Source of the DNA: Halovenus carboxidivorans
GTDB lineage: Archaea > Halobacteriota > Halobacteria > Halobacteriales > Haloarculaceae
Reading direction: 5' to 3'
Length of the DNA: 64,000 nucleotides
Assembly: GCF_009831575.1 (NCBI RefSeq)
Contig: NZ_WUUT01000001.1
Location: forward strand, 519,345-583,344
Position numbers and translations under genes: made by a program. The notes under the pieces are model-generated. The model had not been told where the DNA came from, ran no database searches, and saw nothing but the letters and a program-made list of their open reading frames with translations. This document shows, piece by piece, positions 1 to 64,000 of this stretch; positions within the stretch are counted from its first letter, which is position 1, and every line of letters starts with the position of its first letter.

Positions 1-1
1 G

Positions 2-382
2 CGGGACGAACTCAACCTCGTCGAACGGGGCGCGAACTACGGCTGGCCGGAGATTCGCGGCGACGAGACCGCCCCGGAGATGCGTTCGCCCGTCTTCCAC
101 TCCGGCGCGTACGAGACCCGGGCTCCGGCGGGGACGGCCGCCGTCGACGGCAGCGTGTTCTTCGCCGGGCTACGCGGCGAACGCCTGTACGAGGCGACGA
201 TCACCGGCGAACGAGTGAGCGCCTTCACCGCGCACTTCTCTGGCGACTTCGGTCGGATCCGCGGCGTCACGGTCGGCCCCGACCGGGAGTATCTCTACCT
301 CACGACCAGCAACACCGACGGCCGCGGCGAGCCGGGGGCGGACGACGACCGACTGATTCGGATCCCCCTGGCGGCCTTTTGA
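2..382 (+). CDS. PQQ-type sugar dehydrogenase, C-terminal part
   Basis: This is the last 126 codons of a gene that begins before the window. The visible part starts R-D-E-L-N-L-V and contains GANYGWPEI and a GSVFFAGLRGERLYEA stretch. Both are typical of the last blades of the soluble aldose/sorbosone dehydrogenase beta-propeller (GSDH family), which oxidises sugars with PQQ or a related cofactor, usually outside the cytoplasm. Signal peptide and active site lie outside the window, so export and cofactor cannot be judged. It lies upstream of a second sugar-oxidising system (GMC enzyme at 2959), but an epimerase and a transporter intervene, so a functional link is only suggestive. Confidence 0.8.
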   Translation, partial: RDELNLVERGANYGWPEIRGDETAPEMRSPVFHSGAYETRAPAGTAAVDGSVFFAGLRGERLYEATITGERVSAFTAHFSGDFGRIRGVTVGPDREYLYLTTSNTDGRGEPGADDDRLIRIPLAAF

Positions 383-425
383 TCGGACCGAAACCTGTTT
401 GTGCGATCCTCCTGACAGGTGGCGT

Positions 426-1391
426 ATGGCCGGACAGAACACGGGCGTCGTCCTCGCGGCGATGATCGCCAACGGAGCAATCGCGGTGTTGAAGTTCATC
501 GGCTATCTGCTCACGGGGAGTCCGTCGATGCTCGCGGAGACGTATCACTCGATTTCCGACACCGGCAACCAGGTGTTGCTCCTGATCGGGATCAAGTACA
601 GCCAGCGCGGGGCCACGGAAGTCCACCCCTACGGCTACGGCAAAGCGCAGTTTTTCTTCGCCTTTCTCGTCTCGGTGCTACTGTTCGGTGTCGCCGGGTG
701 GGAGAGCCTGAAACACGGGATCCACGAACTCCGGGCCGGCGGTCACGGAACCGAGACCGGCGCGGCCGAGTTCCTCAGCTTCACACTCGACGTCTCGCTT
801 CCGGTCGACGCCTTCTGGGTATCGGTCGCGATTCTAGTGGGCGCAATCCTCTTCGAGACGTACGCCTTCGTGAAGGCTCGGGCCGAACTCAAACGGCAGA
901 TGGACGAGTACGGCTGGTCGGGCTACCGGGAAACCTTCTCCGAGACCAGCGATATCACGACGCTGACAGCCTTTACCGAGGACACGATCGCGCTAATCGG
1001 TCTCGTCGTCGCGCTGGTCGGCCAGGCGGCCTCCCGAGCGACCGGCAACCCGACCTACGACTCCCTCGGTGCGGTGGTCATCGGCGTGTTGCTGATGCTC
1101 TTTGCGCTGTTGCTCGCCTTCGAGAACAAGCGGCTGATCCTCGGGGAGAGTCTCGCCACGGACGTGGAACGGGATCTACAGGCCGCCATCACCGATCACG
1201 ACGGCGTCGCCCACGTCGACGACTTCCGGACGATGTTCATCGGCACGGGCCAGGTTCTCGTCACGGCGGACGTAAGCTTCGACTCGGGACTCGAAACCGG
1301 TGAGATCGACGAGGACATCCAGCAACTCGAATCGAAGTTGGAGGGGATCGACGACCGCGTGAAACTGGTCTACATCGAGCCCCGACTCTGA
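426..1391 (+). CDS. Cation diffusion facilitator (CDF) family transporter
   Basis: A 321-residue membrane protein of the CDF family, which exports divalent metals (Zn, Fe, Mn, Co) by proton antiport. About six membrane segments are visible. The segment AETYHSISDTGNQ carries the HxxxD metal site of helix 2, and the matching site in helix 5 reads TAFTEDTIAL, a variant seen in a CDF subgroup. A soluble C-terminal domain follows (GTGQVLVTADVSF). I chose the ATG at 426 because the residues added by the upstream TTG are not family-like. An ACCTGT-N16-ACAGGT inverted repeat (393-420) sits just before the start and could be an operator. Metal specificity is not readable, although the neighbouring iron-type regulon makes iron or manganese worth testing. 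Confidence 0.9.
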   Translation: MAGQNTGVVLAAMIANGAIAVLKFIGYLLTGSPSMLAETYHSISDTGNQVLLLIGIKYSQRGATEVHPYGYGKAQFFFAFLVSVLLFGVAGWESLKHGIHELRAGGHGTETGAAEFLSFTLDVSLPVDAFWVSVAILVGAILFETYAFVKARAELKRQMDEYGWSGYRETFSETSDITTLTAFTEDTIALIGLVVALVGQAASRATGNPTYDSLGAVVIGVLLMLFALLLAFENKRLILGESLATDVERDLQAAITDHDGVAHVDDFRTMFIGTGQVLVTADVSFDSGLETGEIDEDIQQLESKLEGIDDRVKLVYIEPRL

Positions 1392-1440
1392 GGCCGCCCC
1401 CGATCAGAAGGTCTACTACCTCGGCCGTCCAGGATCGGAT

Positions 1441-2367
1441 ATGTCACTGTCAGCCGAGCGGATTCTCGTCACGGGCGGTGCGGGCTTTGTCGGCTCACAT
1501 CTCGTCGAGCGACTACTCGCGGACGGCCACGACGTGCGCGTGGTCGACGACCTCTCGAACGGAAACGAGACGTGGCTCCCCGACGAGGTGGAACTAGTCA
1601 CCGGCGATCTGGCGGATCCGGAGATAGCCGCGGAGGCGATCACCGCCGACCTCGACCTCGTCGTTCACCTCGCGGCCGACAAAGACGCCTCCCGGGACGA
1701 CATCGCCCAGTTTCAGTCGAACACGACGCTGACCGAGACGGTGCTGGATCGCATGGAGGCGGTCGGCCTCGATCGGATCGCATTCACCTCCTCCTCGACG
1801 GTCTACGGCGAGGCCCCTCGGCCGACGCCGGAGGATTTCGCCCCGCTGGAACCGATCAGCATCTACGGCGCGGGTAAACTCGCCGAGGAGAGTCTACTTT
1901 CGGTCTACGGCCACAGCCACGGCTTCACGGTCTGGACCTTCCGGTTCGCCAACGTCGTCGGCCCGCGGCTCCGGGGGGCGGTCGTCCCGGATTTCATCGA
2001 GAAACTCCGCGCCGATCCCGACCACCTCGAAATTCTCGGTAACGGCCGCCAGGAGAAGTCCTACCTCCACATCGAGGACTGCGTCGACGCCATGTTGCAC
2101 GTGATCGAACACACCGACGATCCGGTCAACACGGTCAACCTCGGCACCCGGACGACGACCTCCGTCGACCGCATCGCGAGTATCGTCGCCGAGGAGATGG
2201 GCGTCGACCCCGACCGATCCTACACCGGCGGCGACCGGGGCTGGACCGGCGACGTACCGAAGATGCGCCTCTCGATCGAGAAACTCGCCGCGCTCGGCTG
2301 GGAGCCGACGCGGTCGAGCGACGAGGCGATCCGGGCGGCGACCCGAGAACTGCTCACAGAGCTGTAG
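1441..2367 (+). CDS. NAD-dependent epimerase/dehydratase (UDP-glucose 4-epimerase-like)
   Basis: A 308-residue extended short-chain dehydrogenase. It begins with the NAD-binding GGAGFVGSH motif (residues 12-20), has a TSSSTVYGE active-site strand, and the catalytic Tyr142-x3-Lys146 pair. The FRFANVVGPR and GNGRQEKSYLHIEDCVDA segments are typical of nucleotide-sugar epimerases and dehydratases. The likely substrate is a UDP-hexose. It lies 49 nt upstream of the iron-box operon at 2417 and could feed the nearby glycosyltransferases with a nucleotide sugar, but no iron box precedes it. The exact sugar specificity cannot be read from sequence. Confidence 0.9.
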   Translation: MSLSAERILVTGGAGFVGSHLVERLLADGHDVRVVDDLSNGNETWLPDEVELVTGDLADPEIAAEAITADLDLVVHLAADKDASRDDIAQFQSNTTLTETVLDRMEAVGLDRIAFTSSSTVYGEAPRPTPEDFAPLEPISIYGAGKLAEESLLSVYGHSHGFTVWTFRFANVVGPRLRGAVVPDFIEKLRADPDHLEILGNGRQEKSYLHIEDCVDAMLHVIEHTDDPVNTVNLGTRTTTSVDRIASIVAEEMGVDPDRSYTGGDRGWTGDVPKMRLSIEKLAALGWEPTRSSDEAIRAATRELLTEL

Positions 2368-2395
2368 ACGGGGCGGTTTCGACGAGTATAAGGGT

Positions 2396-2409
2396 TTAGG
2401 CAGACCTAA
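2396..2409 (+). promoter_or_regulatory. Iron-box-like palindrome A (TTAGGCAGACCTAA)
   Basis: Palindrome TTAGG-CAGA-CCTAA, 8 to 21 nt upstream of the ATG at 2417. A TATA-like GTATAAG lies at 2386-2392, about 27 nt before the start, so the transcript is probably leaderless and the site lies between TATA box and transcription start, a typical repressor position. The half-sites match those of DtxR/IdeR iron repressors; the exact 14-mer recurs at 4561 and 11550. Confidence 0.75.
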
Positions 2410-2416
2410 TCCGGGT

Positions 2417-2962
2417 ATGGAGCTGACCCGCCGTGACGCCGTCGCCGCGCTGGCCGCAATCGGTGGTGCCGGCGGCGCGGCCTACGGCTACTCCCGTCTT
2501 CGCGACGACGACTCCCCGGAGCCGTCGAGCCCCTCTGACGAGCACGTCCTCGACACGATGCAGGCGGTCGCGGAGGTCGTCTATCCGAGCGAACTCTCGG
2601 GAAGAGAGGCGTTCGTCGAGGAGTTTGCCAGCGCGCGGCTGGCGACCGACGACCACGGCGCGGGGATCAGAGAGGCGGTGGCGGTTCTGGACGACCACAC
2701 CGATACCTGGTACGACGAACAGTTCGTCTCGCTCCCGGCAGTCGTCCGTGAGAACGCCCTCGAAAACTTGGGCGCGGACGTCGCGGACGAGGATCCGACT
2801 GGCTCGACGGCCGAGCGGGTCCGTTACTATCTCGTCAACGAACTGTTGCTCGCGCTGTACAGTTCACCGACCGGCGGGAAACTCGTCGGCATCGAGAACC
2901 CGCAGGGCCACCCCGGCGGCATCGAGAGCTACCAGCAGGGCCCGGACGCACTCGACAGATGA
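2417..2962 (+). CDS. Gluconate 2-dehydrogenase subunit 3-like protein, Tat-signalled
   Basis: A 181-residue protein resembling the small subunit (subunit 3) of membrane-linked FAD sugar and gluconate dehydrogenases. The N-terminus has a twin-arginine pair (LTRRDAV, residues 4-10) followed by a short Ala/Gly-rich hydrophobic stretch, which suggests Tat export. The central part (ALYSSPTGGKLVGIENPQGH) is typical of the family. The stop overlaps the start of the GMC gene (ATGA, 2959-2962), so both are translated together. In bacterial homologues the small subunit carries the signal and takes the flavoprotein across the membrane. The start is supported by the TATA and iron box at the expected distance. 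Confidence 0.85.
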   Translation: MELTRRDAVAALAAIGGAGGAAYGYSRLRDDDSPEPSSPSDEHVLDTMQAVAEVVYPSELSGREAFVEEFASARLATDDHGAGIREAVAVLDDHTDTWYDEQFVSLPAVVRENALENLGADVADEDPTGSTAERVRYYLVNELLLALYSSPTGGKLVGIENPQGHPGGIESYQQGPDALDR

Positions 2963-4545
2963 CCGACCGAACGCCCGTCTCCGACGCTTCCGTCTGCGTG
3001 ATCGGTGCGGGACCGGCGGGCGCGCTCGTCGCGGACAGCCTCGCCGCCGACTACGAGGTAGTGGTCCTCGACGCCGGCCCGCGGTTCGACCCCGACGAGC
3101 GCGTCGACCGCCAGGAGCGGGCCATCCGGCCCTACTACGACCGCCCCGACGTGTGGGAGATGGGCGGTCCCCGCGACGATCACGACGCCAGCGGCGAGTG
3201 GTTCTACCCGCTGAACCACGCCCGCGTGAAAGGCATCGGTGGCTCGACGCTGCACTGGCAGGGGATGGTGATGCGCCTCCACGAGGACGATTTCAATTCC
3301 GGCAGCGCCCGTGGGGTCGGCCCGGACTGGCCCATCGAGTACGAGGATCTGCGCCCGTACTACGCCCGGGCGGAGCGGGAACTGGGCGTCGCCGGGGCCG
3401 ACGACAACCCCTACGGCCCGCCCCGCGAACAGCCGTATCCCCTGCCTGCCTTTCCGCCCTCCTACAGCGACTCGCTGTTCGCCGAGGCCTGCGAGCGTCT
3501 GGGCATCGACATGCACTCGGTCCCGAACGCTCGCAACTCCGAGCCCTACCAGGGGCGCAGCCAGTGTGTCGGCTACGGCACCTGCCAGCCCGTCTGTCCC
3601 TCCGGCGCGAAGTACGACGCTACCGTCCACATCGACAGCGCAGAGCGCCGCGGAGCGACCGTGATCGACCGCGCTCCGGTGCAGTATCTCGAACACGGCC
3701 CCGAACGGATCGACGCGGCCGTCTACGCCACCCCCGACGGCGAGGAACACACACAGCAGGCGGAGGCGTTCGTCCTCGCCTGCGGCGGCGTCGAGACGCC
3801 CCGACTCCTCCTGCTGTCGGCGTCAGAGACCTACCCCGACGGACTGGCCAACACGAGCGGCGCGGTCGGCCGGTACTTCATGGACCACCTCTTCGCCGGG
3901 ACCGGCGGCGTCGTCGACGAACGGACGCGTCAGAACCACGTCGGCTTCTACACGAGTTCCTCACAGCAGTTCTACGACGAGGCCGACGAGGAGTTCGCGC
4001 CGATCAAACTCGAATTCTTCAACTACGACGGCCCGTCCCCGGTCGAGACGGCGCTGTCGGCCGACGAGTGGGGCGACGACCTGCTCGGCCGACTCCGCGA
4101 GGACTACGGCAACCACCTCGGCATCGGCGCGCTGGTCGAACAGCGCCCGCAGGCAGAGAGCTACGTCGGTCTCGGCGAAGAGACCGACAACCACGGCAAC
4201 CCGGTGCCCGACGTTCACTGGACCGTCGACGACCGCGCACTGCGGACTATCGAACGGGCTAACAGGATTCAGGAGCGGATCCTGAACGAACTCGACGCGG
4301 AAATCACCTGGCAGGTCGGTCCCGACGGAACCGGGCCCGCCTACCACCACATGGGCACGACTCGAATGGGGACCGACCCCACCGACAGCGTCGTCGACCC
4401 GGAGTGTCGCACGCACGACCTCGACAACTGCTGGATCGCCTCCAGCAGCGTCTTCCCGACCGGCGGCGCGGTCAACCCGACGCTGACCATCGCCGCGCTC
4501 GCGCTCCGGACCGCGGACGCAATCGACCGCTCGCTCGATAGTTGA
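2959..4545 (+). CDS. GMC family FAD oxidoreductase with 3Fe-4S-like Cys motif
   Basis: A 528-residue glucose-methanol-choline oxidoreductase and the probable catalytic subunit of an extracytoplasmic sugar, alcohol or gluconate dehydrogenase. FAD binding is shown by VIGAGPAGALVADSL (residues 14-28) and by the C-terminal GGAVNPTLTIAALALRTAD segment. HHMGTTRMG is close to the conserved C-terminal GMC motif. Cys203-x5-Cys209-x3-Cys213-Pro has the spacing of the [3Fe-4S] cluster in bacterial FAD-glucose dehydrogenase large subunits. It has no signal peptide, so export would depend on the Tat-signalled partner encoded just upstream. No cytochrome subunit is nearby, so the electron acceptor is unknown. 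It is cotranscribed from the iron-box promoter at 2396. Confidence 0.88.
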   Translation: MTDRTPVSDASVCVIGAGPAGALVADSLAADYEVVVLDAGPRFDPDERVDRQERAIRPYYDRPDVWEMGGPRDDHDASGEWFYPLNHARVKGIGGSTLHWQGMVMRLHEDDFNSGSARGVGPDWPIEYEDLRPYYARAERELGVAGADDNPYGPPREQPYPLPAFPPSYSDSLFAEACERLGIDMHSVPNARNSEPYQGRSQCVGYGTCQPVCPSGAKYDATVHIDSAERRGATVIDRAPVQYLEHGPERIDAAVYATPDGEEHTQQAEAFVLACGGVETPRLLLLSASETYPDGLANTSGAVGRYFMDHLFAGTGGVVDERTRQNHVGFYTSSSQQFYDEADEEFAPIKLEFFNYDGPSPVETALSADEWGDDLLGRLREDYGNHLGIGALVEQRPQAESYVGLGEETDNHGNPVPDVHWTVDDRALRTIERANRIQERILNELDAEITWQVGPDGTGPAYHHMGTTRMGTDPTDSVVDPECRTHDLDNCWIASSSVFPTGGAVNPTLTIAALALRTADAIDRSLDS

Positions 4546-4560
4546 CGCGGCGACACTAAT

Positions 4561-4574
4561 TTAGGCAGACCTAA
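4561..4574 (+). promoter_or_regulatory. Iron-box-like palindrome B (TTAGGCAGACCTAA)
   Basis: Identical to box A. It lies 34-47 nt before the ATG at 4608. The likely TATA element (CTTAAC, 4579-4584) is 24-29 nt before the ATG, so this copy lies just upstream of the TATA/BRE instead of downstream of it. The geometry differs from boxes A and C and could mean activation or occlusion of the basal factors. Confidence 0.7.
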
Positions 4575-4607
4575 ACGCTTAACCGTCCCTAGTAGCAAGG
4601 CAGCACA

Positions 4608-5366
4608 ATGAGTCGAGCAGAGGACGAATCACCGGGTACAGAGGAGGAGCCATCCGTTACCGCCGTCGAATCGGTCGCCGACGACGAGCCGTACACGTTC
4701 GAGGACCTGAGTGTCGTGATGGGGACTTACAACGAGGAGGAGGCGATCGAGACGGTGCTGACGGATATCGAGGAGGTCACCGACGGCAAAGCGGAGGTCG
4801 TCTGTGTCGACGGGTCGTCCGATAGAACTCCGGAGATTGCCCGCGAACACGGTGCGACGGTGATCGAACAGGAACCGCAGGGTTACGGCGTCGCCGTGCG
4901 CGAGGCGATTCTCACGCCGGACCGACCGATCGTCGTCACGACCGACTGCGACGATACCTACCCGATGGAACAGCTCCCCGAGTTTCTCGACCTGATCAAC
5001 GAGGGGTACGACGTGGTCAGCGGCGACCGTCTCTACCACGGTGCCGAGGCGATGCCGGCGTTCAACCGACTCGGCAACCACCTCTTCGCCCTCGGCGCGA
5101 GCGTCCTGATGGGGACCCGCGTCCACGACACGACGACGGGCATGCGCGCGTACCGCCGCGAACTCGTCGAAGAGATCGAGTGGACCGAGAACACCGGCCT
5201 CTCCGCCGAACTGCTGATCCGACCGGTGATGCGCGGCTACGACGTTCGCGAGCACCCGATCAACTACGCCGAGCGCAAAGGCGAGACGAAACTCGACCCC
5301 ATCGAGGGCGGCGCTGCTATCGCCAAGTCAATCGTCAAGGTCGCGCTCGAAGAACGGTTCCGCTGA
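4608..5366 (+). CDS. GT2 glycosyltransferase, dolichyl-phosphate hexose synthase-like
   Basis: A 252-residue family 2 glycosyltransferase. VVMGTYNEEEAIETVL (residues 37-52) is the N-terminal nucleotide-binding strand, VDGSSDRTPEIA follows, and DCDDTYP (113-119) is the metal/nucleotide-binding motif characteristic of dolichyl-phosphate mannose or glucose synthases. A further YAERKGETKLDP segment near the C-terminus matches this subfamily. There is no membrane domain, unlike Haloferax AglD, which fuses such a GT2 to an LPG-synthase-type membrane region; a separate protein of that type is encoded at 11560. It is expressed alone from an iron-box promoter and converges on the GT39-like gene at 5373. 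The likely product is a dolichyl-phosphate-linked sugar; the donor is unknown. Confidence 0.85.
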   Translation: MSRAEDESPGTEEEPSVTAVESVADDEPYTFEDLSVVMGTYNEEEAIETVLTDIEEVTDGKAEVVCVDGSSDRTPEIAREHGATVIEQEPQGYGVAVREAILTPDRPIVVTTDCDDTYPMEQLPEFLDLINEGYDVVSGDRLYHGAEAMPAFNRLGNHLFALGASVLMGTRVHDTTTGMRAYRRELVEEIEWTENTGLSAELLIRPVMRGYDVREHPINYAERKGETKLDPIEGGAAIAKSIVKVALEERFR

Positions 5367-5372
5367 CGGTCC

Positions 5373-7430
5373 TCACTCGCCTTTTACGGAGAGATTCGCT
5401 CGCATCGAAATCCCGTCGCGGTGCTCGCCGGGCACGTACGCGGACTCGCCGCCACACCGCGAGGGGACCCGACACACCTCCAGATACGGCGACAGCGCCC
5501 GGTACTGCCCCTCCTCGCGGATCAGCGGCAGCCTGACGACGTACTCGAAGCCGCCGAGGCCACCCTGTCCGACGTAGCCGACCAACCGGAGGTCGCTCTC
5601 GCCGTCGTGGGCGACGGTGAGATTCTGCCGGAAGGCGGACGAACGGACGGCGATACTGCCGTCGTCAGCGACCACCGTCGCCTCGATTTCCTCGCTGATC
5701 CGGACGGTCGTGCTGTTGCCCTCGCCGTCGACGCTGGCTCGGAGTTGGATTACCTCCGCCGAATCCGGGACGCCGAGCGTGAGATTCATTCGCACCCGTT
5801 CGCCGCTGACGTGTTCGATCTGTCGGAGTCGCGGTGCGACCGACCGGCCGGTAAACGGTGCCCACTCGCCGCGGATCGTGTACCGGTACAGCGTCCGCTC
5901 GGGGAAGGCTTCTGCCACCGCGAACTCCCGGTGTTGGAGGGCGTAGATCACCTCCCCGTCGAAGCCGGGGTCGTTGCGCAGTTTCTGGAACGGGTGGTTG
6001 AGCCAGTCGCCGTACGGCGTCGGCAGATAGACCAGCCCGTTCTCGACGGACTGCTCCTCGAAAGGCTGGTAGGCCGTTTCGTACTCCTGGGTCGTCTCGT
6101 AGTTCTCCGCGAGCGGAACGGCGACCGCTCCGGCGGTCACCCCCGCCACGACGAGGACGGCGACGACTCCGATCGTCGGGAGCGCCCGCGCGGCGGGGCC
6201 GTCGAGCCGTCGCTGGAGGTCGACGACAGCCGACCAGAGCCACCTGAGCCCCACCGCGCAGAGTGTCACTGTCGACAGCAGCAGTCCGACGTGGTAGTAC
6301 GGACCGAGCACGGCGACGAGCCCGTCGCTGGGGTCGCCGAGTTCACCGAGGACGTTCAGCGTCCCCCAGAAGTAGACGTTTCCGAGTGTGATCGTCAGCC
6401 CCGTCCCGAGGACTGCGAGTAACCGAGGATCGGTCCGTCGCGTCGTGTCTCGGAGGACTGTGCCGGCGCCGACCGCAGCGATCACGCCCCCGAGCGGCGC
6501 GGCCGGCACCCACCGGGTGAGATAGTACCAGAGGTTCCGAGCGTTCGCTTCTATTGCCAGCGCGGGCGTGTACTCACGGTCGTAGCCGGCGATTTCCCGT
6601 TCACCGAAGCCGAGTCCGTCCCGCGGGGCGAAGGCCTCGTAGGGGAACAGCAGGGGGTCGCCCGTCATGACGGCGTTGTAGCTCAGCGCGACGGTGACGC
6701 CGACCAGGCCGAGCGCGGCGATGATCGCCTGTCGCAGTATCGTCGCCCGGTCGAGGCTCCGCAGCGTCCACAGCGCGTGGCAGACGAACGGGGTTGCGAA
6801 CAGCACGGCAGTGTACGGGCGTGCCCAGAAGGACAGCCCCACCACCGCCCCGGCGACGGCGGCCCACCGTCCGCTGTCGAGGCGGTCGGCCCGAAGATAC
6901 GCCCACGCGAACAGCAGATTCAACGTGAACGCCGGCACGTACGGGAGAAAGACCGCCGCCTGGAGGACGAACAGCGGTGAGACGACGAGTAGCCCCGCCG
7001 CGAGCAGTCCGGTTCTGTCGTCGATCACCTCGCTGACGACGGCGTCGGTCAGCGCGACGGCCAGCGCGGCCAGCACGGCCAGCGTGAGCCGATACGAGCC
7101 GACGAGACCGCCGAGCGCGAACAGCCCGGCCGTGACCGGCGTGTACTTGGGGTAGATTCCCTCGCCCTCGGCGACGAAAAACCACGGCCGAAACGACTCC
7201 TCGACGGGTGGGTACATCCGCAACTGCCCGTCGAGCAGCATCTCCGCCTGCTGGAGATAGACGGCCTCGTCGTGGTTGGACGTCAGATGCGGGAAGACGC
7301 CCTCCCCGATCAGAAAGACGCCGACGCCGGCCAGCACCGCCAGTACCAACGTGGCCTGTCGGTCCCGGGTCAACTCCGAGCGGCACCGCTCTCGCAGTCG
7401 ATCGAGTCGGGTGTCGGCCGTCGCCGTCAT
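5373..7430 (-). CDS. GT39-like (PMT/ArnT-type) membrane glycosyltransferase
   Basis: A 685-residue polytopic protein. A short cytoplasmic N-terminus is followed by a first membrane helix and the external-loop motif SNHDEAVYLQQA, in which Asp54-Glu55 match the acidic pair of GT-C enzymes. About eleven helices follow, then a soluble C-terminal domain of roughly 230 residues rich in beta strands. GT-C enzymes take sugars from polyprenyl- or dolichyl-phosphate and add them to proteins, lipids or glycans on the outer face, as AglS does in haloarchaeal N-glycosylation. The ATG at 7430 was preferred to the upstream extension, which overlaps the permease gene out of character. It is the third gene of the iron-transport unit (10333 to 5373), an unexpected partner there. 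Confidence 0.82.
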   Translation of the reverse strand: MTATADTRLDRLRERCRSELTRDRQATLVLAVLAGVGVFLIGEGVFPHLTSNHDEAVYLQQAEMLLDGQLRMYPPVEESFRPWFFVAEGEGIYPKYTPVTAGLFALGGLVGSYRLTLAVLAALAVALTDAVVSEVIDDRTGLLAAGLLVVSPLFVLQAAVFLPYVPAFTLNLLFAWAYLRADRLDSGRWAAVAGAVVGLSFWARPYTAVLFATPFVCHALWTLRSLDRATILRQAIIAALGLVGVTVALSYNAVMTGDPLLFPYEAFAPRDGLGFGEREIAGYDREYTPALAIEANARNLWYYLTRWVPAAPLGGVIAAVGAGTVLRDTTRRTDPRLLAVLGTGLTITLGNVYFWGTLNVLGELGDPSDGLVAVLGPYYHVGLLLSTVTLCAVGLRWLWSAVVDLQRRLDGPAARALPTIGVVAVLVVAGVTAGAVAVPLAENYETTQEYETAYQPFEEQSVENGLVYLPTPYGDWLNHPFQKLRNDPGFDGEVIYALQHREFAVAEAFPERTLYRYTIRGEWAPFTGRSVAPRLRQIEHVSGERVRMNLTLGVPDSAEVIQLRASVDGEGNSTTVRISEEIEATVVADDGSIAVRSSAFRQNLTVAHDGESDLRLVGYVGQGGLGGFEYVVRLPLIREEGQYRALSPYLEVCRVPSRCGGESAYVPGEHRDGISMRANLSVKGE

Positions 7431-7464
7431 ACTGTTCTCACCTCCTCTCCGAGCGCCCGGTGGC

Positions 7465-9129
7465 TCAGGTGCCGTCGTAGCCGTCCTGCCGAAGGATGAC
7501 GACCATCGACAGTGCCGAGACACAGACCAAGAGTAGCGCCGGCACGGCGGCCTGACCGTAGTATGCGGCTTCCTGGACCTGCCAGATGTAGGTGACGACC
7601 GTCTGGCTGCCGATCGGTGCCAGGATGAGCGTCGCCGGCAACTCCTTCATCGTCGTCAGGAAGACCAGCGCTCCGCCCGCGACCAGCCCCGGGGTGATCT
7701 GCGGTAACACCACTCGACGGAACGACCGCAGCGGCGAATCGCCCATCGACCGAGCGGCCTCGACGTACTTGGGGTCGACCTGCAGAATCGAGGATTTCAT
7801 CGTTCCGATGGCCTGCGGGACGAACCGGATCACGTACGCGAACACGAGGATAACGACCGTCTTGTACAGCGCCACCCGGAGCCCGAAGGAGATCAGCGCG
7901 AGACCGACGACGATCCCCGGGGTCGCGTAGCCGATGTAGCTGGCTCGTTCGGGCAGCGAGGCCAGCCTGGAGTCGCCCCGAGCGGAGAGATACGCGAGCG
8001 GCAGGCCGACCACCACAGAGATGATCGCCGCCGCGAGCGAGACGCTCATCGAGTTGAGCACGTAGCCGAACTCGAACTCGAAGCCGCCCGCCGCGTAGCC
8101 CGGGGAGGGCCGGCGCAGCCACATGACGAGGATGCCGATCGGCAGCGCGAGTCCGAGGCCGGCGATCAGCGCACAGAACCCGACCGCCGGCCACTTCCAG
8201 TAGCCGAGACTGATCCGACTCGGGTCGCGGTCGCCGCTCGAGACGTACGCCCCCTCGTTGCTGGCGCTGATGCGCGACTCCAGCCGCAGGATGACGACCG
8301 TCAACACCAGCAACAGAAGCGAGAGCACGGCGGCCCGTCCGAGCGCGAAGTTGTCGTACCAGACGTAGATCATCCGGGTGAACACGTCGTAGCGCATGAT
8401 CTGCGGCGTTCCGAAATCCGACAGCGTGTACAGCGCCACCAGGAGCGATCCGGCCGCGATTCCCGGCTTGATCTGTGGCAGCGTCACCCGCCGAAAGGCC
8501 TCCCACCGGGTGTGGTTCAGCGTCCGCGCGGCCTCGACGACCGTCCCGTCGAAGGCGAGCAACGACGCCCGCGTCGTCAGGTAGACGTACGGATACGTGT
8601 ACAGCGTCAACACGAGCGTCGCGCCGAGCAGTCCGTATATCTCGGGCAGTTGTTCGACACCCAGCGGGGCGAGAATATCCTGTAAGACCCCGCGCGGACC
8701 GAACGCCGAGACGAAGGCGAAGGCGCCGATATAGCTGGGAATGACGAGCGGTAGCGCCGCGACGACGGTCCAGAACCGCCGGAAGGGAAGGTCGGTCTGA
8801 ACGGTCAACACCGCCAGCGGCACGCCGATCAGGATCGAACAGCCCGTGACGGTGGCGGTCAACACCACCGAGTTGACGATGATGTCGAGCGTGTTGGCGC
8901 TCGAGACGAACGCGGTGATTTCCTCGAAGCCGAGCGCGCCTGCCTCCCGAAGCAGCCACGCGAACGGCGTCAACAGAAGCAGCGCGATCAGCGTCGCCAG
9001 GAGGGCAAGCCCGACCGCGAACGGCCGCGAAGACTCGAATATCGCCTGTAGCCGCTGGCGTCCGTCGTCGAGTCGCGCCAGCAGTCGACGGCGACGGGAT
9101 CGTTCGGTTGACTCCGGTGTACCGTCCAT
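7465..9129 (-). CDS. Iron(III)-type ABC transporter permease, fused dimer
   Basis: A 554-residue integral membrane protein made of two homologous halves, each with about six helices. Each half has the EAA loop that contacts the ATPase: EAARTLNHTRWEAFRRVTLP in the first and EAARSMGDSPLRSFRRVVLP in the second. This arrangement is that of FbpB/SfuB/ThiP-type permeases for ferric iron or thiamine. It lies 25 nt downstream of the binding-protein gene and 34 nt upstream of the GT39-like gene. No ATP-binding subunit is encoded in the window, which is unusual for this type of transporter; it must be supplied in trans. The iron box in front of the unit supports iron as substrate. Confidence 0.9.
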   Translation of the reverse strand: MDGTPESTERSRRRRLLARLDDGRQRLQAIFESSRPFAVGLALLATLIALLLLTPFAWLLREAGALGFEEITAFVSSANTLDIIVNSVVLTATVTGCSILIGVPLAVLTVQTDLPFRRFWTVVAALPLVIPSYIGAFAFVSAFGPRGVLQDILAPLGVEQLPEIYGLLGATLVLTLYTYPYVYLTTRASLLAFDGTVVEAARTLNHTRWEAFRRVTLPQIKPGIAAGSLLVALYTLSDFGTPQIMRYDVFTRMIYVWYDNFALGRAAVLSLLLLVLTVVILRLESRISASNEGAYVSSGDRDPSRISLGYWKWPAVGFCALIAGLGLALPIGILVMWLRRPSPGYAAGGFEFEFGYVLNSMSVSLAAAIISVVVGLPLAYLSARGDSRLASLPERASYIGYATPGIVVGLALISFGLRVALYKTVVILVFAYVIRFVPQAIGTMKSSILQVDPKYVEAARSMGDSPLRSFRRVVLPQITPGLVAGGALVFLTTMKELPATLILAPIGSQTVVTYIWQVQEAAYYGQAAVPALLLVCVSALSMVVILRQDGYDGT

Positions 9130-9154
9130 CCATCTGGAGTTTGGCGTCTGCTCG

Positions 9155-10333
9155 TTAGAGGATTCCGGTTTCGTTCAACAGTTCGAGCGTCGGTTGCGTG
9201 TCTGCCAGTTCCGCGAGATCGATCTCCGGCGGGTTCAGTTCGTCGATGGTCGGCAGTCCACCCACGGGATCGACGCCCGGAATCGTCGGGTACGCGAACG
9301 TCCGGGTCGCGAAGAACTCCTGGGCCTCCGCCGAGAGGAGATGTCGGATGAAGTTCTCGGCGAGTTCGGGGCTGCTGGCCCCCTCGATGATCTGCGCACC
9401 GGAGACGTTGATCAGCGCGCCCGCGTCGCCGCTGGTGAACGCCAGTTCGATGGGGGCGTTCTGACGCTGGCTGCGGACGCGCAGCGCGTAGTAGTGGTTC
9501 GCGAAGCCGGCGTTGAGCGCGCCGTTTGCCACCTCGTTGGAGATGAGGAACTCGTTGTTGAACTCCTCGACACCGGCGCTGACCATGTCGTTCAGCCAGG
9601 CTCGCGTCTCGGATTCCCCGCGGATCAGCCGCATCGCGGTGATGAAGGACTGGAAGGCTCCGTAGGTGGGTGCCCAGCCCATCGAGCCGTCGAGCGCCGC
9701 CGTCCCGGGGAAGTCCTGCACCGTGTCCGGGATGTCGGAGGCGCTCAGCTGGTTGGTGTTGTACGGCACCGCACGGGCGCGACCGGCGAAACCGATCCAT
9801 CCCTCGGCCTGTAGCGCCGCGGGGACCAGGTCGGTCGTCTCCGAGGACAGCGACTGTGCCGCGTCGCTCTGTGCGACGTTGCCCAACGCTCCGGCGTCGA
9901 CCGCGAGGAAAAGGTCCGCTGGGCTCGCGCCGGCGTCGACCTCCTCGGTGATCTGGTTCGAGAGCTGACTCGACGAGCCGCGAGAGGACTCGTACTCGAA
10001 GTCCGGGTAGATCTGACCGAACAGATCGATCAGGTCGAGATACAGCCCACTCTCCCCGCCGCCGAGATAGAAGACGAGTTCGCCTTCGAGATCCGGCAGG
10101 TCCGCGATCGAGGTCCCGCCGGGCTCGGGCCGTTCCGACACCAGCGGCCCCGAACCGCGGAAATCGGAGATGCTGAACTCGAGCGCTTCGCCGTTGTCGT
10201 CCCCGCCTAGCATGCCGAAACAGCCCGCCAGCCCCGCCGTACTCGCCGCCGCGGCACTCGCCAGAAACTGACGGCGTCTCGTGCCGTTCGTCCGCCCGAT
10301 TCGACTGTCGCTGTGTTCGCGTTCGTTGGTCAT
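9155..10333 (-). CDS. Iron(III)-type ABC transporter substrate-binding lipoprotein
   Basis: A 392-residue extracytoplasmic solute-binding protein of the FbpA/SfuA class. The N-terminus has a twin-arginine motif (TRRRQFLAS, residues 18-26), a hydrophobic stretch and a lipobox ending in Cys38 (LAGC), so it is a Tat-exported lipoprotein, as usual in haloarchaea. LVFYLGGGESGLYLDLIDLF and later SGDAGALINVSG are typical of the periplasmic-binding fold. It is the first gene of a three-gene unit with the permease and the GT39-like enzyme. The ATG at 10333 is 5 nt from iron box C, and a TATA-like ACATATAACC lies on the minus strand about 27 nt upstream, giving a leaderless start. Confidence 0.92.
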   Translation of the reverse strand: MTNEREHSDSRIGRTNGTRRRQFLASAAAASTAGLAGCFGMLGGDDNGEALEFSISDFRGSGPLVSERPEPGGTSIADLPDLEGELVFYLGGGESGLYLDLIDLFGQIYPDFEYESSRGSSSQLSNQITEEVDAGASPADLFLAVDAGALGNVAQSDAAQSLSSETTDLVPAALQAEGWIGFAGRARAVPYNTNQLSASDIPDTVQDFPGTAALDGSMGWAPTYGAFQSFITAMRLIRGESETRAWLNDMVSAGVEEFNNEFLISNEVANGALNAGFANHYYALRVRSQRQNAPIELAFTSGDAGALINVSGAQIIEGASSPELAENFIRHLLSAEAQEFFATRTFAYPTIPGVDPVGGLPTIDELNPPEIDLAELADTQPTLELLNETGIL

Positions 10334-10337
10334 TGTT

Positions 10338-10351
10338 TTAGGGTTGCCTAA
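10338..10351 (-). promoter_or_regulatory. Iron-box-like palindrome C (TTAGGGTTGCCTAA)
   Basis: It lies 5-18 nt upstream of the binding-protein ATG (10333), between the TATA-like element (10357-10366) and the expected transcription start. The flanks match boxes A, B and D, while the central bases are GTTG instead of CAGA, as expected for a spacer. Its location before an iron-type ABC transporter is the main reason to read the whole set as iron boxes. Confidence 0.78.
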
Positions 10352-10372
10352 ATGACGGTTATATGTGTCGGT

Positions 10373-11536
10373 TCAGTCGTCCGCCGGGACTCGCTTGAGC
10401 GCGCTCAGCGCGTCGAGCCAGTCGTGCATGTGCTCGCCGACGTACGGCAGGAACTCGCCGTTGCGGTACGCGTCGGTATCCGCCGCACAGAGCGCGTCGG
10501 CCATCGCGCGGTAGGCGTCGACGTAGTTGTCCGCGCCCGTTCCGGCCTCGTCTACTAATTCCCAGATGTGCTCGTTCAGTTCGAGACCGGCGACCTCGTT
10601 GTGCAGGTCGTCGAAGGTGGACCGGGCGGCCTTGTTGTGCTCACAGAGCGGCCGGCCGTTGTAGACCTGCTTGCCCAGCAGATCGCAGGCCCGCTTGAGG
10701 AAGACGCCGCTCCAGATGTCGTCGAACCGGCCCACGTCCCACTCGTTGTCGTCCATCGGGAGCTGGTAGAAGGCGGGGATCACTTCCCGCCGGAAGGCCA
10801 GATTCATCGAACAGACCGTGAGGTAGTTGCCCTCCGCGGCGACGAAATCCGCGCCGAAGTCGTCCTTTTCGGTCCGGGTCTGAGCCTGTCCCTGCAGATC
10901 CCCGTCCATCAGGATCCGCACCGCGTCCAGGTCCGGCACGTTCGTCCACAGCCCCTGCGAGGCGACGATATCGCCCTGTTCGATGGTCTCCGTCCCCGTC
11001 GTAACCGTCTCGTCCATCGCCGAATACGGGTAGCCGCGTGGATACAACCCGTGTTCCTCCGCCTCCTGATAGAGGACGTTCACCCACTGCGTGTCCGAGG
11101 AGACGGACTCGATCTCACCCTCGAAAGCGAGGTTCTCCATGTGACCGCCGAAGAAGTCGCTGTCGTGTGGCAGGGTGTCGTCGTCGATGAAAACGCCGTA
11201 CTCGAAGCGAGGGTTGTCCCACATGTACAGCAGGCCGAAACTCGTCTCGGCGTGACTCGCCGCCGGCACGACGTGGCCGTACTCCTCGATGTCCCGATCC
11301 TCGTACCACTGCTCGCGGCGACTCCCGTCGAAGACCGCCCCGGAGACGTCCAGGTCGTCCAGCATGGCCTCCATCTGCTCCGTCTCGCAGAAGTCCTCCG
11401 TCACCAGCACGAAAAACAGCCGCGACGTGTCGAACCCGTGTTCACGGGCGTTCTCGACGTAGGCCCGCACGCAGTCGTACTCCCGAATCGTCGGGACGAT
11501 CACACAGATGTCTTGCTCTCCTGTCCGCTGTCTCAT
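10373..11536 (-). CDS. Reversibly glycosylated polypeptide / UDP-arabinopyranose mutase family protein
   Basis: A 387-residue protein of the plant RGP (alpha-1,4-glucan-protein synthase) family. Visible family features are VPTIRE near the N-terminus, the acidic VFIDDDTLPH motif (Asp118-120), PRGYPYS (166-172), whose Arg matches the arginine that plant RGPs glycosylate on themselves, and the FDDIWSG motif (271-277). Plant members interconvert UDP-arabinopyranose and UDP-arabinofuranose; prokaryotic members are little studied. It is soluble, with no signal or membrane segment. I chose the ATG at 11536 over a TTG three codons upstream. It has its own iron box 14 nt upstream. It may prepare a nucleotide sugar for the glycosyltransferases of this region (inference). 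Confidence 0.85.
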   Translation of the reverse strand: MRQRTGEQDICVIVPTIREYDCVRAYVENAREHGFDTSRLFFVLVTEDFCETEQMEAMLDDLDVSGAVFDGSRREQWYEDRDIEEYGHVVPAASHAETSFGLLYMWDNPRFEYGVFIDDDTLPHDSDFFGGHMENLAFEGEIESVSSDTQWVNVLYQEAEEHGLYPRGYPYSAMDETVTTGTETIEQGDIVASQGLWTNVPDLDAVRILMDGDLQGQAQTRTEKDDFGADFVAAEGNYLTVCSMNLAFRREVIPAFYQLPMDDNEWDVGRFDDIWSGVFLKRACDLLGKQVYNGRPLCEHNKAARSTFDDLHNEVAGLELNEHIWELVDEAGTGADNYVDAYRAMADALCAADTDAYRNGEFLPYVGEHMHDWLDALSALKRVPADD

Positions 11537-11549
11537 ACGGCCCAATTTT

Positions 11550-11563
11550 TTAGGCAGACCTAA
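11550..11563 (-). promoter_or_regulatory. Iron-box-like palindrome D (TTAGGCAGACCTAA)
   Basis: Third exact copy. It lies 14-27 nt before the ATG of the RGP-family gene (11536) and overlaps the stop codon (11560-11562) of the upstream LPG-synthase-type gene. The likely TATA element on the minus strand (AATCTTTAGG, about 11560-11569) overlaps the box, so binding would block TBP access. It gives the RGP gene separate control although the upstream gene has the same orientation. Confidence 0.75.
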
Positions 11564-12636
11564 AGATTTGACGATTCGGCCTCCGGCTGTGGCGGCTCCT
11601 CGCTCACCGTGGTCGGGGAGACGTTCAGCGCGAGGGCGCTCGCCGCGCCGCCGAGGACGGTGACGCCGTTTTTCAGGGCGTGGTCGACGATGGCGGCGGC
11701 GAGCGCGGTGGCCGCGGCGACCGGTGAGACGGCGACGACCACCGCGGTGAATGCGGCCTCGTACAGCCCGATACCGCCCTGCGAGAGCGGTAGCACCTTC
11801 GCCAGGTTCCCGACGGTTACGGCGAGAGTTCCGATGGCGGCGGTCGTCGACGGCGAGAGGGCGTCGGTCACGGCCCGGAGGACCAGCACCGCAGTCAGCA
11901 CGTCGAGCGCCCAGACCGCGAGACTTCCGACGCCGATTCGACCGATCGCTCGGGGGTCGGCCGCGACGACCCGCACGTCCCCGCCGAAGTTCACGACGGC
12001 GTCGACAACCGGAGCGACTGCCGATCCCTCCGCTCGACTCTCAAGCCACGCGCCGAAGTCTCGTCTGCTGCGGGCGAGGGCCACGAGCACGACGGCCGCA
12101 CAGATCGCACACGCCGCGACGATCCCCGCGCCGAGGATCGTCGGGCTCGACTCCCCCCCGACCGTCTGGCCGTCGAGTACCAGCCACCCGGTCGCAACCG
12201 CACCGAAACAGGCCAGCGCGAGCAGATCGAAGAGTCGCTCGACGGTCAGCGACGCCAACCCCGTGGTGTAGGCCACGTCCCGCCGCGTCTTCAGCAGGTA
12301 CGCCCGGACCCCGTCACCCGCCCGCGCGGGCACGACGAGGTTCGCGAGCTGGCTCACGAAGACCGCGGCCGTGAGGAACCGCCGTCCGCAACGCCGGCCC
12401 ATGACGCCGAGAATCCGGTCGTACCGGTGACCGCGGAGCGGCCACGACGCCGCGTACACCCCGACCGCCGCGGCCAGCAGTCGGGGGTCCGTCAGCCGAA
12501 CTGCGTCGACGACGCGGTCTCCATCGACCGTCCTCGACGCGACGACGACTCCGACGACCACCACCAGTATCGTCCCCAGCAGGCTGAGCCGCCGCTGTGT
12601 GAGGTAGCTGGCGTCTCCCTCGGCCGACGACTCCAT
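11560..12636 (-). CDS. LPG-synthase-type (UPF0104) membrane protein, AglD C-domain/flippase-like
   Basis: A 358-residue polytopic protein of the lysylphosphatidylglycerol-synthase transmembrane family. It has about eight helices. The segments RGHRYDRILGVMGRRCGRRFLTA, VPARAGDGVRAYLLKTR and LPLSQGGIGLYEAAFTAV contain the conserved Arg/Gly and SQGGIGLYE motifs of the family. In Haloferax AglD this domain is fused to a GT2 dolichyl-phosphate mannose synthase; here the GT2 is a separate gene at 4608. A role in handling or flipping a polyprenyl-linked sugar is plausible. The ATG at 12636 was chosen over an upstream TTG because the TATA (ATATTTAAG, 12658-12666) is then at the right distance. Confidence 0.82.
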   Translation of the reverse strand: MESSAEGDASYLTQRRLSLLGTILVVVVGVVVASRTVDGDRVVDAVRLTDPRLLAAAVGVYAASWPLRGHRYDRILGVMGRRCGRRFLTAAVFVSQLANLVVPARAGDGVRAYLLKTRRDVAYTTGLASLTVERLFDLLALACFGAVATGWLVLDGQTVGGESSPTILGAGIVAACAICAAVVLVALARSRRDFGAWLESRAEGSAVAPVVDAVVNFGGDVRVVAADPRAIGRIGVGSLAVWALDVLTAVLVLRAVTDALSPSTTAAIGTLAVTVGNLAKVLPLSQGGIGLYEAAFTAVVVAVSPVAAATALAAAIVDHALKNGVTVLGGAASALALNVSPTTVSEEPPQPEAESSNL

Positions 12637-12661
12637 ACCCACCGCTGACCGCTCCAAATAT

Positions 12662-12675
12662 TTAAGCCCACCTAA
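12662..12675 (-). promoter_or_regulatory. Iron-box-like palindrome E, degenerate (TTAAGCCCACCTAA)
   Basis: It has one change in the left half-site (TTAAG for TTAGG). It lies 26-39 nt upstream of the ATG at 12636 and overlaps the TATA-like ATATTTAAG on its distal side. It is weaker than boxes A-D but at a comparable promoter position in front of another glycan-type gene of the same region. Confidence 0.55.
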
Positions 12676-12823
12676 AACTGGATACTCCCGAGGTTCGTCC
12701 CGGGATTTATCGAAAGTCCGACCGGAGACGGGCGAAATACTGTGCCCGATCCCGACGTTCGAATCGTCCGGTCGAGCTGTCGCTAACGTGGCAGTAAAAA
12801 ACGTCGCCCCCAGCGATTCCCCT

Positions 12824-12955
12824 CTATGCCGTTACGCGGTAGGACGGCTTGTACGCGATTTCGGTCTGGTGACAGCTCGGACAGACGTACTCGGTGAGTT
12901 TTGTCGTCTCGTCGTTGTGGCTCATCCGCGTCCCACACGTTGTGCACTCAGGCAT
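12824..12955 (-). CDS. Small zinc-ribbon protein, 43 aa
   Basis: A 43-residue protein with two knuckles, CTTC (residues 4-7) and CPSC (about residues 27-30), giving a four-cysteine zinc-binding site. It resembles the many small zinc-finger proteins of haloarchaea; its own function is unknown. The ATG at 12955 is preceded on the minus strand by a TATA-like CTTTAATG (12980-12988), consistent with leaderless transcription. The reading frame is open from start to TAG and the Cys spacing is regular, which supports a real gene despite its size. Confidence 0.8.
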   Translation of the reverse strand: MPECTTCGTRMSHNDETTKLTEYVCPSCHQTEIAYKPSYRVTA

Positions 12956-13228
12956 TACGATTCGACGTTAACAACCATGACATTAAAGCCTTATGTTCCT
13001 ATTATCGATTATACAATGTTAGGGTGGCCGCGGCCCTCGGTGGGACCTAGATGGTAACACTTAGCATACTACGGGCGCGGCGAATCGGCCACCTCCGACG
13101 GTCGGGGCTCTGTCGGTTTCAGCGGTTGCCTCGTGACGGTAGACGAAAAGTTCGCAGTTTCGGGCTCCGCGGCGAGACGGGAGTTTTTCGATTTCTGACG
13201 GCTGTGCCGTCAGCGCCTGGAAGGGCGG

Positions 13229-14491
<1,263 letters not shown>

Positions 14492-14640
14492 ATACCGGGT
14501 GTTCTCCTTGCGGGGGTAAAGTAATGCCGCTTTCTTCGCCACGGTTTGTCATGGTTTTTCCTTGAAGTTCCGGCGGTGACCGCCGCCAGCGGTACACATT
14601 CGGTCGTGGGAATTATTACTGGGTCGGTCGATCATCAACT

Positions 14641-15498
14641 ATGCATCTGCTCGCCCACGGCGGGGCCGGCAGCCGTCCCGGTGAACCGACACAGCGACAG
14701 GCCGTGCTCGACCGCGCCGCGGCGGCCGGCGTCGACCCGGACAGTCCCGCAGAGGCCGTCGTCGCCGCAGTGACGGTGCTGGAGTCTGATCCGCGATTCA
14801 ACGCCGGCGTCGGCAGTGCGGTCCAGAGCGACGGCGTGATCCGGACGGACGGCGGGTTCATGCTCGACGACGGGACGACCGGTGCCGCCTGCTCGATGCC
14901 CGGTGTCGAACGCGCAATCGAGGTGGCGCGGCTGGTCGCGGAGGAGACACCACACATCCTCCTCTCGGGGGATCACGCTGTCGAGTTCGCGCGTGCGCAC
15001 GGCGTCGAGACAGACCGGGACCTCTGGTGTGACCGGACCCGGGACCGCTGGGCCGACCTCTCGGATCGGAGCGGCGCCGGGGTCCGCGACCAACTCGACT
15101 GGGTGCGCGAGCAGTTCGGCGGCACCGATACGGTCGGGGCAGTCGCGACCGACGGCGACCGACTGGCGGCGGCGACCTCCACGGGCGGGCGATGGGCCGC
15201 CCTCGCCGGCCGCGTCGGCGACGTTCCGCAGGTCGGCAGCGGCTTCTACGCGAGCACGGAGGCGGCCGTAAGCGCCACTGGCGCCGGCGAGGCGATCGCT
15301 CGGTTCGGGCTCGCCCGCCGGGTCGCCAACGCCATCGACGACGGCGACGACCCACAGACAGCGACCGACCGGCTGATCCGGGCGTTCGGCAGCGAGACCG
15401 GCGAGCAGGCGGGCGTGATCGCGGTCGACTCCGCGGGTCGGATGGGATCGGCGTTCAACTCCGAGGCGATGCAGACCGCCAGCGCCCGAGAGCGGTAA
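14641..15498 (+). CDS. Isoaspartyl peptidase/L-asparaginase (Ntn hydrolase)
   Basis: A 285-residue plant-type asparaginase. The precursor cleaves itself before the catalytic threonine, here Thr164 in the GTDTVGAVATD segment, to give alpha and beta subunits. LLAHGGAG at the N-terminus and RFNAGVGSAVQSDG are family motifs. It removes damaged isoaspartyl residues from peptides or hydrolyses asparagine. It lies divergent from icd, and 31 nt upstream of the methionine aminopeptidase gene, with which it may be cotranscribed. Confidence 0.93.
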   Translation: MHLLAHGGAGSRPGEPTQRQAVLDRAAAAGVDPDSPAEAVVAAVTVLESDPRFNAGVGSAVQSDGVIRTDGGFMLDDGTTGAACSMPGVERAIEVARLVAEETPHILLSGDHAVEFARAHGVETDRDLWCDRTRDRWADLSDRSGAGVRDQLDWVREQFGGTDTVGAVATDGDRLAAATSTGGRWAALAGRVGDVPQVGSGFYASTEAAVSATGAGEAIARFGLARRVANAIDDGDDPQTATDRLIRAFGSETGEQAGVIAVDSAGRMGSAFNSEAMQTASARER

Positions 15499-15529
15499 CA
15501 CTTTGACTGTCTGCCCCGAACCCGGTTTC

Positions 15530-16420
15530 ATGAGCGACGTGGATTTCGATTCCGAGCAGTACCAGAAACACCGGGAGGCCGGAGAGATTCTCGCCACCGT
15601 CCGCGAGGAGACCGTCGAGCGGATCGAGGTCGGGGCGAGCCACCTCGAAGTCGCCGAGTTCGCCGAGAACCGGATCCGGGAACTCGGCGGCGAACCCGCC
15701 TTCCCGCTGAATATCTCCGTCGACGAGGAGGCGGCCCACGCCACCCCGCGGATCGGCGACGACTCGACGTTCGGCGAGGAGATGATCAACATCGACATCG
15801 GCGTCCACGTCGACGGCTGGCTTGCCGACTCCGCGATCACCGTCGACCTCTCGGGCAACGACGAACTCGTCGAGGCCTCCGCGGAGGCGCTGAACGCCGC
15901 TATCGAGATGATCGAACCCGGTATCGACACCGCGACGCTGGGCGACGTTATCGGCCGGACCATCGACGGCTACGGCTACAACCCGGTCGTCAACCTCACC
16001 GGCCACGGTCTCGGCCACTGGGAACAGCACACGACGCCGAACATTCCGAACCGAAAGGTTCCCCAGGGGACGACACTGGAAGCCGGCGACGTGGTGGCAA
16101 TCGAACCCTTCGCCACCGACGGCGGCGGCAAAGTCCAGGAGGGCAGCGAGGAGGAGATTTTCGCCTTGGAGACGGACAAATCCATCCGTGACCGCCAGGC
16201 CCGGCAGGCCCTCGAACAGATCACCGAGGAGTTCAGGACGCTGCCGTTCGCCACCCGATGGCTCGACGTTGCTCGGCCGGAGATGGCGCTGCGCCGTCTC
16301 AAACAGGAGGATGTCGTCCACGGCTACCCGGTGCTCAAAGAGCAGGCGGGCTATTACGTCAGCCAGAAAGAGCACACCGTCATCGTCACCGAAGACGGCT
16401 GTGAAGTCACGACCCGCTGA
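15530..16420 (+). CDS. map: Methionine aminopeptidase type II
   Basis: A 296-residue cytosolic metalloprotease that removes the initiator methionine from nascent proteins. The pita-bread fold shows its metal ligands in NIDIGVHVDGWLADSAIT (two Asp), GHGLGHWEQH (His) and the C-terminal EKEHTVIVTEDG-type segment (Glu). The insert that defines type II enzymes lies between these. The ATG at 15530 begins MSDVDFDSE; the upstream in-frame codons are not part of the family. It follows the asparaginase-like gene closely. Confidence 0.96.
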   Translation: MSDVDFDSEQYQKHREAGEILATVREETVERIEVGASHLEVAEFAENRIRELGGEPAFPLNISVDEEAAHATPRIGDDSTFGEEMINIDIGVHVDGWLADSAITVDLSGNDELVEASAEALNAAIEMIEPGIDTATLGDVIGRTIDGYGYNPVVNLTGHGLGHWEQHTTPNIPNRKVPQGTTLEAGDVVAIEPFATDGGGKVQEGSEEEIFALETDKSIRDRQARQALEQITEEFRTLPFATRWLDVARPEMALRRLKQEDVVHGYPVLKEQAGYYVSQKEHTVIVTEDGCEVTTR

Positions 16421-16426
16421 TCCCGC

Positions 16427-16627
16427 TCACGCGTTGTTCATCCGGCGTTTTGTCGTTGTACCGCACTCGCTGCACGTACTGACCCGGTACGGCTCCCGGG
16501 AGTACTCGGCGTTCTGTTGTTTGCCACTCTCTGTGAGAATCTCGACTGACACTTCGTGCGGGGTCTGCTGTTCACAGCGCGGGCACTCTTCGGTGATGTC
16601 TGCGACCGATTCGTCTGTCGTTGCCAT
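16427..16627 (-). CDS. Small zinc-ribbon protein, 66 aa
   Basis: A 66-residue protein with CPRC (residues 15-18) and CSEC knuckles about 40 residues apart. It ends in a basic KRRM tail. It looks like a four-Cys zinc ribbon that could bind RNA or a protein partner. It converges on the map gene with a 6-nt gap. A T/A-rich element upstream of the ATG (about 16650-16665) is a reasonable promoter. The function is unknown. Confidence 0.85.
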   Translation of the reverse strand: MATTDESVADITEECPRCEQQTPHEVSVEILTESGKQQNAEYSREPYRVSTCSECGTTTKRRMNNA

Positions 16628-16933
16628 CGTACCTTCCTCTCTGTCCTATATGGATATAAAAAAGCGAGATCGTTGAGTCTGTTCATCACAAAGTTCGCTC
16701 CCAGATCAGTCTTTTCCCGATTTCTCCTCCGATGAGGCCTTTTTTCGCCGTCTGAAATCGCTGGTTCGACTGTTCTAGCCCTGAACGGCCGATATCTTTT
16801 TATAGCTTCACCAGCGGGTAGCTCTGCGCCGGTACCCGTTCTCACGATTGAGAATTGGGGCTGCCGCGGGGCCGACTCCACCTCGTCCTCCGGAATCCGG
16901 GATTCTTTTACTCGATAATCCCCTCGAACGCCT
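16628..16933. other. Intergenic region with hairpins and TATA-like sites
   Basis: No gene was recognised. It holds the minus-strand promoter of the zinc-ribbon gene, a TATA-like TTTTTATA at 16797-16804, an AGCGGGTA/TACCCGTT stem (16813-16840) and a TTCTC/GAGAA hairpin (16839-16854). The T-rich stretch at 16903-16910 is probably the TATA box of the gene at 16934. Confidence 0.4.
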
Positions 16934-17110
16934 ATGAACGAGACGGCGATCCTTCACATCGTCTTCGCGCTGTCGGTCGGCGCGGGGATTCTCGTCCAGT
17001 CGCTGCCGCTTCGCATCGGACTGTTCGCCTTCGGTGGCGCGTGTTTCGTCGCGGGCGTCGTCCTCGCGCGACGGGGGGACAACAACCCCGACTACGCCGC
17101 CGACTCGTGA
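16934..17110 (+). CDS. Small membrane protein, 58 aa
   Basis: A 58-residue protein with two hydrophobic segments, ILHIVFALSVGAGILV and IGLFAFGGACFVAGVVLA, joined by a short loop, and a charged tail (RRGDNNPDY). The shape is a helical hairpin in the membrane. A TATA-like CTTTTA lies 24-29 nt upstream of the ATG, supporting leaderless expression. No family is recognised. It lies 86 nt upstream of the HIT hydrolase gene. Confidence 0.65.
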   Translation: MNETAILHIVFALSVGAGILVQSLPLRIGLFAFGGACFVAGVVLARRGDNNPDYAADS

Positions 17111-17196
17111 GCTGTCTCACCGGCACTGCTCTCGCCTTCCGGTGTGGTCGGTCACGCGTCGAATACGTTGAAGTGGCTGTAGCCGTTTCGCCGGAT

Positions 17197-17745
17197 ATGG
17201 ACCAGATCTTCGCACCGTGGCGTATCGACTGGGTCGAACGCGAGGGCAACGAGGAGTTCGACGACTGCGTCTTCTGTGAACTTCCCGACGCTGACGGCTC
17301 CGACCGGGAGTACAACCTGCTCGCGCGCGGCGAACACGCGTTCGTCCTGTTGAACAACTACCCCTACAACCCCGGCCACGCGATGGTGATCCCACACGAA
17401 CACACCGGCGAGTACCGCGACCTCGACGAGACGAGTCTCCTCGCGAAGGAACGGCTGGTCCAGCGGACAATCGACGCGATGGACGAGGCCCTCCGACCCG
17501 ACGGATACAACGTCGGCTACAACCTCGGCCACGCCGCCGCGGGCGGGTCGATCGGTGATCACCTCCACGCCCACATCGTCCCCCGCTGGGAGGGCGATAC
17601 GAACTTCATGCCCGCCATCGGGGAGACGAACGTGATCGTCGAGGCCGTCACGGACACCTACGACAGACTTCACGAGGCCTTCGAGGCTCAGGACGGTGTC
17701 ACGAGCGACCGCCCGGAGCGCGCCGTCAGCGTCGACGCCCGTTGA
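17197..17745 (+). CDS. HIT family nucleotide hydrolase
   Basis: A 182-residue histidine-triad protein that hydrolyses nucleotide phosphoramidates or diadenosine polyphosphates. CVFCEL near the N-terminus is the zinc-binding type of start, and the triad HLHAHIVPRW (His-x-His-x-His) is near residue 130. It begins MDQIFAPWRIDWV, as HIT proteins of the Ap4A-phosphorylase-like group do; the long upstream in-frame extension is not homologous and includes the neighbouring small gene in another frame. A likely terminator hairpin lies downstream at 17839-17880. Confidence 0.94.
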   Translation: MDQIFAPWRIDWVEREGNEEFDDCVFCELPDADGSDREYNLLARGEHAFVLLNNYPYNPGHAMVIPHEHTGEYRDLDETSLLAKERLVQRTIDAMDEALRPDGYNVGYNLGHAAAGGSIGDHLHAHIVPRWEGDTNFMPAIGETNVIVEAVTDTYDRLHEAFEAQDGVTSDRPERAVSVDAR

Positions 17746-17786
17746 TGTTCGGGAGAAGATTTATCGCTGAGAGAACATAGTTTGTT

Positions 17787-17881
17787 GCGGTGCGGTCGAA
17801 CGCACCCTGTTGACGGTCCAGTCCCTCGCCCGTTGTGTCTCGCACAGGCCACCCACCCCCAGGCCGTGCGAGCCATTTTTC
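17787..17881 (+). ncRNA. Candidate small RNA with two hairpins and T-run
   Basis: Between the HIT gene and the 95-residue protein gene. A TATA-like TTTATC (17760-17765) predicts transcription from about 17788. The RNA would start with a GGTGCG/CGCACC hairpin (17789-17806) and end with an 11-bp stem, CTCGCAC-a-GGCC/GGCC-GTGCGAG (17839-17872), followed by TTTTT. No reading frame of interest fits. The second hairpin alone could instead be the terminator of the HIT transcript. Confidence 0.4.
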
Positions 17882-17904
17882 ATCGGTCGGTCGTATGTGT
17901 ACAC

Positions 17905-18192
17905 ATGCGTCACAGTGACAGCAGTTCCCACGGCTGCGGGTTGGACGACGACCCCGAAGAGGCCGCCCAGAAGACGGCGACCGCGACCGGGTTCACCGGG
18001 TCGGTTCTGGGCTCTGTCGGCGGGCCGGTCGGTGCCGCCGTCAACGGACTCGTCTGGGGAACCGCCGGCTACGTCGCCGGCTACGCCGCTGCGAGTGCCA
18101 GACAACACCGACGCGAGGAGTCGGCCCACGCCGACCACGACGAGTCCACCAACCACCGCGACGACCCGAACGGCGACGCTGCGACCGAATAG
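17905..18192 (+). CDS. Glycine-zipper-like small protein, 95 aa
   Basis: A 95-residue protein. A polar N-terminus precedes a Gly/Ala-rich stretch (TGFTGSVLGSVGGPVGAAVNG and AGYVAGYAAA), which resembles a glycine-zipper helical pair that inserts into or lies on membranes. A His/Asp/Glu-rich tail follows. The ATG at 17905 was chosen because the upstream in-frame residues fall within the hairpin region. Its role is unknown. It lies 47 nt upstream of the TYW1 gene. Confidence 0.65.
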   Translation: MRHSDSSSHGCGLDDDPEEAAQKTATATGFTGSVLGSVGGPVGAAVNGLVWGTAGYVAGYAAASARQHRREESAHADHDESTNHRDDPNGDAATE

Positions 18193-18239
18193 CCCCACTA
18201 CCGTGGGTGTTAATTGGATGGACCCTCCTACGGCGATGT

Positions 18240-19214
18240 ATGAGTGACTCGGAAGGCGGCCCGAAACAGGTAGACAACCCCAGCTACCACAGCGACGATC
18301 ACACCGCCGTCCAGACCTGCGGGTGGACGAAAAACGCCCTCCGAGGGGAGGGCAAGTGTTACAAGAATATCTTCTACGGCATCGAGTCCCACCGCTGTGT
18401 CCAGATGACGCCGGTCGTCAAGTGCAACGAACGCTGTGTTTTCTGCTGGCGTGACCACGCCGGCCACGCCTACGAACTCGGTGACGTGGAGTGGGACGAC
18501 CCCGCCGCCGTCGCCGACGCGTCGATCGAACTGCAGCGGAAACTGCTCTCCGGGTTCGGGGGCAACGAGGAGGTCCCTCGCGAGCGGTTCGACGAGGCGA
18601 TGGAACCGCGCCACGTCGCCATCTCGCTGGACGGCGAACCGACGCTGTACCCGTATCTCGACGAACTGATCGAGGAGTTCCACGACCGCGACATCACGAC
18701 CTTTCTCGTCTCGAACGGCACCAGACCAGAGGTGCTCGCCGACTGCGACCCGACTCAACTGTACGTCTCCGTCGACGCCCCGGACCGACAGACCTTCGAG
18801 TCGACGGTCAACGCCGTCGAGGACGACGCCTGGGAGCGACTGATCGAGACTCTCGACGTCCTCTCCGAGAAAGACGAGACCCGGACGGTGATCCGGACGA
18901 CGCTGGTAGACGGCCACAACATGCACCATCCCGAGTGGTACGCGACGATGTGCGAACGCGCCCGAGCGGATTTCGTCGAACTGAAAGCCTACATGCACGT
19001 CGGCCACTCGCGGGGCCGCCTCGACCGCGACTCGATGCCCGACCACGAGGATGTCGTCGCGTTCGCAGAGGAGATGCGGCAGTATCTCCCGCACGACGAA
19101 CTCAAACAGGTGCCCGCCTCCCGGGTTGCGATGCTCGCCCTCGACGACGACACCTGGGTGCCGAAACTGAAGAAAACCTCCGAGTTCTGGGCCCGGGATC
19201 CGCTCGCCGAGTGA
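18240..19214 (+). CDS. taw1: 4-demethylwyosine synthase TYW1 (radical SAM)
   Basis: A 324-residue radical SAM enzyme that makes the tricyclic 4-demethylwyosine on G37 of tRNA-Phe from N1-methylguanosine and pyruvate. The SAM-cluster motif is Cys62-x3-Cys66-x2-Cys69 (KCNERCVFCWRD), and upstream cysteines Cys27, Cys40 and Cys53 can hold the second 4Fe-4S cluster of this family. SLDGEPTLYPYLDELIEEFH is typical. The start at 18240 (MSDSEGG) fits the family. This is the archaeal form without the flavodoxin domain found in eukaryotes. Confidence 0.95.
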   Translation: MSDSEGGPKQVDNPSYHSDDHTAVQTCGWTKNALRGEGKCYKNIFYGIESHRCVQMTPVVKCNERCVFCWRDHAGHAYELGDVEWDDPAAVADASIELQRKLLSGFGGNEEVPRERFDEAMEPRHVAISLDGEPTLYPYLDELIEEFHDRDITTFLVSNGTRPEVLADCDPTQLYVSVDAPDRQTFESTVNAVEDDAWERLIETLDVLSEKDETRTVIRTTLVDGHNMHHPEWYATMCERARADFVELKAYMHVGHSRGRLDRDSMPDHEDVVAFAEEMRQYLPHDELKQVPASRVAMLALDDDTWVPKLKKTSEFWARDPLAE

Positions 19215-19303
19215 ACAGCTATCAGTATCGAAAATTGGACGCTCGGGAACCGTTATACCAGTCTGCGCCGAACCGCTCACAACGACCAGACAGGGGCGCG
19301 ATT

Positions 19304-20584
19304 ATGTCACTCACCAGAACTATCCTGCGAGAGAAGCTCACCCCGGGCGGCTCTACCGACGACCCCGAGGAGGCGGTCCTCGACGCGCTCGACGGCTCCA
19401 TCGAGTCGGGGGAGGAGATCAAATACCAGTTGCCGGGGAAAGGAACGATCGTTCGGGAGCAGGACGGTCAGACACGCGAACGGACCGTGGCGGGTGACGC
19501 AACGGCGCTTGCCGTCGTCACGGATCGGAAACTCGTTTTCGTCCTCGCTGGGCCCGACCAATCCTCGCGGATCGATCTCTCCTACACCGAACTCAAGTCC
19601 GTCGACGCCGACGACGGCCTGTTGCGTTCGACGCTGACCGTCGAGGTCTGGGGTGCCGGCGAGTACCGCTTCGCGATTGCCGACGCCTCCGACCTCGGGG
19701 CCGCAGTCCAGTACCTCCAGCAGTCCAGTGAGTGCTGGGACCGGGTTATCGCGGTCCTGGAGGACGCCGCCGACCGGACCGCGGAGATGGGCGAGCGGAT
19801 CGAGGCGGGGGACCTCGAAGCCGCCAGGGAGAAACGGGAGGCGGCGACGGCCAAGATCGACCGGAGCAGGGAGTATCTCGCCCGGTTCGACATCGAACCG
19901 CCGACCGCCCTGGAGACGAAAATCGCGGCGGCCGAGCGCGAACGCGACCGCACTGAGATCCGCACGCGCATCGCCCGTGCGGAGACACTGATCACCGAGG
20001 GGACGCACTACACCGACGCCAGGGAGTACACGCGGGCCTACCGGAGCTTCTGGTACGCGCGGGATCATCTCGAAACCGCCGCGTCGATCGCGCGCAGCGG
20101 CGACGTGACCGAACCGGCGGAGATCGACGCGAAACTGGAGACCCTCGAAACGCGTCTGTCACACCTCGAAGTCCGACCCAGGGCGCTCGCCCGCCAGGCC
20201 TGCGAGCGGGCCGAAGGGACCGACAAACTGGCCGTCGAGGTCGAGGCCTGGCAGGAGGCCTTCGAGCACTACCGCGATGCGCTGACCGCTGGCTGGGGGA
20301 CCGACCTGGAGTTCTCCGGCGACGTCGAGACGCTTCGCTCCCGGATCGAGACCGTCGTCGGGACGCTGATCGAGCGCCGGGCGGATCTCGCCGCGGATCT
20401 CGAAGCCGAGGGGGACGACTGCCGCGAACGGGATCCGGCGACGGCCCGACGGCGGTACGACGAGGCGCTCGAACAGCTCGAAGCCGCCCTCCAACTCGCC
20501 CGGGAGTTCCGGTCGGGTGACCCCGACGCGCTCGCGACGGACCGGGAGCGGATCGGGGCCAAGCGGTACAACGTCGACGGGTAA
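19304..20584 (+). CDS. Hypothetical protein with PH-like N-terminus and helical repeats
   Basis: A 426-residue soluble protein. Residues 30-150 have the alternating strands of a bacterial PH-like domain ([42 protein letters not shown]), the pattern seen in proteins that read out lipid or protein partners. The rest is long, charged helices (about 150-420) with TPR-like or coiled-coil character. I did not recognise a family. The two CheF genes at the other end of the window have a broadly similar first domain, but I see no closer link. The ATG at 19304 was chosen as the first start after the TYW1 stop. Confidence 0.75.
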
Positions 20585-20634
20585 CCGTCACGCCGACCGC
20601 CAGCCATTTACTGCCAGCCGCCGACCTGTTAGGT

Positions 20635-21146
<512 letters not shown>

Positions 21147-21147
<1 letters not shown>

Positions 21148-21482
21148 TGGCCGACGAGCCGATCGATCCCGCGGAGATCGGCGGTGAGGACGAGCCGCCG
21201 ATCGAGGAGAAGCCGTACAAGATCATCTTCGAGGCGAACAAGTGTATCGGGGCCGGCAAGTGCGCCGAGGTCTCGGAGAACTGGGAGTTGGATCTCTCGA
21301 CGGGCATCGCCAGCCCGAACAGCTACTTCATCGACGACTCCCAACTCGAAGCCAACGTCCGGGCGGCGGAGGTCTGCCCGGCGAAAAAGGACGACGGAGT
21401 CATCCACGTCATCGACCGCGAGAGCGGCGAGGAACTCGCCCCGGACCCCGACGGCGACGGCTCGCTGTCGGTCGACTGGTAG
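21147..21482 (+). CDS. Ferredoxin-like protein with three cysteines (3Fe-4S type)
   Basis: A 111-residue acidic protein. Cysteines are at 33, 39 and 77 (CIGAGKC and EVCPAK), which is the pattern of monocluster ferredoxins with three ligands, suggesting a [3Fe-4S] cluster or a [4Fe-4S] cluster with a non-Cys ligand. A 30-residue acidic N-terminal extension and a 30-residue tail flank the core, as in other haloarchaeal members. It is a likely electron carrier for a monooxygenase or a reductase, but no partner is encoded next to it. Confidence 0.85.
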
Positions 21483-22025
21483 TCAGACCCCGTCGGGGGC
21501 CTCCCACTCCTCGGCCAGCACGCCGTACCGGAGGATGTCCTGATACTCGCCGTCGATAAACGTCGCCTCCCGCCGTCTCCCCTCCTCCCTGAAGCCCAGG
21601 CTCTCCAGTAGGGCCTGTGAGGCGTCGTTGAACTCGAAGACCCGGGCTTCGATCCGGTGACACCCTCGCTGGCTGAACCCGTACTCGGTGAGCAGGGCGG
21701 CGGCGTCCGACCCGTACCCCTGGTTGTGGTGTTCGGGTGCGATCCAGTAGCCCAGTTCTCCGCTCTGGACCGCCCGCTGGTCGAGGTCCAGTCCGACGGT
21801 CCCGACCGCCTCGCCCTCGGCACAGACGAGCAACTGGACCGATCCGTCGTCGCAGACGACGTCCTCGAAAAACTCCCGCTCCTGTTCGGCGTTGACGGGA
21901 TCTGACCGTCCGATTCCCCGCCACACCTCGGGATCGTTGACGTACCGCTGTAGCACGGGGAGATCTTCCTCCTCGATAGTCCGCAGTGTCACCTGTGCTC
22001 CGTCGATAAACGTTGGACCGGGCAT
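21483..22025 (-). CDS. GNAT family N-acetyltransferase (RimJ/RimL-like)
   Basis: A 180-residue acetyltransferase. Its fold starts VTLRTIEEEDLPVLQRYVNDPEV, has the acetyl-CoA-binding stretch ELGYWIAPEHHNQGYGSDAAALL, and ends with RIEARVFEFNDASQALLESLGFREEGRRRE, all as in the RimJ/RimL group that modifies protein N-termini or small amines. It converges on the ferredoxin gene with no gap. The substrate is not deducible. Confidence 0.9.
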   Translation of the reverse strand: MPGPTFIDGAQVTLRTIEEEDLPVLQRYVNDPEVWRGIGRSDPVNAEQEREFFEDVVCDDGSVQLLVCAEGEAVGTVGLDLDQRAVQSGELGYWIAPEHHNQGYGSDAAALLTEYGFSQRGCHRIEARVFEFNDASQALLESLGFREEGRRREATFIDGEYQDILRYGVLAEEWEAPDGV

Positions 22026-22129
22026 GTACCATCCCTCGCGGGCCTGTCAGAAAACGGTAGTGTACGTGTGCTATCACGCCTCACGCTACTGCCGGGGTGA
22101 TTTTTGCCCGCTCGGCCCAACTAGCGGGT

Positions 22130-22804
22130 ATGTGCAGGCAGTTGCGCGAACACGTCTGGTGGATCGATCTGTCGGGTGTCAACGCCTATCTCGTCGACGA
22201 CGACGGTACGTGGACACTTATCGACGCGGGGATGCCGTGGCACCACGAGGAGATCCAGCAGGCCGTCGCGGAGGTGGCAGGATCGATAGCGGCCGTCGAC
22301 CGCGTGCTGCTCACGCACTACGACCTCGATCACGTCGGGGCGCTCGCCCGTCTCGACGGCCTCGACGCTCCGATCTACGTCGGACGGGCCGATTATCCCT
22401 TCCTCGTCGGCCAGCACAAACCGCCGTTGAACAACCACAAGGGCGCGTTCCAGCGAGCCGTCGGCTGGCTCGTCGACTCCCCGGACGGCCCGGTCGAGAC
22501 CATCGAAGACGGCGATCAGATCGGGAGCTTCACCGCACACCACGCGCCGGGGCACACCCCCGGACACACCGTCTACGCGAGTGAAACGCTCTCGACGGGG
22601 ATCCTGGGTGATCTCGTCCGCGAGGACGACGGCGAACTCGTTCCCTCGCCGTACGTCATCAGCTACGATACCGACGACGTTCGTGACTCGCTTCGAGCGC
22701 TGCCGGACGAACTGCCGGCGTTCGAGGCCGCCTGCCAGGGCCACGGCGTGCCGTTCCGCGAGGGCGGGTACGACCGACTCCGGGAGTGTGCGGCCGGGTA
22801 CTAG
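22130..22804 (+). CDS. MBL-fold metallo-hydrolase
   Basis: A 224-residue metallo-beta-lactamase-fold protein. The metal motif is THYDLDHVGA (His-x-Asp-x-Asp-His, a variant of HxHxDH). Later ligands are in HHAPGHTPGHTVY and GILGDLV. It is probably a hydrolase of an unknown small ester or thioester. I chose the ATG at 22130 because the upstream residues are not family-like. It ends in a 4-nt overlap with the minus-strand small gene (CTAG at 22801-22804). Confidence 0.88.
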   Translation: MCRQLREHVWWIDLSGVNAYLVDDDGTWTLIDAGMPWHHEEIQQAVAEVAGSIAAVDRVLLTHYDLDHVGALARLDGLDAPIYVGRADYPFLVGQHKPPLNNHKGAFQRAVGWLVDSPDGPVETIEDGDQIGSFTAHHAPGHTPGHTVYASETLSTGILGDLVREDDGELVPSPYVISYDTDDVRDSLRALPDELPAFEAACQGHGVPFREGGYDRLRECAAGY

Positions 22805-22914
22805 ATCAGCGCCAGCGCGACCGCTCCGGCGAGGACGACGAACAGGAGCGCACCGACGACCAGTATGGCCATGAGCCGTTCGAGGGAGCGCTCGGGGAGG
22901 GGATCGTTCGACAT
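22801..22914 (-). CDS. Small single-span membrane protein, 37 aa
   Basis: A 37-residue protein. A polar start (residues 1-13, SNDPLPERSLERL) is followed by one hydrophobic helix, MAILVVGALLFVVLAGAVAL. It reads cleanly from ATG (22914) to TAG and overlaps the end of the MBL gene by 3 nt. Such tiny membrane proteins are common in haloarchaea; none has a known function here. No family is recognised. Confidence 0.6.
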   Translation of the reverse strand: MSNDPLPERSLERLMAILVVGALLFVVLAGAVALALI

Positions 22915-22998
22915 CGGGTCCGGCTACGGGCCGAGCGGCTAAAACCGCTCGTCCCCGGGAACCCACGGACTTAAGACCGATCGGCGGGCAGTACGACC

Positions 22999-24729
22999 GT
23001 GGAGCCTTCGCGTATCTTCGAGGAGTTCCCCGCCCCCTCCTACCGCGGCGCACAGAAGCAGGCGCTGTCGGACATCAAAGACGCCTTCGAGGCGGGCAAC
23101 GACGTCGTCTTGGTCCGCGCTCCGACCGGCAGCGGGAAGTCCCTGCTCGCCCGCGCCGTCGCGGGGTGTGCCGCCCGCCCGAGCGAGGTCGGTCCGGAGG
23201 AGCCAGTCGGGGCGTTCTACACGACGCCGCAGGTCTCACAGCTAGACGACGTGGCCGGGGATCCGCTGCTCGACGACCTGAATATCATCCGGGGGAAGAA
23301 CAACTACTCCTGTATCCTCCCCGGCGAGACGGACACGCCGGTCAACCAGGCCCCCTGCGCCCGCGAGCGGGAGTTCGACTGCCAGGTCAAACACCGGTGT
23401 CCGTACTTCTCGGACCGATCTATCGCCGCCAACCGCGAGATTGCGGCGATGACGCTCGCGTACTTCATGCAGACCGCGGGCTCGGACGTCTTCGGCCAGC
23501 GCGACGTGGTGGTCATCGACGAGGCCCACGGACTGGGCGACTGGGCGGAGATGTACGCCGCTATCGAACTCGGCCCCTCGACCGTGCCCCCGTGGGACGA
23601 CGTTCGACCCGACGAGATCGACGGACTTGACGATGCCGCCGAGTACGCCGAGTACCTGACGACGATCTGTGACCGGGGGCTGGACTCGCTGCGGGGCAAC
23701 GCCGAACTCTCTCCGGAGGAGGTCCAGAAACGCGACCAACTGACGACGCTTCGGACCGACCTGAACTGGTTTCTGGAGGAGTACCGCGATCCCGACAGCG
23801 CGACGACGTGGGTCGTCGACCAGCACGGCGACGCGGGCGCGCCGGTGACGATCAAGCCGGTCAACCCCGAGCGGTATCTCAAACACACGGTCTGGGACCG
23901 CGGGAAGACGTTCCTCCTGCTGTCGGCGACGATTCTCAGCCGCGACGCCTTCTGCGCCGGCGTCGGCCTCGACACCGACCGCGTCGGGATGGTCGAGGTG
24001 CCGCACACCTTCCCGCTGGAACACCGGCCGCTGTTCGACGTGACCCAGGGGAAGATGACCTACGAACACCGCGAGCAGACACTGCCGAAACTCGCTCGGG
24101 TGCTCGTCCGCCTGATGGCCCACCACCCCGAGGAGAAGGGCCTGGTCCACTGCCACTCATACGCGATCCAGGAGCGACTCGAAACGCTGTTGCAGGAGTT
24201 CGGCGTCGGCGCCCGGATTCGTAGCCACGACCGCGAGGACCGGGACGGCCAACTCGCCGCCTGGCAGCGCAGCGACGACCCGACGGTCTTTCTCTCGGTC
24301 AAGATGGAGGAAGCGCTGGACCTGGAGGGTGATCTCTGCCGCTGGCAACTCCTCTGTAAGGCACCCTATCCCAACACGAACGACTCCCGGGTCGCACGCC
24401 GACTCGAAGACGGCCAGTGGGCGTGGTACTACCGGACGGCGCTTCGGACGGTCATCCAGGCCTGCGGCCGGGTCGTTCGCTCCCCCGACGATTACGGCTA
24501 CACCTACCTCGGTGACAGTTCGCTGCTCGAACTGTTCGAGCGAGCGCGGACGGATATGCCGGACTGGTTTCAGGCACAGGTCGAGGCGATGGAACGACCG
24601 GATCTCCCGGAGTTTTCGCCGGAGGCGGCACGCGGCGAGACGACGACACGGAAACAGCGGACGAGCAGACGATCACGCGAGCAACGAGACGCCGACGATC
24701 ACCCTCTCTCCGACGTCTGGGGCGAGTGA
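22999..24729 (+). CDS. XPD/Rad3/DinG-like ATP-dependent DNA helicase
   Basis: A 576-residue superfamily 2 helicase. Walker A is APTGSGKS (residues 41-48), DEAH is at 174-177, and the later helicase motifs are LLSATIL and GRVVRSPDDYGYTYL. Four cysteines between motifs I and II (Cys105, 120, 128, 134) give the 4Fe-4S cluster of XPD-type helicases. It unwinds DNA 5'-3' in repair or replication. The start is GTG at 22999, and no later ATG would keep the complete N-terminal region. The C-terminal tail is basic (RKQRTSRRSREQR). Confidence 0.92.
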   Translation: MEPSRIFEEFPAPSYRGAQKQALSDIKDAFEAGNDVVLVRAPTGSGKSLLARAVAGCAARPSEVGPEEPVGAFYTTPQVSQLDDVAGDPLLDDLNIIRGKNNYSCILPGETDTPVNQAPCAREREFDCQVKHRCPYFSDRSIAANREIAAMTLAYFMQTAGSDVFGQRDVVVIDEAHGLGDWAEMYAAIELGPSTVPPWDDVRPDEIDGLDDAAEYAEYLTTICDRGLDSLRGNAELSPEEVQKRDQLTTLRTDLNWFLEEYRDPDSATTWVVDQHGDAGAPVTIKPVNPERYLKHTVWDRGKTFLLLSATILSRDAFCAGVGLDTDRVGMVEVPHTFPLEHRPLFDVTQGKMTYEHREQTLPKLARVLVRLMAHHPEEKGLVHCHSYAIQERLETLLQEFGVGARIRSHDREDRDGQLAAWQRSDDPTVFLSVKMEEALDLEGDLCRWQLLCKAPYPNTNDSRVARRLEDGQWAWYYRTALRTVIQACGRVVRSPDDYGYTYLGDSSLLELFERARTDMPDWFQAQVEAMERPDLPEFSPEAARGETTTRKQRTSRRSREQRDADDHPLSDVWGE

Positions 24730-24734
24730 GCGAG

Positions 24735-25466
24735 CTACAGTTCTCGGGCCATCATCACCTCGTCGATGTAGTGGCCGTTGAGTTTGTAGTGGTCCTCTCG
24801 AACCGCCTCGGTCTCGAAGCCGTGGTCCTCCAGGAAGTCGATTGCCGACTGGTTTTTCGCTGGAATCGCGTTGTACAGTTTCTCCAGACCCTGATCGTCG
24901 GCCCAGTCGACGCCGTGTTCGAGCAGGTGGCTTCCGATCCCCTGGCCTCGATACGCCTCCAAGACGCCGAGGGTGAGTTCGGCGGTGTGTTTCAATTTCT
25001 CCAGGTCGACGTGTTTCAGGTGGACCCAGCCGACGACATCACCCTCGACACAGGCGACGAAGAACATCCGCGATTCGATCTCGTTGTGCCGGATGAGCAC
25101 GCCCTCGCTGTCGACGATGTCCGCCACCGTCTCCGCTTTGACGTACTCGCCGCTGCCGATCGCCGCCCGAATCGCCCCGACCAGTCCGGTCAAATCCTCC
25201 TCGCGGGCCTGCCTGATCGTGTAGGAGACCTCTTCGGTCTCGTATTCCTGTCGATCGCCCGCGTCGAAGGCGATCCGCAGTTTTCCGTCGACCTCCTCGA
25301 TGACGTTGTCCCGCTTTAGAATCGCGACGTGGTGGCCGAACTGTCGTTTCTCCATCCCCAGCGCGCGCCGGACGCTCCCCGGGCGCGTCGCCCCCTCTCG
25401 TTCGACGTACTCGTAGACGTCTCGCCTGTCGTCGTGGCTGATCTCCGGTTTCTCTAACGCTTCCAT
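24735..25466 (-). CDS. HTH-GNAT fusion protein (putative regulator/acetyltransferase)
   Basis: A 243-residue protein in two parts. Residues 1-80 look like a winged helix (DVYEYVEREGATRPGSVRRALGMEKRQFGHHVAILKRDNVI). Residues 80-243 are a GNAT acetyltransferase with the acetyl-CoA loop LGVLEAYRGQGIGSHLLE. A 13-bp near-palindrome GGTGTG-T-CATACC (25467-25479) begins one base upstream of the ATG, with a TATA-like AATTAAG at 25491-25497, so it may bind its own promoter (inference). The acetylation target is unknown. Confidence 0.88.
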   Translation of the reverse strand: MEALEKPEISHDDRRDVYEYVEREGATRPGSVRRALGMEKRQFGHHVAILKRDNVIEEVDGKLRIAFDAGDRQEYETEEVSYTIRQAREEDLTGLVGAIRAAIGSGEYVKAETVADIVDSEGVLIRHNEIESRMFFVACVEGDVVGWVHLKHVDLEKLKHTAELTLGVLEAYRGQGIGSHLLEHGVDWADDQGLEKLYNAIPAKNQSAIDFLEDHGFETEAVREDHYKLNGHYIDEVMMAREL

Positions 25467-25479
25467 GGTGTGTCATACC
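25467..25479 (-). promoter_or_regulatory. Candidate operator of the HTH-GNAT gene
   Basis: GGTGTG-T-CATACC, a palindrome with one mismatched pair, directly abuts the start codon of the gene at 24735-25466 and lies downstream of its TATA-like element. A repressor bound here would block initiation. The encoded HTH protein is the simplest candidate. Only one copy was seen. Confidence 0.4.
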
Positions 25480-25563
25480 ACATCATAGTACTTAATTCAT
25501 CCGGCGAAAAATGCCGGCTGTTTGCCGGCCAACGTATTTGTCGGCCCCGCGAGTAGGCTGTCT

Positions 25564-25728
25564 ATGGTCTGTCCACACCTGACCTATCGCGAGGCCGAGA
25601 AGTTCGACACCGAGCGCGCGTACTGTACGATCACCGGGGAGTTCGTCCAGCCGATGCGCGCGGACATCTGCAACGACCGGTACGACCTGGCTCACGACCG
25701 CCACTGTGAGATCTACCGCGAGCAATGA
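25564..25728 (+). CDS. Small Cys/His-rich protein, 54 aa
   Basis: A 54-residue protein with four cysteines (Cys3, Cys21, Cys36, Cys48) and nearby histidines (PHLTY, HDRHCE), which may bind a metal. The ATG at 25564 was chosen, and its stop overlaps the start of the BKACE gene (ATGA at 25725-25728), so the two are translationally coupled. It resembles short proteins repeatedly found in haloarchaea, but no function is known. Confidence 0.78.
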   Translation: MVCPHLTYREAEKFDTERAYCTITGEFVQPMRADICNDRYDLAHDRHCEIYREQ

Positions 25729-26564
25729 GCTACCAGTCGTATCTGGACGGTGATCCGGTGATCGTCACCGCCGCGCTCACCGGCGGCGTCCACGGCAAGG
25801 AGACCTCCCCGCACCTGCCCGAGACGCCCGCGGAGATCGGCGCGGCCGCGGCCGCCGCCGAGGAGGCCGGGGCCGCGGTCGTCCACGTCCACGCCCGCCG
25901 GGACAACGGTGAGCGGTCCTTCTCGACCGAGCGATTTCAGGAGATCGACGACGAGATCCGCGCCCGGACCGGCGATATCATCATCCAGCACTCGACCGGG
26001 GGGACGGGCGCGCCCGCCGATCTGCGCCACCAGCCGCTGCGGACCGGTCCGCCGCCGGAGATGGCCTCGCTCGACATGGGACCGCTGAACCGCTACGATC
26101 ACCTCACCAGCGAGAACACCCGCGGCATGGTCGACGCGCTCCACGAGGAGATGACCGAGCGGGGGATCAAACCCGAACTCGAACTGTTCAACGACGGTCA
26201 CATCAACGAGGCCCACGGACTGCTCGACCGCCGCGACCTGGCGGAGCCGGTCTACGCGACGCTGATCTTCGGCGGCGGCACGCTCACCCGCCCGACCCCG
26301 CCAAACCTGCTCAATTCCGTCGAGAACCTGCCCGACGGTGCGCTGTTCAACACCCTCGGGTTCGGCCCGCACCAACTCCCGTTGACGACGATGGGGATCC
26401 TTCTCGGCGGACACGTCCGGGTCGGCCTCGAAGACAACGTCTACTACGACGACGGCGAACTCGCGACCAACGAGCAGTTGGTCGAACGAACGGTCCGGAT
26501 CGCGGAGGAACTCGGCCGTCCGGTCGCCACGCCCGAGCAGGCCCGCGCCATCCTGGGCCTGTGA
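25725..26564 (+). CDS. BKACE family enzyme (3-keto-5-aminohexanoate cleavage-like)
   Basis: A 279-residue TIM-barrel enzyme of the beta-keto acid cleavage family, which joins acetyl-CoA and a beta-keto acid to give acetoacetate and a CoA thioester. VIVTAALTGGVHGKE, VVHVHARRDNGE (the two zinc-binding His) and QHSTGGTG match the family. The C-terminal GHVRVGLEDNVYYDDGE is also typical. BKACE substrates vary greatly, and lysine fermentation genes are not nearby, so the substrate is unknown. It follows the 54-residue gene with overlapping stop and start, suggesting a functional pair. Confidence 0.93.
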   Translation: MSYQSYLDGDPVIVTAALTGGVHGKETSPHLPETPAEIGAAAAAAEEAGAAVVHVHARRDNGERSFSTERFQEIDDEIRARTGDIIIQHSTGGTGAPADLRHQPLRTGPPPEMASLDMGPLNRYDHLTSENTRGMVDALHEEMTERGIKPELELFNDGHINEAHGLLDRRDLAEPVYATLIFGGGTLTRPTPPNLLNSVENLPDGALFNTLGFGPHQLPLTTMGILLGGHVRVGLEDNVYYDDGELATNEQLVERTVRIAEELGRPVATPEQARAILGL

Positions 26565-28208
26565 TCAGGACACGCTGCGGTCCGGGACGGTCATCTGGAC
26601 GGTCGTCCCGCTCTCGTTGGTGAACGTGACCGTGCCGTTGAGCTTCTTGATCCCCCACTTGATCCGCCAGAGACCGAGACCGGTGCCGTGTTGCAGCGGC
26701 GTCTCGGAGCCGGCGTCGAGCGCGGCGAGTTCGGAGTCGGGGATGCCGGGGCCGTCGTCGCTGACGGTGATCCGGTAGCCGGTCGCGTACTCGGTGATCC
26801 CGACCTCGACGGTCGTGTCGGCGTACCGGACGGCGTTGCCGACCGAGCTATCGAGCGCCGCGGTCAGCGCCTCCCAGTCAGTCACCAGCGACGCGGACTC
26901 GGGCGCGTCGAGTTCGATCTCGACCTCGTTGTCCGAGCGCTCGCAGCGATCCGCGATCACCTCCTCGGCGACGGCCACCAGATCCCGTTCGGTCTCGTGG
27001 ATCCGCCGCGAGACGAACCGGTCTATCGAGCGGGCCTTGTGGCCCAGATCCGCGAGTCCGTCGGCGGAGTCGATGATCGCCTCCGCCCGGTCGTCGTGGC
27101 CGTTCTCCGCGAGCACTTCGGCGTTGCTCTTGATCACGTCGACGTTGTTCCGGAGGTTGTGCCGGAGCACGCGGTTCAGCACTTCGAGGCGCTGTTTCCG
27201 GAGTTCCCGTTCCGTCACGTCGTGGAGGCTGATGATACAGCCGAGCTGTCGGTCGTGCTGGTCCGTGAAACTCGAAATCTCGGGGTCGAACTGCTGTCTG
27301 CTCACGCCCGACCGGCGCTCGTAGGTCTCCATCCCGCGCAACTCTTCGAGCGTGACGCCGAGGATGTCGCTGATCGGCTTCCCCAGCGGCTCCGTCCGGC
27401 TGAGGCCGAACTCCTCGGCCGCCTTCGGGTTGAGCTTGATCACCCGCTCGTTGTCGTCGACGACGAAGATCAGGTCGTCCGTCTCCCGGGCGATGGCCTG
27501 TTCACCGACGGTCCCGGCCGCCGGCGTCGACTCGAATATCTCGAAGCCGAACAGGGCGAACACGAGCAACCCGGCGGGAAACAGAAAGCCGACGGCGTAT
27601 CCTGTCGCCGCGGCGGTCAGCCCCACGTCCTCCAACAGCGTCGGCGTGATGTTGAGGATGAACAGGGGGCTGATCGCGGCCGTCCCGAGGACGATACCCT
27701 GTCCGAGCGAGAGGTGGCCGTACTCGTGGGTCGTCCGGACGACCAGATAGATCCCGATGATCAACAGGAAAAAGACGTGTACGGTCGCCAGCGATCCGAT
27801 CGTCTGCAGGATGACACCGTCCACCGGTAGATTGAACACGGAGACGAAGACCAGTCCGGTGACTCCGACGAGCGGGAGCGACAGCAACGCGACCGTCCGC
27901 CGGCGCAGTCGGGTGTAGGTGCCGGTGTACTCAAGAGCGAAGACCAGCCACGGCAACATGGCGAACGCCCACGACAGAAACGCGATGTCGGACCACAGCG
28001 GGGGCCCTCTGCTGGGCCCGGACGCGCCGAAGGCCATTCCGACCGCTCCGCCGACGACCGCGCCGATCCCGAGCAACAGGGTGAACATCCCGAACGCAGT
28101 GACCCCTGGCTCGTCCCACCTGCGGTTGCAGTACGCACCGAGCGTACAGAGGAGGACTCCCGACAGAAACGCGATACCGAACAGAGCGGTATCGAGCGGG
28201 GTGGTCAT
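26565..28208 (-). CDS. Membrane histidine kinase with 7TM-like, PAS and HATPase domains
   Basis: A 547-residue sensor kinase. Residues 1-215 hold about seven membrane helices, like the histidine-kinase N-terminal 7TM module. A PAS domain follows (IFVVDDNERVIKLNPKAAEEFG). The phosphorylation box is VLRHNLRNN with His350, a typical haloarchaeal form. The ATPase has an N-box (SSVGNAVRYAD), DDGPGIP and GTGLGLW. The ATG at 28208 was chosen because the upstream frame is the shadow of the 133-residue gene. It faces the BKACE stop with no gap. No response regulator is adjacent. Confidence 0.9.
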   Translation of the reverse strand: MTTPLDTALFGIAFLSGVLLCTLGAYCNRRWDEPGVTAFGMFTLLLGIGAVVGGAVGMAFGASGPSRGPPLWSDIAFLSWAFAMLPWLVFALEYTGTYTRLRRRTVALLSLPLVGVTGLVFVSVFNLPVDGVILQTIGSLATVHVFFLLIIGIYLVVRTTHEYGHLSLGQGIVLGTAAISPLFILNITPTLLEDVGLTAAATGYAVGFLFPAGLLVFALFGFEIFESTPAAGTVGEQAIARETDDLIFVVDDNERVIKLNPKAAEEFGLSRTEPLGKPISDILGVTLEELRGMETYERRSGVSRQQFDPEISSFTDQHDRQLGCIISLHDVTERELRKQRLEVLNRVLRHNLRNNVDVIKSNAEVLAENGHDDRAEAIIDSADGLADLGHKARSIDRFVSRRIHETERDLVAVAEEVIADRCERSDNEVEIELDAPESASLVTDWEALTAALDSSVGNAVRYADTTVEVGITEYATGYRITVSDDGPGIPDSELAALDAGSETPLQHGTGLGLWRIKWGIKKLNGTVTFTNESGTTVQMTVPDRSVS

Positions 28209-28291
28209 TGTCAGTTCGTTTACTCGGATCGGATAAAAAACTGTACTGCTTTCTCTCCCGGAGAAAGTGCCGCCTGCCGAAACGACACGGT

Positions 28292-28693
28292 TCAGGACCG
28301 CTCGGGGACGCCGGTCAGTAGCTGTGCCACGTCCCCGATATTGTGCGTATCGAGCAGCAACTCGGCGGCCTCCCGCAGCGCGAACTCGGGGCTCATCTCG
28401 ACGCCGTAACAGGCCGCGTACAGCCCCAGCCAGTCGTTCATCGCCCCTTCGAGGGCGCGGTACTGATCCGGCGGGAACTGTACCATCTGTCCGCCGGTGC
28501 GGGCCTCGATGTACAGCGAAATCGCCGGGCCTGCCCCCGTCCGGAGGTAGCTCATCGCCCGCTGTTCGTCCGGGGGCGAGGCCGGCGGCTCGAAGGCCGC
28601 ACAGTCCTCGGTCGCCCGGTCGGCCAGGTCGTCGATGCGCTCGCCGAACCGCTCGACTGCCGGCCGGTCGCTTCCCGGCTGTTCGGTCGTCAT
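28292..28693 (-). CDS. Hypothetical protein linked to the ETF operon, 133 aa
   Basis: A 133-residue soluble helical protein. It begins MTTEQPGSDR and has ISLYIEARTGGQMVQFPPDQYRALEGAMNDW and CYGVEMSPEFALREAAELL segments with no recognised motif. Its start overlaps the stop of the FixCX gene (ATGA, 28690-28693), so it belongs to the ferredoxin-FixABCX unit. A small accessory or assembly factor for the flavoprotein is possible, but nothing in the sequence proves it. Confidence 0.78.
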   Translation of the reverse strand: MTTEQPGSDRPAVERFGERIDDLADRATEDCAAFEPPASPPDEQRAMSYLRTGAGPAISLYIEARTGGQMVQFPPDQYRALEGAMNDWLGLYAACYGVEMSPEFALREAAELLLDTHNIGDVAQLLTGVPERS

Positions 28694-30348
28694 CCGTCCT
28701 CGAACTCGACACCCTTGCCGCCGCCGGGATGCTCCCACTTCGTGTCCGCGACCACCGCACAGGTGCCACACTCGACGCAGGGCTGGGTGTCCAGGCTGAC
28801 TTTCTTCTCCTCGGTTCCGTTCGTCGTGACGGTCTCCTCGCGGTAACAGCCCCCGCCGAAGCCGCTCGCGCTGACCGGACAGGCCGTGACCGCCGTCCCG
28901 GAGGCCTCGAAACTGTCGTCGAGCAGTTCGATGTGCGGATCGTCCACGTCGTAGGTCAGATCGCCGATCCGGTCGTCCAACTCCGGCGGATCGATCTCGC
29001 TCTCGTCGACGACCCGGGTTCCGAGCACTTCCCCGATCCGGGTCGGCACGTCGACGTAGGTGAGCCGCGTGTCGGGGATCATCCCGAGCAGATACGGGGA
29101 GTTGTACGCGCGTTCGAGCAACCCGCCGAACAGTTTCAGGCCCGCGGTCCCGACCGGGGAATCGAGCAGCCGACTCCCGACGCCGGTCACGAGGTCGCTC
29201 TCCGACAGCGCATGGGTCGCCCGGTAGCGTCGCGGTCGGAGTTTCGCCATCACGCCCTCGTCGTACAACTTCTGCTCGTAGAGGTCGCCGGCCGAGCGCG
29301 GATTCCCGCGGGCTTTCGCCTCCATGATCGCCTCGGCGGCCAGCCCGCCGGCAGTGACGGCGTGGTTCATCCCCTTGATTACCGGTCCCTGCGCCTGCAT
29401 CTGCCCGGCCGCGTCACCGACCAGCAGCAACCGCCCGCGGTGGGGCGAGGGGTGGGCGACCTTCTTCGAGTCCGGGACGAGTTTCGCGGAGTACTCCCGT
29501 TCGTGGTACTCCCCGTCGAACCACTGCTCCAGCAGCGGATGCGTCAGCAGGGAATCGAGCAACTCGTGTGGCTCCGCGCCGCTGTCGGCAATCGAGTCCA
29601 GGTGGAAGACCGTCCCGATGGACAGCGAGGACTCGTTCGTGTACAGGAAGCCCCCGCCCCGGACGCCGTCGAAGAGATCACCCGAAAAGAGGTGTGCGTC
29701 CCCTTCGTCCTCCTCGAGACCGAACCGCTCGTTGATCGTCTCGGGGTGCATCTCGACGACGGCCTTGACGCCCTGGAACCACTCCTCGGGTTCCTCCCAG
29801 TCCATCAGCCCGGCGTCGCGGGCGAGTTCGGAGTTGACGCCGTCGGCCGCGACGATCACGTCGGCTCTGATCGGGTCGAGTTCCTCGGACGTGACGCCGA
29901 CGATCTGTCCGCCTTCCCGCAGCAGTCCGTTCACGTGTACGTCCGTCAGGACGCCACCGCCGGTCTCGCGCGTGGCCTCGTGGACTCGCTCGGCGACCCA
30001 GGAGTCCATCGTCCGCCGGAGGACGGAATCGCACCACTCGGTGTCGTGGTGGTGCAGTTTCCCCAGGTCGAAGGTCTTCACCGTGTCGCCGGCGATGTTG
30101 TGGATGTAGTGGTCGTCGACGGGCCGCTCGGTCGCCTCCGCTCGCACCCCCGGAAACACGTCGTCGAAGGTGTACGGGGCGGACTGCTCGCCGTAGAGCA
30201 ACCCTCCGGAAACGTTTTTCGCCCCCGCATCGGTCCCCCGTTCGAGCACGAGCGTCTCGACGCCCTGTTCTGCCAGTGTCTTTGCCGCCGTCGCGCCGCC
30301 GGGGCCACACCCGACGACGACGGCCTCGTAGTGTTCGTAGTCGGTCAT
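28690..30348 (-). CDS. fixC: ETF:quinone oxidoreductase FixC fused to ferredoxin-like FixX
   Basis: A 552-residue flavoprotein. Residues 8-30 (AVVVGCGPGGATAAKTLAE) bind FAD, and the body matches FixC/ETF-quinone oxidoreductases, with GDAAGQMQAQGPVIKGMNHA as second FAD motif. The C-terminal 70 residues are a ferredoxin-like FixX domain with ACPVS, GGCYRE and CVECGTC cysteines for a 4Fe-4S cluster. In many bacteria FixC and FixX are separate; here they are fused, as in mammalian ETF-QO. It passes electrons from the ETF to the quinone pool on the membrane. It follows FixB by two nucleotides. Confidence 0.93.
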   Translation of the reverse strand: MTDYEHYEAVVVGCGPGGATAAKTLAEQGVETLVLERGTDAGAKNVSGGLLYGEQSAPYTFDDVFPGVRAEATERPVDDHYIHNIAGDTVKTFDLGKLHHHDTEWCDSVLRRTMDSWVAERVHEATRETGGGVLTDVHVNGLLREGGQIVGVTSEELDPIRADVIVAADGVNSELARDAGLMDWEEPEEWFQGVKAVVEMHPETINERFGLEEDEGDAHLFSGDLFDGVRGGGFLYTNESSLSIGTVFHLDSIADSGAEPHELLDSLLTHPLLEQWFDGEYHEREYSAKLVPDSKKVAHPSPHRGRLLLVGDAAGQMQAQGPVIKGMNHAVTAGGLAAEAIMEAKARGNPRSAGDLYEQKLYDEGVMAKLRPRRYRATHALSESDLVTGVGSRLLDSPVGTAGLKLFGGLLERAYNSPYLLGMIPDTRLTYVDVPTRIGEVLGTRVVDESEIDPPELDDRIGDLTYDVDDPHIELLDDSFEASGTAVTACPVSASGFGGGCYREETVTTNGTEEKKVSLDTQPCVECGTCAVVADTKWEHPGGGKGVEFEDG

Positions 30349-30350
30349 TG

Positions 30351-32021
30351 TTAATCGTCACTCGCTTTCGCGACAGCGTCGGTCAGTTCGCCCGTCTCCA
30401 GGGCCTCGGTGAGCCGCGGCAGCACCTCGAAGAGGTCGCCCTCGACGAAGTAATCCGAGAAGCCGCGGATGTCGGCCTCCGGATCGGTGTTGATCGCCAC
30501 GATAGTGTCCGACTCGTCCATGCCGACCTTGTGCTGGACCGCGCCGGAGACGCCGGCGGCGATGTACAGATCCGGTTCGACGACCTGCCCGGACTCGCCG
30601 ATCTGGCGCTCCTCGGTGATGTACTGCTCGACGTGGCCCTCGAACTCGTAGGAGGCGGTGATGACCCCGCGGGTCAACCCGAGTTCGGCGTCGTCGAAGG
30701 CATCCCGGAGTTCGAGGCCGAGTTCGATCCCCCTCGTGGGGTCCTCGCGGTCGATCCCTCGGCCCATACAGACGATCACTTCGTGCCCGGAGAGGTCGAC
30801 TCCCTCCTCCAGGCGGTCGTACTCGGTCACCTCGATCTGGAACCACTCCTCGGGGAGGTCGATATCGTGTTCGACGACCTCGCCCTCGCGGTCGGGATCG
30901 GGATCGGGCACGTCGAACGTGCCCGGGATGACGCTGGCTCCCTGCGGGTGGAAATCACGGTGTGGCTTGTCGATACAGAGAATCGTCGAGTACTCGAACC
31001 CGGAGAAGTCGGGTCGGGGCATGTGTAACACCCGCTCGAACTCCTTGGACTCGCCCGGCGCGCCCGTCTTCGCCGGGTTCGAGATCATCGCCTCGTCGAT
31101 GTACAGGTCCGAACAGTCCGAGGCGAGTCCGCTGTCGAGTTCGCCCTGGACGAGCGCGGAGAGGTCCCGACCGTTGTTCGTCGCCGGGAAGACGTTGTAC
31201 CGGGGCTCGTGGTAGTCGCGCCACTCCTGATCGAAGTCCCGACACATGTGACAGAAGATCTCCGTGTACGGCTTGTGTCGGAACCGCCCGAGTCGCTCGT
31301 CCTCGTGATAGACGACCCGATCCGCGCCGTACGCGATCGCCTCGTCGGCGAGTGCAGCGACGTCGTCGCCGATGATGACCGCGACGACCTCCTCGGGGTC
31401 GCCGTCTTCGTCGCCGCCGTAGGCGGCGGTGTCCTCGCGCTCGCCGTCCTCGCGGTTGTACTCGTCCATCAGTTCGCGCGCACGGCCGAGCATCTCTCTG
31501 GCTGTCGTCGTGAGATCACCGTCCTGTGTCTCACAGTAGACCCACATGTCGCGGTAGGTCTCGCCGGAGACCCCCTCGACGTACTGCTTGTCCGCCGTCG
31601 GATGATCGAGGTCGGGATACTTCTCTTCCGGCGGGACGTACTCGACTTCTTCCGTGTCCGATTCGTCGGTCCCCTCGACGGACTCGATTCGGCTTTCGAT
31701 CTGGTTGATCGCTCCCTTGCGTTCCTTCCCCTCCTGTTCTCGCTCCAGCAGATCTTCGAGCACGTCGACATCGTCGATGTCCCGGACCATGTTCGCGATG
31801 TCCGCGATAGTCAACTCCGTCAGGTCGGCCTCGCTCGGATCGTCCTCCTCGTCGTCTTCGAGAGTGTCGATGCGGCTCTCGATGAGCTGTTTGACGGGGG
31901 TCCGATCCTCGCCCTCCTCCTCCAGTGCCAACATCTCCCTGAGTTCGTCGGCGTCGTCGATCTCGTTGACCTTCGGCCCGAGATCGGCAATCTCGTGGTC
32001 TGTCGGATCGAGTTCGACCAT
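30351..32021 (-). CDS. fixB: Electron transfer flavoprotein alpha subunit (FixB) with duplicated N-terminus
   Basis: A 556-residue protein, about 230 longer than a typical ETF alpha subunit. The C-terminal part is the normal FAD-binding domain (CMGRGIDREDPTRGIELG, ASYEFEGH, DLYIAAGVSGAVQHKVGM, IVAINTDPEADIRGFSDYF). The N-terminus has two tandem helical repeats of about 51 residues (5-55 and 66-116), each with an IDD...L motif and a closing IESRI, then a linker. This extra module is not known to me from bacterial FixB. It may bind the neighbouring ferredoxin or the membrane. It starts 2 nt after the FixA stop. Confidence 0.93.
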   Translation of the reverse strand: MVELDPTDHEIADLGPKVNEIDDADELREMLALEEEGEDRTPVKQLIESRIDTLEDDEEDDPSEADLTELTIADIANMVRDIDDVDVLEDLLEREQEGKERKGAINQIESRIESVEGTDESDTEEVEYVPPEEKYPDLDHPTADKQYVEGVSGETYRDMWVYCETQDGDLTTTAREMLGRARELMDEYNREDGEREDTAAYGGDEDGDPEEVVAVIIGDDVAALADEAIAYGADRVVYHEDERLGRFRHKPYTEIFCHMCRDFDQEWRDYHEPRYNVFPATNNGRDLSALVQGELDSGLASDCSDLYIDEAMISNPAKTGAPGESKEFERVLHMPRPDFSGFEYSTILCIDKPHRDFHPQGASVIPGTFDVPDPDPDREGEVVEHDIDLPEEWFQIEVTEYDRLEEGVDLSGHEVIVCMGRGIDREDPTRGIELGLELRDAFDDAELGLTRGVITASYEFEGHVEQYITEERQIGESGQVVEPDLYIAAGVSGAVQHKVGMDESDTIVAINTDPEADIRGFSDYFVEGDLFEVLPRLTEALETGELTDAVAKASDD

Positions 32022-32023
32022 CG

Positions 32024-32905
32024 TCAGTCACCTCCCGCGTACGCCGCCAGTTCCTGGAACACGCTGTCCATCTCGCTGTCGTCGCTGGGATCGATCATCG
32101 TCGCCTCTCGCTCGTCCGGCCCCTTCGGGATCGGGTCGACGCCGGCGACGATCGTCGGCGAGCCGTCCAGCCCGATGAAATCCGGGTCGAGGTTGAGATC
32201 CTCGTGATCCCAGACGGTGATGTCCTCCTCGGGATCCAACGCCTCGGCCCGTTCTTCGGCGTCCTCGCGGAGGTCCTTGTACCGCAGGCGATACTCCGCC
32301 CGGCGGTAGCTCGGCTCGAACTCCGGATCGGTGACGATGAACGCCGGCAGATCGGCCTCGACGGTTTCGATCTCGGAGATGTCGCCCTCGACGAGCCGTT
32401 TCGCCCGCACTGTCCGTTCCTCCTCGTCGATATCCAGCGAGATGACGTGGGTGATGATCGGGCGGTCGGTCAGTTCGTCGTTGATGTCGATACACCAGTT
32501 CGTCTGCGGTCCGGTGTGGCCGGTCTCTCCGTCGGCGGTCTTGAAGCCGGCGAAGATCAGATCCGGTTCCTCGTCGAACATCGCCAGTCCCGTCGAAATC
32601 GTCATCGCCGTCGCCCACGTGTCCGCCGCGCCCATCTCCCTGTCCGACAGCAGGTACAGGTCGTCGGCGTAGACGTCCTCCATGCCCTCCTGGAGCACCT
32701 CCTTGTAGCCCGGCGGCCCCATGCTCATCAGCGAGACACGCCCCCCGACGCGAACCTTCGCCTGCAACGCCGCCTGTAACGCGATCTTGTCGTTCGGGTT
32801 CATGACGGTCGGCGTCTTCCCCCGTTCGAGATGACCCTCCTCGTCGAACGATACCTTCCCCTCCCTGAAGTCGGGAACGCCCTTGGTGAGTGTGACCATG
32901 TGCAT
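32024..32905 (-). CDS. fixA: Electron transfer flavoprotein beta subunit (FixA)
   Basis: A 293-residue ETF beta subunit. VVLYMHMVTLTKGVP is the start region, MNPNDKIALQAALQAK and ADTWATAMTISTGLAMFDEEPDLIFAGF are family segments, and ETGHTGPQTNWCIDI matches the nucleotide-binding loop. The ETF carries electrons from dehydrogenases. I chose the ATG at 32905 (MHMVTLTKG); 32899 is equally possible. The gene is 120 nt downstream of the ferredoxin and 2 nt upstream of fixB. Confidence 0.93.
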   Translation of the reverse strand: MHMVTLTKGVPDFREGKVSFDEEGHLERGKTPTVMNPNDKIALQAALQAKVRVGGRVSLMSMGPPGYKEVLQEGMEDVYADDLYLLSDREMGAADTWATAMTISTGLAMFDEEPDLIFAGFKTADGETGHTGPQTNWCIDINDELTDRPIITHVISLDIDEEERTVRAKRLVEGDISEIETVEADLPAFIVTDPEFEPSYRRAEYRLRYKDLREDAEERAEALDPEEDITVWDHEDLNLDPDFIGLDGSPTIVAGVDPIPKGPDEREATMIDPSDDSEMDSVFQELAAYAGGD

Positions 32906-33025
32906 GTATAGCACTACCCTAGATTGAGTACGCGACACACTCCGTGGTAAGTGTTTCGCTCGTTCACATGTTCGTCTTCTTCGGGTGAAAAACAGCGCTG
33001 TGAGGCGTCTTCCTACCGCTTTCGT

Positions 33026-33364
33026 CTAGATACGACCGGCGCGACTCGGATCGACATCGATCGCATCGACCGGACAGACGTCGACACAGAGCATACAGTC
33101 GATACACTGCTCCTCGTGTGTCGGGTGTGCCTTGATCTCGCTTTCGGGGTGGCCGGGTGTGTCGACCCACTCGAAGACGTCGACCGGACAGTCCTCGAGA
33201 CAGGCCCCGTCGGCCAGACAGATGTCGAAATCCACCGCGACGTGCGTGCCGTGGATCCCCTGTTTCTCCTCGGTGAGTTCCTCTCCGTCCGGCGACCAGA
33301 TCGCCACGTCGTCGTTCTCACCGATCTGCTCGTAACTCTGTTCGAACTCTGGATCGATTGCCAT
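33026..33364 (-). CDS. 7Fe ferredoxin of the ETF operon
   Basis: A 112-residue ferredoxin. Cys49-x5-Cys55-x3-Cys59-Pro and Cys87-x2-Cys90-x2-Cys93-x3-Cys97-Pro give one [3Fe-4S] and one [4Fe-4S] cluster, the layout of archaeal dicluster ferredoxins. It is the first gene of the fdx-fixABCX unit, with an AATTTAACTG element (33391-33400) on the minus strand as promoter. A ferredoxin coupled to an ETF and quinone reductase suggests that electron bifurcation may occur, or that it simply connects the ferredoxin pool to quinone. The start at 33364 (MAIDPEFEQ) fits the promoter spacing. Confidence 0.9.
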   Translation of the reverse strand: MAIDPEFEQSYEQIGENDDVAIWSPDGEELTEEKQGIHGTHVAVDFDICLADGACLEDCPVDVFEWVDTPGHPESEIKAHPTHEEQCIDCMLCVDVCPVDAIDVDPSRAGRI

Positions 33365-33390
33365 TGCTAACTGTACCCACTCCTCCCGTA

Positions 33391-33400
33391 CAGTTAAATT
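33391..33400 (-). promoter_or_regulatory. TATA-like promoter element of the fdx-fixABCX operon
   Basis: The minus strand reads AATTTAACTG here, about 30 nt upstream of the ferredoxin ATG at 33364. It fits a haloarchaeal TATA box and would give a very short leader. No operator was recognised. Confidence 0.55.
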
Positions 33401-33465
33401 TTCCACCGAACGGACAACACGACGGAACTGGCGCGCTCGGGGCTATCGCTTAGCAAACGCGGCGA

Positions 33466-35187
33466 TCAGGAGTGTGTGTAGTAGGCGACCCGTTCCTCGT
33501 CGACGGCGTCGATCCGAACGAATCCGACCCGCTCGAACTGCAGTCGGTCGTCGGGGCCGTACCCGGAGACGCCGGGTTCCGCGTACCCCGAGACGTCGCC
33601 GTCCGGGGTCCGCAGTCGGAGGGAGACGTTCTCGCCGGCCGGCACCCAGTGGACGATATCGACATCTTCCTCCCGGGTCACGTCGAGGTCGTCGCCGGTG
33701 TACTCGAAGCGGTCCTCGGTGTGTCGAACACAGCCGAACCCTTTCAGCCAGACGCGTTCGCCGGTCGGGGGGAGATCATCGGACTCGACGAGCACGCCGT
33801 CGTCGGTTGGTATCTCCCGTGTCCCGCGGTCCTCGTGATCGGGGTGGATCGGGACGCTCGCGGTCGCCGGTCCGCCGGACAGGGACTTCTCGACGGCACC
33901 GCCGTCCTCCTCGCGGACGAAAAACGCCCGGTCGGTCTCGTCGTCGATCAACTCGCGGTTGTTCGCGTACACCGAAGACATCGCCAGGTCGACGTTCGAG
34001 GTCGACATCCCGAGTTCGGTCATCGCCTCGACGATAGCCTCGCCGCGAATCCCCCGTCGCCGGAGGCTCTCGATAGTCGGTGCGCGCGGGTCGTCCCAGC
34101 CGTCCAACTCGCCGTCCTCGATCAGTTCGCTGATCGTCGAGGTCGACATCGGCACGTCGTACTCGTCGATTTCGACGTGGCCCCAGTGGATCACTTCGGG
34201 ATACTCCCAGTCGAAGTAGTCGTAGACGAACTGCTGGCGTTTGGCGGAGTCCTGCAGGTCGATCCCGCGGATGATGTGGGTGACCCCGGTCAGGTGATCG
34301 TCGACCCCGCTCTGGAAATCGAGCATCGGCCAGCACCGATACTCGGCGGCCTCCTCGCGGGGGTGTGGCGTGTCGATCATCCGGAACCCCACCCAGTCCC
34401 GCAGCGCCGGGTTCTTGTGTTCGATGTCGGTTTTCACCCGGAGCACCATCTCCCCGGAGCTGTACTCCCCCTCGATCATCTCCGTGAACTCCTCGTGGAC
34501 CGTCTCGGTGTCCTTGTCGCGATGCGGGCAGGCCTCGCCGGCGTTTTTCAGCTCCGAAAAGTCGTCGCCGGAACACGAGCAGGTGTACGCGCCGCCGGCG
34601 TCGATGAGGTCTCTGGCGTGGTCGTAGTAGGTTTCCAGCCGGTCGCTCGCTTTGAGCACCTCGTCGGGCTCGAACCCGAGGTACTCGATCGCGTCGAGAA
34701 TCTGCTCGTAGGCGTCGAGGTCGGGCCGCTTGGTCTCCGGGTCGGTGTCGTCGAACCGGCAGATGAACGACCCGTCGTAGAGTTCCTTGTAGGTGCCGAC
34801 GACGGCGGCCATCCGTGCGTGACCGATGTGCCACGGACCGTTCGGGTTCGGGGCGACGCGCATCCTGACCTCCCCCTCCTCGGCGTTCGGCAGGTCCGGG
34901 AGAGCCTGGTCGTCTTCTTCCTCCTCGGCGTCGATCTCTTCGAGTCGTTCGGGAGCGAGTTCGTCGAGGCGCTCGCGGCGCTGCTCGTGGCTCAACTCGT
35001 TGACCCGCTCGACGACCGGCGCGATCACGCCGGGAATCTCGTCACCGTACTCACGGAACTCCGGGTTCTCGCCCATGAGCGGCCCCATGATCGCGCCGAC
35101 CTGGGCCTCGCTTTCGTGTTCGATGGCGTTGTACAGGGCGTCGATCTCGGCCTGTTCTTTGATCCGGTCACGAAGATCCTCGTCCAT
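33466..35187 (-). CDS. gltX: Glutamyl-tRNA synthetase
   Basis: A 573-residue class I synthetase of the archaeal non-discriminating type, which makes Glu-tRNA-Glu and also mischarges tRNA-Gln for the GatDE pathway (GatD at 50050). HIGH is seen in PNGPWHIGHARM, and the KMSKS counterpart is DVPMSTSTISELI, as in archaeal GluRS. A long helical N-terminal region (first 110 residues) and the C-terminal beta-barrel for tRNA binding are present. I chose the ATG at 35187 (MDEDLRDRIKE). It stands alone, convergent to none. Confidence 0.96.
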   Translation of the reverse strand: MDEDLRDRIKEQAEIDALYNAIEHESEAQVGAIMGPLMGENPEFREYGDEIPGVIAPVVERVNELSHEQRRERLDELAPERLEEIDAEEEEDDQALPDLPNAEEGEVRMRVAPNPNGPWHIGHARMAAVVGTYKELYDGSFICRFDDTDPETKRPDLDAYEQILDAIEYLGFEPDEVLKASDRLETYYDHARDLIDAGGAYTCSCSGDDFSELKNAGEACPHRDKDTETVHEEFTEMIEGEYSSGEMVLRVKTDIEHKNPALRDWVGFRMIDTPHPREEAAEYRCWPMLDFQSGVDDHLTGVTHIIRGIDLQDSAKRQQFVYDYFDWEYPEVIHWGHVEIDEYDVPMSTSTISELIEDGELDGWDDPRAPTIESLRRRGIRGEAIVEAMTELGMSTSNVDLAMSSVYANNRELIDDETDRAFFVREEDGGAVEKSLSGGPATASVPIHPDHEDRGTREIPTDDGVLVESDDLPPTGERVWLKGFGCVRHTEDRFEYTGDDLDVTREEDVDIVHWVPAGENVSLRLRTPDGDVSGYAEPGVSGYGPDDRLQFERVGFVRIDAVDEERVAYYTHS

Positions 35188-35279
35188 TACCCCCTCATTG
35201 GGGGCGGGGAGGTGAAAACTGGGGCGGTCTGGCCCGGCCACGGTAATCCTTATACCACGCTAGACAGTAGTCCCGCCCG

Positions 35280-35891
35280 ATGAGCGAGGACGACGACGCC
35301 ATCGAGCCGTACGACCGCTCCCGCCGCCCGAGATCGACGGACGGTCGTCCCTCCCCGCCCGCGACCGACTCCGGGGACGCCACCGATCCGACCCGGGTCG
35401 ACGACTCCCGACCCCGGACGGACAGCCAGTCTGGACCGGAGACTCTCGCTGACGCCGTCTCTCGGACCGCGACCAGTCCGACGACGGTCGAAAGCCGGTC
35501 GGTGTCCGCCACGCTGGTCGGCGTCCCGCAGATCGACCTCCGGGATTTCGTCTACGCTCACCAGCTCGATCCCGGCGAGGACGATCCACGCCAGGTCGCG
35601 CTGTTCGACATCGAGAACCGGACCGACCAGCGGCTCCGCTGGCGCAGCGCCCGCACGAAGTTCATCGGGACCGACGAGTACACATACGGACCGGCACAGC
35701 TCTCGCTGGAACCCGCACAGCTCGGCCCCGGCTGTCACACCCGCCAGGTCGAACTCGAACCGAACAGCAAGGCCCGGATGGTCACGCTGGTCGAGCGGCT
35801 CCCCCGGGGCGTCGAGGTGGCGAAAGTCGTCCAGACGATTCCCCGCCGCGGCGCGGCCCAGAACGAACGGCTCGTCTTCGCGGTGGAGTGA
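35280..35891 (+). CDS. Hypothetical haloarchaeal protein, 203 aa
   Basis: A 203-residue protein with no signal or membrane segment. The first 70 residues are polar and probably unfolded (RSRRPRSTDGRPSPP). Residues 75-200 look like a beta-rich domain (GVPQIDLRDFVYAHQLDPGE, VALFDIENRTDQRLRW, VELEPNSKARMVTLVE). It contains one Cys. It is divergent from gltX and followed by the photolyase gene; it may be unrelated to both. No family is recognised. Confidence 0.75.
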   Translation: MSEDDDAIEPYDRSRRPRSTDGRPSPPATDSGDATDPTRVDDSRPRTDSQSGPETLADAVSRTATSPTTVESRSVSATLVGVPQIDLRDFVYAHQLDPGEDDPRQVALFDIENRTDQRLRWRSARTKFIGTDEYTYGPAQLSLEPAQLGPGCHTRQVELEPNSKARMVTLVERLPRGVEVAKVVQTIPRRGAAQNERLVFAVE

Positions 35892-35971
35892 GCCACACCC
35901 CGGCTCGCGATTGCCTTCTGGCCCGGTGCGGAAACGCGACTGTTCAAGTGGCTGGCGTCCAACACGCCTGC

Positions 35972-37390
35972 ATGCAGATTCACTGGCACCGCCGGGATCT
36001 CCGTCTCGCCGACAACCGGGGGCTCGACGCCGCGACGGCCGACGACGCCGTCGGGCTGTTCGTCTTCGATCCGACCGTCCTGACCCACGGCGCGTCCCCC
36101 CGAGTCGCGTTCATGCTCGACGCGCTCGAGTCGCTACGGGCGGCCTACCGCGACCGCGACAGCGATCTGTTGATCGCGCACGGGAATCCGACCGAACTCG
36201 TCCCCGGTATCGCCGCGGCGCTCGACGCCGACGGCGTAACGTGGTGTACCGACTACACCGGCCTGGCCCGTCGTCGCGACGCGGCCGTCCGGCAGGCGCT
36301 GGACGACGCGGGCATCGAACGGACGGCCGTCCAGGACGCGGTCCATCACGAACCCGGCGAGATCACGACCAACGACGGCGATCCCTACAAGGTGTTCACT
36401 TACTTCTCGAAGAAGTGGCACGACCGGGAGAAACTCGATCCGCTGGAGCCGCCGACCGCCGACGATCTCGCCGCCGTCGAGTCGGGAGAAGTCGAGCGCA
36501 CCCGTGCGAACATCCCCACACTCGACGAACTCGGCTTCGAGGAGCCGGACGCGGATCTGCCGGAGGCGAGCACGGAGGCCGCCCGCGAGCGACTCCGGGA
36601 GTTCTGCGCGGAGGATATCTACCGCTACGACGAGCGCCGCGACTACCCCGCCGACCGCTGTACCTCACGCCTCTCCGTCCACCTGAAGTACGGTACGATC
36701 GGCGTTCGAGAGGTCTACGACGCGACCGACCGCGCTCGCGCCGACGGCGACTCCGAGAGCGAGCGCGAGTCTGTCTTCGAGTTCCAGGACCAACTCGCCT
36801 GGCGGGAGTTCTACACGCAGGTTCTGTGGGACAGACCCGACGCCGTGACGGAGAACTACAAGTCCTACGAGCACGAGATCGAGTGGCGCGAGGACCCGGA
36901 GGCGTTAGAGGCCTGGAAGCGCGGCGAGACGGGCTATCCCATCGTCGACGCCGGGATGCGCCAGCTCCGGGAGGAGGCGTACATGCACAACCGCGTGCGG
37001 ATGATCGTCGCCTCGTTTCTGACGAAGGATCTGCTCATCGACTGGCGGGAGGGGTACGACTGGTTCCGCGAGCAGTTGGTCGATCACGACACCGCGAACG
37101 ACAACGGCGGCTGGCAGTGGGCGGCCTCGACCGGCACCGACGCACAGCCGTATTTCCGGGTGTTCAACCCGATGACACAGGGCGAGCGGTACGATCCGGA
37201 CGCCGAGTACATCAGGGAGTACGTCCCCGAACTCGAAGACGTGCCGGCGGAGACGATTCACTCCTGGCACGAACTCGACATCGGGACGCGGAAGATGCAC
37301 GCCAGCGAGTACCCGGCCCCCATCGTCGATCACAGCGAGCGTCGGGAGGAGGCGATTGCGATGTTCGAGAGAGCGCGTGGCGACGAGTGA
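35972..37390 (+). CDS. phr: Deoxyribodipyrimidine photolyase (CPD class I)
   Basis: A 472-residue flavoprotein that uses blue light to repair cyclobutane pyrimidine dimers. It starts IHWHRRDLRLADNRGL, carries the antenna-domain Rossmann fold, and has the FAD pocket in TSRLSVHLKYGTIGVRE, FQDQLAWREFYTQVLW, GYPIVDAGMRQLREE and YMHNRVRMIVASFLTKDLLIDW. The WQWAASTGTDAQPYFRVFNP segment completes it. DNA repair rather than signalling is likely for a haloarchaeon in strong sunlight. The start at 35972 is the only one giving a normal N-terminus. Confidence 0.95.
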   Translation: MQIHWHRRDLRLADNRGLDAATADDAVGLFVFDPTVLTHGASPRVAFMLDALESLRAAYRDRDSDLLIAHGNPTELVPGIAAALDADGVTWCTDYTGLARRRDAAVRQALDDAGIERTAVQDAVHHEPGEITTNDGDPYKVFTYFSKKWHDREKLDPLEPPTADDLAAVESGEVERTRANIPTLDELGFEEPDADLPEASTEAARERLREFCAEDIYRYDERRDYPADRCTSRLSVHLKYGTIGVREVYDATDRARADGDSESERESVFEFQDQLAWREFYTQVLWDRPDAVTENYKSYEHEIEWREDPEALEAWKRGETGYPIVDAGMRQLREEAYMHNRVRMIVASFLTKDLLIDWREGYDWFREQLVDHDTANDNGGWQWAASTGTDAQPYFRVFNPMTQGERYDPDAEYIREYVPELEDVPAETIHSWHELDIGTRKMHASEYPAPIVDHSERREEAIAMFERARGDE

Positions 37391-37392
37391 CG

Positions 37393-37465
37393 CGAGATCC
37401 GAGCGCAGCGAGGATCTCGGTTCGCACGAACGGGGAGCGTAGCGACCCGTGAGTGAGCGAAGCGA
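37393..37465. repeat. Cluster of three GAGCGNAGCGA elements, two in hairpin loops
   Basis: GAGCGCAGCGA (37401-37411) is the loop of a CGAGATCC/GGATCTCG stem (37393-37419). GAGCGTAGCGA (37435-37445) is exactly the loop of an ACGGG/CCCGT stem (37430-37450). GAGCGAAGCGA (37455-37465) has no clear stem. The group lies in the gap between the photolyase and superoxide dismutase genes. Confidence 0.6.
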
Positions 37466-37655
37466 AGGAGTCGGCTCTCGACCCTCGGCTCGCGGGCGAA
37501 AAGAGCCACGTACGGGTCCGCTGGACCCACGGTGGGGGTTACGCGGCCAAATCCCACGACGGCGGGTGATCCGCTCTTCGGACGGACGCTAAATCACCGG
37601 CTCGGGAACCTTTTTGACACTGCCAGCCGACATATGAAAACAGAGGGATCAAACT

Positions 37656-38267
37656 ATGCCAGAACATTCAGACCCAGCACTGCCGGAACTTCCGTACGAC
37701 TACGACGCGCTCGAACCGCACATCTCCGAACAGGTGGTGACGTGGCATCACGACACCCACCATCAGGGATACGTCAACGGCCTCGCGAGCGCCGAAGAGA
37801 CACTCGCCGAGAACCGCGAGAGCGGTGAGTTCGGCTCCTCGGCCGGAGCACTCGGCAACGTGACCCACAACGGAAGCGGTCACTACCTCCACACGCTGTT
37901 CTGGGAGAACATGCACCCGGACGGCGGCGGCGAACCCGAGGGCGAACTCGCTGACCGCATCGAGGAGGACTTCGGTTCCTACGAAGGCTGGAAAGGCGAG
38001 TTCAAGGCCGCCGCATCCGCCGCAGGCGGGTGGGCGCTTTTGGTCTACGACCCGGTTGCGAAACAACTTCGCAACGTCGCGGTCGACAAACACGACCAGG
38101 GCGCGCTCTGGGGCTCACACCCGATCCTCGCCTGTGACGTGTGGGAGCACTCCTACTACTACGACTACGGCCCGGACCGCGGCGAGTTCATCGACGGCTT
38201 CTTCGAGGTCCTCAACTGGGACAAGGTCGCAGACGAGTACGATACTGTCGTCGAACTGTTCGAGTAG
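37656..38267 (+). CDS. sod: Superoxide dismutase, Mn/Fe type
   Basis: A 203-residue enzyme that detoxifies superoxide. The metal ligands are in the N-terminal WHHDTHHQGYVNGL region (His), in the GHYLHTLFW segment (His) and in CDVWEHSYYYDYGPDR (Asp and His). The sequence is that of haloarchaeal Mn-dependent SOD. The gene is single; a leader of about 30 nt precedes the ATG at 37656. Neighbouring photolyase fits a shared light and oxidative-stress theme but is not in the same operon. Confidence 0.96.
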   Translation: MPEHSDPALPELPYDYDALEPHISEQVVTWHHDTHHQGYVNGLASAEETLAENRESGEFGSSAGALGNVTHNGSGHYLHTLFWENMHPDGGGEPEGELADRIEEDFGSYEGWKGEFKAAASAAGGWALLVYDPVAKQLRNVAVDKHDQGALWGSHPILACDVWEHSYYYDYGPDRGEFIDGFFEVLNWDKVADEYDTVVELFE

Positions 38268-38349
38268 AGTCGTCGCCGAGCACTCGGGCGCGCAACCATC
38301 GCCATTTTTTCGAGCACGACCGGACAGCACCGGCTCCGTGCACCGAGCG

Positions 38350-39042
38350 CTACCAGGGTTTCAGTGACTTGTCCCGCCAGAACTCCCCGCTCGGGGCGTC
38401 CGGCCGGAACCGCGCGAGCCAGACGGGCGTTTCGGCCCCCTTCTCCGGCGTGCGCGGTGCCGACCCCTCGGTCATGTCGGTCTGGACGTAGCCCGGACAG
38501 ACCGAGTTGGCGATCACCTCCTCGTACTCGCCGTCGAGATACTTCGTCAGCCCGTTCAGGCCTGTTTTCGAGATCCGATAGGCCGGCATCCCCCCGGTCT
38601 GTGTGTCCGTGAGTTTCCCCAGTCCCGAGGAGACGTTGACGACGCGCCCGCCGGGGCGATCCAACAGCAGATCGAGCGCCCCTCTGGTCAGATGAATCGG
38701 GCCGTGGAGGTTCGTCTCCAGAGTCTGTTCGATGGTTTCGGCCGGCATCTCGGCGAGGGACTCCCGGCTGTCCATGATGCCAGCGTTGTTGACCAGTACG
38801 TCGAGTCGGCCGGCTTCGTCCTCGATGCGGTCGATAGCGGCCCTGCGCTGGGCACCGACGGTCACGTCCAGTTCGACGGGCCGCCGGTCGTCGTCGGTGA
38901 TGTCGTCGGTGTCACGCGCCCCGGCGTAGACGATTGCGCCGTGGTCGACGAGTCCGTCGGCGATTCGTCTTCCGATTCCGCGGGTCGCCCCGGTCACAAG
39001 CGCTACCTGCCCCTCCAGGTGCTCGTACAGCGGCACGTCCAT
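38350..39042 (-). CDS. Short-chain dehydrogenase/reductase
   Basis: A 230-residue SDR. It has the TGATRGIGRRIADGL cofactor motif, NNAGIMDS, VSSG and the catalytic Tyr-x3-Lys in AYRISKTGLNGLTKYL. It probably uses NAD(P)H on a carbonyl substrate that cannot be named. The start at 39042 (MDVPLYEHLEG) was chosen because a short alternative N-terminus has no homology. It ends facing the superoxide dismutase gene. Confidence 0.92.
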   Translation of the reverse strand: MDVPLYEHLEGQVALVTGATRGIGRRIADGLVDHGAIVYAGARDTDDITDDDRRPVELDVTVGAQRRAAIDRIEDEAGRLDVLVNNAGIMDSRESLAEMPAETIEQTLETNLHGPIHLTRGALDLLLDRPGGRVVNVSSGLGKLTDTQTGGMPAYRISKTGLNGLTKYLDGEYEEVIANSVCPGYVQTDMTEGSAPRTPEKGAETPVWLARFRPDAPSGEFWRDKSLKPW

Positions 39043-39111
39043 ATCCGAGCGAGGGCCAGCGCACCCAAAAACCACCCGCCGCGGGTGATATCCGCCGTGT
39101 TCGAGGCTCGA

Positions 39112-39282
39112 TCAACGCGCGTCGACCGGATACTCCCGATCGGCAATCGCCTCGAGTACCTGTGCTCTCTCCGCGTCAGTGAGTCGTTGCCACGAGGTGA
39201 TCTCCGCTACCGTCCGCCCGCATCCGACACAGATGTCGCCGTCGAGCGCGCAGACATCGACACACGGTGACTCGACTCCCAT
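39112..39282 (-). CDS. DUF1289-like small Cys-rich protein, 56 aa
   Basis: A 56-residue protein: CVDVCALDGD, CVGCGRTVAEITSW and LTDAER match the DUF1289 pattern (Cys-x3-Cys ... Cys-x2-Cys-x-Arg-Thr ... Glu-Ile ... Trp ... Glu-Arg). Known members are small, possibly Fe-S binding, proteins of unknown function. It lies 6 nt downstream of the VOC gene on the same strand and may be cotranscribed with it. It has not been interrupted, and every cysteine of the motif is present. Confidence 0.82.
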   Translation of the reverse strand: MGVESPCVDVCALDGDICVGCGRTVAEITSWQRLTDAERAQVLEAIADREYPVDAR

Positions 39283-39288
39283 CGATCG

Positions 39289-39660
39289 CTATTCGAGTGG
39301 CTCGATCAGTTCGACGACGTGGCCGTCCGGATCCTTGAGGAAGGCGGTTCGAGCGCCGGCAGCGGGCTGGTCGCTCGGCTCCTCGACGACGCCGTGGTCG
39401 TCGATCTCCTCGAAGGCCGCGTCGACGTCTTCGACGTGGACTGCGAAGTGGTCCCACGCCGTCCCCGCGTCGAACTCTTCGTTGCCCTCGGTGTCCGAAA
39501 GTTGGAGTTCGAAGCCGTTGTCGTCGGCGACGTAGACGTTTCGCGTTTCGCCGTCCTCGCTTGTGAACTCCCAGGAGTCCTCGAAGCCGAGGTTGTCCTT
39601 GTACCACTGTGCGAGTTCGTCGGCGTCCGAGACGTTCAGACAGACGTGAAGTGCGTCCAT
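39289..39660 (-). CDS. VOC (glyoxalase/bleomycin resistance) family protein
   Basis: A 123-residue metal-binding protein of the vicinal-oxygen-chelate fold. It starts MDALHVCLNVSDADELAQWYKDNLGF and has WDHFAVHVEDVDAAFEEI and FLKDPDGHVVELIEP; His5, His and Glu in the last motif are the usual ligands. Members include glyoxalases and dioxygenases; the substrate is not clear. The start at 39660 follows the family; the ORF upstream is a shadow. Confidence 0.9.
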   Translation of the reverse strand: MDALHVCLNVSDADELAQWYKDNLGFEDSWEFTSEDGETRNVYVADDNGFELQLSDTEGNEEFDAGTAWDHFAVHVEDVDAAFEEIDDHGVVEEPSDQPAAGARTAFLKDPDGHVVELIEPLE

Positions 39661-39703
39661 GCTACGGACTGTGTCGGCCCGGAAAATAAACACGTCGAAG
39701 CCG

Positions 39704-40873
39704 TCACTCCGCCGCCTGCGGGGTGAGTTCGTCGGGGGCCTGATCGACGCCAGTGAACTCGAACTGTGCACCGCCGTCGGCCGACTCCGTCACCGAGACC
39801 GTCCAGCCGTGGCCCTCCGCGATCTCCGAGACGATTGCGAGGCCGAGACCCGTCCCGTCCTCGTCGCTGCAGTAGCCCGGCTCGAAGATCGACTCCCGGT
39901 CGTCCGGGTCGATTCCCTCCCCGTCGTCGGCGACGAAAAAGCCGCCGTCGATCCGTCCGATCTCGATCGACACGTCGTCTCCGCCGTGTTCGACCGCGTT
40001 CCGAAAGAGGTTCTCGAACGCCCTGACGAGTCGCTTCTCGTCTGCCTGAATCACTAACTGCGTGTCGAGAGACAGCGACGCGTCGTCGGTGTCGACGTGT
40101 GACCACGCGTCCATCGCCGCGGTCTCGATGGGGACGGGTTCGGTCTCACCGATCCCGTGGCCGTCCCTGGCCAGCGTCAGCACGTCGGTGATGATCTGGC
40201 GCATCCGTTCGTGCGATTCCTGTGTCCGGGCGAGGTGGGTTTCGAGTTCCGAATCGTCGAGTTGCTCCTTGACGGCGTTCGTCCGGCCGATGGCAACGTC
40301 GAGCGGGTTCCTGAGGTCGTGAGAAATGAGGCTCGCGAACTGCTCTAACTGTTCGTTTTCGGCTTCGAGTTCGGCCCGGCGGTTCTGGTGTTCGGTCACG
40401 TCGTGAAGCACCACCACCCACTTCCGCGGCGGCCGCGGCTGGCGACCGATCGGGTACAACTGCACCCGATAGGTCCGCTTGCCCCCTTCGCTGTCGAGTT
40501 CGACGACCGTCTCGTCTTTCTCCTCGACCGCTGTCTGGATCTCCGGATGCGAGCCGAACACGTCCGCGGCCGCTTCGCCGCTGAGATCCTCGCCGAACAT
40601 CGCCCTGAACGGGACGTTTGCGAGAAGTACGTCGTCCTCGGGGTCGAGCACGGTGACCGGTTCGTCGAAGGCGTTGATCAGCCGCTCGGCGTCGACGGAT
40701 TCCGTCCCCGATTCCGTCCGAAGCAACCAGAGTCCGAGACCCGCACCGATGATAAGCAGTACCAGCAGAAACGCCGCTATGTAGTACGCGAGCGAAAATT
40801 CGCCGGGTGCGAGTTGCAGCACGGACGGCCGGCCCAGCCAACTCATTGCCAGATATTGGTGCCACAGACTCAT
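39704..40873 (-). CDS. Sensor histidine kinase, one membrane segment, PAS
   Basis: A 389-residue kinase. A membrane helix (residues about 27-51) is followed by a PAS domain (ERLINAFDEPVTVLDPEDDVLLAN), a HisKA domain with SHDLRNP (His185) and a HATPase domain (VRAFENLFRNAVEHGGDD, DDGEGID, GTGLGLAI). It is a membrane-anchored sensor with an unknown signal. It is divergent from the 88-residue gene at 40983. No response regulator gene is in the window. Confidence 0.93.
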   Translation of the reverse strand: MSLWHQYLAMSWLGRPSVLQLAPGEFSLAYYIAAFLLVLLIIGAGLGLWLLRTESGTESVDAERLINAFDEPVTVLDPEDDVLLANVPFRAMFGEDLSGEAAADVFGSHPEIQTAVEEKDETVVELDSEGGKRTYRVQLYPIGRQPRPPRKWVVVLHDVTEHQNRRAELEAENEQLEQFASLISHDLRNPLDVAIGRTNAVKEQLDDSELETHLARTQESHERMRQIITDVLTLARDGHGIGETEPVPIETAAMDAWSHVDTDDASLSLDTQLVIQADEKRLVRAFENLFRNAVEHGGDDVSIEIGRIDGGFFVADDGEGIDPDDRESIFEPGYCSDEDGTGLGLAIVSEIAEGHGWTVSVTESADGGAQFEFTGVDQAPDELTPQAAE

Positions 40874-40982
40874 ATATGTTCAGCAACTGGCCCAACACTG
40901 CCTTCTCTCGTACGTATAGCCGAGGCCCCGCGTAGCTCCCGCAACCGGAGTGTTTACCAGCGCCGTTGTATTACGGGTCGAT

Positions 40983-41249
40983 ATGCCGATTGCGAGAGAC
41001 TCAGCCGACGATCTGCGACCGCTTGCCTTCCGCGAACCGGACGAGGTTCTCGATCCCGACAAACTGTACACCGTCTACGAGATCGGTCGACTGTTGCAGG
41101 GGCTCGACCCCGACGAGGAACTCGATGTCGAGACCGAAAACGTCCTGCTCGACTGGGCGATTCCGTGGATGATGAACCACGCCGAGGAGTTCGTCTTCGC
41201 GGAGCCGACCGACGAGACGGAGCCCGGCTACTACGGACTCGCACGATGA
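40983..41249 (+). CDS. Hypothetical protein, 88 aa, coupled to P-loop protein
   Basis: An 88-residue soluble acidic protein (VLDPDKLYTVYEIGRLLQGLDPDEELDVETENVLLDW). No known domain is visible, but similar short proteins occur in haloarchaea. Its stop overlaps the start of the P-loop gene (ATGA at 41246-41249), so the two are produced together. A role as partner or regulator of that ATPase is likely (inference). Confidence 0.78.
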   Translation: MPIARDSADDLRPLAFREPDEVLDPDKLYTVYEIGRLLQGLDPDEELDVETENVLLDWAIPWMMNHAEEFVFAEPTDETEPGYYGLAR

Positions 41250-42055
41250 CGCTTCTGGTCGTCGGCTCGGAGCGCGTCGACGCCGGAAAGACGACGTTTT
41301 CGACCGGTCTCGTCGCCCGGACCCGGGCCGTGGGGTTCAAACCCCGGGCCGGCAACGATTACTGGTTTCACCACGACGACTACCGCAGCGCAATCGAGCG
41401 GGGGACGCTCCACGGAAAAGACGCCGCCCGGTTGGCGGCCGCCAGCCCCGGCAGTCTCGACCCGACAGATATCAACCCCGTCCATAGGCTCTGGCAGCCG
41501 ACACACGACGGCGGCGGACTGCTCGGCCAGGAGGGCCGGGAGTTCCTGATCGACCGGGCGGGCGAGCAGTACGTGTGCAACGGGTCGGCAGCCCTTCCCG
41601 AGTCCGCCCGCGAACACCTCCCGCTGTCTGATTCGGTCGTCGTCGAAGACGTTGGCGAGTTCAACCGGGTGATGGAACGTGCACACATTCCGGCCCTGGA
41701 GGCGCTTCGACGGACAATCGAGACGACCGACCGGGCTGTCGTCGAGTCCTACAGCGACATCGCCCGGCCGATCCGCGGGATCGAACCCGACGGCGTGGCC
41801 GTCGTCGAACCCCGGCGGGTCCGGATCTACGACGGCCCGCGGTTCGTCAAGGCCTGTTCTGTCGCCTCCGGGACGGAAGGCTCGTTCCACGGCCAACTCG
41901 AAGAGCGCGTCTCGTCGGTGACCGGGTTGGCCGATCCGGTCGAGACGGCCTCGCTGCCACCGCTCACCAGCGAACAGCGACGGGATCCCGACACCGTCGC
42001 GACCGAGTACGGCGACGCCTACGACGCCTTGCTCGCCGTGGCCGACGGCTGGTAG
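41246..42055 (+). CDS. P-loop ATPase-like protein, 269 aa
   Basis: A 269-residue protein with a BioD/cobyrinic-acid-synthase-like P-loop, GSERVDAGKTTFSTGL (residues 7-22). A second part has VVVEDVGEFNRV and DRAVVESYSDIARP, which may be the Walker B-like region. The family resembles dethiobiotin synthetase-type amidoligases, but the C-terminal half is unusual and I cannot name a substrate. It overlaps the 88-residue gene. The start at 41246 is set by that coupling. Confidence 0.8.
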   Translation: MTLLVVGSERVDAGKTTFSTGLVARTRAVGFKPRAGNDYWFHHDDYRSAIERGTLHGKDAARLAAASPGSLDPTDINPVHRLWQPTHDGGGLLGQEGREFLIDRAGEQYVCNGSAALPESAREHLPLSDSVVVEDVGEFNRVMERAHIPALEALRRTIETTDRAVVESYSDIARPIRGIEPDGVAVVEPRRVRIYDGPRFVKACSVASGTEGSFHGQLEERVSSVTGLADPVETASLPPLTSEQRRDPDTVATEYGDAYDALLAVADGW

Positions 42056-42105
42056 CTCTCCGACGGCAGTACGTTTTTTAACAGATCCGCCCCGCATTTA
42101 GGTGC

Positions 42106-42576
42106 ATGAATACAGTCGACCTTGACGACCTCGATCCGCAGTCGAACCCGATGAACAGCGACAGCGTCGCGGATGCGCTCGACGCGGCAGAGTTCGCGAT
42201 GAACTACTACGTACTCGAACCCGGGGAGGAGTTTACCGGCGGCCTGCACGCCCACCTCGATCAGGAGGAGGCGTTCGTCGTCCTCGAAGGCGAAGCGACG
42301 TTCGAGGTACAGGAGTCACCGACGGCCGACAGCGAGACGGTCACCGTCGGTGAAGAGGAGATGATTCGGTTCCCGGCGGGCGAGTACCAGCAGGGCCGCA
42401 ACGAGTCCGACGACGTAGTGCGTGCGCTCGCCCTCGGCGCGCCACAGGAGTCCAGTGACATCCGCGTCGCCGCCCCGTGTCAGGCCTGCGGCGACAGCGA
42501 CTACCTGGAGTTCGTCGCGACCGAGGCGGGCGCGATGGTGGAGTGTCCCGAGTGCGGCGAATCCTTCGAGGCGTAA
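42106..42576 (+). CDS. Cupin protein with C-terminal zinc ribbon
   Basis: A 156-residue protein. Residues 25-110 are a cupin barrel (EFTGGLHAHLDQEEAFVVLEGEATFEV and RFPAGEYQQGRN) with two His and one Glu for a metal. The C-terminus has CQACGDSDYLEF and CPECGESFEA, a four-Cys zinc ribbon. The combination recalls small haloarchaeal sugar- or nucleotide-binding cupins. The function is unknown. A TATA-like TTTTTTAA lies about 27 nt before the ATG at 42106. Confidence 0.88.
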   Translation: MNTVDLDDLDPQSNPMNSDSVADALDAAEFAMNYYVLEPGEEFTGGLHAHLDQEEAFVVLEGEATFEVQESPTADSETVTVGEEEMIRFPAGEYQQGRNESDDVVRALALGAPQESSDIRVAAPCQACGDSDYLEFVATEAGAMVECPECGESFEA

Positions 42577-42577
42577 C

Positions 42578-43156
42578 TCAGCGCATCTGGGCGGCCTGGT
42601 AGGCGAGTTCGATATCCTGAATCGGATTCGTCGTCACGCTCGGGCCGTGGCCGGTGTGCATCTCCGAGCAGTTCTCGCCGACGGCTTCGAGCAGTTTCTC
42701 GATGCTCTCGATCAGTAGCTCACGGTCCCCTTCGTCGAGATCCGTCCGACCGAAGCCGCCGTTGGCGAAGACCAGATCCCCGGCGAAGAGCACGCCCGAG
42801 GCCGGTGCGTACAGGCAGACGTGGTCGTTTTTGTGTCCCGGCGTGTGGAGTGCCTCGTAGCTGTGGTCGCCGATGTCGACCTGATCGCCGTCCTCGATTT
42901 CGTGGTCGACACCCGGCTGTTCGGGGTCGAAGCCCCACACGTCGACGCCGAAGGCCTCGGTCACGTCGTCGAGATTTCCGACGTGGTCGGGGTGAGTGTG
43001 TGTCAGCACGACGGCGTCGACGTCGTCGACGTACTGCGTTGCTTCGCCGACCACGTCGAACTCCATCCCGACGTCTACCAGCACCGTGCGGTCGCCGTCG
43101 ACCAGGAAGACGTTGCTCGTCATCCCGGCCTGTCCCGTCGCGAGATTCTGAATCAT
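42578..43156 (-). CDS. MBL-fold hydrolase (glyoxalase II-like)
   Basis: A 192-residue metallo-hydrolase with the full HxHxDH motif (VVLTHTHPDHVGNL). GHKNDHVCLY and FAGDLVFANGGFGRTDL follow. It resembles glyoxalase II and other thioester hydrolases. The start at 43156 (MIQNLATGQAG) is the only reasonable one. It faces the cupin gene with one nucleotide between the stops. Confidence 0.93.
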   Translation of the reverse strand: MIQNLATGQAGMTSNVFLVDGDRTVLVDVGMEFDVVGEATQYVDDVDAVVLTHTHPDHVGNLDDVTEAFGVDVWGFDPEQPGVDHEIEDGDQVDIGDHSYEALHTPGHKNDHVCLYAPASGVLFAGDLVFANGGFGRTDLDEGDRELLIESIEKLLEAVGENCSEMHTGHGPSVTTNPIQDIELAYQAAQMR

Positions 43157-43222
43157 ACCTCCGGGTAGGAGCGGCGATGGCTTGGATATACCGGTCGACG
43201 CCGCTCGCAGTCACGACTCCGC

Positions 43223-43633
43223 TCAACCGCCCTCACTGAGCGCACCGCTGGCCGAGCGGCGCTCGCCGGAGTCGGTGTACCACAGCGCCCACGCCACGAG
43301 CACCCCCTGCAGCGGTAGCCGGCCCCACCGGACGAGTTCGCTCCCCACGACACCGCTGACGGCCATGTAGATGTTCGCGGGATAGATCGCGACCAGCAGC
43401 GCGACCGTCGCCAGCGCCGCGTAGTGTCGCGTCTGCGGGATCACCACCCCGACGCCGACGACGATCTCCGCGACTCCGGAGAGGTACACCAGCGCCAGCG
43501 GCGCCGGGAGCATCGGCGGCATGATCTGGAGGTAAAAGTCGGGGTTGACGAAGTGCAACACCCCAGCGACGACGTAGAAGACTCCCATCACGTAACACAG
43601 CGGTCGCTTGAGCCGGGCCAGCAGGGTACGCAT
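43223..43633 (-). CDS. DoxX-like membrane protein
   Basis: A 136-residue protein with four membrane helices (YVMGVFYVVAGVLHFVNPDFY, LVYLSGVAEIVVGVGVVIP, AALATVALLVAIYPANIYMA and LPLQGVLVAWALWY). The pattern is that of the DoxX/SURF4-like family, with a FVNPDFYLQIMPP motif. Its function is uncertain; some members help thiol metabolism or quinone-linked oxidation. It lies downstream of nuoI on the same strand but is separated by 108 nt and a hairpin. Confidence 0.88.
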   Translation of the reverse strand: MRTLLARLKRPLCYVMGVFYVVAGVLHFVNPDFYLQIMPPMLPAPLALVYLSGVAEIVVGVGVVIPQTRHYAALATVALLVAIYPANIYMAVSGVVGSELVRWGRLPLQGVLVAWALWYTDSGERRSASGALSEGG

Positions 43634-43708
43634 TGACGGGAGTAGTCACTGCTCGGGTAAAATCCGACCGGTCACCGATCCTCCGCGGAGCGAAAACACC
43701 GACAACCC

Positions 43709-43723
43709 GCGAACGCGGTTCGC
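43709..43723 (-). terminator. Hairpin after nuoI
   Basis: GCGAAC-GCG-GTTCGC, a 6-bp stem with a 3-nt loop, starts 19 nt downstream of the nuoI stop in transcription direction. A T-rich stretch (TTGTCGGTGTTTT) follows. It separates the nuo genes from the DoxX gene and supports the reading that the operon ends here. Confidence 0.5.
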
Positions 43724-43741
43724 CTTTGACGATTGCCCCGG

Positions 43742-44203
43742 CTACTGATAGTCGAGTTCGCCCTCGCCCTCGCCGACCCACGCCTCCCGGTCCGGTTCCC
43801 GGGTCTGGACGGGATCGATATCGTTGTACCACGGGACGTTTTTCAGCTCTTCTTTGTTCAATGCGAACTCGTCTTTCGTGTCGGCGACGAACTCGAAATT
43901 CTGGGTGAGAACGATGGCCTCGACGGGGCAGACCTCCTCACAGAGCCGGCAGTAGATACACTGGCCGATGTGGAGGTTGTACTGCTCGCCGTTGCGCTTG
44001 TCGTCCATCACGATCTGGATCGTGTCGTTCGGACAGACGTTCTCACACTGGCGACACCAGATACAGCGCTCCTGGCTGAACTTGTGCACGCCGCGGAACC
44101 GCGGCGACACCTCCGGTTCGTCGTCCGGATAGGCGACGGTGAACGTCTCTCCGTCCAGGGCGTGTTTCATCGTCGTCGCCATTCCCTTGAGGACCCCGAT
44201 CAT
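43742..44203 (-). CDS. nuoI: NADH-quinone oxidoreductase subunit I
   Basis: A 153-residue iron-sulfur subunit of complex I. Two [4Fe-4S] motifs (CIWCRQCENVCP and CIYCRLCEEVCP) hold clusters N6a and N6b. It sits in the hydrophilic arm. I chose the ATG at 44203 (MIGVLKGMA), 46 nt after the nuoH stop. The haloarchaeal complex I lacks NuoEFG and uses another electron donor in place of NADH; this is common knowledge, and no NuoEFG gene is present here. Confidence 0.96.
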   Translation of the reverse strand: MIGVLKGMATTMKHALDGETFTVAYPDDEPEVSPRFRGVHKFSQERCIWCRQCENVCPNDTIQIVMDDKRNGEQYNLHIGQCIYCRLCEEVCPVEAIVLTQNFEFVADTKDEFALNKEELKNVPWYNDIDPVQTREPDREAWVGEGEGELDYQ

Positions 44204-44249
44204 GGCTCGATACCTCCGTGTACGGACTCGGTGGTTGAATAGCTCACGT

Positions 44250-45302
44250 TCATGACGGAAGCACCCCCACGATGACCGCGGTGAGGAACAGGTTCGCAAT
44301 CGAGAGGACGAGCATGCCCTTCCAGCCGATTTCGATCAACTGGTCGATCCGGACCCGCGGCAGCGCCGACCGCAGCCACTGCGTGAACAGGAACACGCCC
44401 CAGATCTTGATCAAAAACCAGATGAATCCGGGGACGACGCTCAGCGCAGCGATCGGTGCGGCCGGGCCGCCGAGGAAGATGGTCGCGATCAGCGCGCCGC
44501 CGAGGAAGATGTGGACGAACTCGCCGAGATACAGCAACACGAAGTACACCGACGAGTACTCGGTCTGGAAGCCGGCGACGATCTCGGTCGGCGCTTCGGG
44601 AATGTCGAACGGGTTCCGCCCCACCTCTGCAACGTTCGCGACCAGAAAGAGCACGAACGCGAAGGGGTTCACGAGGCCGAACCACGCCGGAATTCCGATC
44701 GGCCCCAGCGCGAGGGTCTCCTGCTGGGCGGCGACGATCTCGCTCATCTGCAGCGACCCGGCGAACAGCACGACCGACAGCCCCGTCAGGATCAGCGGGA
44801 TCTCGTAGGCGAGATTCTGCGCGACGGCGCGCAGCCCGCCCAGAAACGAGTACTTGTTGTTCGAGGAGTAGCCGGCCATCACCAGGCTGACCGAAGCGAT
44901 CGACGCGACCGCGAACGCGAAGATCAGCCCGACCGACGGGTCCGCGAGATGGATGCCGCTCCCCATCGGGATGACCGCGAAGCCCAAAAGCGCCGAGAAG
45001 ACCATGATGATCGGCGCGATGTCCCACGCCGGACGGTCGACGCCTTCGGGAACGATCAGTTCCTTCGAGAGGAGCCGAACCGCGTCGGGCAGGATGTGGC
45101 CCAGCCCGAGCGGCCCGAGCTTGTTGATCGCGATCCGGTCGGTGAACGCCGCCGTGATCTTTCGCTTGGCCCACGGCCCTGCGAGCGCCGCGTTCGCGAG
45201 CATGATCGTTCCGATCAGCGCGGCACCGAGAAACGCGCCGATGACCGTCCCGACCACCCCGTCGATTCCGAGCAGGCCGCTGATGGTGTCGGGCAGCGTC
45301 AT
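44250..45302 (-). CDS. nuoH: NADH-quinone oxidoreductase subunit H
   Basis: A 350-residue membrane protein of complex I that forms the quinone-binding interface. It has eight to nine helices. Conserved loops are IPEAPTEIVAGFQTEYSSVYF (part of the quinone pocket), NKLGPLGLGHILPDAVRLLSKE and AEVGRNPFD. Its start overlaps the nuoCD stop (ATGA, 45299-45302). Confidence 0.96.
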   Translation of the reverse strand: MTLPDTISGLLGIDGVVGTVIGAFLGAALIGTIMLANAALAGPWAKRKITAAFTDRIAINKLGPLGLGHILPDAVRLLSKELIVPEGVDRPAWDIAPIIMVFSALLGFAVIPMGSGIHLADPSVGLIFAFAVASIASVSLVMAGYSSNNKYSFLGGLRAVAQNLAYEIPLILTGLSVVLFAGSLQMSEIVAAQQETLALGPIGIPAWFGLVNPFAFVLFLVANVAEVGRNPFDIPEAPTEIVAGFQTEYSSVYFVLLYLGEFVHIFLGGALIATIFLGGPAAPIAALSVVPGFIWFLIKIWGVFLFTQWLRSALPRVRIDQLIEIGWKGMLVLSIANLFLTAVIVGVLPS

Positions 45303-46978
45303 CGGTCCACCTCCCCGAGGACGATATCCAGGCTGCCGAGCGCGGCGACCATATCGGGCACGTACTCGCCTTCGGCCATGACCTCCAACGACTGGAGGTT
45401 GCAGAACGCCGGGCTGCGGATCTTGAACCGCGCCGGCTTGTCCGTCCCGTCGGAGCGGATGTAGATGCCGAGTTCGCCTTTCGCGGCCTCGACGGCCCTG
45501 TAGATCTCCGTGTCGGGCTCGGGTTTGAGCGTCCGGGGGACGTTGGCCTGGATCTCGCGTTCGTCCTCCGGCCAGTCTTCGAGCACGTCGACACACTGCT
45601 CGATGATCCGGGCGGACTCGCGCATCTCCTCGAGACGGACCAGCGCCCGCGAGAAGTTGTCGCAGCCGTCGTCGGTGATGACGTTCCAGTCCAGTTCGTC
45701 GTAGTAGCCGTACGGGTCGTCCCGGCGCAGGTCGTAGTCGATGCCGGAGGCCCGCGCGACCGGCCCCGTACAGCCGTAGCTTTTGGCCTCCTCCGGCGGG
45801 AGAATCCCCGTATCCATCACGCGCATCTGGAACAGTTCGTTCGAGGACAGGAGATTGTGATACTCTTCCAGCCGTTCGGGGATGTACTCACAGAAGTCCC
45901 GGACCTTCTCGAAGTACTCGTCTCGCGGCTCCGGCAGGTCCCACGCCGTCCCGCCGAGACGGAGGTAGTTGAACATGAGCCGCTGGCCGGTCAGATCTTC
46001 GAGCAGGTTCTGGACCTTCTCGCGGTCGGTGACGGCGTACATGAAAATCGCCGTGAAGTCGCCGTAGATGTCGAGCGCGAAGGTCCCGACAGCGAGCAGG
46101 TGCGCGGCGATCCGGCACATCTCCGCGGACATCGTCCGCAGCACCTGCGCGTACTCGGGCACCTCGATGTCGGCCATCTCCTCGGCCGTGCGAGCGTACG
46201 CCCACTCGTTGAGGATCCCCGCCGAGATGTAGTCCCACCGGTCGGGGTAGGGCATGATCTGGTGACGGTAGGTCGACTGCTGGCACATCTGCTCCTCACA
46301 CCGGTGCAGATAGCCGATATCGGGGTCGACATCGACGACCTGCTCGCCGTCGAGCACCGTCTTCAGGTGGAGGACGCCGTGGGTCGCCGGGTGGTGCGGA
46401 CCGATGTTGACGAACATCGTATCGGAGTCGCCCGGCACCTGTGTCCGCTCCTCGACGGGATTGGCGTGTTCACGCAGCGGGACGATCTGTGGCTTCTTCT
46501 GGTTGTAATCCAGCCCGAGCGGGTGGCCCTGCCAGGTCTCGGGCAGTAAAATCCGGCGCAGGTCCGGGTGGTCGTCGTACTCGATGCCGACCAGATCGTA
46601 GGCCTCTCGCTCGTGCCAGTTCGCGGTGTCGTAGACGCCCGTTGCGCTCTGGCTCAGCGGCGCGTCCGACGGGGTCGGCACGACGACCGACAGTTCCTGT
46701 GTCGGGTCTTTGTACTTCTTGAGGTGGTAGATCGACTCGTATCGGTCCTGGTACTGCTGTGCAGTGACACAGGAACAGTGATCGAACCCGGCCTCTCGTT
46801 TCAGCGTCGCCAGCACCGTCTCGACCTCGTCCGGTCGGACGACGAACGCCGTGGCGTTTTCGTGTTGCTCGCGGTCGATGACGTGCTCGCCGAGCAGACC
46901 GGCGAGTTCGTCGTAATCGAGGGTTCCGTCCGGGTTCTCGCCGGGATCGAGATCTGGAGTGGGTTCCTGCAGGCTCAT
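45299..46978 (-). CDS. nuoCD: NADH-quinone oxidoreductase subunits C and D, fused
   Basis: A 559-residue protein joining the 30-kDa (NuoC) and 49-kDa (NuoD) subunits of complex I. Residues about 25-170 are NuoC-like (WHEREAYDLVGIEYDDHPDLRRILLPE). From about residue 185 it is NuoD-like (MFVNIGPHHPATHGVLHLK, YLHRCEEQMCQQ, GCTGPVARASGIDYDLRRD). The fusion is usual in haloarchaea. The start at 46978 overlaps the nuoB stop by 4 nt (ATGA). Confidence 0.96.
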   Translation of the reverse strand: MSLQEPTPDLDPGENPDGTLDYDELAGLLGEHVIDREQHENATAFVVRPDEVETVLATLKREAGFDHCSCVTAQQYQDRYESIYHLKKYKDPTQELSVVVPTPSDAPLSQSATGVYDTANWHEREAYDLVGIEYDDHPDLRRILLPETWQGHPLGLDYNQKKPQIVPLREHANPVEERTQVPGDSDTMFVNIGPHHPATHGVLHLKTVLDGEQVVDVDPDIGYLHRCEEQMCQQSTYRHQIMPYPDRWDYISAGILNEWAYARTAEEMADIEVPEYAQVLRTMSAEMCRIAAHLLAVGTFALDIYGDFTAIFMYAVTDREKVQNLLEDLTGQRLMFNYLRLGGTAWDLPEPRDEYFEKVRDFCEYIPERLEEYHNLLSSNELFQMRVMDTGILPPEEAKSYGCTGPVARASGIDYDLRRDDPYGYYDELDWNVITDDGCDNFSRALVRLEEMRESARIIEQCVDVLEDWPEDEREIQANVPRTLKPEPDTEIYRAVEAAKGELGIYIRSDGTDKPARFKIRSPAFCNLQSLEVMAEGEYVPDMVAALGSLDIVLGEVDR

Positions 46979-47685
46979 GGTGACTCGGCCCAGTTGTACC
47001 GCATCACGAGATCCTCCTCGTCGATCTCGCTCGCGAGTTCGTCGACGAGTTCGTCGCGGTCGAGATCGCCGAACTGTTCGAGTTCGTAGGGCTTGACCGT
47101 CACGGGGGCGCTCTCGCCGTGGCGGATCTGTTCCTGGAGTTTGAGGACGCCGTAGACCAGCGCCTCCGGCCGGGGCGGACAGCCCGGCACGTGGATGTCG
47201 ACCGGGATGATCTCCTCGACGCCCTTGATGACGTTGTACCCCTCCTGGAACGGGCCACCGGAGATGGTACACGATCCCATCGAGACGACGAACTTCGGCT
47301 CGGGCATCTGGTCGTAGACGCGTTTCATCCGCGGGCCGAACTTCGAGACGATCGTTCCCGGGACGATGATCACGTCGGCCTGTCGGGGCGAGGCTCGGGG
47401 GACGCCGGCCCCGAACCGGTCGAGGTCGTGTTTCGTCGCGTAGGTGTGCATCATCTCGATGCTACAGCAGGCGATTCCGAACAGGAGCATGAACATCGAG
47501 TTCCCCCGAACCCAGTTCATGAACTGGTCGAACTTGGTGAGAATAAAGGGCGTGCTCCCGAAGGCCTGCCGGAGCTTCGAGTTGAACCGCTCGTCTGCGC
47601 CCGATCCCATCCGGTCCGCCTGCGTCGATTGTCCGTTCGACTGTGCCTGCTCCAGCGTGTCGTGAAGTTGTTGTTCCTTGCTCAT
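46975..47685 (-). CDS. nuoB: NADH-quinone oxidoreductase subunit B
   Basis: A 236-residue subunit that holds the terminal N2 [4Fe-4S] cluster next to the quinone site. Its ligands are in GIACCSIEMM (two adjacent Cys), MGSCTISGG and HVPGCPPRPE. A 50-residue N-terminal extension of low complexity precedes the core, as is usual for haloarchaea. The ATG at 47685 was chosen; the ORF upstream is the shadow of nuoA. Confidence 0.96.
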   Translation of the reverse strand: MSKEQQLHDTLEQAQSNGQSTQADRMGSGADERFNSKLRQAFGSTPFILTKFDQFMNWVRGNSMFMLLFGIACCSIEMMHTYATKHDLDRFGAGVPRASPRQADVIIVPGTIVSKFGPRMKRVYDQMPEPKFVVSMGSCTISGGPFQEGYNVIKGVEEIIPVDIHVPGCPPRPEALVYGVLKLQEQIRHGESAPVTVKPYELEQFGDLDRDELVDELASEIDEEDLVMRYNWAESP

Positions 47686-47687
47686 AG

Positions 47688-48092
47688 TTACTCTACCCGC
47701 TGGCGTTCGGCTCGCGCGCTGCGAACCCATTCGACTGCGCCGTTGCGCCACGCCCACGCGAGTCCGACGACGAGCAGCCCGATAAACACCGCCATCGGCG
47801 CGAAGGCCTGCGCGAATCCGACCTCCTCGACCGCGCCATCGAAGATGACCGTCCACGGGACGATGAACGCGGTTTCGATGTCGAAGATGACGAACAGCAG
47901 CGCGACCATGTAGTACTGGATGTTGAACTTGACCTGGCGGCTGCTCCCCGTCGGCACCTCGCCGCTCTCGTAGGTGGCGCGTTTCCCCTGTTCGGGCACG
48001 CTCGGCCGAATCAGCCACGAGATGAACATCATCGACAACGGAATCACCACTGCGACGACGGCGAGCGCCCCGATCGCGATCCAATCACTCAT
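47688..48092 (-). CDS. nuoA: NADH-quinone oxidoreductase subunit A
   Basis: A 134-residue membrane protein with three helices. YESGEVPTGSSRQVKFNIQYYMVALLFVIFDIETAF is the conserved loop and helix of NuoA. It is the first gene of nuoA-B-CD-H-I. The start at 48092 (MSDWIAIG) follows the family. The upstream region carries a TATA-like element (48125-48132) and, farther up, a long palindrome (48179-48200). Confidence 0.95.
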   Translation of the reverse strand: MSDWIAIGALAVVAVVIPLSMMFISWLIRPSVPEQGKRATYESGEVPTGSSRQVKFNIQYYMVALLFVIFDIETAFIVPWTVIFDGAVEEVGFAQAFAPMAVFIGLLVVGLAWAWRNGAVEWVRSARAERQRVE

Positions 48093-48178
48093 TCGAGTCT
48101 CTGTTGGGGGTTTGCAGCGGGCGCACATAAGGGTTCAGTGTTTCTCTTTTCTGCCCGCCAGCTGTCGCCTATTTCCCG

Positions 48179-48200
48179 GTGAATAACCATGATTATTCAC
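48179..48200. promoter_or_regulatory. Palindrome GTGAATAA-N6-TTATTCAC
   Basis: A perfect 8-bp inverted repeat with a 6-bp spacer between nuoA (start 48092) and the SWIM gene (start about 48339), in a divergent region. It lies 87 nt upstream of the nuoA start and about 50 nt above its TATA-like element. The AT-rich symmetric shape suits a dimeric regulator. No other copy was found by eye. Confidence 0.5.
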
Positions 48201-48338
48201 TCTGAACGGGAATTCTGGCAGAACCTGTCGGTTCGCAGATTCCGGCCCGGCGGTGAACGTCGGCTCGGTCTCGACGGGCGGCTCTGTCGGTTCGCTGGGA
48301 CCGACGCCATTTTCACAGCCCCACCCCTACTGTTCGGC

Positions 48339-48686
48339 GTGACCGCGGTCGACGACTGGGAACGACGCCTGGCCGAAGCCGGGACGCTCACCCCCGACAC
48401 AGTCGATCGTATTATGCAGTTACACGGCGACCGCGGCGACAAGGCAATCGAGGCGGTCTCCGAGAAGCGCGTCAAGGAGTACCGGGATTTCACCGTCGTC
48501 GTCGGCCGCGCCGACGAGTACGTAGTCGAAGACGACGGCTGCACCTGCAAGGACGCCGAGTACAACCTCGACCCGGACGACCCCGAACAGCTCTGCTGGC
48601 ACGCCATCGCCGTCAGAATCGCCCGCGCCATCGACGAGACCGACGAACACGATATGTGGTACTCCGACGTTCGGGAGTTTCTCTGA
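48339..48686 (+). CDS. SWIM zinc-finger protein
   Basis: A 115-residue protein when started at the GTG at 48339. The C-terminal part has the SWIM motif Cys-x-Cys-x(n)-Cys-x-His (GCTCKDAEYNLDPDDPEQLCWHAIA). SWIM domains bind DNA or proteins, and in archaea they accompany RadA-linked and other repair factors. An in-frame ATG at 48189 would add 50 residues with no family resemblance, so I preferred the shorter start; 48414 is also possible. Confidence 0.82.
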   Translation: MTAVDDWERRLAEAGTLTPDTVDRIMQLHGDRGDKAIEAVSEKRVKEYRDFTVVVGRADEYVVEDDGCTCKDAEYNLDPDDPEQLCWHAIAVRIARAIDETDEHDMWYSDVREFL

Positions 48687-48794
48687 GAGACACCGCGTAT
48701 CGGCCCCCGACGCGTCGGTACCACTCCCAACGACGCGCCCCCGTAACCGCCCGAAACGGGGCCGCTTATACACATCCGGCCCATAGCTTCCGAT

Positions 48795-49124
48795 ATGGCT
48801 GTCGAACAGGCCGACGGGGACCACGACGGACCGGTCTGCCCGGAGTGCGGCGAGCGGACGGTCCGCGGGAGTGACAAGTGCTTCAACTGCGGCGCTGCCG
48901 TGGACTCCGACGAGGCCATCTCGCTGGCGATGTGGGAGTACGGCGGCGGCCTCGTCGCGGCGTTCGGCTTCTTCCTGACGCCACTCCTGACCGCGCTGCC
49001 GGCCATGTACTGCGCCTACCGCATCTACGACCGGAAACCGATGTCCTCCTACGGCATCCTCGCCGTCATCGTCGGGACGATCGTCTTCTGGATCGTTCTG
49101 CCGACGGTGATCCTCCCCGGCTAA
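48795..49124 (+). CDS. Zinc-ribbon membrane protein, 109 aa
   Basis: A 109-residue protein. Residues 15-35 are a zinc ribbon (CPECGE and CFNCGAA). Two membrane helices follow (GLVAAFGFFLTPLLTALPAMY and ILAVIVGTIVFWIVLPTVIL). The topology places the ribbon in the cytoplasm. Proteins of this design are frequent in haloarchaea and lack a known function. Its stop overlaps the CBS gene's stop on the other strand by 4 nt. Confidence 0.85.
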   Translation: MAVEQADGDHDGPVCPECGERTVRGSDKCFNCGAAVDSDEAISLAMWEYGGGLVAAFGFFLTPLLTALPAMYCAYRIYDRKPMSSYGILAVIVGTIVFWIVLPTVILPG

Positions 49125-49534
49125 TCGGTCGCGAACACGCTGATGATCTCCCCCAGTTCGGGGGTGACCTGCTCGACCAGATCCGTCGTCGTCACGACCC
49201 CGACGTACTCCCCGCCGTCGGTGACGACCAACTTCTTGACACCGTGTTCGCTCATCAGCTCCGCCCCCTCCTGTAGCTGTGCTTCGACTGGAACGGTAAT
49301 GACGGGACTGCTTTTGAGTTCCGCGATTGCCGTCGTCTCGGGATCGCGGCCGTTCTTCACCGCGCGCACGATGTCCGTGTCGGTGATGATTCCGTCCGGC
49401 GTCCCGCGAACGAGGACCGACCCGATGCGTTCCTCACAGAGAATCCTCGCGGCTTCGGTCACTGCGGTCGTCCCCTCGGCCTCCCGAACCGGCGTCGACA
49501 TCGCCGCTCGCACGTCGATATCTTCCCACTCCAT
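49121..49534 (-). CDS. CBS domain pair protein
   Basis: A 137-residue protein made of two CBS motifs (residues 1-65 and 70-137): DVRAAMSTPVREAEGTTAVTEAARIL ... VRGTPDGIITDTDIVRAV and SSPVITVPVEAQLQEGAELMSEHGVKKLVVTDGGEYVGVVTTTDL. Such pairs bind AMP, ATP or SAM and regulate a partner. None is fused or adjacent here. It is convergent with the zinc-ribbon gene. Confidence 0.95.
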   Translation of the reverse strand: MEWEDIDVRAAMSTPVREAEGTTAVTEAARILCEERIGSVLVRGTPDGIITDTDIVRAVKNGRDPETTAIAELKSSPVITVPVEAQLQEGAELMSEHGVKKLVVTDGGEYVGVVTTTDLVEQVTPELGEIISVFATD

Positions 49535-49709
49535 GAACGTTCAATTTGACTGACGATATATAGCCGTTTCCACGATTTCCACCCGAGGCGGGAAATCCGC
49601 TACGACCGTTCGCTGGCTTGCGGCAGAGTTCGAAATACCAGAGCAAATATTAGGAATTAGGATACGTATATCCAAAACTATTTTGTATCCTTGGTGACTT
49701 CGAACAGAT

Positions 49710-49805
49710 ATGGCGCGAAATACTGACCAAAGTTGGCTCGCCCCGCACACCGAGTACGTCCGTAGTCGTCGCGAACCCGACGAAGAAGACGAGGAGACGA
49801 CCTGA
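49710..49805 (+). CDS. Putative 31-aa small protein
   Basis: A 31-residue reading frame of mixed composition, basic in the middle (SRRE) and acidic at the end (DEEDEE). It has no recognised motif. It lies directly upstream of the 63-residue gene with a 3-nt gap and shares its promoter region, in which an AT-rich stretch (49650-49700) precedes the ATG. It may be a leader peptide, but coding evidence is weak. Confidence 0.35.
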   Translation: MARNTDQSWLAPHTEYVRSRREPDEEDEETT

Positions 49806-49808
49806 CCG

Positions 49809-50000
49809 ATGTATACGCACGAACAGCAGGCCACCGACAGATCGCTCGACGAACAGCCGGAGTTCGAACTCGAATGTCTGTTCGACGATATGCAGGAGCC
49901 GACGGAACTCACGATCTTCACGCCGGAGGGCGAGGCGACGGCCTCGGAGTGGATCACCGTCGACCGACACAGCGCGGTCCCGGTGACGGAGATTCGCTGA
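49809..50000 (+). CDS. Haloarchaeal small protein, 63 aa
   Basis: A 63-residue soluble acidic protein: FELECLFDDMQEPTELTIF, TPEGEATASEWITVDRHSAVPVTEIR. The last 30 residues resemble a motif that recurs at the end of short haloarchaeal proteins (EWITVD...AVPV). The function is unknown. It is followed 49 nt later by gatD. Confidence 0.75.
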   Translation: MYTHEQQATDRSLDEQPEFELECLFDDMQEPTELTIFTPEGEATASEWITVDRHSAVPVTEIR

Positions 50001-50049
50001 GCGGTCCGGAACGGATGGTTTCAAGTCCGGCCGGCGGATACTCCGGGGT

Positions 50050-51309
50050 ATGAACGAAGGCGACAGGGTTCACGTCGAACGCGGCGGTCAGGAGTTCGAG
50101 GGCGTGTTGCTCCCCTCCTCGACGCCCGAGCAGTTGGTCGTGAAACTGGAAAGCGGGTACAACGTCGGTATCGACCGCGAGGACGCTACCGTCGACGTGC
50201 TCGAATCTGACGTGTACGACATCGAGAGCGCTCAGGACGAGGACGGCCAGTCGAGCATCGAGTTCGAGGAGGGACTGCCGACGATTTCGCTCATCTCGAC
50301 CGGCGGGACCATCGCCTCGACGGTCGATTACCGGACTGGAGCGGTCACCGCGCAGTTCGACGCCGAGGACGTGCTCCGGGCCGTTCCGGATCTGGCCGGG
50401 CGAGCGAACTACCGCGGCCGCGTCGTCGCGAACATCCTCTCGGAGAACATGACGCCGGAGGTCTGGCAGGATCTCGCCCACGCGATCTACGAGGAGATCG
50501 AAGCCGGTGCCGACGGTGTCGTCGTGATGCACGGGACGGACACGATGCAGTTCTCCGCCAGCGCCGTGGCGTTCATGCTGGACACGCCGGTCCCGATCGT
50601 CTTCACCGGGAGCCAGCGCTCGGCGGACCGACCCTCCTCCGATAACGTGATGAACGCCGTCTGTGCCGTCGAGGCCGCGAAAAGCGACTGTGCCGAGGTG
50701 CTCGTCTGCATGCACGCCAGCCAGTCCGACGACCGCTGTGCCCTCCACCGGGGGACGCGCGCCCGCAAGAACCACACGTCCCGCCGCGACGCCTTCGAGA
50801 CGGTCGGCCGCCGCCCGCTCGGAACCGTCGAGTACGCGACTGGCGACGGCGACACCGACGTGTCGTTCCGCCGGGAGTACCAGCGCCGCGGCGAGGCCGA
50901 CCTCGATATCGCGGCCGACCTCGAAACCGACGTGGAACTGGTCAAGTTCACCCCCGGAACCGGTCCGGCGATGCTCGACGCCGTCGCCGACAGCGAGGGG
51001 ATCATTATCGAGGGGACCGGCCTCGGTCACGTCAACACCGACTGGATCGGCCACATCGAGGAGTTGATCGACGCCGGCACCGATGTCGTCATGACCAGCC
51101 AGTGTCTCGACGGCCGCGTCTGTGACCGCGTCTACGACACCGGCCGGGATCTGCTCGACGCCGGCGTGATCGAAGGAGAGGACATGCTGCCCGGTACCGC
51201 GAAGGTCAAACTGATGTGGGCGCTGGCCAACACCGAGTCCACCGCCGAGACGATGCGGACACCGATCGCCGGCGAGATCACCGACCGCTCGGTCTCCGAG
51301 GCCGAGTGA
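50050..51309 (+). CDS. gatD: Glu-tRNA(Gln) amidotransferase subunit D
   Basis: A 419-residue subunit of GatDE, the archaea-specific amidotransferase that converts Glu-tRNA-Gln to Gln-tRNA-Gln. The N-terminal 75 residues are a GatD tRNA-binding barrel. The rest is an L-asparaginase-like domain with STGGTIASTVDYRTGAV and MHGTDTMQFSASAVAFML, whose Thr residues are catalytic and release ammonia. gatE is not in the window. It completes the pathway that begins with the non-discriminating GluRS at 33466. Confidence 0.95.
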   Translation: MNEGDRVHVERGGQEFEGVLLPSSTPEQLVVKLESGYNVGIDREDATVDVLESDVYDIESAQDEDGQSSIEFEEGLPTISLISTGGTIASTVDYRTGAVTAQFDAEDVLRAVPDLAGRANYRGRVVANILSENMTPEVWQDLAHAIYEEIEAGADGVVVMHGTDTMQFSASAVAFMLDTPVPIVFTGSQRSADRPSSDNVMNAVCAVEAAKSDCAEVLVCMHASQSDDRCALHRGTRARKNHTSRRDAFETVGRRPLGTVEYATGDGDTDVSFRREYQRRGEADLDIAADLETDVELVKFTPGTGPAMLDAVADSEGIIIEGTGLGHVNTDWIGHIEELIDAGTDVVMTSQCLDGRVCDRVYDTGRDLLDAGVIEGEDMLPGTAKVKLMWALANTESTAETMRTPIAGEITDRSVSEAE

Positions 51310-51354
51310 CCGCCCTGCGAACGATCTTTTAGGCCGAGTCGCTTACGCCGTGCT

Positions 51355-52320
51355 GTGACAGTCCGGTACCGCGACGGCATCGAGATCGAACTCTCCGACG
51401 GGACTCGCGTCGTCTGCGATGCGGATCAGCCGGACGGCGACGTGGCCGTCGTCTCTCACGCCCACGGTGACCACCTCCCCGAGGGCGAGACGACGGCGGT
51501 CTGCTCGGAACTCACCGCGGCCCTCGGCACCGCCCGCAGGGACGAACCGCTGCACAGAACGACCGACGACCGCGTCGATCTGGTCCCGGCGGGCCACGTC
51601 GCGGGATCGCGTGCGGCGATCATCACCGACCCCGACGGCACGCGGTACTGTTACACCGGGGACGTCTGCACGCGCTCGCGGTTCTACCTCGACGGGTTCG
51701 AGGTGCCGGACGTGGACGTGTTGATCACCGAAGCGACCTACGGCGAACCCGAGTACGTCTTTCCCGACCACGACGAACTGGTCGCCGAGATTCACGGGTG
51801 GCTCACCGACACCGACCGGCCGGTCATTCTGCTGGGATACGCTCTCGGCCGCGCACAGAAACTCCAGTTACTCGCAGAGCGCGCCGGTCGCACCGTCTAC
51901 ACGACCGACGCGGTAAAACGGGTCAACGGACCCATCGAGGACGCCCTCGGGGTTGAGTTCCCCGCACAGTCGTTCACCGACGACGTCGAGTTGACCGCCG
52001 AGGACGCCCTCGTCCTCCCGATGACCAGCGGCCGCCTCGACTGGATCCAGGACCTCGCCGCCGATCTGGACGCGCCGGTGGCGGGCTTCTCGGGCTGGGC
52101 GGTCGACTCGTCGTTCAAGTTCCGCGGCGACTACGACGTGACCTTCGCGCTGTCGGATCACTGTGACTTCGCGGAACTCTGTGGACTGGTCGAGGCTGCC
52201 GATCCCGACCAGATCTACACACAGCACGGCTCCGGTGACACCCTCGCTGACTATCTCACCAGCGAAGGGTACGACGCGCAGACGATCAAGCAGAATCAGA
52301 CCTCTCTCGGGGAGTTTTGA
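51355..52320 (+). CDS. MBL-fold mRNA 3'-end processing factor-like protein
   Basis: A 321-residue protein of the metallo-beta-lactamase/RNA-processing exonuclease type. The metal motif is SHAHGDHLPEGE (HxHxDH); further features are YTGDVCTRSRFYL and DHCDFAELCGLV. The GTG at 51355 was selected because a CTTTTAG TATA-like element lies about 27 nt upstream (51326-51332), giving a leaderless transcript. A role in RNA or DNA end processing is the family inference. Confidence 0.85.
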   Translation: MTVRYRDGIEIELSDGTRVVCDADQPDGDVAVVSHAHGDHLPEGETTAVCSELTAALGTARRDEPLHRTTDDRVDLVPAGHVAGSRAAIITDPDGTRYCYTGDVCTRSRFYLDGFEVPDVDVLITEATYGEPEYVFPDHDELVAEIHGWLTDTDRPVILLGYALGRAQKLQLLAERAGRTVYTTDAVKRVNGPIEDALGVEFPAQSFTDDVELTAEDALVLPMTSGRLDWIQDLAADLDAPVAGFSGWAVDSSFKFRGDYDVTFALSDHCDFAELCGLVEAADPDQIYTQHGSGDTLADYLTSEGYDAQTIKQNQTSLGEF

Positions 52321-52323
52321 GGC

Positions 52324-53016
52324 TCACTCCGCCATCCCGACCAGCGTCAGGATCTCCCGCAGTTCGTCGACGTGGTAATCGACCGCCGGGCCGTCCTCGG
52401 CACCGAAGGCAACCGTCGTCATCCCGAGCGCGTCCGCGCCTTTCATATCGTTCTCGTACCGATCGCCGATCATCACCGCCTGCTCGCCCTCGACGCCGGC
52501 CTTTTCGAGGGCGGTCTCGAACATCCGCCGATCGGGCTTTTTGTAGCCGACCGCCTCGGAACTCGTGTATGAGTCGAAATACTCCCGGACGCCGAAGGTT
52601 TCGAGCAACCGCTCGCCCTCCTCGTCGTCCACGTCGCTGATCACGCCGAGGTGGAACTCCCCCTCGGAGAGTCGTCGGATCGTCTCGACCGCCCCGTCGT
52701 GCGGTTCGGCGTGTTCGTCGTGGATCTGCTGAAAGAGCGGCTCCCAGTCGGCGTCCTCGACGCTTCCCGAGAGAATCTCGTCGATTGCGACCCGATATCC
52801 CTCCCGCGCGGTCCGGTACTCGGTGCCCTCGCCGCCCCGGAAGTACTCCCCGAGCGTCTCTCGCCACGTCTCCAGCGCCTCCGCCGGCGGTAACGGCGAC
52901 TGATACTCCGCCAGCAGCGAATTCACGAAGTCTCTGTGCCCCGACTGGATGCTCTCCAGTCTGACGATCACGCCGCCGATATCCCAGAAAATCGCGTCCG
53001 GATCGATTGCTGCCAT
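52324..53016 (-). CDS. HAD family hydrolase
   Basis: A 230-residue HAD-type phosphatase or haloacid-dehalogenase-like enzyme. The first motif is IFWDIGGVIVRL (Asp as nucleophile; Gly replaces the second Asp). Later motifs are GVISDVDDEEG, KPDRRMFETALEK and MIGDRYENDMKGADALGM. The cap domain is the usual helical one. The ATG at 53016 was chosen; residues upstream in frame are not homologous. The substrate is unknown. Confidence 0.92.
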   Translation of the reverse strand: MAAIDPDAIFWDIGGVIVRLESIQSGHRDFVNSLLAEYQSPLPPAEALETWRETLGEYFRGGEGTEYRTAREGYRVAIDEILSGSVEDADWEPLFQQIHDEHAEPHDGAVETIRRLSEGEFHLGVISDVDDEEGERLLETFGVREYFDSYTSSEAVGYKKPDRRMFETALEKAGVEGEQAVMIGDRYENDMKGADALGMTTVAFGAEDGPAVDYHVDELREILTLVGMAE

Positions 53017-53189
53017 GCGCGTGGATTCTCGATGGCCGGATATGAAGCTACCGCCCTCCGTGACGGTCTCCGTTCCCCCCCGCGCGGGGCGCGAACGCGA
53101 CGACACACCCGGCGGCCGCAGTCCCGGCCCCGACCCGGACTGCAACCCGGCTGACGTGCTTTTAATTACCGAGTGTACGTATCGCTGTC

Positions 53190-53867
53190 ATGGAGATCAC
53201 CACCGGCGTCCACGCCGTTGCCCAGACGATCGAACGAGAGAACCGGACGACGACGGTCCATCCGGCCGCCGTCGAGACCCCGAAAGGAGTTCTCCTGATC
53301 GACACCGGTTTCGCGGGACTTTCCGATCAGATCGAGGCGAACCTCGACGACGCGGGCTTCGACTGGGACGACGTTCGCGGCGTCGTCCTGACACACCAGG
53401 ACGGCGACCACGCCGGATCGCTCTCGACGGTCGTCGACCGAACCGACGCCGTCGTGTACGCCCACGAGCGCTGCGCACCGTACGTCGACGGACGCGAAGA
53501 GCCGATCAAATCTCCTGACGGCGAGCGATACCCGCCGGAACCGGTCGACGTCGAACTCGTCGACGGGGTCCGGTACCGGACTGCGGCCGGGCCGATGGAT
53601 GTCGTATTTACGCCCGGACACGCCCCCGGACACATCTCTCTGCACTTCCCCGAGCAGGGACTGTTGCTGGCCGGCGACGCGCTGACCGCCGCAGACGGCC
53701 GCCTTCAGGGACCGAACGAGCAGTACACGCCGGACGTGGAGCGAGCGCTCGCCTCCGTGGACGCGCTCGCGACGCTGGATGTCGACCGCGTTCTGTGCTA
53801 TCACGGCGGATTCGTGGAGGAGGGGACCGAGCGAATTGCCGAAATCGCGGCGGGTCGAGACTCCTGA
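53190..53867 (+). CDS. MBL-fold metallo-hydrolase
   Basis: A 225-residue metallo-hydrolase with the variant motif HQDGDHAGSL (His-x-Asp-x-Asp-His). Further ligands are in TPGHAPGHISLHFP, GDALTA and CYHGGFVEEG. It is similar in design to the enzyme at 22130, with the same change of the second His to Asp. Substrate unknown. It follows the HAD gene divergently. Confidence 0.92.
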   Translation: MEITTGVHAVAQTIERENRTTTVHPAAVETPKGVLLIDTGFAGLSDQIEANLDDAGFDWDDVRGVVLTHQDGDHAGSLSTVVDRTDAVVYAHERCAPYVDGREEPIKSPDGERYPPEPVDVELVDGVRYRTAAGPMDVVFTPGHAPGHISLHFPEQGLLLAGDALTAADGRLQGPNEQYTPDVERALASVDALATLDVDRVLCYHGGFVEEGTERIAEIAAGRDS

Positions 53868-53983
53868 AGAGACGCGTTGCTACTATCTGGGGCGGTCGGG
53901 TGCTCCATCTCCGTTAAATACCACCCTCTATTACGGGGCATTCTATTTTACATTGTACACGCTAAAGTCGAATAGACACACCG

Positions 53984-55204
53984 ATGTTCGAGTTCAACGA
54001 CTCCGAGAAGGCGGAAGAGCTGGCCGAGCGCGCCGAGGCGCTGATGGAGGAGGTTGTCATTCCCAAAGAGCGCGAGTTAGAGGGGGGAACGACCGTCTCC
54101 GCGGGGACGATTTCCGAACTGCAGGCCAAGGCCAAGGAGTACGGCGTCTACGCGCCACAGATCGACGAGGAGTACGGCGGGATGGGCTACGACTTCAACG
54201 ACTGTCTCCCGACGTTCGAGCAGGCGGGTCGGAGCCTGCTCGGCCCGCCGGCGATGCGCGTCGACGCCCCCGACGAGGGGAACATGCACCTGCTCGAACT
54301 CCACGGCACCGAACTCCAGAAAGAGGAGTACCTCCGGCCGCTGGTCGAGGGGGAGATCCACTCCGGCTTCTCGATGACCGAACCGATGCAGGGTGCCGGC
54401 TCGGACCCGAAGATGATCCAGACCACCGCCGAGAAGGACGGCGACGAGTGGGTGATCAACGGCCACAAGTGGTGGACCTCCAACGGCATCCGCGCGGACG
54501 TGTTGCTCGTGCTCGCCCGGACGGACCCGGACGGCCACCCCTACGATAGCTGTACGGTCTTCGTCGTGCCCGCCGAGGCCGACGGCGTCGAAATCGTCCG
54601 CAACGTCCCCCACCTCGGCAGCGAGATGACCGGCACCGGCCACGCCGAGATCAAGTACGACGACGTGCGCGTCTCCGAGGAGAACGTCCTCGGCGAGGTC
54701 GGCGAAGGGTTCACCCACGTCCAGGAGCGCCTCGGTCCCGCCCGACTCACCCACTGTATGCGCTTCTCGGGGATGGCCGAGCGCGCGCTGACGATCACCC
54801 GGAGCTATCTCGAAGAGCGCGAGGCCTTCGGCAGCAAGATCGCCGACAAGCAGAACGCTCGTTTCGAGATTGCGCGCCGAGAGGCGGAGGTCAACGCCGC
54901 CCGGTCGCTGGTCCGACACACTGCCGACAAGATCGCCGCCGGCGAACAGGCCCGAATCGGCGTCTCGATGAGCAAAGTCTACGCCGCCCAGGCCACTCAG
55001 GACGCCATCGACACCGCTTTGCAGTATCTCGGCGGCAACGGTATCGGCAAGGATCTGCCCGTCTCGGACTTCTACGAGGCGATTCGGCCGTTCCGGATCG
55101 TCGACGGGGCAGACGAGGTCCACCTCCGGACCGTCGCCCGCGAGGCGTTCGACGAGCACACCGACCCCGACGAACTCGACCCGATCACGCGGTTCGGGGA
55201 GTGA
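53984..55204 (+). CDS. Acyl-CoA dehydrogenase
   Basis: A 406-residue flavoprotein of the acyl-CoA dehydrogenase family. GFSMTEPMQGAGSDPKMIQTTAEKDGDEWVINGHKWWTS is the FAD-binding middle domain, and QYLGGNGIGKDLPVSDFYEAIRPFRIVDGADEVHLRTVAR the C-terminal domain. The first step of fatty-acid or branched-chain acyl oxidation is likely. The ETF and ETF-QO encoded at 28.7-32.9 kb could accept its electrons. The stop abuts the nitrilase stop on the other strand. Confidence 0.95.
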   Translation: MFEFNDSEKAEELAERAEALMEEVVIPKERELEGGTTVSAGTISELQAKAKEYGVYAPQIDEEYGGMGYDFNDCLPTFEQAGRSLLGPPAMRVDAPDEGNMHLLELHGTELQKEEYLRPLVEGEIHSGFSMTEPMQGAGSDPKMIQTTAEKDGDEWVINGHKWWTSNGIRADVLLVLARTDPDGHPYDSCTVFVVPAEADGVEIVRNVPHLGSEMTGTGHAEIKYDDVRVSEENVLGEVGEGFTHVQERLGPARLTHCMRFSGMAERALTITRSYLEEREAFGSKIADKQNARFEIARREAEVNAARSLVRHTADKIAAGEQARIGVSMSKVYAAQATQDAIDTALQYLGGNGIGKDLPVSDFYEAIRPFRIVDGADEVHLRTVAREAFDEHTDPDELDPITRFGE

Positions 55205-56308
55205 TCACTGCCGCCCCGCGACGGCCTCGGCGATCTCCTCGACGGCTTCGATAGCCACGTCGTGTTCCTCCGCGAGGCGCTGGGCTGTCGCGGCGGAGAG
55301 TCCCCCGTCCCCCCGACCCTGCGCCGTGTCGCCTCTCTGCTGTGCCGGTTCCAGCGTCTCGTCGCTGATCGACAGCGAGACGGCGTCCCACCGGGTGTAG
55401 TGGCCCATCGCGTCGAAATACGCCTTCGTCGCGCGGCGCTCGTCGCGCTCGAACTCCGCGGTGAGCAGTCCCTCCTCGTCGATCAGCGGCCCGGCCTCGA
55501 CGATGCCGGCCGGGTTGATCAGCATGCTTCCGCCGGCGGCGACGTTGAACCCCAGTTCCTCCTCGCTGAACCCCTCGGGCACGTCCTCGCTCATGTACGC
55601 CGAGCAGGCCGCGACGAACGACTGGGTCTCGAAGGCGTACTCGCGCATCGCCGGGTAGATATCACACGTGTCGACGGCCTCGGCCGTCTCCGCGCGACTC
55701 TTGTCGCCGGGATGGCCGTGCTGTTCCCAGAAGCCCGGCCAGACGGCGGCGTGGATCTCCTCGCCCATCGCCGTCAGCGCCGCCTTCGACAGCGTCATGT
55801 GGTTCTCGAAGCAGATCAGCCCCCCCAGTTGTCCGATGTCGGTCTCGTAGGTCTCCAGACTCGACGGGTCACCGCGACCCCAGATGGCCCGCTCCTCGTG
55901 TGTCGGCATCAGTTTCCGGTGTCGACCCAGGAGGTCGCCGTCCCGACCGAAGTAAAATATCGAGTTGTAGATGGTCTCGCTGCCGCCACGGTCGCTCAGT
56001 TCGTTCGTCCCCAACGCGACGTGGAGGTCGGCCTCGGCGGCGGCCGCGCCCAGGATCTCGACGGCCTCGTCCTCGACGTGCAGGCTGTTTTTCTGCAGGT
56101 CGACCATCAGATCCGTCCAGCGGGGAATGGAGACGCTGCCCCGCCAGTAGGGGTATCCCGGGAAGTACGTCTCCGGAAAGACCAGCAGGTCGACCCCCTC
56201 CGCTCCCGCCTGTTCGATGTACCGGCAGGTCTTATCCAGCGTGGCCTCCTTGTCGTGGTAGACCGGTTCGATCTGTGCCGCCCCGAGCGTGAACGATTCG
56301 GCTGGCAT
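55205..56308 (-). CDS. Nitrilase family carbon-nitrogen hydrolase
   Basis: A 367-residue hydrolase with the Glu-Lys-Cys triad: Glu in LLVFPETYFPGYPYW, Lys in GRHRKLMPTHEERAIWG and Cys in LICFENHMTL. The WGRGDPSS and long C-terminal part resemble aliphatic nitrilases that turn nitriles to acids. A 40-residue Gln/Gly-rich tail is unusual. The ATG at 56308 was chosen over the GTG at 56317. Confidence 0.92.
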   Translation of the reverse strand: MPAESFTLGAAQIEPVYHDKEATLDKTCRYIEQAGAEGVDLLVFPETYFPGYPYWRGSVSIPRWTDLMVDLQKNSLHVEDEAVEILGAAAAEADLHVALGTNELSDRGGSETIYNSIFYFGRDGDLLGRHRKLMPTHEERAIWGRGDPSSLETYETDIGQLGGLICFENHMTLSKAALTAMGEEIHAAVWPGFWEQHGHPGDKSRAETAEAVDTCDIYPAMREYAFETQSFVAACSAYMSEDVPEGFSEEELGFNVAAGGSMLINPAGIVEAGPLIDEEGLLTAEFERDERRATKAYFDAMGHYTRWDAVSLSISDETLEPAQQRGDTAQGRGDGGLSAATAQRLAEEHDVAIEAVEEIAEAVAGRQ

Positions 56309-56570
56309 GCCTGTCACATCGTGGCACCCTCACTTAACAGTGGACCCGGTTTCGACGTGCAGGTGGTATTCGATACGGGTGACCGAGGCGTGGCTCGCTT
56401 TCCAGCACACCGCCAGAACTGCTGTCCGAGATGGCCAGCGCGTACCCGGCCGCTTGCTTGGTTCGTTCACTACCTTCGTGTTTCCAATCAGTACGGCGGC
56501 GGGTCGCAGACAGTACTCTCCTGTGGAGTTGTTACATAAGTTTCATACTTTCGGGCGTGAAATATTGGCT

Positions 56571-57005
56571 ATGTCAGGTATGCCGCCTGTCGTAACCCGC
56601 ATTTTGACGGTCGTCTTCCCCCTCCTGTCGGTCTTTGCTTTTGCGGCCATGATCGGTATGGCGTGGGTGGTCTTCAGAGATGCCCAGGAGCGCGGTGTCT
56701 CCGAGGCTGTTGCGACAGTATGGGGATCCGGAGTCGCGCTTCTGACCCCACTCGTAGCGCCGCTGTATCTCGTACTCGTGGTTCGCTCCCACACCCGAGC
56801 GACGGCGGTCACGAACCGCGAGCGCTGGCTTCTCTGGTTCTCTTTCAGTTTCGCCTTCTCGTTTGCTTTCACAGTCACGATTACCCCTCCGGATCCGTTT
56901 ACGCAGGCTCTCGCTCTCCTCGTCGTATTGCCGCTGGTGGCCGTCGGAACGTACGTCGGGTTGGTACAAACTGGCTCTCGGACCTCCTCCGAGAAACTGA
57001 CCTAA
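56571..57005 (+). CDS. Four-helix membrane protein, 144 aa
   Basis: A 144-residue protein with four membrane helices (LTVVFPLLSVFAFAAMIGMAW, WGSGVALLTPLVAPLYLVLVV, LLWFSFSFAFSFAFTVTI and ALALLVVLPLVAVGTYVGLV). Positive residues near the second loop suggest an inside-in arrangement. No family is recognised. It starts the AT-rich accessory stretch. A TACATAAG element about 35 nt upstream is a plausible promoter. Confidence 0.72.
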   Translation: MSGMPPVVTRILTVVFPLLSVFAFAAMIGMAWVVFRDAQERGVSEAVATVWGSGVALLTPLVAPLYLVLVVRSHTRATAVTNRERWLLWFSFSFAFSFAFTVTITPPDPFTQALALLVVLPLVAVGTYVGLVQTGSRTSSEKLT

Positions 57006-57017
57006 CGAGTAGTCGGC

Positions 57018-57085
57018 AGGTCCACAGGCGGAGCAGGCCGAGCGCCTCGGGGCTTGACCCCGAGGCAGTTCACCTCTCTGGACCT
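57018..57085. terminator. Nested hairpin between convergent genes
   Basis: An inner perfect 9-bp stem, GCCTCGGGG/CCCCGAGGC (57044-57066, loop CTTGA), is enclosed by an outer AGGTCCACAG/CTCTGGACCT stem (57018-57085, one mismatch). It lies between two genes that converge. It could stop transcription from both sides or be a structured RNA. Confidence 0.4.
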
Positions 57086-57131
57086 ACCCGCTGAGCCCGA
57101 TAGCAACATAATCGTGAACAGGCGTCTCAGT

Positions 57132-57803
57132 TTACCGCAGAAGGCTGAGGCCGTATCGGCTAATTTCCTCGACAGCTGACCTACGAGGACCAAGAAAGTC
57201 GATAACGATCGTCTCGTTCTGCTCGGTGCTCCGAGTGCTGGCTCTGAGGGGCCCAAATGTGACCAGTTCCTGCTCACTCGGACCGTAGAGGGTTGCCTCG
57301 ACCGTGTGATTGCTCAATAGCGCTGCCGTTTCGCCTTCGACATCTCGAATGCGGGTCGACAGCGCGACCGGCCCAACTTGGTCCACAATCCCAATATGCT
57401 CAATCACCTCGTATCCGGAGAGCGCATTGGTATCGACCGCACCATTCAGTAGTCGCGAGCCGTCGATGTTGTCAGCAACAATCCCGAACGGTTCTATCTG
57501 GCTGGTTGCATCGCCGTCAGTTGAACTGTCGTCGGCTGAACCCTCTGACCGGGATGTCCACCAACCGACACCACCAGCACCAAGAGCGGCGACAGAGCCG
57601 ACTCCGAGAGTGAGCAGTGTCCGTCGGGCGATGCCCCGGTCGTTCTCGCCCGGTGGATCGGCTGCTGTCAACCCCTCAGCATCGTCTTCGACACGTGAAT
57701 CAGCAAGAGCATCGAGCGACTGACCGCAGTTTAGACACTTCCGGTCACTAACTGTGTCGCGGTGGCAATGTGGACACTGATCTGAGCTATCTTCACGCGT
57801 CAT
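57132..57803 (-). CDS. Zinc-ribbon protein with Tat-like signal, 223 aa
   Basis: A 223-residue protein. It starts with a zinc ribbon (CPHCHRD and CLNCGQS, residues 10-27). A region RRTLLTLGVGSVAALGAGGVGWW (about residues 60-82) resembles a Tat signal or a membrane anchor. The rest is an external domain of alternating strands that may be an FxLYD-like domain (YEVIEHIGIVDQVGPVALSTRIRDVEGETAAL and VEATLYGPSEQELVTFGP). No homologue of known function is recognised. The ATG at 57803 is clear. Confidence 0.75.
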   Translation of the reverse strand: MTREDSSDQCPHCHRDTVSDRKCLNCGQSLDALADSRVEDDAEGLTAADPPGENDRGIARRTLLTLGVGSVAALGAGGVGWWTSRSEGSADDSSTDGDATSQIEPFGIVADNIDGSRLLNGAVDTNALSGYEVIEHIGIVDQVGPVALSTRIRDVEGETAALLSNHTVEATLYGPSEQELVTFGPLRASTRSTEQNETIVIDFLGPRRSAVEEISRYGLSLLR

Positions 57804-58123
57804 AGGCTAAGACAGCCTCCGAGCAACAGCGTGCAGCGCAATCGAGACCAACCTGTACGGCTGGATTGGAACGATTGGCTGCAAGTTGACCCTCGGTCGT
57901 GAGACCGCCTGCCGAGGTGTCCCGCTGCCGCATGGGTCCACATATGACCTTGGGAATATATACGTTCACCTCACGTTTCTCGTACTGAAAATCCGGGGTA
58001 AACGACCACCGCTAACTCTCAGCCGTCCGGGCCGACCCAGAGGGAGTTGTCGGCGTCCTGGCCGAACGTCGACGGGGAGTAACAAGGATTTTGATTCGTC
58101 GACACAATGAGTAACTGGTCATA
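57804..58123. other. Intergenic region, no gene recognised
   Basis: About 320 nt between divergent genes. It carries the promoter of the zinc-ribbon gene on the minus strand and, on the plus strand, AGGATTTTGATTC (58085-58097) as a possible TATA element for the PAP2 gene. Short frames inside have no protein-like features. Confidence 0.4.
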
Positions 58124-58972
58124 GTGGTAGTACCGCCAGTAGTCGTCGTCGCCAGTGTTTTCGTCGTCGTCGTCGCTGCGCTTCTGGTCGCGACGCTGGT
58201 TCTCTGTGTGGGGTCCGCGCGACTTCGGGAGCTGAGTACCAGCCCGAAACTGTTGAGGAGTCGGGTTCGAGCAGTGTCACCGTACGCTGGTTTGCTCGCA
58301 GCGGTGTTCGGCGCGAGGATGGTCTTCAGAGAGCAGTTCTGGGCGCTTTCGGAGGCGATTGGGTACCAGATGACGGGGGTATTTTACGCAATCGAAGGCG
58401 ACCTCGCCGCACAAGTACAGACGTTGATTCCGGATATCGCAGCCCCGTATTTCGCGTCTGTCTATATGTTCGGCTACGCGCTTGTTGTCATCGCCCCGCT
58501 CGTACTGTACCTGTTTGCCGACTCGCTTCGGCATCTCAAGACGGTACTTCTCGCGTACACGATCAACTACGCTGTTGCGACTGTCCTCTATACGCTCGTT
58601 ATCGCACGCGGTCCTCGAATCGCCTCGTCGAGCACTCAGGGCATCATTCAGGAGTTCTTTCCGTATTTCACACTGCTAACAGGACAGGTCAACTCCCCGA
58701 GAAACGTCTTCCCCTCCCTGCACACGTCCTTGGCAGTGACAGTGCTCGTTGTTGCCGTCCTCACGCGGAACGAGTTCCCCCGATGGCTTTCGCTCACTAC
58801 GGTCCTCACGACGAGTATCGTCGTGTCGACGGTGTATCTCGGCATTCACTGGTTCATCGATCTCGCCGCCGGCGTCTGCCTCGCTGTCGCGTCCGTGTGG
58901 CTTGCCCACCAGCTGAACGGCCGCGCAGGGAGTCAGCGACAGGACGAAACGATCAGCACCGCAACCGAGTAG
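58124..58972 (+). CDS. PAP2-superfamily membrane phosphatase or transferase (AUR1-like)
   Basis: A 282-residue membrane protein with six helices. The PAP2 motifs are PSLHTSLA (core His) and VYLGIHWFIDLAAG (second His), as in the inositolphosphotransferase (AUR1-like) subgroup; the first motif is weaker (ARGPRIASSS). It acts on lipid phosphates or transfers a phospho-head group. The start is GTG at 58124. A second PAP2 enzyme lies at 59632. Confidence 0.85.
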   Translation: MVVPPVVVVASVFVVVVAALLVATLVLCVGSARLRELSTSPKLLRSRVRAVSPYAGLLAAVFGARMVFREQFWALSEAIGYQMTGVFYAIEGDLAAQVQTLIPDIAAPYFASVYMFGYALVVIAPLVLYLFADSLRHLKTVLLAYTINYAVATVLYTLVIARGPRIASSSTQGIIQEFFPYFTLLTGQVNSPRNVFPSLHTSLAVTVLVVAVLTRNEFPRWLSLTTVLTTSIVVSTVYLGIHWFIDLAAGVCLAVASVWLAHQLNGRAGSQRQDETISTATE

Positions 58973-59085
58973 CCGGTGCCCGCCGCTCAGAACTCGCGAA
59001 CTGCGGGGTGAGAGGGCTCGTATCTCGGGCAACGCCCAACATAGTTTGGTGTGTGGTATATGAATACACGAGATGTATTGGTAGT

Positions 59086-59478
59086 ATGTCAACAACGAAG
59101 CAGCAGGGGCTATCGCTACACGTCGGGTCATTGGGCGTACTACACTGGGTCGGCATCGTCGCGGCGTTGGCCAGCGCAGCCATCCACTTCTTACTCGGCG
59201 TCCGGTTTCTTCCGACCGGACTGGGAATCAGTTTCATCCTCGCAGGCTTCGGCTTCGTCGGGGCCGTTGCGCTCGTCCTCCTCGACATTCGTCGTCGTGT
59301 GGTGTACGCCCTCGGCCTGCCGTTTACCCTCGGACAAATCGTGTTGTGGTACTTGGTTAATTTCACCGGCGGTAGCAAATCCTTCCCGGGCGATATCGGA
59401 ACGCTCGGAGCCATCGATAAGATTGCACAACTCGCCCTCGTCGTCGTGCTAATTGCACTGCTGTGGGACGAATCGTAG
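59086..59478 (+). CDS. Four-helix membrane protein, 130 aa
   Basis: A 130-residue protein with four helices (LHWVGIVAALASAAIHFLLGV, GISFILAGFGFVGAVALVLL, VVYALGLPFTLGQIVLWYLV and KIAQLALVVVLIALLW). The segments HFLLGVRFLP, GISFILAGFGFVGA and GTLGAIDKIAQ look like a family of haloarchaeal membrane proteins that I have seen repeatedly but cannot name. It lies between the two PAP2 genes. The ATG at 59086 is preferred; a TATA-like TATATGAATAC precedes it. Confidence 0.75.
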   Translation: MSTTKQQGLSLHVGSLGVLHWVGIVAALASAAIHFLLGVRFLPTGLGISFILAGFGFVGAVALVLLDIRRRVVYALGLPFTLGQIVLWYLVNFTGGSKSFPGDIGTLGAIDKIAQLALVVVLIALLWDES

Positions 59479-59631
59479 TGACTACCGGTCCTGATTGGTG
59501 CTGTACAGAGTTATCCGTTCGGAGAGCGCCGGGTTCTCGTTCGTGCGGGGTCCTGACGAGACGCACGCACGGACACTGAGTAGCCGGTGTAGTCAACGGG
59601 AATAAGTCCGCACACGCAGTATCAACGGGAG

Positions 59632-60186
59632 ATGGATAGAACCTTCTCCGGCGCGTTGGAGTTCGTCACGTGGCTCGATCACCAAGTCGTCGAGTTTGTC
59701 CTATCGCTGCGACATCCACTGCTGACGAAACTGATGACCTCGGTGACAGGTCTCGGCTCTGCTACCGCTGCGCTCGCGTTCTTGGCTGTGTGTTACCTCG
59801 CGGATTGGGAAGAGGAGCTGTACACCAGTGCGCTCGCTTTTGCAATCACCGGTGTCGTCGTTGGGACGATGATGACAACCGTCCAACGACCGTTTCCGCC
59901 CGAACCGGTCTGCATGACGGGTGACGCGGGCACTGTCGCCACGTCGTTTCCATCGGGGCATGCAGCTGCGGTAACCGTCTACGCGATGACGGCTCGCGAC
60001 TCGTCGGTGCTCCCGTTCGGTGCCGTGTCCGCTCTGGCTGGACTGATCGCCGTCTCACGAATCTACCTTGGAACTCACTACTTTTCGGACACAGTCGCTG
60101 GGATTGTGATCGGGATCGGAGCGTTCTACACGGCAGCACGATTGCGGCAGCGCATACCGGCAACTCAGTTGTCAGAAGACCAGTGA
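59632..60186 (+). CDS. PAP2 family phosphatase
   Basis: A 184-residue membrane phosphatase with five helices. Motif 1 is VQRPFPP (Arg-Pro), motif 2 SFPSGHAAAV (Ser-Gly-His) and motif 3 SRIYLGTHYFSDTVAG (Ser-Arg-x5-His-x3-Asp). Such enzymes dephosphorylate lipid phosphates such as polyprenyl diphosphates; a role in dolichol recycling is possible. ATG at 59632. Confidence 0.9.
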   Translation: MDRTFSGALEFVTWLDHQVVEFVLSLRHPLLTKLMTSVTGLGSATAALAFLAVCYLADWEEELYTSALAFAITGVVVGTMMTTVQRPFPPEPVCMTGDAGTVATSFPSGHAAAVTVYAMTARDSSVLPFGAVSALAGLIAVSRIYLGTHYFSDTVAGIVIGIGAFYTAARLRQRIPATQLSEDQ

Positions 60187-60541
60187 GCCTGCTACTGAAC
60201 GACGGGTGCCCGGCGGCCTGATTCTCTAGGGCTCCGACACCAGCGAACAACCGAGGCGCTCTCCAACCCGAGGAAAACGACATCCCCGGCGTCGTTGGAA
60301 CTCCCTGCCCGTGACGAGCGTCACCGGGGCTGTTACACACAGGACACACACTGGTTGATGCCACTGTGGCTGTTGAACTGACCGGTGAGCCGGTCTCCTG
60401 ATCGCTATCGCAGCTTGACTGGTGTGCAAGAGAGACGCCGTGTGTCTCGCACGACAGTCCAGGTGAGTAAGTGGTAGAACGACTCACTCCACGTGGCGTA
60501 CTCCTGTCGTCTAGCCGGAACGCGTACCGCCGACCGTCAAC
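60187..60541. other. Intergenic region without a recognised gene
   Basis: About 355 nt between convergent genes. One minus-strand stretch reads SVCPVCNSPG, a Cys-rich piece without a complete domain, in a long frame with stop-poor GC-rich composition that looks like chance. It could contain the eroded end of a mobile element, but there is no inverted repeat or direct repeat to show it. Confidence 0.35.
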
Positions 60542-60967
60542 TCACTCGGTTTCCTCGTCCGTCTCCTGTTCTGACTTCTCCGAGCACAGCCGCGTTTTTT
60601 GCAGGCCTTTGGGTATCTTAATCGCCTTTTGTATATATTTGATATACTTGAGGCTCTTGACCGATTTGAGGGCTTTTCCGACAGCACCGAGCAGTCGTAG
60701 CGAACTGAAAAACGGGACGATGAGTACGATATCGAGCCAATAATCGCGAAGAAACTGCCTGTAATCGTCGGTTATGATGTATTTCACGACCAGCTCGAAC
60801 ACGTAGTACGTGATAATGGTAACTTCGACGTACCGGAGGGTCTGCTCCGATAGTACGGGTGAGACAAGTGACGAGTACAAATACACGACCAACAGCAACA
60901 GAAACACCGGTGCCAAGCGTTTCAGTTTGCTGTCTATTTTCACCCAGATACCGTTGGCACTACTCAT
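60542..60967 (-). CDS. Voltage-sensor-like membrane protein without pore, 141 aa
   Basis: A 141-residue protein with about three to four membrane helices: APVFLLLLVVYLYSSLVSPVL, YVEVTIITYYVFELVVKYII and WLDIVLIVPFFSSLRLLGAV. The FELVVKYIITDDYRQFLRDYWLDIVLIVPF and LRLLGAVGKALKSVKSLKYIK patterns resemble S2-S4 of voltage-sensing domains of cation channels. There is no pore helix or selectivity filter. The protein ends in a Lys/Glu-rich tail. Codon use is more AT-rich than in neighbouring genes. It may be a truncated channel or a stand-alone sensor. Confidence 0.7.
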   Translation of the reverse strand: MSSANGIWVKIDSKLKRLAPVFLLLLVVYLYSSLVSPVLSEQTLRYVEVTIITYYVFELVVKYIITDDYRQFLRDYWLDIVLIVPFFSSLRLLGAVGKALKSVKSLKYIKYIQKAIKIPKGLQKTRLCSEKSEQETDEETE

Positions 60968-61382
60968 AGTTTTTCCGGCAGTAGTCCGGATCCAATCCTC
61001 GGATCGAGTAATCCTGCAAATGTGGACGTCGTGTCGGGTGGCGCCTATGTGAGCACAAGGTGTATTCAAAGACGAATTGAACGGTGAGCGCAATGACATT
61101 TATGGGCCGTATGAGAGGATACCCCTCCCCGACACTCATTCGATCCCAAGCCAAGCTTTCGGGTGTTAGGCCATCGTTTAGGGGGTCAACCGAACAGTCC
61201 CGGGCAGTTTCACGTCTCGCTGGTCGCCGTGTTCCCTGAGTTGAGCGGTTAGATCAGCCCCAAGCAGCTACGCTCTCGTGGGAGACTCGCGCCGCCTCCC
61301 TGCGGAGTCCAGACAAAATTTGGGTTCTGCCGGGGACCGCAGTGGCCGGTTCACTCCTCGCCGGAACGCGGAGAACACGCGC
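60968..61382. other. Intergenic region, AT-richer, no gene recognised
   Basis: About 415 nt. It contains the promoter of the minus-strand gene at 60967. No open frame with a protein-like composition, no repeat and no tRNA-like structure was found. It marks the return from the accessory stretch to the cheF genes. Confidence 0.4.
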
Positions 61383-62246
61383 TCACTGCTCGCCCATCGC
61401 CTCGCCCGCGACCTTCCGGCCCTGGGGGGTCAGCGAGACTTCCTTGCGCTCGCGGACGACCCGGATCACGTCGAGTTCGATCAGTTCGTCGTAGATCTCC
61501 TCGACCCGTTCGACGTCGATGCCGACGAAGTCGCTGATCGCGAACGGCGAAACGCCGGAGTACAGCGCCATCACGACCCGTTGTTCCGTCGCGGTGAGAT
61601 CGAGATCCGCCCGGTTTCGCTCCGCGCCTTCCTCCAGCAGTTGCTTGAGCACGGAGATGTGGTACTGCCGGCCGGAGAGGTACGTCTCGACGCTGGTCCC
61701 TTCCTCGTCGGTGTGTTCGACCTCGATCACGCCGCGTTCCTCGCCGGCGACCTCGCGTTCGTCGACCTCCATCTCGCCGATGTCGTCGCGCTCGATGATG
61801 AACTTCTGGCCGTCTTCGAGCACCATCCGCACGGTGTCTTTGGTCACCTTCAGCCGGCCGCGCTGCCACTCGCTTGCCTTGACGACCCCGCCGACGATCG
61901 CCGGGTGTTTGACGTAGATGACGGCCTCGTCGAGAATCGCACGGAAGAAGTTCGTCCGAAAGCCCTCGAAATCCGCCGTCGTGATGAGCAACACGTCGTC
62001 GCCGATGTCCAACGCGGTGTAGTACGACTCCGAGGCCGCGTTCCGGTTGACATCGACCCGCTCGTCGAGCACGTCGATCTCCTCCAGGGGCACCGAGATC
62101 TTCGAGTCCGTGACGATCATCAACCGCTGGTTCGTCAGGACGATCCGGCAGTTTTCCCACTCGGCGTCGGTCAACTCCCGACCCCCCTTGATCGCGTGGA
62201 GATACTTGCCCTGCGTGTCCTCGATTTTCTTTTCCGTGTTACTCAT
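61383..62246 (-). CDS. cheF: Archaeal chemotaxis protein CheF (paralogue 1)
   Basis: A 287-residue protein of the CheF family, which links CheY-P to the archaellum motor in haloarchaea. It starts EKKIEDTQGKYLHAIKGGRELTDAEW, has a central IIERDDIGEMEVDER-type region, and a C-terminal winged-helix part (TEQRVVMALYSGVSPFAISDFVGIDVERVEEIYDELIEL). The ATG at 62246 (MSNTEKK) was chosen. It lies 85 nt downstream of the second paralogue on the same strand. No other chemotaxis or archaellum gene is in the window. Confidence 0.88.
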   Translation of the reverse strand: MSNTEKKIEDTQGKYLHAIKGGRELTDAEWENCRIVLTNQRLMIVTDSKISVPLEEIDVLDERVDVNRNAASESYYTALDIGDDVLLITTADFEGFRTNFFRAILDEAVIYVKHPAIVGGVVKASEWQRGRLKVTKDTVRMVLEDGQKFIIERDDIGEMEVDEREVAGEERGVIEVEHTDEEGTSVETYLSGRQYHISVLKQLLEEGAERNRADLDLTATEQRVVMALYSGVSPFAISDFVGIDVERVEEIYDELIELDVIRVVRERKEVSLTPQGRKVAGEAMGEQ

Positions 62247-62331
62247 GACGGCAGTGCTGTTGTCGTGGGTACGGCACAGGGGCAATTATAGGTTATGTCC
62301 GGTTATCAGGGATTTCGCGCACAGCGAGGCA

Positions 62332-63201
62332 TTACTGTTCGTTCATCGCCTCGCTCGCCAGGTTGCGGCCCTTCGCGTTCAGCGTCACCTCGGTCCGCTC
62401 CCGGACCTTGTCGACCGCGCCGGCGTCGAGCAGTTTCTGGTAAATCTCCTCGACTTCCTCGACGTCGGTCCCGACGAAATCCGCCATCTCGAACGGCGAG
62501 ACGCCGGAGTACAGCGCCATCAACACCTGATTCTCCAGGTCGTCGAGTTCGTATTCGTCCTGGCGGCGGTCGATCGTGTTCCGCAACAGCGTAGCGAGCG
62601 CCCGCGGGTGCCACTCGACGCCCGAAAAGTGTGTCTCGACGCTGCGGTCGTTCTCGTCGGTGTGTTCCACCTTGACGACTTCCCGTTGTTCCCCGGCGAC
62701 CTGCTCGGTCGCGGTTTCGACCGTCCCGACGTCGTCAATCGAGAACGTGACGGTCTCGTTGTCCGGAAGCCCGAGGACGATGTCGTCGTCGTTCAGCCGG
62801 AACCGGGCTTTCGACCACGACGCCTCCTCCTGGACGACCCCGCCGACGATGGCGGGATACTTCACCAGGATCACCTCGTCGTGTAGCGCCGCTCGACAGT
62901 ACTCGGACTCGAAGTCGTCCAGTTCCTGCGTGTCGACGAGAATGACGTTGTTGCCGATCCGGAGCGCGGTCGCACCGGGGGCGTCCATCCCGTCGGGGAT
63001 CAGATCCTCGTCTTCCTTGGGGACGAGAATCTTCGCGTGGGGAATCGCCTGCTTGTTGGCGTTCGTCGACAGCACGAGCCGTTCGCTCGTGATGACGATC
63101 CGACAGGACCGCCACTGGGCGTCCGGTAACGGTTCGCCGTCCTTGACGGCGTAGAGATAATCGCCCTGCGTGTCGACGAGTTTCTGTTCCCCTTCGCTCA
63201 T
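62332..63201 (-). CDS. cheF: Archaeal chemotaxis protein CheF (paralogue 2)
   Basis: A 289-residue paralogue of the downstream gene. It shares the start (EGEQKLVDTQGDYLYAVKDGEPLPDAQW) and C-terminal part (LENQVLMALYSGVSPFEMADFVGTDVEEVEEIYQKLLDAG). The two differ along most of the middle. The ATG at 63201 is preferred to an in-frame start 33 nt upstream. The pair looks like a gene duplication that has diverged. Confidence 0.88.
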   Translation of the reverse strand: MSEGEQKLVDTQGDYLYAVKDGEPLPDAQWRSCRIVITSERLVLSTNANKQAIPHAKILVPKEDEDLIPDGMDAPGATALRIGNNVILVDTQELDDFESEYCRAALHDEVILVKYPAIVGGVVQEEASWSKARFRLNDDDIVLGLPDNETVTFSIDDVGTVETATEQVAGEQREVVKVEHTDENDRSVETHFSGVEWHPRALATLLRNTIDRRQDEYELDDLENQVLMALYSGVSPFEMADFVGTDVEEVEEIYQKLLDAGAVDKVRERTEVTLNAKGRNLASEAMNEQ

Positions 63202-63379
63202 GCGGTGTCTTCTGACGATAGCTAACGCGTCCACCTACATAACTCTCAACATCTCACAAAGCCTGTCTCGGAGGATTCACTCCCCGCGGAGAGCTCCACC
63301 CTCTCTCGCTCTCTTACACGTGGTCCAAGCCAGTTGCATTTTTCTGAGTGCGTGACCTACGTTTACTTGAGGTGATACC

Positions 63380-63667
63380 ATGGTCACCAGCCCGTGGATG
63401 CTCGCCACCACGGTCGGATTGATCGCGGTCCATGGAGTTCTCGCCTACTACGTGTATCGGCTTCAAACGAGGCTCTCGCCGGATCGATTCGAGGGCACTG
63501 ATCCGGATGAGCTGGTCCAGCCGGACGAGGGAGTCGCCGTCTGCCCCGAGTGTGGGGCCGCCAACGAACTCGGATACCGCTTCTGCCGGTCCTGCGTGGG
63601 TCCCCTCCCGGGTGCAGTGACGTTCCAGCGCGACTCCAGCAACCCGCTCGGCCGCTTCACGCAGTGA
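63380..63667 (+). CDS. Zinc-ribbon membrane protein, 95 aa
   Basis: A 95-residue protein. One N-terminal helix (WMLATTVGLIAVHGVLAYYVYRL) is followed by a zinc ribbon (CPECGAANELGYRFCRSC, Cys at 55, 58, 69 and 72). The tail is short and neutral. The topology would place the ribbon in the cytoplasm. It is of the common haloarchaeal design and has no known function. Confidence 0.82.
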   Translation: MVTSPWMLATTVGLIAVHGVLAYYVYRLQTRLSPDRFEGTDPDELVQPDEGVAVCPECGAANELGYRFCRSCVGPLPGAVTFQRDSSNPLGRFTQ

Positions 63668-63722
63668 CGCCGCTCCGGAGTGCTCCGAAACTGAGTTACG
63701 GACCGGGGCCAACCCTCGGGTA

Positions 63723-64000
63723 ATGGACGTTCTTTCGCTTGCACGCCGCGCGCTGGAGACGGGACCGCTCTGTGATCCCTGTCTCGGCCGGCTTGTCGCC
63801 GACCGGAGTTTCGGGCTGACGAACCGCCAGCGGGGCCGCGGGCTCCGCACCGCCGTCGCGCTGGCCGAGGACGACGATTTCGAGGCCGGCGAGGACTGCT
63901 GGGTCTGTGAAAACGAGTGCGAACGGTACGACTGGTGGGCCAGACAGGCCGCGAGCGCCGTCCGCGGCTACCGGTTCGAGAGCTACCAGATCGGCACCCG
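63723..64000 (+). CDS. pus10: tRNA pseudouridine synthase Pus10, N-terminal part
   Basis: The first 92 codons of a gene that continues past the window. MDVLSLARRALETGPLCDPCLGRLVADRSFGLTNRQRG is the typical Pus10 start. CDPC (residues 17-20) and CWVCENEC (about 59-66) provide zinc ligands of the N-terminal THUMP-containing module. Archaeal Pus10 makes pseudouridine 54 and 55 in tRNA. The catalytic domain is outside the window. Confidence 0.9.
   Translation, partial: MDVLSLARRALETGPLCDPCLGRLVADRSFGLTNRQRGRGLRTAVALAEDDDFEAGEDCWVCENECERYDWWARQAASAVRGYRFESYQIGT

Follow-up and report, generated by a model that had tools for sequence, protein, structure and literature searches.

A glycosylation gene module with putative DtxR-type operators beside a ferric transporter in haloarchaea

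Why would genes for sugar transfer share a promoter element with a ferric transporter? In a 64,000-nt stretch of the Halovenus carboxidivorans genome (hereafter the window), the palindrome TTAGG-N4-CCTAA or a variant of it precedes genes of both kinds. We examined the boxes, the proteins encoded next to them, and their inheritance across haloarchaea.

A palindromic box at five promoters

All five palindromes that a sequence-only reading of this DNA had claimed are present where it placed them. Box 1 (2396..2409, + strand, TTAGGCAGACCTAA) lies directly 3′ of a TATA-like GTATAAG and 7 nt 5′ of the start of a Gluconate_2-dh3 gene, and box 2 (4561..4574, + strand, also TTAGGCAGACCTAA) is upstream of a GT2 gene. 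The remaining three are on the minus strand: box 3 (10338..10351; forward TTAGGGTTGCCTAA, gene strand TTAGGCAACCCTAA), with the FbpA start 4 nt downstream; box 4 (11550..11563; forward TTAGGCAGACCTAA, gene strand TTAGGTCTGCCTAA), with the start of a GT75-like gene 13 nt downstream; and box 5 (12662..12675; forward TTAAGCCCACCTAA, gene strand TTAGGTGGGCTTAA), which has one mismatch and overlaps the TATA region of a UPF0104 gene. An ATG lies ~4-33 bases from each of the five boxes in the window, and a TATA-like element adjoins or is overlapped by each, so their placement is as expected for a repressor. The TTAAG variant in box 5 recurs at the same site upstream of UPF0104 in other genera; this box is thus real despite its mismatch. 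The bases on either side of the promoter boxes are A or T at 98% and 96% of the sites, and the conserved sequence is therefore closer to TTTAGG-N4-CCTAAA.

The earlier reading had allowed for the motif being equally common before random genes. A genome-wide search did not bear this out: the 3.25-Mb genome holds 14 exact TTAGG-N4-CCTAA sites, compared to 1 for a reversed-pattern control. The search it proposed in other haloarchaea gave exact counts above the control in 29 of the 30 genomes checked, and in 80 homologous loci from other haloarchaea 269 of 294 exact boxes stand at the start of a module gene. Together, these three results rule out a chance origin of the exact sites. Degenerate sites are at background, both with one mismatch genome-wide (23, compared to 31 for the control) and with two mismatches in the window (6 sites, compared to an expectation of 4.95). 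We therefore used one-mismatch sites only where they were conserved or supported by context.

The remaining exact sites in the genome precede siderophore transport genes (Peripla_BP_2, FecCD), regulators of the HTH_10 and DtxR types, and related genes; the box also precedes a gene for a DUF5059-plastocyanin lipoprotein. A shared palindromic operator that is over-represented genome-wide, sits at promoters, and marks iron-uptake genes and regulators upholds the proposal that the five units form one regulon. We infer that a DtxR-family metal repressor uses the boxes as its operators. Such a repressor might instead respond to manganese or to several metals, in the manner of MntR; the genome encodes several DtxR-type proteins, one of which adjoins a box and weakly resembles MntR models, well below their cutoffs. 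We consider this reading unlikely, as the genes downstream of the boxes encode importers of iron and of siderophores along with a substrate-binding protein of the ferric type.

As a possible independent sign of iron control, we considered HVO_1859, a UPF0104 gene that rises 11.6-fold in iron-starved Haloferax volcanii (PMC11349517). We dropped it as direct support: the nearest g34 homologues (genus taken as Haloferax) are GT2-LPG_synthase_TM fusions lacking a box, so HVO_1859 is probably a paralogue other than the UPF0104 gene of the module.

The transporter and a co-inherited enzyme trio

Box 3 precedes genes for what had been read as a ferric-type ABC transporter, and the products fit that description. 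The FbpA-like lipoprotein (9155..10333, − strand) matches the iron-binding protein 7w3w (E 1e-42), and its predicted ferric ligands Y281-Y282 align with the YY pair of that structure. H280-Y281-Y282 is kept in >95% of 78 orthologues, 76 of the 78 have a lipobox, and the box is found upstream of the FbpA gene in 69/80 homologues. The FbpB-like permease (7465..9129, − strand) contains two stretches matching PF00528, corresponding to two BPD_transp_1 domains. The transporter ATPase is not encoded in the cluster; it lies elsewhere in the genome as an orphan FbpC-type gene, and a one-mismatch box stands 4 bases before that gene.

The next gene after those of the transporter encodes the protein previously called GT39-like (5373..7430, − strand; PF25230, PF13231), a membrane glycosyltransferase with a C-terminal extracytoplasmic DUF7846 domain. 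In its structural model (pLDDT 85) it has a GT-C fold of the OST/PMT/ArnT/AftB type, with similarity to OST 8age (Z 25.8), Pmt4 (23.5), ArnT (23.0), and AftB (17.9); AftA is also among its fold relatives. N52, D54, and E55 are invariant, the latter two being acidic and close to the first extracytoplasmic loop. In 79 of the 80 loci the gene follows those of the transporter, to which it is linked in an operon.

GT75, GT2, and GT-C are inherited as a strict unit: all three are present in 154 of 194 Halobacteria and all are absent from the same 40. Most loci have the module genes clustered within ~12 kb, which raises the concern that the glycan genes share the regulation of the iron transporter merely by hitchhiking as its neighbours. 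In Haloferacaceae, however, 45-94 kb separate the GT2 gene from the GT75 gene, and both are still boxed. Because dispersed genes retain their own boxes, as does each unit in the window, we regard hitchhiking as very improbable and largely refuted.

The GT75-like protein (10373..11536, − strand) had been described as RGP- or mutase-like, and it is a true relative of this NDP-pyranose mutase family (PF03214, E 1e-17; MtdL 7yua, E 5.7e-29). Its model superimposes on MtdL with Z 36.4 and an rmsd of 2.6 over 349 residues, the next unrelated fold scoring Z ~14, and a box precedes the gene in 80/80 homologues (78 exact). Work on MtdL assigned roles to an Asp triad, a reactive Arg, D195, R257, D260, and H287, and found D87 and Q229 to be needed for mutase activity (PMC9937993). 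In 37 sequences, D118-D120, R167, D202, R270, D273, and H300 are invariant, and they align with MtdL, thus keeping the metal-binding Asp triad, the reactive Arg, and the equivalents of the four further residues. D87 and Q229 are replaced by H95 (invariant) and M244, so the haloarchaeal protein may have lost or altered its mutase activity, which should not be assumed.

The predicted dolichyl-phosphate hexose transferase (GT2; 4608..5366, + strand) has no membrane domain. It scores 413.5 bits against NF041391 (cutoff 375), in keeping with the class first proposed for it, and its nearest solved structure is dolichol-phosphate mannose synthase 5mlz (E 3e-12). All 62 homologues have a box upstream (46 exact, 16 with one mismatch). 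The UPF0104 gene (11560..12636, − strand) encodes a flippase-like LPG_synthase_TM membrane protein (PF03706, E 2e-45; TIGR00374), also as anticipated, with 45-48% identity to the C-terminal half of 604-624-aa GT2-plus-membrane fusions of AglD architecture. The earlier comparison with a split AglD may be fair, and its AglS part is a conjecture. UPF0104 is found in 43/80 loci and is not a constant member.

Box 1 precedes a Gluconate 2-dehydrogenase subunit 3-like gene (2417..2962, + strand; PF13618, E 3.7e-7) whose product has a twin-arginine N-terminus, with RR within the first 30 aa in 55/58 homologues; the gene is boxed in 47/61 homologous loci. It is followed by a GMC-family FAD oxidoreductase (2959..4545, + strand; PF05199/PF00732). 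Keto-sugar acids can bind iron, and one could imagine this pair at the centre of the system as an extracytoplasmic sugar oxidase yielding iron-chelating keto-sugar acids, with the glycosyltransferases making its substrate. The boxed gene and its twin-arginine start are compatible with such a role, but GMC is present in only 45/80 loci, in several Haloarcula loci no GMC gene beside the Gluconate_2-dh3-like gene passes the search threshold used, and the strict unit is GT75-GT2-GT-C. We judge this arrangement improbable; GMC does belong to a boxed unit in the window, as had been claimed, and together with the Gluconate_2-dh3 gene it is a less constant member. An associated, non-core GalE-type SDR epimerase (1441..2367, + strand; PF01370) has no box of its own, and none was found before its 25 homologues. 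In other genera it adjoins UPF0104.

In sum, the sequence-only reading is supported in part: its regulon and family assignments hold and its iron response is a prediction, while the ATPase encoded elsewhere and the unit inheritance of the three enzymes had escaped it.

A proposed pathway and its acceptor

We think it fairly probable that most haloarchaea have added to their ferric transporter a DtxR-type, iron-repressed glycosylation pathway running from GT75 through a Dol-P-sugar to GT-C. With ample iron, a DtxR-family repressor would silence the module and, with it, the importers of ferric iron and siderophores. Under iron shortage, four activities would be co-produced with the ferric FbpAB(C) transporter. 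The GT75-like enzyme would make an activated sugar, possibly a furanose; GT2 would load it onto dolichyl phosphate, a step predicted for H. carboxidivorans; the LPG-synthase-type protein would help display the lipid-linked sugar outside; and, at the outer face, GT-C would pass it to an acceptor. This order of steps is the one that the protein families suggest. In most of the haloarchaea examined, the sugar-attaching enzymes share this switch with the iron importers, which suggests that iron-starved cells place a special sugar on their surface.

The acceptor is the least certain element. The likeliest candidate would be FbpA, the ferric-binding lipoprotein, or some other part of the iron-capture machinery at the surface, and the iron importer itself is possibly the target. 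Boxed ferric transporters also occur in genomes without the glycan genes, indicating that the glycan is dispensable for transport as such. An N-terminal signature, GSG...R..PGG, is conserved in module-linked FbpA and missing from most box-bearing FbpA of module-less genomes. A similar form occurs in three module-less genomes, which weakens the case for FbpA as acceptor; we therefore treat the signature as a glycosylation site only as a lead. Only tentatively do we propose that in most haloarchaea a dedicated, iron-starvation-induced glycosylation, with a GT75-derived and perhaps furanose sugar, dolichyl phosphate, and GT-C, serves to modify FbpA and ties sugar chemistry to iron capture.

It is about equally conceivable that the module, under iron control, yields a polysaccharide or glycolipid of the cell surface that traps iron or alters that surface, FbpA not being the acceptor. 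AepG, a related GT2 of Haloarcula hispanica, produces Dol-P-glucuronic acid that serves an acidic exopolysaccharide rather than glycosylation of the S-layer (PMC9943897), and the GT-C relatives include the lipid- or polymer-modifying ArnT, AftA, and AftB. Against such a product, no polymerase or export gene accompanies the module, and almost all loci have the GT-C gene beside those of the transporter.

Comparison with known systems

We found no published description of this system, although some targets may figure in earlier haloarchaeal DtxR-regulon work, and no literature on DUF7846, NF041391, or archaeal GT75; a PHROGs comparison gave no match. Archaeal glycosylation has mostly been studied via the S-layer. 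The module would represent a second pathway of the dolichyl-phosphate type, widely conserved, inherited in one piece, and regulated in the manner of iron uptake, and it may help explain haloarchaeal dolichyl-phosphate transferases without an S-layer role. We know of no earlier role for any archaeal GT75 enzyme, and the one proposed here would be the first. The genes and operators, with iron starvation as the condition, now offer a defined starting point for seeking the sugar and its acceptor.

In its control, the module resembles DtxR/IdeR-type iron regulons, including those of haloarchaeal Idr/SirR/TroR, which have palindromic TTAGG...CCTAA operators at ferric and siderophore transport and regulator promoters. 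It differs in including a glycosylation module and in its 14/16-bp box, compared to the 19-bp bacterial DtxR box. The GT75-like protein shares sequence, fold, Asp triad, and reactive Arg with MtdL and plant UAM/RGP, whereas it has replaced the D87 and Q229 of MtdL and would work beside a dolichyl-phosphate route. The furanose sugar, polyprenyl phosphate, and GT-C logic recalls the mycobacterial route from decaprenyl-phosphate-arabinofuranose to GT-C (Emb/Aft), with AftB and AftA as fold relatives; there is no sequence-level sign of common origin, and the donor sugar of the module is only predicted.

Like the module, the dolichyl-phosphate AglD/AglJ branch of Haloferax volcanii N-glycosylation combines a GT2 with an LPG_synthase_TM membrane part. 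In the module these are two separate genes, each boxed, whereas the fusion genes examined have no box, and the GT2 belongs to a distinct family, NF041391. AepG is likewise a haloarchaeal GT2 that charges dolichyl phosphate for a purpose other than S-layer glycans; it has two C-terminal membrane helices and no described iron control (PMC9943897), whereas the module GT2 is a short, soluble-type protein.

Reach of the TTAGG-N4-CCTAA box

The sequence-only reading had described five TTAGG-N4-CCTAA boxes in the window; all five were found at the sites it named, and the observation proved wider in reach than it had stated. An ATG lies 4-33 bases downstream of each box, with a TATA-like element beside or under the box. 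Genome-wide, the exact motif occurs 14 times compared to once for a reversed control, and one-mismatch sites are at background level. Of 30 other haloarchaeal genomes, 29 likewise have more exact boxes than control sites, so the box is a general haloarchaeal operator rather than a local repeat.

All 80 loci compared, which come from named haloarchaea, have the box before the gene for the GT75-like protein (80/80). It likewise stands before the genes for GT2 (62/62), FbpA (69/80), Gluconate_2-dh3 (47/61) and UPF0104 (39/43). These loci, 1.57 Mb in all, contain 294 exact boxes; 269 are placed at module-gene starts, and several of the remaining 25 stand upstream of siderophore-type lipoproteins. 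The arms are constant and the four central bases variable, with 51 different cores upstream of the GT75 gene. In some Haloferacaceae and in one genome of the window's own family, the GT2 and GT75 genes are ~45-94 kb apart and both still boxed. In four Haloarcula stretches (L120, L122, L124 and L131, near 17150-17790), a Gluconate_2-dh3-like gene closes the FbpABC-GT-C operon; no GMC gene was found beside it there.

Outside the window, exact sites in the same genome precede two Peripla_BP_2 lipoproteins, one of them with a box pair spaced 37 bp, and a unit that encodes an FAD oxidoreductase along with a FecCD permease and an ABC ATPase. Others stand before genes for a DUF5059-plastocyanin lipoprotein, a PAS-type protein, a DUF7547 protein and an HTH_10 regulator adjoining a DtxR-type gene, and before a DtxR-type reading frame. 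The DtxR-type frame, right behind its box at 4703-5140 of L023 (G000:C1:704500-714500), seems frameshifted in this assembly, apparently a pseudogene or a sequencing error. Box pairs lie upstream of the 812-aa DUF5059 lipoprotein (L026 2609-5044, minus strand), a copper protein within an iron-type regulon, and of the DUF7547 gene (L024 2951-3547, minus strand), which has similar boxed genes in Haloarcula and relatives. Boxes outside the window are often paired (L025:1968/2005, L026:5048/5085, L028:5268/5305, L028:8608/8644, L024:3626/3652), mostly 36-37 bp apart and once 26 bp, flanking an A+T-rich TATA-like stretch; module boxes are single. Pairs 35-37 bp apart are present in other genomes too.

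The ferric transporter and the three-gene glycan unit

The window's ferric transport unit has no ATPase. An FbpC-type ABC ATPase alone on contig C4 (L031, G000:C4:307500-312500, 1083-2321, minus strand), with the one-mismatch site TTAGGCTAACCAAA 4 bases upstream (L031:2325), is probably that of the FbpA-FbpB unit; in other genomes the same ATPase lies within the operon, between permease and GT-C gene. FbpA resembles solved ferric-binding proteins and conserves their Tyr-Tyr ligand pair.

Set comparison across 194 Halobacteria showed that the same 154 genomes have the GT75-like, GT2 (NF041391 score above the family cutoff) and DUF7846 GT-C genes, and the same 40 have none. Presence often changes inside one genus (e.g., g4, g20, g24, g30, g38, g40 and g62), so the distribution does not reflect one ancient split. 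Haloferax volcanii, among the control genomes, was also matched by the DUF7846 search. Because genomes without the unit retain the ferric transporter, mostly with boxes, the glycan unit is an addition to it.

Protein families, proposed pathway and acceptor

The GT2 belongs to the NF041391 dolichyl-phosphate hexose transferase family, its nearest solved relative being dolichol-phosphate mannose synthase. The GT75-like protein matches MtdL, a solved NDP-pyranose mutase, by sequence and in predicted fold (pLDDT 79; Z 36.4, rmsd 2.6 over 349 residues; next unrelated fold Z 14). Its Asp triad, reactive Arg (R167) and equivalents of MtdL D195, R257, D260 and H287 are all invariant. The GT-C model (pLDDT 85) matches OST (Z 25.8), Pmt4 (23.5), ArnT (23.0) and AftB (17.9).

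The regulon, its conservation, the families, their co-inheritance and operon linkage are established. The interpretation as an iron-responsive, dolichol-dependent glycosylation system is right in outline; iron response, sugar and acceptor remain proposed parts. Judging from the families, a Dol-P-sugar would be made inside, presented outside and transferred by the GT-C. Genes neighbouring the box suggest that iron control would act through a DtxR-family repressor.

The acceptor is the least certain element. FbpA leads the candidates for two reasons: in nearly every locus the GT-C gene is found downstream of the transporter genes, and FbpA proteins linked to the module have in common an N-terminal signature (GSG...R...GG) that is missing from most box-bearing FbpA of module-less genomes. 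Three module-less genomes carry FbpA with a similar signature, which counts against this assignment. In the window's FbpA (9155-10333, minus strand), residues about 58-84 cover an N-terminal extension just behind the lipobox region that is common to module-linked orthologues; its GSG, R, GG and P residues hardly vary.

Comparison with known systems

A literature search, with central regulon studies outside its reach, found no paper that combines iron control with GT75, dolichyl-phosphate transfer and a GT-C enzyme; parts of the box target list may already be published. Related haloarchaeal GT2 proteins outside S-layer glycosylation include AepG, which provides Dol-P-glucuronic acid for an exopolysaccharide, and HVO_1613 (PMC9943897). 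MtdL requires D87 and Q229 (PMC9937993), whereas the haloarchaeal GT75-like protein has His and Met at these positions. In GT2 fusions of AglD architecture (604-624 aa), the C-terminal half is 45-48% identical to UPF0104.
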